DNA from: a virus
Direction: 5' to 3' (one strand)
IMG/VR virus record: IMGVR_UViG_3300027306_000017
Location: 1 to 21,569 of that record
Length of the DNA: 21,569 nucleotides
The notes beneath the pieces were generated by a model. That model saw only the letters and a list, made by a program, of their open reading frames with translations, made no database searches and was not told the origin of the DNA. The position numbers were made by a program, and so were the translations under genes. This document shows positions 1-21,569 of the stretch, piece by piece; position 1 is the first letter of the stretch, and the number at the start of each line of letters is the position of its first letter.

Positions 1-239
1 GTTTGATATGAATGTTCGCAATGGACTCGATCCTTTTCTTTGGCAATCACTTCTCCATTCAAAATCTGAAAGTCAGCCATTTGCCCATATGCAGTGGCAT
101 AGTAGACACCAATCGTCAAAAGACATGCGGCAAGCACGTTCAACGCAAATTCAGTTCCTGTGATCTTGTGTTTCCAAATCAAAAGTCCAATCAATGGACT
201 CAGAATCGGAATCAAGATGATGAAATAAATCAGGTTCAT
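1..239 (-). CDS. Phage membrane protein, C-terminus cut by window edge
   Basis: Partial gene: 79 codons are visible from the ATG at 239 to the left edge, with no stop. The start follows a GAGAGGA Shine-Dalgarno and is preceded by a strong promoter (269-297). The N-terminus holds two hydrophobic segments, about residues 2-22 (starting MNLIYFIILIP) and 33-51, separated by a short basic loop (KHK). The visible part ends in DRVHCEHSYQ, a Cys/His-rich stretch that may begin a metal-binding or disulphide-bonded tail. The arrangement (two membrane segments, then a Cys/His-rich tail) resembles small inner-membrane proteins I recall from large T4-like phages, but I cannot name a family. It is probably inserted in the host inner membrane. 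The function is unknown. Confidence 0.8.
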   Translation of the reverse strand, partial: MNLIYFIILIPILSPLIGLLIWKHKITGTEFALNVLAACLLTIGVYYATAYGQMADFQILNGEVIAKEKDRVHCEHSYQ

Positions 240-268
240 AAAAATCCTCTCATAACAATGATTATCAG

Positions 269-297
269 ATTATATGAAGAAAAAGATGTCAAGTCAA
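269..297 (-). promoter_or_regulatory. Early-type sigma-70-like promoter of unit F
   Basis: Reading the minus strand: -35 TTGACT (292-297), 17-base spacer, -10 TATAAT (269-274, perfect). A second overlapping TTGACA (287-292) gives only a 12-base spacer. The -35 overlaps the last codons of the upstream membrane-protein gene. The transcription start is expected near 262, just ahead of the gene starting at 239. Confidence 0.8.
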
Positions 298-560
298 GTT
301 TTTTTCTTAGTCAACTGAATTGTAAGAATCGTTGCGCATCCAATTAGATGCCCAGCCTGGATCAGAGCTGCGATCCCATCATGCTTTACGACGCCAAAAT
401 ATAGAATTGAGATCAAAGAACATAGAGTCCAAAGCGCCCATCCGAAGATGTTTGTATCGCTTTCTTTTGATTTCAACATCGTGACAACATTTGGGACATA
501 TCCAATCAGAACGATGAATCCAACAGTCATGAAAGCATACGTGATAAGTGTGTCAATCAT
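294..560 (-). CDS. SemiSWEET/PQ-loop-like three-helix membrane protein
   Basis: 88 residues, about the size of a bacterial SemiSWEET half-transporter. Three hydrophobic helices are visible: about 8-29, 38-58 and 61-82. The first contains Pro23-Asn24 in the context GYVPNVVTMLKSK, matching the PQ/PN signature at the end of helix 1 in the PQ-loop/SWEET superfamily. A short polar loop with SKESD follows, then a Trp-rich second helix. Known SemiSWEETs dimerise to carry small sugars, and the nicotinamide riboside transporter PnuC shares this fold. The substrate here is unknown. The ATG overlaps the stop of the upstream nucleotidyltransferase gene (ATGA), so it is translationally coupled and is the last gene of unit E. 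The fold call is by motif and topology only. Confidence 0.7.
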   Translation of the reverse strand: MIDTLITYAFMTVGFIVLIGYVPNVVTMLKSKESDTNIFGWALWTLCSLISILYFGVVKHDGIAALIQAGHLIGCATILTIQLTKKKT

Positions 561-1543
561 AGAAAACCTTCTTCCTTAGCAAATTTGATGATTTGATATG
601 ATACATCCTCGGAAGTCATATATTCCATTTCTTCTTTCGAGACAACTGTCAAGAATTTAGACATGAACACAGACAGATCTTTTCCTGAGAGATTTGGTAC
701 AAGATTCATGACGACAGATCCATTGAAAATTGATCGAACATACTCAGATTTTATCCAATTTCTGATGATCATTTCGTATTCATCAAAGCAGTCAAACTTC
801 AAGAAAACTCGAGAAAGATAAGAAACAGATGGCATCCATTGATAGTCTTTAGATCCATCCAATTCATTGAGTTTTTCTGCAAATTGAAGGAATGCAGTGT
901 AAGTCTTCCTCTTTCGATCTCGCATTCTTGCTTTTGCATTTCGATTATCTAGATCGAAGATGTCATATGAATAGAATTTTGATGAAACGACATATTCAAA
1001 GATGTCATCAAGTGTTTCAAATCCAGACTTCCAAGTTTCATAGCTGTAATCCCCGAATTCGAGAATTTCTTTGATGTCCTTCGATAGACAGATTTCTCCA
1101 ATGACACGCGTCTCATTCATGACACAAAGCCATAGACCATCATGTCCAAACTTCAATCCCATCTTATGGTAGATTCGACCTACTAGATTTCCAAGATCGT
1201 TGTATGCAAAATATGCACTTGCAATGTCCATGTCTTCTTTGGGCAAGAAGATGAAGTCAATTTGAACATTCTCATAATCGAAAGAATAGCAGTTTGAATT
1301 CTGAACGATTTCAAGAGGAGCGTATGCAGATTGGATGATTTCTTTCCTACGATCATCGTTGACTCCGATAGAAAGCAAGACATCGATATCTCCATGGCTC
1401 GGCTTTTGATGATAAGACTTTACCAGTCTTACATCTGATCCCGGGAAAATTGTCTGAGCAATGCAAACAATCTTTCCACTCAGATGCTTATATTCTTCAG
1501 AGTTGACTCGGCGAGTTTCAAAAGAAAGAGCATTACCTCCCAT
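557..1543 (-). CDS. Putative pol-beta-fold nucleotidyltransferase
   Basis: 328 residues. The N-terminus reads MGGNALSFETRR. The catalytic pattern of the polymerase-beta nucleotidyltransferase superfamily is visible: Gly51-Asp52-Ile53-Asp54 after SYHQKPSH (the hG..DxD metal site) and a third acidic residue, Asp96, in VQIDFIF. The usual serine of the hGS motif is not obvious; Ser49-His50 sits just before the glycine. The remaining 200 residues look helical and basic in places (RMRDRKRKT around 206-214), which would suit binding a nucleic acid. Such enzymes move nucleotides onto RNA, protein or small molecules; the substrate cannot be read here. The start overlaps the end of the upstream gene by 11 bases and the stop overlaps the next start (ATGA), so it is mid-operon in unit E. 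Confidence 0.7.
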   Translation of the reverse strand: MGGNALSFETRRVNSEEYKHLSGKIVCIAQTIFPGSDVRLVKSYHQKPSHGDIDVLLSIGVNDDRRKEIIQSAYAPLEIVQNSNCYSFDYENVQIDFIFLPKEDMDIASAYFAYNDLGNLVGRIYHKMGLKFGHDGLWLCVMNETRVIGEICLSKDIKEILEFGDYSYETWKSGFETLDDIFEYVVSSKFYSYDIFDLDNRNAKARMRDRKRKTYTAFLQFAEKLNELDGSKDYQWMPSVSYLSRVFLKFDCFDEYEMIIRNWIKSEYVRSIFNGSVVMNLVPNLSGKDLSVFMSKFLTVVSKEEMEYMTSEDVSYQIIKFAKEEGFL

Positions 1544-1829
1544 GATTTTTCATCCTTTTCAAGATTTCATCTTCAACTTCTTGCCTCGATGTCCAATATC
1601 GACAAGCAAACTTTGCTTTCAGATTATCGCCAATTACAAACCCAGAATTCTTTGAATTTGCTTCGGCAACTTCCATTAGAAAGTCCCACATTGCAGCCTT
1701 TTGCTCAATTTCACTTGTTGATCGATATAGCTTAGTTCCAACTTCAAGTTGATCAAATGGCACTGAAGGTTCGATAGATTTTGGGGTTCGATCGTTCGGC
1801 CAATCTTCAACAACGGCAACGTGATTCAT
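1533..1829 (-). CDS. Hypothetical protein
   Basis: 98 residues with no family I recognise. It is acidic in the middle and carries a Trp-containing segment (AAMWDFLMEVAEANSKN) that looks helical, followed by CRYWTSRQEVEDEILKRMKN, a charged helix at the C-terminus. The ATG at 1829 has only a poor Shine-Dalgarno. An 11-codon reading frame just upstream ends in an ATGA overlap with this start, which might help reinitiation. Its stop overlaps the nucleotidyltransferase start by 11 bases. Base and codon use match the neighbours, so I take it as a real gene of unit E. Confidence 0.65.
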   Translation of the reverse strand: MNHVAVVEDWPNDRTPKSIEPSVPFDQLEVGTKLYRSTSEIEQKAAMWDFLMEVAEANSKNSGFVIGDNLKAKFACRYWTSRQEVEDEILKRMKNHGR

Positions 1830-1896
1830 TTTTTCAAAGAAATGATAGCAAAAAGGATCATGATTGCATCAAAGATATAGGAAAAGAGGAGAGATG

Positions 1897-2103
1897 TTAT
1901 TCATTGAAGTTCCAATATCCAAGCATGATTCCGACAGGAAAGATAAAAATTCCAATCAGACGAATCAGCGTTTTGGCGACTTGCTTCTTTGTAGAAATAC
2001 CGAAATCTGCAAAGAACATCACGACATTTGCGCAATAACCATAGAGGCTAGCACAGAATATCATAAAACCAAGTGCAATTACAGCAAGAAAGAATCCATT
2101 CAT
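1897..2103 (-). CDS. Small two-helix membrane protein
   Basis: 68 residues, mostly hydrophobic. Helix 1 runs from about residue 4 to 32 (FFLAVIALGFMIFC at its start) and helix 2 from about 44 to 63 (LIRLIGIFIFPVGIMLGYW), joined by a short segment with two lysines (STKKQ). There is no cleavable signal peptide. The ATG overlaps the stop of the upstream gene (ATGA), indicating coupled translation within unit E. It is likely an inner-membrane protein made early in infection. No function can be assigned. Confidence 0.65.
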   Translation of the reverse strand: MNGFFLAVIALGFMIFCASLYGYCANVVMFFADFGISTKKQVAKTLIRLIGIFIFPVGIMLGYWNFNE

Positions 2104-2282
2104 TTTACATTCCTTGGAAATCGGCGACGAAAATCGTCAATGCGAGTTTGAGACTTCGTTGTGATTGTGATGTTCCGATATTTCACTACGAAGTGAATTT
2201 GTGTGTTGTTGATCGCAAGAATCTTTGCCTCTGCAGAAGAATCATTCGCAACCCATGTTTGTCCTGCTTTCAATTGATCCAT
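2100..2282 (-). CDS. Hypothetical small basic protein
   Basis: 60 residues with alternating hydrophobic and polar residues (KILAINNTQIHFVVKYRNI), suggesting a small all-beta, perhaps SH3-like, domain. It ends in a very basic tail (RIDDFRRRFPRNVK). It starts at the ATG 2282, one base after the stop of the upstream gene, behind a GAGG Shine-Dalgarno, and its stop overlaps the next start (ATGA). The tight packing and residue pattern support a true gene. The basic tail could bind nucleic acid, but this is inference. Confidence 0.65.
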   Translation of the reverse strand: MDQLKAGQTWVANDSSAEAKILAINNTQIHFVVKYRNITITTKSQTRIDDFRRRFPRNVK

Positions 2283-2283
2283 T

Positions 2284-2868
2284 TTAGCCTCGATAAAAAG
2301 TAATCGTGCATTTCAGATTTTTGTCTTCTGGGATATAAACCATCAACTCGCCATCCCAATACTCGTTCTTCATTGCTCGAACTGTATCTTGAACAAATTT
2401 ACGAACAGATCCAGTCTTTGCCGAAGTAACTTCCAGAAAAAGAGGAAAATTATCAACTCGATGTTCGAAATTCTTCGATCGAGGATTCCATAGCATCTGG
2501 TCTGTGTTGATTTGCATGATGATAGATTTCTTTTGTTTCTGTTTCTTGATTTTACAATCTGCATTTTCTGATGTCAAGAAGCTCATATCAAAATTTTCAA
2601 GAGCCTTTTCGCATGCCATCTTGATTTTATTTGCTGCAGGGAAATAGTGCTTATTACATTGATTCAAATACTTTTCAAGCAGAGCGTACCTAACAATCTC
2701 AGCCTTTTGTAGTGTAGCAAAAACAGAAGAGCCAATGTATCGACGTTTCCCATCAACAAAGATCCAAGCCATTACTCTGGATTCTGCCTTTGCAAGAACC
2801 TTTACAACCGGCTTCCATGGGCGTTTGACTTCAACAAAATACCAATCTGTTTCTTTTGCACTTGACAT
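2284..2868 (-). CDS. Hypothetical protein, first gene of unit E
   Basis: 194 residues with no family I recognise. It seems to have two parts: an N-terminal mixed alpha/beta part (about 1-85, with DWYFVEVKRPWKPVVKVLAK and VDGKRRYIGSSVF) and a C-terminal beta-rich part (about 115-194), joined by a lysine/glutamine linker (KIKKQKQKK, about 106-114). The ATG at 2868 lies 6 bases after a strong GAAGGAG Shine-Dalgarno and directly downstream of a clear promoter (2887-2915). As the promoter-proximal gene it should be the most strongly expressed member of unit E. No membrane segment or catalytic motif is seen. Confidence 0.75.
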   Translation of the reverse strand: MSSAKETDWYFVEVKRPWKPVVKVLAKAESRVMAWIFVDGKRRYIGSSVFATLQKAEIVRYALLEKYLNQCNKHYFPAANKIKMACEKALENFDMSFLTSENADCKIKKQKQKKSIIMQINTDQMLWNPRSKNFEHRVDNFPLFLEVTSAKTGSVRKFVQDTVRAMKNEYWDGELMVYIPEDKNLKCTITFYRG

Positions 2869-2886
2869 ATTAGCTCCTTCAATCAG

Positions 2887-2915
2887 ATTTTAACAATCAT
2901 TTCCAGAGATGTCAA
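2887..2915 (-). promoter_or_regulatory. Early-type sigma-70-like promoter of unit E
   Basis: Minus strand: -35 TTGACA (2910-2915, perfect), 17-base spacer, -10 TAAAAT (2887-2892, one mismatch). It lies only four bases past the terminator hairpin that closes the NAD operon, so the two units are insulated back to back. Confidence 0.85.
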
Positions 2916-2918
2916 TAG

Positions 2919-2940
2919 AAAAGGGCCGAAAGGCCCTTTT
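2919..2940 (-). terminator. Rho-independent terminator of the NAD operon
   Basis: Nine-base-pair stem AAAAGGGCC / GGCCCTTTT with a four-base loop (TTTC on the minus strand). It lies 14 bases after the stop of the nicotinamide phosphoribosyltransferase gene. The T-run is part of the stem; the same hairpin could also work on the plus strand. Confidence 0.8.
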
Positions 2941-2954
2941 CTTGACTATGACAT

Positions 2955-4451
2955 TCAAGCCAATGCAATCTGATCTGCAGCGTACTTCTGGATGCCGGAT
3001 CGTGCTTCAATGAAATTCGGTTCGTTGAAGATTTCTCCATCTTCAAAAACAACTGCCATCATGTCAACATCAGTAGGCAAAACATCTTCGATACGAACAG
3101 ACACAAACTCACCTTCGCGCATGACGGTAGTGATACGACCACGCAAAGAAGTCTTACCAGGATCGGTGATCGGTTCTTTATAGATGTCCTTCCACTCGCC
3201 ATCAACATTGATTGCTGCACCCTTCATTGCATACTTCATCCAATCTCGATCGCAGTGCTGGAGCAATCCACCTCCCATACCGAAAACGATGTTTTCTGCT
3301 GAAATGCCGTTCAACTTCAAGTGTTCAAGAATTTCAGGGATGCTGTAGAGGTTGATGCCATCACCCTGAAGAACTCGGATACAATCAGGAAGAACACGAT
3401 AGCCCTTCTTATTGATCGTGTATCCAAACCCTTCCATCAAAATTTCGATAATCTGAAGAACAACATCTTTCGGAACTCCAGAGTCTGGACGTACAACGAA
3501 TCGACCGCCGCTTTGCTCAATTTGCTCCTTGAAATCGGTCGAAACCCACTTTGCAAAGCGGAATGGTTCGTAAAGATCTGCAACAGCAGAAACGATAGCG
3601 CCTTTGCCTCGCTTGGAAAGCAAATTAACAGCCATCCGCAAAGCTTCATAATCGTTCTTAGTAGCAGCGTCCGCATTCGCTCCCATCACGGAGTGTTCGG
3701 TAGCAAGAACAGAGAATGCAGGCATGCTTGCATCATCTGCTTCGTCTAGACCGTAGAAATCATAGAGAACAGCAATCGCTTGCATGGTATCCGTGCCAAA
3801 GAAACTGAGCAAGTGACCAGAACCACCACCTGCGGACTCTACAGAAGAAACGCCTCGGAAACCGAAATCATGCAAAGCAAAATCAAGGCCACCTTGTCGA
3901 TCATCGTCGACAGTTTCTTTCCAGTATTTCCCGATGTTGATCCGACTCTGCAAAGAAATCGATGCAACAGTGGACGCGTGCCAACTTTGAAGCCAAAGAG
4001 GTTCAAAGTAAGACACAAGCCATCCAAAGCGAGAATCGGTGCATTCGACAGTGAAAGGAGCAACATTTGCTCGAGTCACAGAACCTTCAGGAATTGCACG
4101 AACTCGAAGAGGAAGATTACCGCCAAATTCAGTCACGATGGTATTCCAGCCTTCTTCATTGAAGATACCAGGACCAAGGTGACGATCGGAGAATCGTTTT
4201 GCACGCCTCACATCGGCCATCGTGAGCTTTTTAGAGAAGCAACGACGCAAAATCAGATTGAGTCCCCAGAAAACTGCTTTATCAAGTCCTTTGATGAAAC
4301 CACGCGGGCCAGCATAGGAAAAGAAACCTTGAGTACCGTCTGGCAGCATGAGCCAGTGGCCGATCTTGTAAGAATCAGTCTTGAGAATCATGTTCTCAGA
4401 AAGAAAACCAATATCAAGAAGACTTTGATCAATACCTTTATCACTCCACAT
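2955..4451 (-). CDS. nadV: Nicotinamide phosphoribosyltransferase (NAMPT)
   Basis: 498 residues, the family's usual length. It joins nicotinamide and PRPP to make NMN, the first step of NAD+ salvage. Conserved landmarks (from the ATG): TDSYK near 25-29; LHDFGFRGVSSVESAGGG with substrate Asp195; His253 in ATEHSVMGA, matching the histidine that human NAMPT phosphorylates (H247); VVRPDSG with Arg321 and Asp323; QGDG at 362-365; and FGMGGGLLQ. All catalytic residues that I can check are present. I chose ATG 4451, not the upstream TTG at 4466, because GAAGGAG sits 6 bases before this ATG. It is the last gene of unit D, 48 bases after the NMN adenylyltransferase gene. Phage homologues are known, for example NadV of vibriophage KVP40. 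Confidence 0.96.
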   Translation of the reverse strand: MWSDKGIDQSLLDIGFLSENMILKTDSYKIGHWLMLPDGTQGFFSYAGPRGFIKGLDKAVFWGLNLILRRCFSKKLTMADVRRAKRFSDRHLGPGIFNEEGWNTIVTEFGGNLPLRVRAIPEGSVTRANVAPFTVECTDSRFGWLVSYFEPLWLQSWHASTVASISLQSRINIGKYWKETVDDDRQGGLDFALHDFGFRGVSSVESAGGGSGHLLSFFGTDTMQAIAVLYDFYGLDEADDASMPAFSVLATEHSVMGANADAATKNDYEALRMAVNLLSKRGKGAIVSAVADLYEPFRFAKWVSTDFKEQIEQSGGRFVVRPDSGVPKDVVLQIIEILMEGFGYTINKKGYRVLPDCIRVLQGDGINLYSIPEILEHLKLNGISAENIVFGMGGGLLQHCDRDWMKYAMKGAAINVDGEWKDIYKEPITDPGKTSLRGRITTVMREGEFVSVRIEDVLPTDVDMMAVVFEDGEIFNEPNFIEARSGIQKYAADQIALA

Positions 4452-4468
4452 TTGAAACTCCTTCAAAT
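4450..4468 (-). promoter_or_regulatory. Hairpin with Shine-Dalgarno in its loop at the nadV start
   Basis: On the minus-strand RNA: stem ATTTGAA / TTCAAAT (7 perfect pairs) closing the loop GGAGT, which holds the Shine-Dalgarno core. The first two bases of the start codon are paired in the 3' arm. The same design with a different outer stem is found at the partner gene (5547-5565). Confidence 0.6.
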
Positions 4469-4499
4469 TTTAGAATCCAAAAAGCGGGATTCTTTCGCT

Positions 4500-5549
4500 T
4501 TAGAAACTGATGAACTTTGAGACAATCATGAAGTGATCTTCATAGAATTGATCTCGACATTCGTAAACTTCTTGAAGAGGCATCCACCATGCTTTTTCTG
4601 CATCATCTTCACCACGAACATGAGGCAAATCAACATGATCTGCAAGCTTGAAGAAGTAAGCATTTGTGACTGTACGTCCTCGTTCCGATCGAGCAGGATC
4701 ATCAAAAATTTCAAATCCGGCGATCGAGCCGCGAAGAACCTTGTCTGGAACTTTCAGTCCAGTTTCTTCACGAAGTTCTCGGATACACCCGTCAATAATT
4801 CGCTCATTCTGATTCAAAAACCCACCAGGGAGAGCTACAAGACCTTTTCCTGGATTTCCTTTTCGTTTGATAACCAGAAGATGTCCTGATTGTACCACGA
4901 CCGCATCTGTTGTCAAGAAGATAGGAGGAAAAGGAGCAGCTTCCCACGACTTCTTATATGCCTTGATGAATTCGTATTCTTGTTGAAGAGACTTCCATTC
5001 ATCAGATTCGCGGAACTTCTTCAAAAACTCGATCGTTGTTTCTGGAAGAAAACAATGTGCATCTTCATCGGAAGCATTGATGTTGAAGTAAATGTCTCGA
5101 ATGTAGGTTGCAGACAAAAATTCTTCACCATTCATCAGAGCAGGAACGACAATTGGTTTCCAATTCTTGAACCAGAAAGGATAGCTTGTTTCTTCTTCTT
5201 TCGAAGAACACACGATTTCAATCTCAGACTTCGATCCATCCATCTGAGCAACGGATGTAAATTGCTTGACAATTTTCTGAACCTTTGCGAGCCAAGCAAC
5301 ATTATCTGGCTGATCTTCCATTGGCTGGATTACGATCTTGCCTGCTAGACTAGGATCTTGCTTGATCCATTTCTCGAGAATCTTGCGACGATCATCGTAT
5401 GTGAAAGGATTTTTCAAATTACGAGAACGGTATGCAGATCCGATGATGATAATCAGAAGGTCAGCGCCGTCTGCTGCTTTCTTGATTGTTTCACAATGGC
5501 CGATGTGCAAAGGCGACATTCGACCGATAAAAACTCGAACTTTCTTCAT
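4500..5549 (-). CDS. nadM: Bifunctional NMN adenylyltransferase / Nudix hydrolase
   Basis: 349 residues, two domains. Residues 1-200 are an NMN adenylyltransferase (NMN + ATP to NAD+): GRMSPLHIGH at 9-18 matches the (H/T)xGH nucleotide-binding motif, and LSATYIRD near 145-152 matches the second ATP-binding motif. Residues 205-349 are a Nudix hydrolase with a perfect Nudix box (G243, E249, R257-E258-L259, E261-E262, G264-L265) after LPGGF. The fusion matches the NadM-Nudix type, known as NatV in phage KVP40, whose Nudix half acts on ADP-ribose-like compounds. It starts at ATG 5549 with GGAG 5 bases upstream, inside a hairpin. It is the middle gene of unit D, 32 bases after the HD gene. Together with nadV it forms a nicotinamide-to-NAD+ route that phages use against NAD-depleting defences (NARP2). 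Confidence 0.95.
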   Translation of the reverse strand: MKKVRVFIGRMSPLHIGHCETIKKAADGADLLIIIIGSAYRSRNLKNPFTYDDRRKILEKWIKQDPSLAGKIVIQPMEDQPDNVAWLAKVQKIVKQFTSVAQMDGSKSEIEIVCSSKEEETSYPFWFKNWKPIVVPALMNGEEFLSATYIRDIYFNINASDEDAHCFLPETTIEFLKKFRESDEWKSLQQEYEFIKAYKKSWEAAPFPPIFLTTDAVVVQSGHLLVIKRKGNPGKGLVALPGGFLNQNERIIDGCIRELREETGLKVPDKVLRGSIAGFEIFDDPARSERGRTVTNAYFFKLADHVDLPHVRGEDDAEKAWWMPLQEVYECRDQFYEDHFMIVSKFISF

Positions 5550-5565
5550 AGAAACTCCTTCTATG
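5547..5565 (-). promoter_or_regulatory. Hairpin with Shine-Dalgarno in its loop at the nadM start
   Basis: On the minus-strand RNA: stem CATAGAA / TTCTATG (7 perfect pairs) closing the loop GGAGT. The entire ATG start codon forms the end of the 3' arm. It shares loop and inner three pairs with the hairpin at the nadV start, while the outer pairs differ but still match. Confidence 0.6.
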
Positions 5566-5581
5566 TTGTTGATAAATCTAT

Positions 5582-6256
5582 TTAGCCTGCCTGGCTAACA
5601 TCTCCAATGATGTATGTCTGATGAATTTCCATCATCTGTTCAATTGAAAATTTGATGATTTCGGCCTTAGACGAAAGAGTTGGATCATATCGCCGAATCT
5701 TCTTGAGCAATGGAATTACATATTTTTCTGTCTCTTGGATGTAAGATTCAATCTTTGCCTCAGAAAACACTCCAGGCATCGTAGATAGATTGTTTTCGCG
5801 ATCAATGACCTTCACAATCGCAGCCGCCAAATGCAATTCGAGGTTTCCAAGATTTTCGTAATAAGAATCGGTCGTTTGAAACTTGTTCTTATCCAAAGTT
5901 TCCATTTCAGCAAGCAAATTGAGACCACAGATTTTTTCAATCTCATTGAAGATGTATTCACGATTTCCATCGGACTTTGCATCCTCGAGAAGATCATGAC
6001 CAAGACAGATTGATACAAGATCCCCAGCAAATCCGATATCATAAGACTCGAAAATGTTTGCCGCTCGAAGAGCGAGAGCAATTGGATGAGAACGTTCTGG
6101 AGTGAATCCATCCTTACGATACTTGCCATCTGTCACGTTCTCAAGAAGAGCCATCATCTTGTATGCACGTTTCCATTCAACATTATCCGGAGATCCCCGA
6201 ACCACACCTTCAATGTAATAACGAAGAGCAATACGTTGTTTATCAAATCGTTGCAT
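5582..6256 (-). CDS. SpoT/MESH1-like HD-domain nucleotide hydrolase
   Basis: 224 residues. The metal-binding pattern of the RelA/SpoT-type HD hydrolases is present in order: Arg47 (KYRKDG), His57 (SHPIALALRA), His87-Asp88 with Glu91-Asp92 (GHDLLEDAK), and Asp152 with Asn156 (VIDRENN), matching SpoT's R, H, HDxxED and DRLHN. No synthetase or regulatory domain follows, so it is a single-domain protein like MESH1 or a small alarmone hydrolase. Those enzymes hydrolyse (p)ppGpp, and metazoan MESH1 also acts on NADPH. ATG 6256 is chosen because GGAGA lies 7 bases upstream; an upstream TTG at 6268 would contain that site. It is first in unit D, ahead of the two NAD genes. The substrate is inferred only. 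Confidence 0.8.
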   Translation of the reverse strand: MQRFDKQRIALRYYIEGVVRGSPDNVEWKRAYKMMALLENVTDGKYRKDGFTPERSHPIALALRAANIFESYDIGFAGDLVSICLGHDLLEDAKSDGNREYIFNEIEKICGLNLLAEMETLDKNKFQTTDSYYENLGNLELHLAAAIVKVIDRENNLSTMPGVFSEAKIESYIQETEKYVIPLLKKIRRYDPTLSSKAEIIKFSIEQMMEIHQTYIIGDVSQAG

Positions 6257-6279
6257 ATAAGTCTCCAAATTGTTTCATA

Positions 6280-6308
6280 ATGATATGATCTTCTGACATC
6301 GATGTCAA
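6280..6308 (-). promoter_or_regulatory. Early-type promoter of the HD-NAD operon with palindromic operator-like site
   Basis: Minus strand: -35 TTGACA (6303-6308, perfect), 17-base spacer, -10 TATCAT (6280-6285). The -35 is embedded in a perfect 14-base palindrome, TGACATCGATGTCA (6294-6307), covering five of the six -35 bases and half of the spacer. This is a natural position for a repressor to block the polymerase. No other early promoter in the window has this palindrome. Confidence 0.8.
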
Positions 6309-6312
6309 TATC

Positions 6313-6555
6313 TTATGAATTCATATCTTCAATTGTAACCAGATCGATATGATTACTTTTGATCCATGCATCGAGATCAAAATCATCCGGAAAAACAATA
6401 GTCTCTACTTGAAGTCCATCGCCAGATGCGTAAGTCTCATCACCTTCGTTAGCCAGATCTTCCATCATATCAATTACTGCCGAGTCTTTGACCCAGCGAA
6501 TATGAGATGATCCATCTCCAGAATTGCAGATTACAAAATTGATAGATTGAGGCAT
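6313..6555 (-). CDS. Small acidic hypothetical protein
   Basis: 80 residues, strongly acidic (clusters such as DMMEDLANEGDE and FPDDFDLDAW). The N-terminal half reads like beta strands (INFVICNSGDGSSHIRWVK) and the C-terminal third like helix. I chose ATG 6555, not an upstream TTG at 6570, because the GGAG Shine-Dalgarno lies between them. The stop of the AAA+ gene and this ATG share one base (TAATG), a classic coupling arrangement, so it may be a partner or regulator of the ATPase. It is the last gene of unit C. No named family. Confidence 0.7.
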   Translation of the reverse strand: MPQSINFVICNSGDGSSHIRWVKDSAVIDMMEDLANEGDETYASGDGLQVETIVFPDDFDLDAWIKSNHIDLVTIEDMNS

Positions 6556-12805: not shown

Positions 12806-13155
12806 TTAGCCGAAAGACTTGAAAATAGAGTCAAGCCACCAATCTGGAAGATTCGGATCTTCGTATAGCTCGTAGAGCATGAGGTTTCCTTGACTTATGT
12901 CTTCCATCCACATAGCGATGGTGACTGACATCCATTTCTTGCCTTCTGCAAATCCATTCTTGTCACCGATGCGTGTTCCGAATGATTCATGATTGTAGAG
13001 ATCAAGCATGGCCCGATCCGAGAAGTCTAGAACATGACTCCAATGTCTACCGAAGTATCTATAGATTTCGAACTTCTTACGAGCTCTCTTTGAAATTCCT
13101 CCGATTGAGCGTCTCGGAACTCCGTTTGATTTCTTTACGCGTTTAGCTGGGACAT
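12806..13155 (-). CDS. Hypothetical late gene with apparent frameshift after the start codon
   Basis: An open frame without stops runs from 13156 to 12806 and encodes a plausible protein: a basic start (PAKRVKKSNGVPRRS), a helical middle (SKRARKKFEIYRYFGRHW) and an acidic, Trp-rich end (NLPDWWLDSIFKSF). Its first in-frame ATG is at 13009, without a Shine-Dalgarno. The only strong start nearby is ATG 13153-13155, 5 bases after GGGAGG, but that ATG is in another frame and hits TAA after six codons (MSQLNA). One extra base just after that ATG would join start and body. Options: a real frameshift mutation, a sequencing error at CCC, programmed -1 shifting, or use of the ATG at 13009 (67 residues). 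It lies 70 bases after the Sm-like gene. Family unknown. Confidence 0.55.
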
Positions 13156-13225
13156 GCTAACCTCCCTGGATATTAAGATTTGATAAAAATGCAACTGAGG
13201 CCGTTCTCGTTGAAGATAGAAGTAT

Positions 13226-13663
13226 TCAGTGAAGGACTCGATCCGAAGGAACATCATCATTAGACAGAACAGGATCAAGAGTCAGAGCTTCTGAGATCTC
13301 CATCATTGCTTCGCGATCTTTTGAGATTTCTTTGATCGTATCCCAGAAGTCTGTAAGATCGGATAGTCCAATTGTTTCAAGCGTTTTGATATATCTATCT
13401 CTCATAACAGGCTGAATAGACATCTTGATTGTTTGAATACTCTCTCTTTTGAACGGGAAGCATCTGTCATTCGTGAAAGGAATCAGAGGAGTGAGGATAG
13501 AATCTTTTTCAAACTGATATGGCATGATTAGAGCGACTCCATTCTCCATCGACACGACTATCGAGATGACAAGTTCGCCTGATATGAGCTTGACAATTCC
13601 AATATCTTCAAGGACAGACTCTGGCGAATCTAGATTTGAAAGGATCATCTTCATCGTGCTCAT
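13226..13663 (-). CDS. Sm-like small phage protein (putative)
   Basis: 145 residues. The first half (about 20-75) reads like an Sm/LSm-type beta barrel: IVKLISGELVISIVVSMENGVALIMPYQFE, then LTPLIPFTNDRCFPFKRESI. In many T4-like marine phages, small proteins start with a similar 'L-S/N-GE-x-I' segment and are annotated as Sm-like; I rely on that pattern only. The C-terminal half is acidic and helical (LTDFWDTIKEISKDREAMMEI). The ATG overlaps the uvsW stop (ATGA), so it is translated together with the helicase. It could be an RNA- or assembly-related adaptor. Confidence 0.6.
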   Translation of the reverse strand: MSTMKMILSNLDSPESVLEDIGIVKLISGELVISIVVSMENGVALIMPYQFEKDSILTPLIPFTNDRCFPFKRESIQTIKMSIQPVMRDRYIKTLETIGLSDLTDFWDTIKEISKDREAMMEISEALTLDPVLSNDDVPSDRVLH

Positions 13664-15174
13664 TTTACTTGAACCTCCACCATTTCAACATCAAACTTTT
13701 CTGATCTGTAAATCTTCATACGTTCCTGGAAGTGAGTCAAAAGAGTGTTAGTGTATTTCTTGTATCTCATGTCATCCACAAAGTCATAGAGTGTCATCAT
13801 CAACTTTCCGTTTGATTTTCTGATTCCACGACCAATTGATTGTAAGACTCTGATCATTGACTTAGACGGTCCAGCAAACACGACATTTTCAATGTTTGGA
13901 ATGTTGATACCTTGCTGACATGTCTGATACGTTGCGACGAGAATAATTCCAGGATTTGCAATTGCATACTTTCTGATTCTTTCTCTCTCGTCGGGGTCGA
14001 TTCCGCCATGAATCATGAAGACTTCTTTTCCGTATTTTTCCGCCTTTGAGTTGAGATAATCATATATCGGAATCAAATGAGCCTCAACTCTTGAGCATAG
14101 AATCAACGTAGTTCCGGTTGATGATAGACCGATTGAAGCGATCGCTCTTGTTCTGAAATGATGATTACAAATGAAGTCAATTTCACCAACATAGTCGAGT
14201 GATTTATTTGTCTTGCAGATCTCTTCAGGGTACTGCATGATCATAGATTTAATCAACAATCCTGAAAGATCTCCGGACTCGATCAGCTCAGCTGTTGTTA
14301 CGATTTTTTCAACAGGACCGAGATTTCCGATGATTGTGAGTTCGTTGACCTTTTCTTTGTCTACAGTTCCTGTCGTTCCGATCCGATAAGAGACATCAGT
14401 TGCCATCTGAAGAATTTTCTGTAGTTCGGTTCCTTTTGCTGTATGTGCTTCATCGACAATGATTGCATCATATGAGTTGATTACCGACACTCCATGAGTC
14501 TTCTTGATCATTTTCGAGATTGTTTGCCATGTTGAAATCAGAAGAGGTGGCTCAAAGTTTCTTTCTTGACCAGAATATAGAAGAGTTGCAATCTCATCAC
14601 AGTCAAATTGATTGATTGTTGAGTATTCGATGAAATCAGAAAGCATCTGTTTCGTCAAGGAAATTGAAGGCACGATCAAACAAACTCGAAGATCTTTAGC
14701 AAGCATCCATCTCATGATGATGTAGATCGTCAAAGATTTACCGGATCCGGTTGGCATTGAAAGACAGATTCTTCTTCGACTTAGAGCATGATGCACAGCA
14801 TCAATCTGATATTCTTTCGGTGTGATTGGATTTCCATTTCCATCAGATAGATTCAGACTATCTGCAAATTCTTGAACATCTTCTCTTGTGATTTCATCTG
14901 GATAAAAAGATGAGAATTGATTGCTCTCGACAAACTCAATTTCTGTTTGAGTAGAATCTGCGTAATGTGATAGAAGTTTAGTCAGGCCACCTGGAAGCAT
15001 GCATGTTTGCATGTTATACATCGAAATGTTTCCATCCCATAGTTTAGCTTTGTACTTTGGATGAAATCTATAGCCAGGAGCTTTGAATGTGAAGAAGTCT
15101 TTGATCTCTGCTTGAATATCTCTTTCTGCAAAGACTCTTACAAAAGATTCGTTATATCTTTCAACTCTAATCAT
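13660..15174 (-). CDS. uvsW: UvsW-type SF2 DNA/RNA helicase
   Basis: 504 residues, nearly identical in length to T4 UvsW (503). An N-terminal substrate-binding domain (1-110, with GYRFHPKYKAKLWDGNISMYN) matches the UvsW small domain. The helicase core has a Q motif (EYQIDAV, 121-127), Walker A PTGSGKSL (141-148), DEAH (241-244), motif III GTTGT (266-270), motif V ATYQTCQQGINIP (414-426) and motif VI QSIGRGIRKS (445-454). In T4, UvsW unwinds R-loops and branched DNA and drives the switch from origin- to recombination-dependent replication late in infection. A CTAAATA late-type motif 26 bases upstream fits late timing. Arginines are mostly AGA. The start ATG 15174 follows AAAGGAAG. Its stop overlaps the Sm-like gene. 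Confidence 0.95.
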   Translation of the reverse strand: MIRVERYNESFVRVFAERDIQAEIKDFFTFKAPGYRFHPKYKAKLWDGNISMYNMQTCMLPGGLTKLLSHYADSTQTEIEFVESNQFSSFYPDEITREDVQEFADSLNLSDGNGNPITPKEYQIDAVHHALSRRRICLSMPTGSGKSLTIYIIMRWMLAKDLRVCLIVPSISLTKQMLSDFIEYSTINQFDCDEIATLLYSGQERNFEPPLLISTWQTISKMIKKTHGVSVINSYDAIIVDEAHTAKGTELQKILQMATDVSYRIGTTGTVDKEKVNELTIIGNLGPVEKIVTTAELIESGDLSGLLIKSMIMQYPEEICKTNKSLDYVGEIDFICNHHFRTRAIASIGLSSTGTTLILCSRVEAHLIPIYDYLNSKAEKYGKEVFMIHGGIDPDERERIRKYAIANPGIILVATYQTCQQGINIPNIENVVFAGPSKSMIRVLQSIGRGIRKSNGKLMMTLYDFVDDMRYKKYTNTLLTHFQERMKIYRSEKFDVEMVEVQVK

Positions 15175-15199
15175 GATCTTCCTTTTTCTTATGACTTGC

Positions 15200-15206
15200 T
15201 ATTTAG
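15200..15206 (-). promoter_or_regulatory. Late-type promoter motif CTAAATA ahead of uvsW
   Basis: Minus strand CTAAATA in GCTATCTAAATAGC, itself a five-base inverted repeat. It resembles T4 (TATAAATA) and cyanophage late promoters, 26 bases before the uvsW ATG and just after a terminator. Confidence 0.5.
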
Positions 15207-15212
15207 ATAGCA

Positions 15213-15237
15213 GAAAAGAGGGCAGCACCCTCTTTTC
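15213..15237 (-). terminator. Rho-independent terminator after the Ig-like gene
   Basis: Ten-pair stem GAAAAGAGGG / CCCTCTTTTC with a five-base loop, lying 18 bases after the stop of the 170-residue virion gene. It separates the structural operon from uvsW. Confidence 0.82.
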
Positions 15238-15255
15238 GTTCACTGAGTGAATGTA

Positions 15256-15768
15256 TTAGACTGTAGTCTTAGTTCCAGCACCTTGAGCGATAGACAGCGA
15301 GACAACTCTATCGGCCGCTGCCGAAGCTGGGTCGTTGATTGTACCTCCAGATAGAGCGACAGTCTGAGCCCCGATTGATAGAGTCTGACCAGCAGCAGGG
15401 ACTGTGAAGTTGAAAGTCAGAACAGTGTTATTTGCACTGATTGACGCATATGTTGCAGTAACAGCACCAGATACCGATCCAGTAACAACGAGAGTTGGAT
15501 TTCCTGTGACAGCAACAGCTTCGTTGAAAGATACCTTGACTGTTCTAGTTGCACCGGCTGTATAAGTGCCAGTTCCAAATCTGACCTCTGTGATAGATGC
15601 AGTACCGAGTCGAGTACCGAGACCACGAATTGCAACTAGAACTTCTTCAACGCCACCTTTTTGCTTGATTGTCCATCCAGCTTCGGTTGCGTAAGTTCTT
15701 TCTTTTTGTTCATCGGTAAGCCAGTTCGGCTTGCTTTCGTTTGATGTAGATGTTCCCCATTGTGACAT
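15256..15768 (-). CDS. Virion protein with Ig-like domain
   Basis: 170 residues. The start MSQWGTSTSNESKPNWLTDEQ and the segment ATEAGWTIKQKGGVEEVLVAIRGL resemble structural proteins of T4-like marine phages. Residues about 75-165 form an Ig-like or Big-type beta domain (TVKVSFNEAVAVTGNPTLVV, AGQTLSIGAQTVALSGG) rich in Thr, Ser, Ala and Val. Such domains decorate phage heads or tails and bind cell-surface sugars. ATG 15768 follows AAGGAAA. It is the last gene of the structural operon; a terminator follows. Confidence 0.75.
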   Translation of the reverse strand: MSQWGTSTSNESKPNWLTDEQKERTYATEAGWTIKQKGGVEEVLVAIRGLGTRLGTASITEVRFGTGTYTAGATRTVKVSFNEAVAVTGNPTLVVTGSVSGAVTATYASISANNTVLTFNFTVPAAGQTLSIGAQTVALSGGTINDPASAAADRVVSLSIAQGAGTKTTV

Positions 15769-15804
15769 TCTTATTTCCTTCAGAGAAGATGATTGATTTT
15801 CTAC

Positions 15805-16839
15805 TTATTCTCCGTCACGATTTACATGAGCATGCCAGAGTCTTGTAATTGTAAAATTGTGGTTGACGTGATATTCTGGTTCTGGATGAACATGGATAAC
15901 ATGGCCTTTGTCCAGAACATATTCTTTTTCTTCATCGCCAACAACAGGATTCAGAGAATCATGTGAAATATAGAGTCCTCTTTGATGTCCAGCAGGGACT
16001 TTGATCTTTAGGACATCTTCAACTTCTTGATGGTCTCCAAATTTGATTTGACTATCGATGTTTGGCTTAGGATGTGTGAAGTTAGATGTAACTCTAGGGT
16101 CGACAGATGATGATGTAAATCCAGGAAAATGAACGGCTTTCGTGCTTGTCGATCCGTTCATGATTTCGTGCATATCTGTTCTCTTTCCAAGTCCAGTATA
16201 GACATAGAAATCTGACTGTGGCTTATGAGGAGCATTTCTAATTAGATCGCTGAATTCTTTGATTCTAGATCTAATAACATGCTCTGGGTCATAATGGATG
16301 AATTCATCCGCCTCGGCGTCAGATTTGAAATTTCCGAAATCTTTTCTTAGAAGATTGTTCATTCCTCTGTGAGTTTCTGCTTCTTGATTGCTATAGTAAT
16401 GAATGAGTTCGGCTGTGGATTCTAGATGGCCATTTCTATCCCAGTGTCTTGCATTCTTTCCTGCAATTTCAATGTGAGGAAGTTCATTGTCATAATTGTG
16501 AATTGGGAATGATTTCGGTTTTTTCTTTATGGATGCAATCGGAGAATAAGAATCGCCATGTCTTTGATGAGGATTTGATTGCATTTGATCATCTTGTCTA
16601 TAGAGATATCCGTTCTTTCCAGGATAGAATCCATGATTTGTTGCATGAATCAGTTCTGATCTAGAGAATACTTTCTGATGATTCTCGATTGGATCAAGAA
16701 TATCATCTGCACTCGGTTCGATTTTTTCTTCGTTCAATTTAGAAACTCGACCTTCCGATTTACCATCCAAAGCCTGTGGAAGAGACTCTTTCCAAATCCT
16801 CTTCCGCATCTCGATGTAAGCATTTTCGATCAGTTTCAT
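15805..16839 (-). CDS. ADP-ribosyltransferase, probably injected with the virion
   Basis: 344 residues. The C-terminal half (about 205-325) carries the R-S-E type ADP-ribosyltransferase layout: DFYVYTGLGKR (210-220) at motif 1, FPGFTSSSVDP (238-248) as the S-T-S motif, DVLKIKVPAGHQRGLYI (275-291), and the catalytic ExE as Glu304-Lys-Glu306 in DEEKEYVLDKGH. The usual motif 1 arginine (YRG) is replaced by Thr215, though Arg220 lies close by. The N-terminal half is basic and His/Asn-rich with no clear fold. It lies between small structural genes, as for virion-carried enzymes such as T4 Alt, which modify host proteins at the start of infection using NAD+. Start ATG 16839, two bases after the upstream gene; Shine-Dalgarno weak. 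Confidence 0.78.
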   Translation of the reverse strand: MKLIENAYIEMRKRIWKESLPQALDGKSEGRVSKLNEEKIEPSADDILDPIENHQKVFSRSELIHATNHGFYPGKNGYLYRQDDQMQSNPHQRHGDSYSPIASIKKKPKSFPIHNYDNELPHIEIAGKNARHWDRNGHLESTAELIHYYSNQEAETHRGMNNLLRKDFGNFKSDAEADEFIHYDPEHVIRSRIKEFSDLIRNAPHKPQSDFYVYTGLGKRTDMHEIMNGSTSTKAVHFPGFTSSSVDPRVTSNFTHPKPNIDSQIKFGDHQEVEDVLKIKVPAGHQRGLYISHDSLNPVVGDEEKEYVLDKGHVIHVHPEPEYHVNHNFTITRLWHAHVNRDGE

Positions 16840-16841
16840 GA

Positions 16842-17168
16842 TTAGTTGACGTCCTCAAGAACAGAAATCATTGCATTGATTGAGTTTGCGACACTCGCTT
16901 TGACTTTAACTACATCGCCGGCCATCAATACGATTTTTCTTCCTTTGATAGGTTCATCCGATAGAACAAGAGAGTCTGACTTCAGTTTCACATCTGCGGA
17001 AATCGACGCCACTGTCACAATTAGTTCATAGTCAACAACAGTTGCGGTCGTGTTGTTGATAGCAACATCCAGAACAAATGCTTTCTTCCCAGATGGAACT
17101 GTATAAAGAATTGATCCCGATGTCGTAGCATTTGCAATTGCTGCGCTTTTGAATTGATTCGATGCCAT
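16842..17168 (-). CDS. Small beta-rich virion protein
   Basis: 108 residues. The segment SILYTVPSGKKAFVLDVAINNTTA (19-42) is typical of small phage structural proteins with a jelly-roll or beta-sandwich fold. The rest alternates hydrophobic and polar residues and ends in NAMISVLEDVN. AAGG lies before ATG 17168. It is 9 bases from the gene upstream and 2 bases from the ADP-ribosyltransferase gene, so it is co-transcribed with the large DUF4815-like protein. It may be a neck, baseplate or capsid decoration part; which one is not readable. Confidence 0.75.
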   Translation of the reverse strand: MASNQFKSAAIANATTSGSILYTVPSGKKAFVLDVAINNTTATVVDYELIVTVASISADVKLKSDSLVLSDEPIKGRKIVLMAGDVVKVKASVANSINAMISVLEDVN

Positions 17169-17177
17169 ATGAATGCC

Positions 17178-17369
17178 TTATGAAAGTGCCAGAGACATAG
17201 CAATATCCATTCTCTGAAGTTCTTGAATTGTTGATTTGATATCTGAGATTTGAGTACCAGTCTCAGTAGAGATAATTCCAGTAATGTCTGCAAAATCTAG
17301 ACCTTGCGCGATCTGATTGATTTTTACTCTCCAGACTTCAAATGTATCGTTCGGCTCTACTCTAATCAT
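17178..17369 (-). CDS. Small structural protein, possible fibre adaptor
   Basis: 63 residues. The start IRVEPNDTFEVWRVKINQIAQ resembles the N-terminal part of phage fibre-attachment proteins ('F..W...tN.i'). The rest is helical (ISDIKSTIQELQRMDIAMSL). Its Shine-Dalgarno AAGAGG lies 7 bases before ATG 17369, three bases after the upstream stop. It is part of the structural operon; the exact role is unknown. Confidence 0.65.
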   Translation of the reverse strand: MIRVEPNDTFEVWRVKINQIAQGLDFADITGIISTETGTQISDIKSTIQELQRMDIAMSLALS

Positions 17370-17372
17370 TGG

Positions 17373-17597
17373 TTACCTCTTATCCAGTTTTTCTAGAATC
17401 AAAGAAAACATCGATTTAATGTCCCCTAGATCCTTTTCGATTTGATCAATTCTATTGATGACAGAATTATTTAATCTTCGACGCTCTATTGCAGCAGCAT
17501 ATGCAGCTTGATTGTCGTTGATTATTGCTCCTGTAACCGGATCTCGTTTGAGATCCGGTTGATCCTCAACTTGCTTGAATTGTTTCGTGTTTATCAT
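17373..17597 (-). CDS. Small coiled-coil structural protein
   Basis: 74 residues. A conserved-looking segment (LKRDPVTGAIINDNQAAYAAAIERRR) is followed by a heptad helix (VINRIDQIEKDLGDIKSMFSLILEKLDKR), likely oligomeric. The ATG overlaps the stop of the large virion gene (ATGA). Proteins with the 'RDP.TGAi.N.d..aY' start are common next to the same large protein in T4-like marine phages, as far as I recall. Confidence 0.7.
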   Translation of the reverse strand: MINTKQFKQVEDQPDLKRDPVTGAIINDNQAAYAAAIERRRLNNSVINRIDQIEKDLGDIKSMFSLILEKLDKR

Positions 17598-20500
17598 GTT
17601 GTTGCAATCATTCTAATCTGCCTGAATGTTGGAACTCGAGCAGAATCAATAGAATTCATCACAATTTTGATCTGAGCGCTATCAAAAGGAACAGAACTAG
17701 AAATCGTGTACTCCATGCCATCATATTGATCTCGAGATGTGTTGTAGTTAACGCCTCTAGAAGCAGTAGCTTTAGTCCAAGATCCGGCAAGCGAATTTCC
17801 GTTCGACGCAACTCTGTAATACAAATCGAATGATGCATTAGGAGCAATATTCACATCAAAATAAACTTTCAGTCCAATCGCAGCAGAACTAAGACGCAAA
17901 GGCTTCATGATATATTTTGCTTCAGAAGTTCCCGATTCTGAGATCTCTGAGAAATATCTATCAGATGTTGCAATAGTGATATTCTTTGTTTCAACTGTGA
18001 AAGCAGCTGGTGATGTAGTTACAGCAGTTCCGGTTGAATCAATAGAAGTCACAGTCACAGTCTTGTTATTTCCAGCAACCGCTCCTGTGATTCTGATCAC
18101 CTGTCCAATTTTCAAGAATGCAAGATCTCCGGTTGTACCAGCAGAGAACCCTGTAGCAGAGAAAGTTACAGAATTAACAGATCTAGATGTAACATCAAAT
18201 TCGGATACATTCATCTCTGTTTCCGTATTCTCGTTGATTCTATTTGAAACGCAAATCAAAGAGTAACGTGTCGTGTCAAGAACCGGACTCAAGAAGTTAG
18301 AATCACTTTGGAGTTGAGCAATCAACTCGACAGATTTCTTTCCGCTATTGAAAGATGTTTCATTTGCAGTATCTGCAATCATCAAAGTAGAATCAAAGAA
18401 ATTGTTTTCGTACGGAATCAATTCAATAGGAGATGATGGCATCGCATAAGATTTCGAGATTCCTCTAATGAAATGCTTGACTGATGTTCCTGCGAATTGA
18501 ATTTGTGATGCTACCAAGTTTGCAACATCTGCTTGGATAAATCTCGAAGCCCATGCCGATGTCGACATCTTAGAGAATCCAGTAGCTGTCGCAGCGACTC
18601 CAGAATCGAAGACTAGATGATCAGTATCTTTCCACAGAACAGTGAATGAAGCATTTAGAGTGCTGTTGGAGATTCCATTGATTGATTCCGGAATTCCAGC
18701 AAATCTAACAGACGATCCAACTTGAATTCCGTGATTTGGAATTCTGACTCGAACTTTTGATTGTCCAGACTTCGTATAGAACGCATTCTTCTCAATCTCA
18801 GTCATTGATAGTGCATCATTTGAAAACTTGATGTTAGCTGCGACAGAAGTATCAAACACACATCTATTGATTGTGAATTTGATGTCTTGCAATTGATCCG
18901 CACTCCATGTTGATGCATTCTGAGATTTGAAAATTGTTCCAAGATATGGCTGCTTAGCAATTCTTTGACCAGTGATAACATCATCTTGTCCAAGCTGAGA
19001 CACCCAGACTCGATAGTAAGGAGAATCAGAAGCAAGAACAAAACAATACTCAGTTCCGCCATCGAGATAGATAGGGAAGTTCATTTTGAATTTTGTTAGA
19101 CCAGCCCCGTTGCTAGACGCGTTGACTTTTGATGGCTTGAGAGTTACTCTAGATCCAGGAACTACGTTCGTTGTTGGAGATCCGTTCACCATTTCTCGGA
19201 TTTCAATCGATACCGGCAGAGATCTATCTTTCGAGTAGAAGTATACATCGATAGATTCAACAAAAATTCCGTTTCCATCTGGTGTTGCAAAAGACTGAGC
19301 AAGCGGATCGTAATATGTCGTAGACAATACATTGGATGTAGTGCTGACGATTTGACGATTTTCGCTCACAGTTTCTTTAGCAAATTCACCATTTCTAGTA
19401 GAAAGAATAGTTCTTTCTCTATTTTCTGTGAATCCGTTTGCCGAATAGATGCCAATTGCTTTAGTCGTGAAGTCTTTCCCGTTAGTTGCAGAATCCGAAA
19501 GAACAAAATTTCGATTTCCAGTTCTAAATCTGATCTTTTCATTCGATGGAATTTCAAAGACGCCGGCCAGCTCTCCGTACGAGTTCGTAATCATCGAAGG
19601 AGCTTCAATTGCCGACAACGTTGCCGATGCACCTGAAATTGTTCCGTAGATCGACTGACCTACAGTGAAAGAACCTCTGATGTTGACAACATGAATCTTA
19701 GAATCATCATCAATCACAACAACGCCAGTAGCGGTCGCGACTGCAATGTTTCCGTTCAGACCATTATGAACGACATCTCCGGTTGCAAACGCTGTAACTG
19801 CTGCATTTTGTTTTGCAGATGCTGTTCTTGCAGTCTGATTTGAATTAGCTCCAGCCGATGTCGTGTAATCGAAAGTTCCAACCTTATTTGTCAGAGTGAA
19901 TTTTGATGCGCCATTGACATATGCGTTTACAGAAACATCATCGAAAAATGCATTCATCTTCGTTTCTGGTTTCAGTCCAGATGCAAAGAAAGAAACGATT
20001 CTAGATCTCACGAATGGAATGATATCAACTGAGATGATTCTATCCGAAAGAACTTTCGTGTCGTAGACCGCCTTGACATAGCTTAGAACTCCAGATCTAG
20101 ATTGTCCCTGAACCACTGTCGTGATTGCAGTTTGCTCTGATCTATCACCTCTGTCAATGTCAACGATAGATGTCGAAACACCAGTCCATGCAGTTTGCCA
20201 TTGATTCCATACAGTTCCGAGTTCGGCTTTGTACTGATTGACAACTGCATTGAAATTACCTTCTTGGTTGATCACAATATCTGGTCTGTACTTTGACTCA
20301 TACCATTCATCTGAACTCGGATTCAATGCGACGTTTCCGATAAAATTCAGTTGAATATACGGAGTCACAGATTCGGTCGTCGTACCAAACGGCTGAGAAA
20401 TCAAAGCCGATGAAGTAAAAGGCAAAGTAGCAATTCCGTTGTTCAGTGCATATCCGGCAGCTTTTCTATCAGCATCAGATACGACAGTTTCAATAAAATT

Positions 20501-21569
20501 GATTGCTTCTGCAAAGTAAGACGGTCTCAGTTTGCCTTCTAGAACATCGATTGACGATTTGAATTCTGCAGAATCTGTATCTGCAATCTTTTGATCTGTC
20601 AAGGAATCAACGATGAATCCATTCTTGAATTGCAAGTTACCGACGCTATCAAAGAGTTGCAGATTGTTTGTCTGATTCTCCAGAAGAGACAGAGCGGTGT
20701 AATATTCGACGTTTGACAGTCTACGATCAAGAGATCCAATGTCTTTCATTGTATATCTCTTATTATCTTCTTTCTTGATCGAAACAGCTGGCGTTCCAAT
20801 CACAGAAGGTGAGATAGTCATCGTGAAAAGAAGCATTGAATTTTCTGGATTGCTTGGTTCGACTGGATTGTCCGAAGGAGCTCCAATCGTTCTGACAAAT
20901 TCTCCTGTTGCATTCAGAGCAATTTTATCGATTCTTGGAAGGAAGTAAGAGTAATCTGCGATTACATCAAATCCAATTGCTGGAATCAGCGATGAAGAAA
21001 ATCCAGAAGCAGTTTTTGTTGGTCTGAAGTCGATGCAATCAAAGAGGTTCAGAGATTCGTTTTTCTTGTTCGTATGACTTTCAGATTCTAGCTTCTGATA
21101 AGAATCAATCGTGAAATAATCACCGACAGACGAATGTTCATGGTAATCATAGTAGACTCTGATTGGAGAATTAGGAAGAGTCAATGTCTTATTCGAGACA
21201 GCACAGAAATCGTAGAAAGAATCTTGAGCGCCATTTGAAAAGACATATCTGTCCGTGATATCAATAGCGGTCGATCCAACAGGAATTGCAGATCCGAAAG
21301 ATACTGGAGTTCCAGTTCCATCAACAAATTCTTCAACTTTGATGAGTCTGATTCCGTCAACTTTCGACAAGTTAATCAGTCTAGATTGAGCAGCCGATTG
21401 AGACGTGAAGTCTTCTGAGAATCCTCTGACAATCGTCTTTACTCTCTCTTTTGATGTCTTCTTGATTGTTGCGATCACAGAAACAGTCTGACCGTTATAT
21501 CCGGAACCAACTGCAATCGTAGCAACGTTCGATGAGCTGTTCAGTGTGATCGAAGCAGCAATAACATCG
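17594..21569 (-). CDS. Large DUF4815/VrlC-like virion structural protein, N-terminus beyond window
   Basis: At least 1,324 residues. The reading frame is open to the right edge, and the 30 codons ahead of the GTG at 21478 (GSGYNGQTVSVIATIKK at the joint) read as continuous protein, so that GTG is not the true start. Landmarks: VRVYYDYHEHS-like strand region near the start, YSFLPRIDKIALNATGEF, and the strongly conserved YTMKDIGSLDRRLSNVEYYTALSLLE, which are hallmarks of the large structural protein of T4-like cyanophages and relatives (annotated DUF4815 or VrlC). Many beta-rich repeats follow. It is probably a baseplate or tail-surface protein. Arginine is nearly always AGA in the parts I checked. 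Confidence 0.85.
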   Translation of the reverse strand, partial: DVIAASITLNSSSNVATIAVGSGYNGQTVSVIATIKKTSKERVKTIVRGFSEDFTSQSAAQSRLINLSKVDGIRLIKVEEFVDGTGTPVSFGSAIPVGSTAIDITDRYVFSNGAQDSFYDFCAVSNKTLTLPNSPIRVYYDYHEHSSVGDYFTIDSYQKLESESHTNKKNESLNLFDCIDFRPTKTASGFSSSLIPAIGFDVIADYSYFLPRIDKIALNATGEFVRTIGAPSDNPVEPSNPENSMLLFTMTISPSVIGTPAVSIKKEDNKRYTMKDIGSLDRRLSNVEYYTALSLLENQTNNLQLFDSVGNLQFKNGFIVDSLTDQKIADTDSAEFKSSIDVLEGKLRPSYFAEAINFIETVVSDADRKAAGYALNNGIATLPFTSSALISQPFGTTTESVTPYIQLNFIGNVALNPSSDEWYESKYRPDIVINQEGNFNAVVNQYKAELGTVWNQWQTAWTGVSTSIVDIDRGDRSEQTAITTVVQGQSRSGVLSYVKAVYDTKVLSDRIISVDIIPFVRSRIVSFFASGLKPETKMNAFFDDVSVNAYVNGASKFTLTNKVGTFDYTTSAGANSNQTARTASAKQNAAVTAFATGDVVHNGLNGNIAVATATGVVVIDDDSKIHVVNIRGSFTVGQSIYGTISGASATLSAIEAPSMITNSYGELAGVFEIPSNEKIRFRTGNRNFVLSDSATNGKDFTTKAIGIYSANGFTENRERTILSTRNGEFAKETVSENRQIVSTTSNVLSTTYYDPLAQSFATPDGNGIFVESIDVYFYSKDRSLPVSIEIREMVNGSPTTNVVPGSRVTLKPSKVNASSNGAGLTKFKMNFPIYLDGGTEYCFVLASDSPYYRVWVSQLGQDDVITGQRIAKQPYLGTIFKSQNASTWSADQLQDIKFTINRCVFDTSVAANIKFSNDALSMTEIEKNAFYTKSGQSKVRVRIPNHGIQVGSSVRFAGIPESINGISNSTLNASFTVLWKDTDHLVFDSGVAATATGFSKMSTSAWASRFIQADVANLVASQIQFAGTSVKHFIRGISKSYAMPSSPIELIPYENNFFDSTLMIADTANETSFNSGKKSVELIAQLQSDSNFLSPVLDTTRYSLICVSNRINENTETEMNVSEFDVTSRSVNSVTFSATGFSAGTTGDLAFLKIGQVIRITGAVAGNNKTVTVTSIDSTGTAVTTSPAAFTVETKNITIATSDRYFSEISESGTSEAKYIMKPLRLSSAAIGLKVYFDVNIAPNASFDLYYRVASNGNSLAGSWTKATASRGVNYNTSRDQYDGMEYTISSSVPFDSAQIKIVMNSIDSARVPTFRQIRMIATT

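Follow-up and report, generated by a model that had tools for sequence, protein, structure and literature searches.

Gene content and transcription signals of the locus

The window analysed here, i.e. the entire stretch of DNA under study, is a 21,569-base IMG/VR record of a phage that can be placed among the T4-like myoviruses, as it encodes UvsW (PF21241) and a large virion protein. The nearest match of the latter is to Synechococcus phage BUCT-ZZ01, and a DNA-level search of phage records recovered none near the window. Its minus strand carries a three-gene array, in the order HD-natV-nadV, with the following features:

6280-6308, minus strand: strong sigma-70-type promoter (TTGACA-17-TATCAT, 11/12 consensus) preceding the HD gene
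5582-6256, minus strand: stand-alone RelA/SpoT-type HD hydrolase (SAH-like), 224 aa, PHROG 15275; start ATG 6256 with a GGAG ribosome site
4500-5549, minus strand: bifunctional NMN adenylyltransferase-Nudix hydrolase (NatV/NadM type), 349 aa; PF01467 and PF00293
4889-4916, minus strand: internal promoter-like site inside the NMNAT gene, TG-extended TTGACA-16-TACAAT, 11/12 consensus
2955-4451, minus strand: NAMPT/NadV, 498 aa from ATG 4451 (or TTG 4466); PF04095 and PF18127
2917-2942, minus strand: intrinsic terminator-like hairpin GAAAAGGGCCU-UUCG-GGCCCUUUUC, 11 pairs with a U-rich 3' arm

All genes claimed by an earlier note on this DNA, together with its promoter and terminator, were recovered on the minus strand near the positions it gave. 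The NAMPT start is more likely ATG 4451, because the TTG at 4466 that had been listed overlaps an AAGGAG ribosome site. Promoter sites with at least 11 of the 12 consensus positions number nine on the minus strand of the window and zero on the plus strand; shuffled sequences lead one to expect 0.33 per strand, and hence the minus-strand sites as a group exceed chance. The hairpin has a folding energy of -18.9 kcal/mol (z -4.55), with zero shuffles equally stable, and the intergenic gaps within the trio are 32 and 48 nt. From the promoter, the terminator and these short gaps we infer that HD, natV and nadV are co-transcribed. The proposal of a single promoter and a single terminator stands as regards the upstream promoter and the hairpin, but the site at 4916-4889 makes a second, internal promoter for NAMPT possible; thus, the trio may be driven by one main and one internal promoter.

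The NMNAT-Nudix protein aligns over its full length with the bifunctional NMN adenylyltransferase/Nudix hydrolase of PDB 2qjo (E 5e-78) and retains both the HxGH motif and the Nudix box, which are invariant in alignment A2. The window NAMPT matches 7yqo (E 9e-104), passes the score cut-off of NF006629 and has its key motifs intact; its best solved relatives are NAMPTs, and the NMNAT gene adjoins it, two observations that bear on its putative use of PRPP, as opposed to an identity with the NARP1 enzyme Namat. On sequence grounds the identity of this pair is certain, and it is ordinary in phages: among 50,697 phage records NAMPT occurs in 1,902 and the NMNAT-Nudix fusion in 462. NARP2 consists of NAMPT plus NMNAT, and the full-length homology, adjacent genes and intact motifs bear out the earlier reading of the two genes as a NAD+ salvage pair of this kind. 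Canonical salvage (Nampt, then Nmnat) has been described along with NARP1 (PMC12774641), and the Thoeris system is curbed by both NARP1 and NARP2 (PMC12043709). As in the window, NatV is followed by NAMPT on one strand in the NARP2/canonical pairs of phages Milchi, Astolliot and GAP32, and the window NAMPT is 53-55% identical to those of Milchi and Astolliot. In those three phages, however, no HD gene lies immediately ahead of the pair, so that the window adds a first gene to it.

Further genes of the window also deserve mention. Upstream of the HD gene lie a small phrog_13236 gene (6313-6570, minus strand) and a gene for an AAA ATPase (phrog_2376; 6555-7676, minus strand). Models of defence systems run on the window gave weak matches to the Nudix and ATPase parts and zero to the HD protein. 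For a 344-aa orphan at 15805-16839 (minus strand), the searched collections contained no relatives. Visual inspection of its second half suggests the motif order of an R-S-E ADP-ribosyltransferase (YVYTGLG, FTSSS, EEKEY), which, if real, would make it a NAD+ consumer of the phage; its single-sequence model (pLDDT 37) was too poor to bear on the ADP-ribosyltransferase idea.

The stand-alone HD protein and its relatives

A Pfam search with the HD protein gave zero matches, PF13328 (HD_4) included, and on its own the protein retrieves weak sequence matches to small alarmone hydrolases (SAHs; E about 0.01). It does match PHROG 15275 (E 4e-20), and PF13328 is matched by 21 of the 24 members of the HD family, the window protein not being among them. 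The family profile in turn retrieves Rel (7oiw, E 8e-13), PaSAH (6yvc, E 1e-11) and MESH1 (3nr1, E 7e-6) from the PDB, as well as SpoT. An AlphaFold (AF2) model of the HD protein (pLDDT 91.8) adopts the all-helical RSH hydrolase fold, for which Foldseek returned PaSAH (6yvc), TdSAH (7p1y) and SpoT (7qpr) as the best structures. VIA-align Z scores were 19.5 for SpoT, 17.9 for PaSAH and 16.3 for MESH1, whereas HD/PDE folds of other kinds reach about 11.

Eight residues, namely H57, H87, D88, E91, D92, K149, D152 and N156, are invariant in a set of 16 diverse RSH-type HD proteins from phages, and R47 is invariant in the 24-member family. We take H57, H87, D88 and D152 to be the metal ligands, and E91-D92 the catalytic pair, of RSH hydrolases, as is also seen in the profile alignments. 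A single HD domain fills the 224 aa, and synthetase, TGS and ACT domains are absent. The fold matches and the kept residues point to an RSH-type hydrolase whose active site is intact. Judged from these alignments and the predicted structure, the protein is a stand-alone hydrolase of the SAH type that retains its metal and catalytic residues. The SpoT/MESH1-like identity proposed earlier is thereby upheld, with profile, AF2 model, structure matches and invariant residues in agreement; of the solved structures, those of bacterial SAH and SpoT come closer to the protein than MESH1 does, by profile, Foldseek and VIA-align alike.

Comparison with known SAHs (PaSAH 6yvc, Treponema SAH 7p1y, XccSAH, PaSpo-SSU5 and the SAH of Pseudomonas phage Adele) shows a common stand-alone RSH-type fold, like metal and catalytic residues and a single domain of about 200 aa. 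The window protein differs from them in having about 20% identity to the solved ones, a long branch and no HxG histidine, and in being located in a predicted NAD+ salvage transcript. Its end branch measures 2.36, whereas that of its nearest kin is 0.6; it carries short insertions, and H42 of the HxG motif, nearly invariant in the family, is lost from it. The long branch, the loss of H42 and the missing PF13328 match suggest that its activity may have shifted. With MESH1, the metazoan SpoT homologue and NADPH phosphatase, it has the fold and catalytic core in common (Z 16.3), but bacterial SAH and SpoT match it better than MESH1 does. Past the D-x3-N motif no gaps are needed to align it with PaSAH, and this stretch is presumably longer in MESH1 than in the window protein.

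Searching IMG/VR with the window HD protein alone gave zero close relatives, and bacterial relatives came to only six metagenome-assembled loci, five from uncultured Bacilli and one from Oscillospiraceae. By tblastn, 31 phage records were recovered, nearly all of them jumbo phages of about 337-469 kb, and the window protein falls in the same clade (support 99/95) as the PHROG 15275 proteins of RaK2, CBB, GAP32, Munch and BF. Unlike in the window, the jumbo-phage genes lie inside a conserved block (L001, L003, L004, L032-L041) of the order Dam - cytidyltransferase - HD - (phrog_18122) - phrog_16105 - RNA ligase - PNK. The AAA ATPase (phrog_2376) was considered as a conserved partner of HD in jumbo phages and rejected: in XbC2 and CBB, HD is followed by phrog_18122, which is unrelated to the ATPase by BLAST.

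The Dam-to-PNK block hints at an RNA-repair role for the PHROG 15275 family, and with it at a reading in which the window HD protein repairs tRNA by removing the pyrophosphate that defence toxins of the toxSAS/CapRel type put on 3'-CCA ends. Such an activity is known from PaSpo, the phage SAH of Salmonella phage SSU5 (PMC11559606), and the RaK2/CBB-type relatives share their block with an RNA ligase and a polynucleotide kinase. PaSpo-SSU5, however, sits on another branch than the window protein (hhalign E 3e-6, 18% identity), and zero RNA-repair neighbours were detected around HD in the window or in its nearest kin. We regard tRNA repair as unlikely, though it is the foremost of the alternatives.

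Proximity of HD and NAD+ salvage genes

The closest relative of the window region is L042, together with three near-identical contigs, with identities of 59% for NAMPT, 56% for a UvsY-like protein and 36% for HD. A nucleotidyltransferase-like gene of the window (557-1543, minus strand; phrog_24943) is also 48% identical to its L042 counterpart and rare elsewhere. The L042 group has the order HD-ATPase-natV-nadV on one strand, with separate promoter-like sites at HD and natV; relative to the window the order of HD and ATPase is reversed, while the rest of the region is syntenic. This is the only relative (four near-identical contigs) in which HD, ATPase, natV and nadV stand side by side. In view of the swap and the separate promoter-like sites, the trio as a single predicted transcript has been seen once. 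The placement of an HD gene ahead of the NAD pair is unusual, as had been supposed, and the predicted HD-natV-nadV transcript was met in the window phage alone; the suggested survey for recurrence of the order did not meet it as a single transcript in the other phages surveyed.

We surveyed the closeness of RSH-type HD genes to the NAD pair in 24 records outside the profile building, with lineages thinned by hand. Given a profile built partly from HD genes near NAMPT, and uniform placing as the null, which is a weak one for accessory genes, HD lies at most 3 kb from the pair in 1 of the 24 records (1.25 expected), at most 13 kb in 11 (4.2 expected) and at most 25 kb in 16 (7.2 expected). HD and NAD genes are co-regional beyond uniform placing, yet not generally paired, and the count at 3 kb does not support a rule by which HD and NAMPT would be tightly paired. 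In the RaK2/CBB/GAP32 group HD is about 20 kb from natV-nadV. When records with a full-length HD were searched whole, most were without a NAMPT match and the others had it 10 to >100 kb away, a count that fragments limit. A general tie of the PHROG 15275 family to NAD genes is not sustained by these records.

These patterns bear on the possibility that HD is a chance neighbour of natV-nadV, brought there by shuffling of accessory genes and unlinked to NAD. The HD/ATPase swap within an otherwise syntenic region, the single occurrence of the trio and the co-regionality without adjacency are all consistent with this; the short gaps and the common promoter and terminator signals suggest instead an order that is in use. 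We consider a chance association unlikely, ranking it after tRNA repair.

The same survey weighs on a third alternative, in which HD is a NADPH/NADP+ 2'-phosphatase that converts NADP(H) to NAD(H) as a third source for the NAD+ refill. The placement of the gene in a NAD operon speaks for it, as do the dephosphorylation of NADPH by MESH1 and XccSAH (PMC9765508, PMC9965611) and SAH-type HD genes of other branches within a few kb of natV-nadV in other phages (389-kb contig, L089). However, most HD-family records have NAMPT far away or not at all, and HD is no commoner within 3 kb of the pair than under uniform placing. Moreover, the activity of XccSAH on NADPH is about 40-fold weaker than that of Mesh1, and NADPH is a >1000-fold weaker substrate for it than ppGpp or pppApp (kinetics in PMC9765508). 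A direct NADPH-to-NAD role is a possible one that the wider gene context does not favour, and we place it last among the readings, as improbable. In the specific form of this reading, the HD enzyme would be a NADP(H) 2'-phosphatase taken up into a NARP2 operon, and NADP(H), which some of the NAD+-cleaving defences may leave untouched, would serve the phage as a reserve for the refill; this we hold to be quite improbable.

Among other arrangements, NatV, NAMPT and an SAH-like HD of another branch stand in a row on the 389-kb contig (L266 4928-10081, record G074), where a gene reading like an adenine phosphoribosyltransferase follows further downstream. At L089 (12522-13094) a MESH1-like phage gene lies 4 kb downstream of natV-nadV.

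Predicted function and implications

Alarmones are the default substrate of the family, since the Treponema SAH (PMC10434055) and XccSAH (PMC9765508) both hydrolyse (pp)pGpp and (p)ppApp. Our preferred reading, to which we give slightly better than even chances, is that one transcript serves two parallel functions: an active SAH that clears alarmones, and NAD+ refill. Alarmone hydrolysis in parallel to salvage is thus ranked first, followed by tRNA repair and chance neighbourhood, and then by NADPH dephosphorylation. Under the preferred reading of parallel alarmone clearance and salvage, the HD protein would be an active, probably Mn2+-dependent SAH that strips the 3'-pyrophosphate from (p)ppGpp and probably (p)ppApp, and the loss of alarmones would free transcription, translation and nucleotide synthesis from stress-induced restraint in the infected cell. 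By NARP2/canonical salvage, NAMPT together with the NMNAT domain would convert nicotinamide, PRPP and ATP to NAD+; ADP-ribose, which defences that cleave NAD+ also release, could be cleaved by the Nudix domain. The two activities would run side by side rather than in sequence, with a promoter in common. Both the substrates and the counter-defence role of the trio are predictions from family membership and gene context.

SAH and NARP1 are known to co-occur in a Pseudomonas phage (PMC12846349); hence, an SAH combined with NAD+ refill in a single phage is not new. The parts of the locus are all of known kinds, and what appears new, within the scope searched, is the sharing of a transcript between an SAH and the NAMPT-NMNAT pair. 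PHROG 15275, which is listed as of unknown function, would accordingly be recast as a large phage SAH family with a predicted full catalytic site. Provided that the transcript functions as a unit, the phage would use a single promoter to answer two alarm strategies of its host, one based on alarmone or tRNA pyrophosphorylation and the other on NAD+ depletion.
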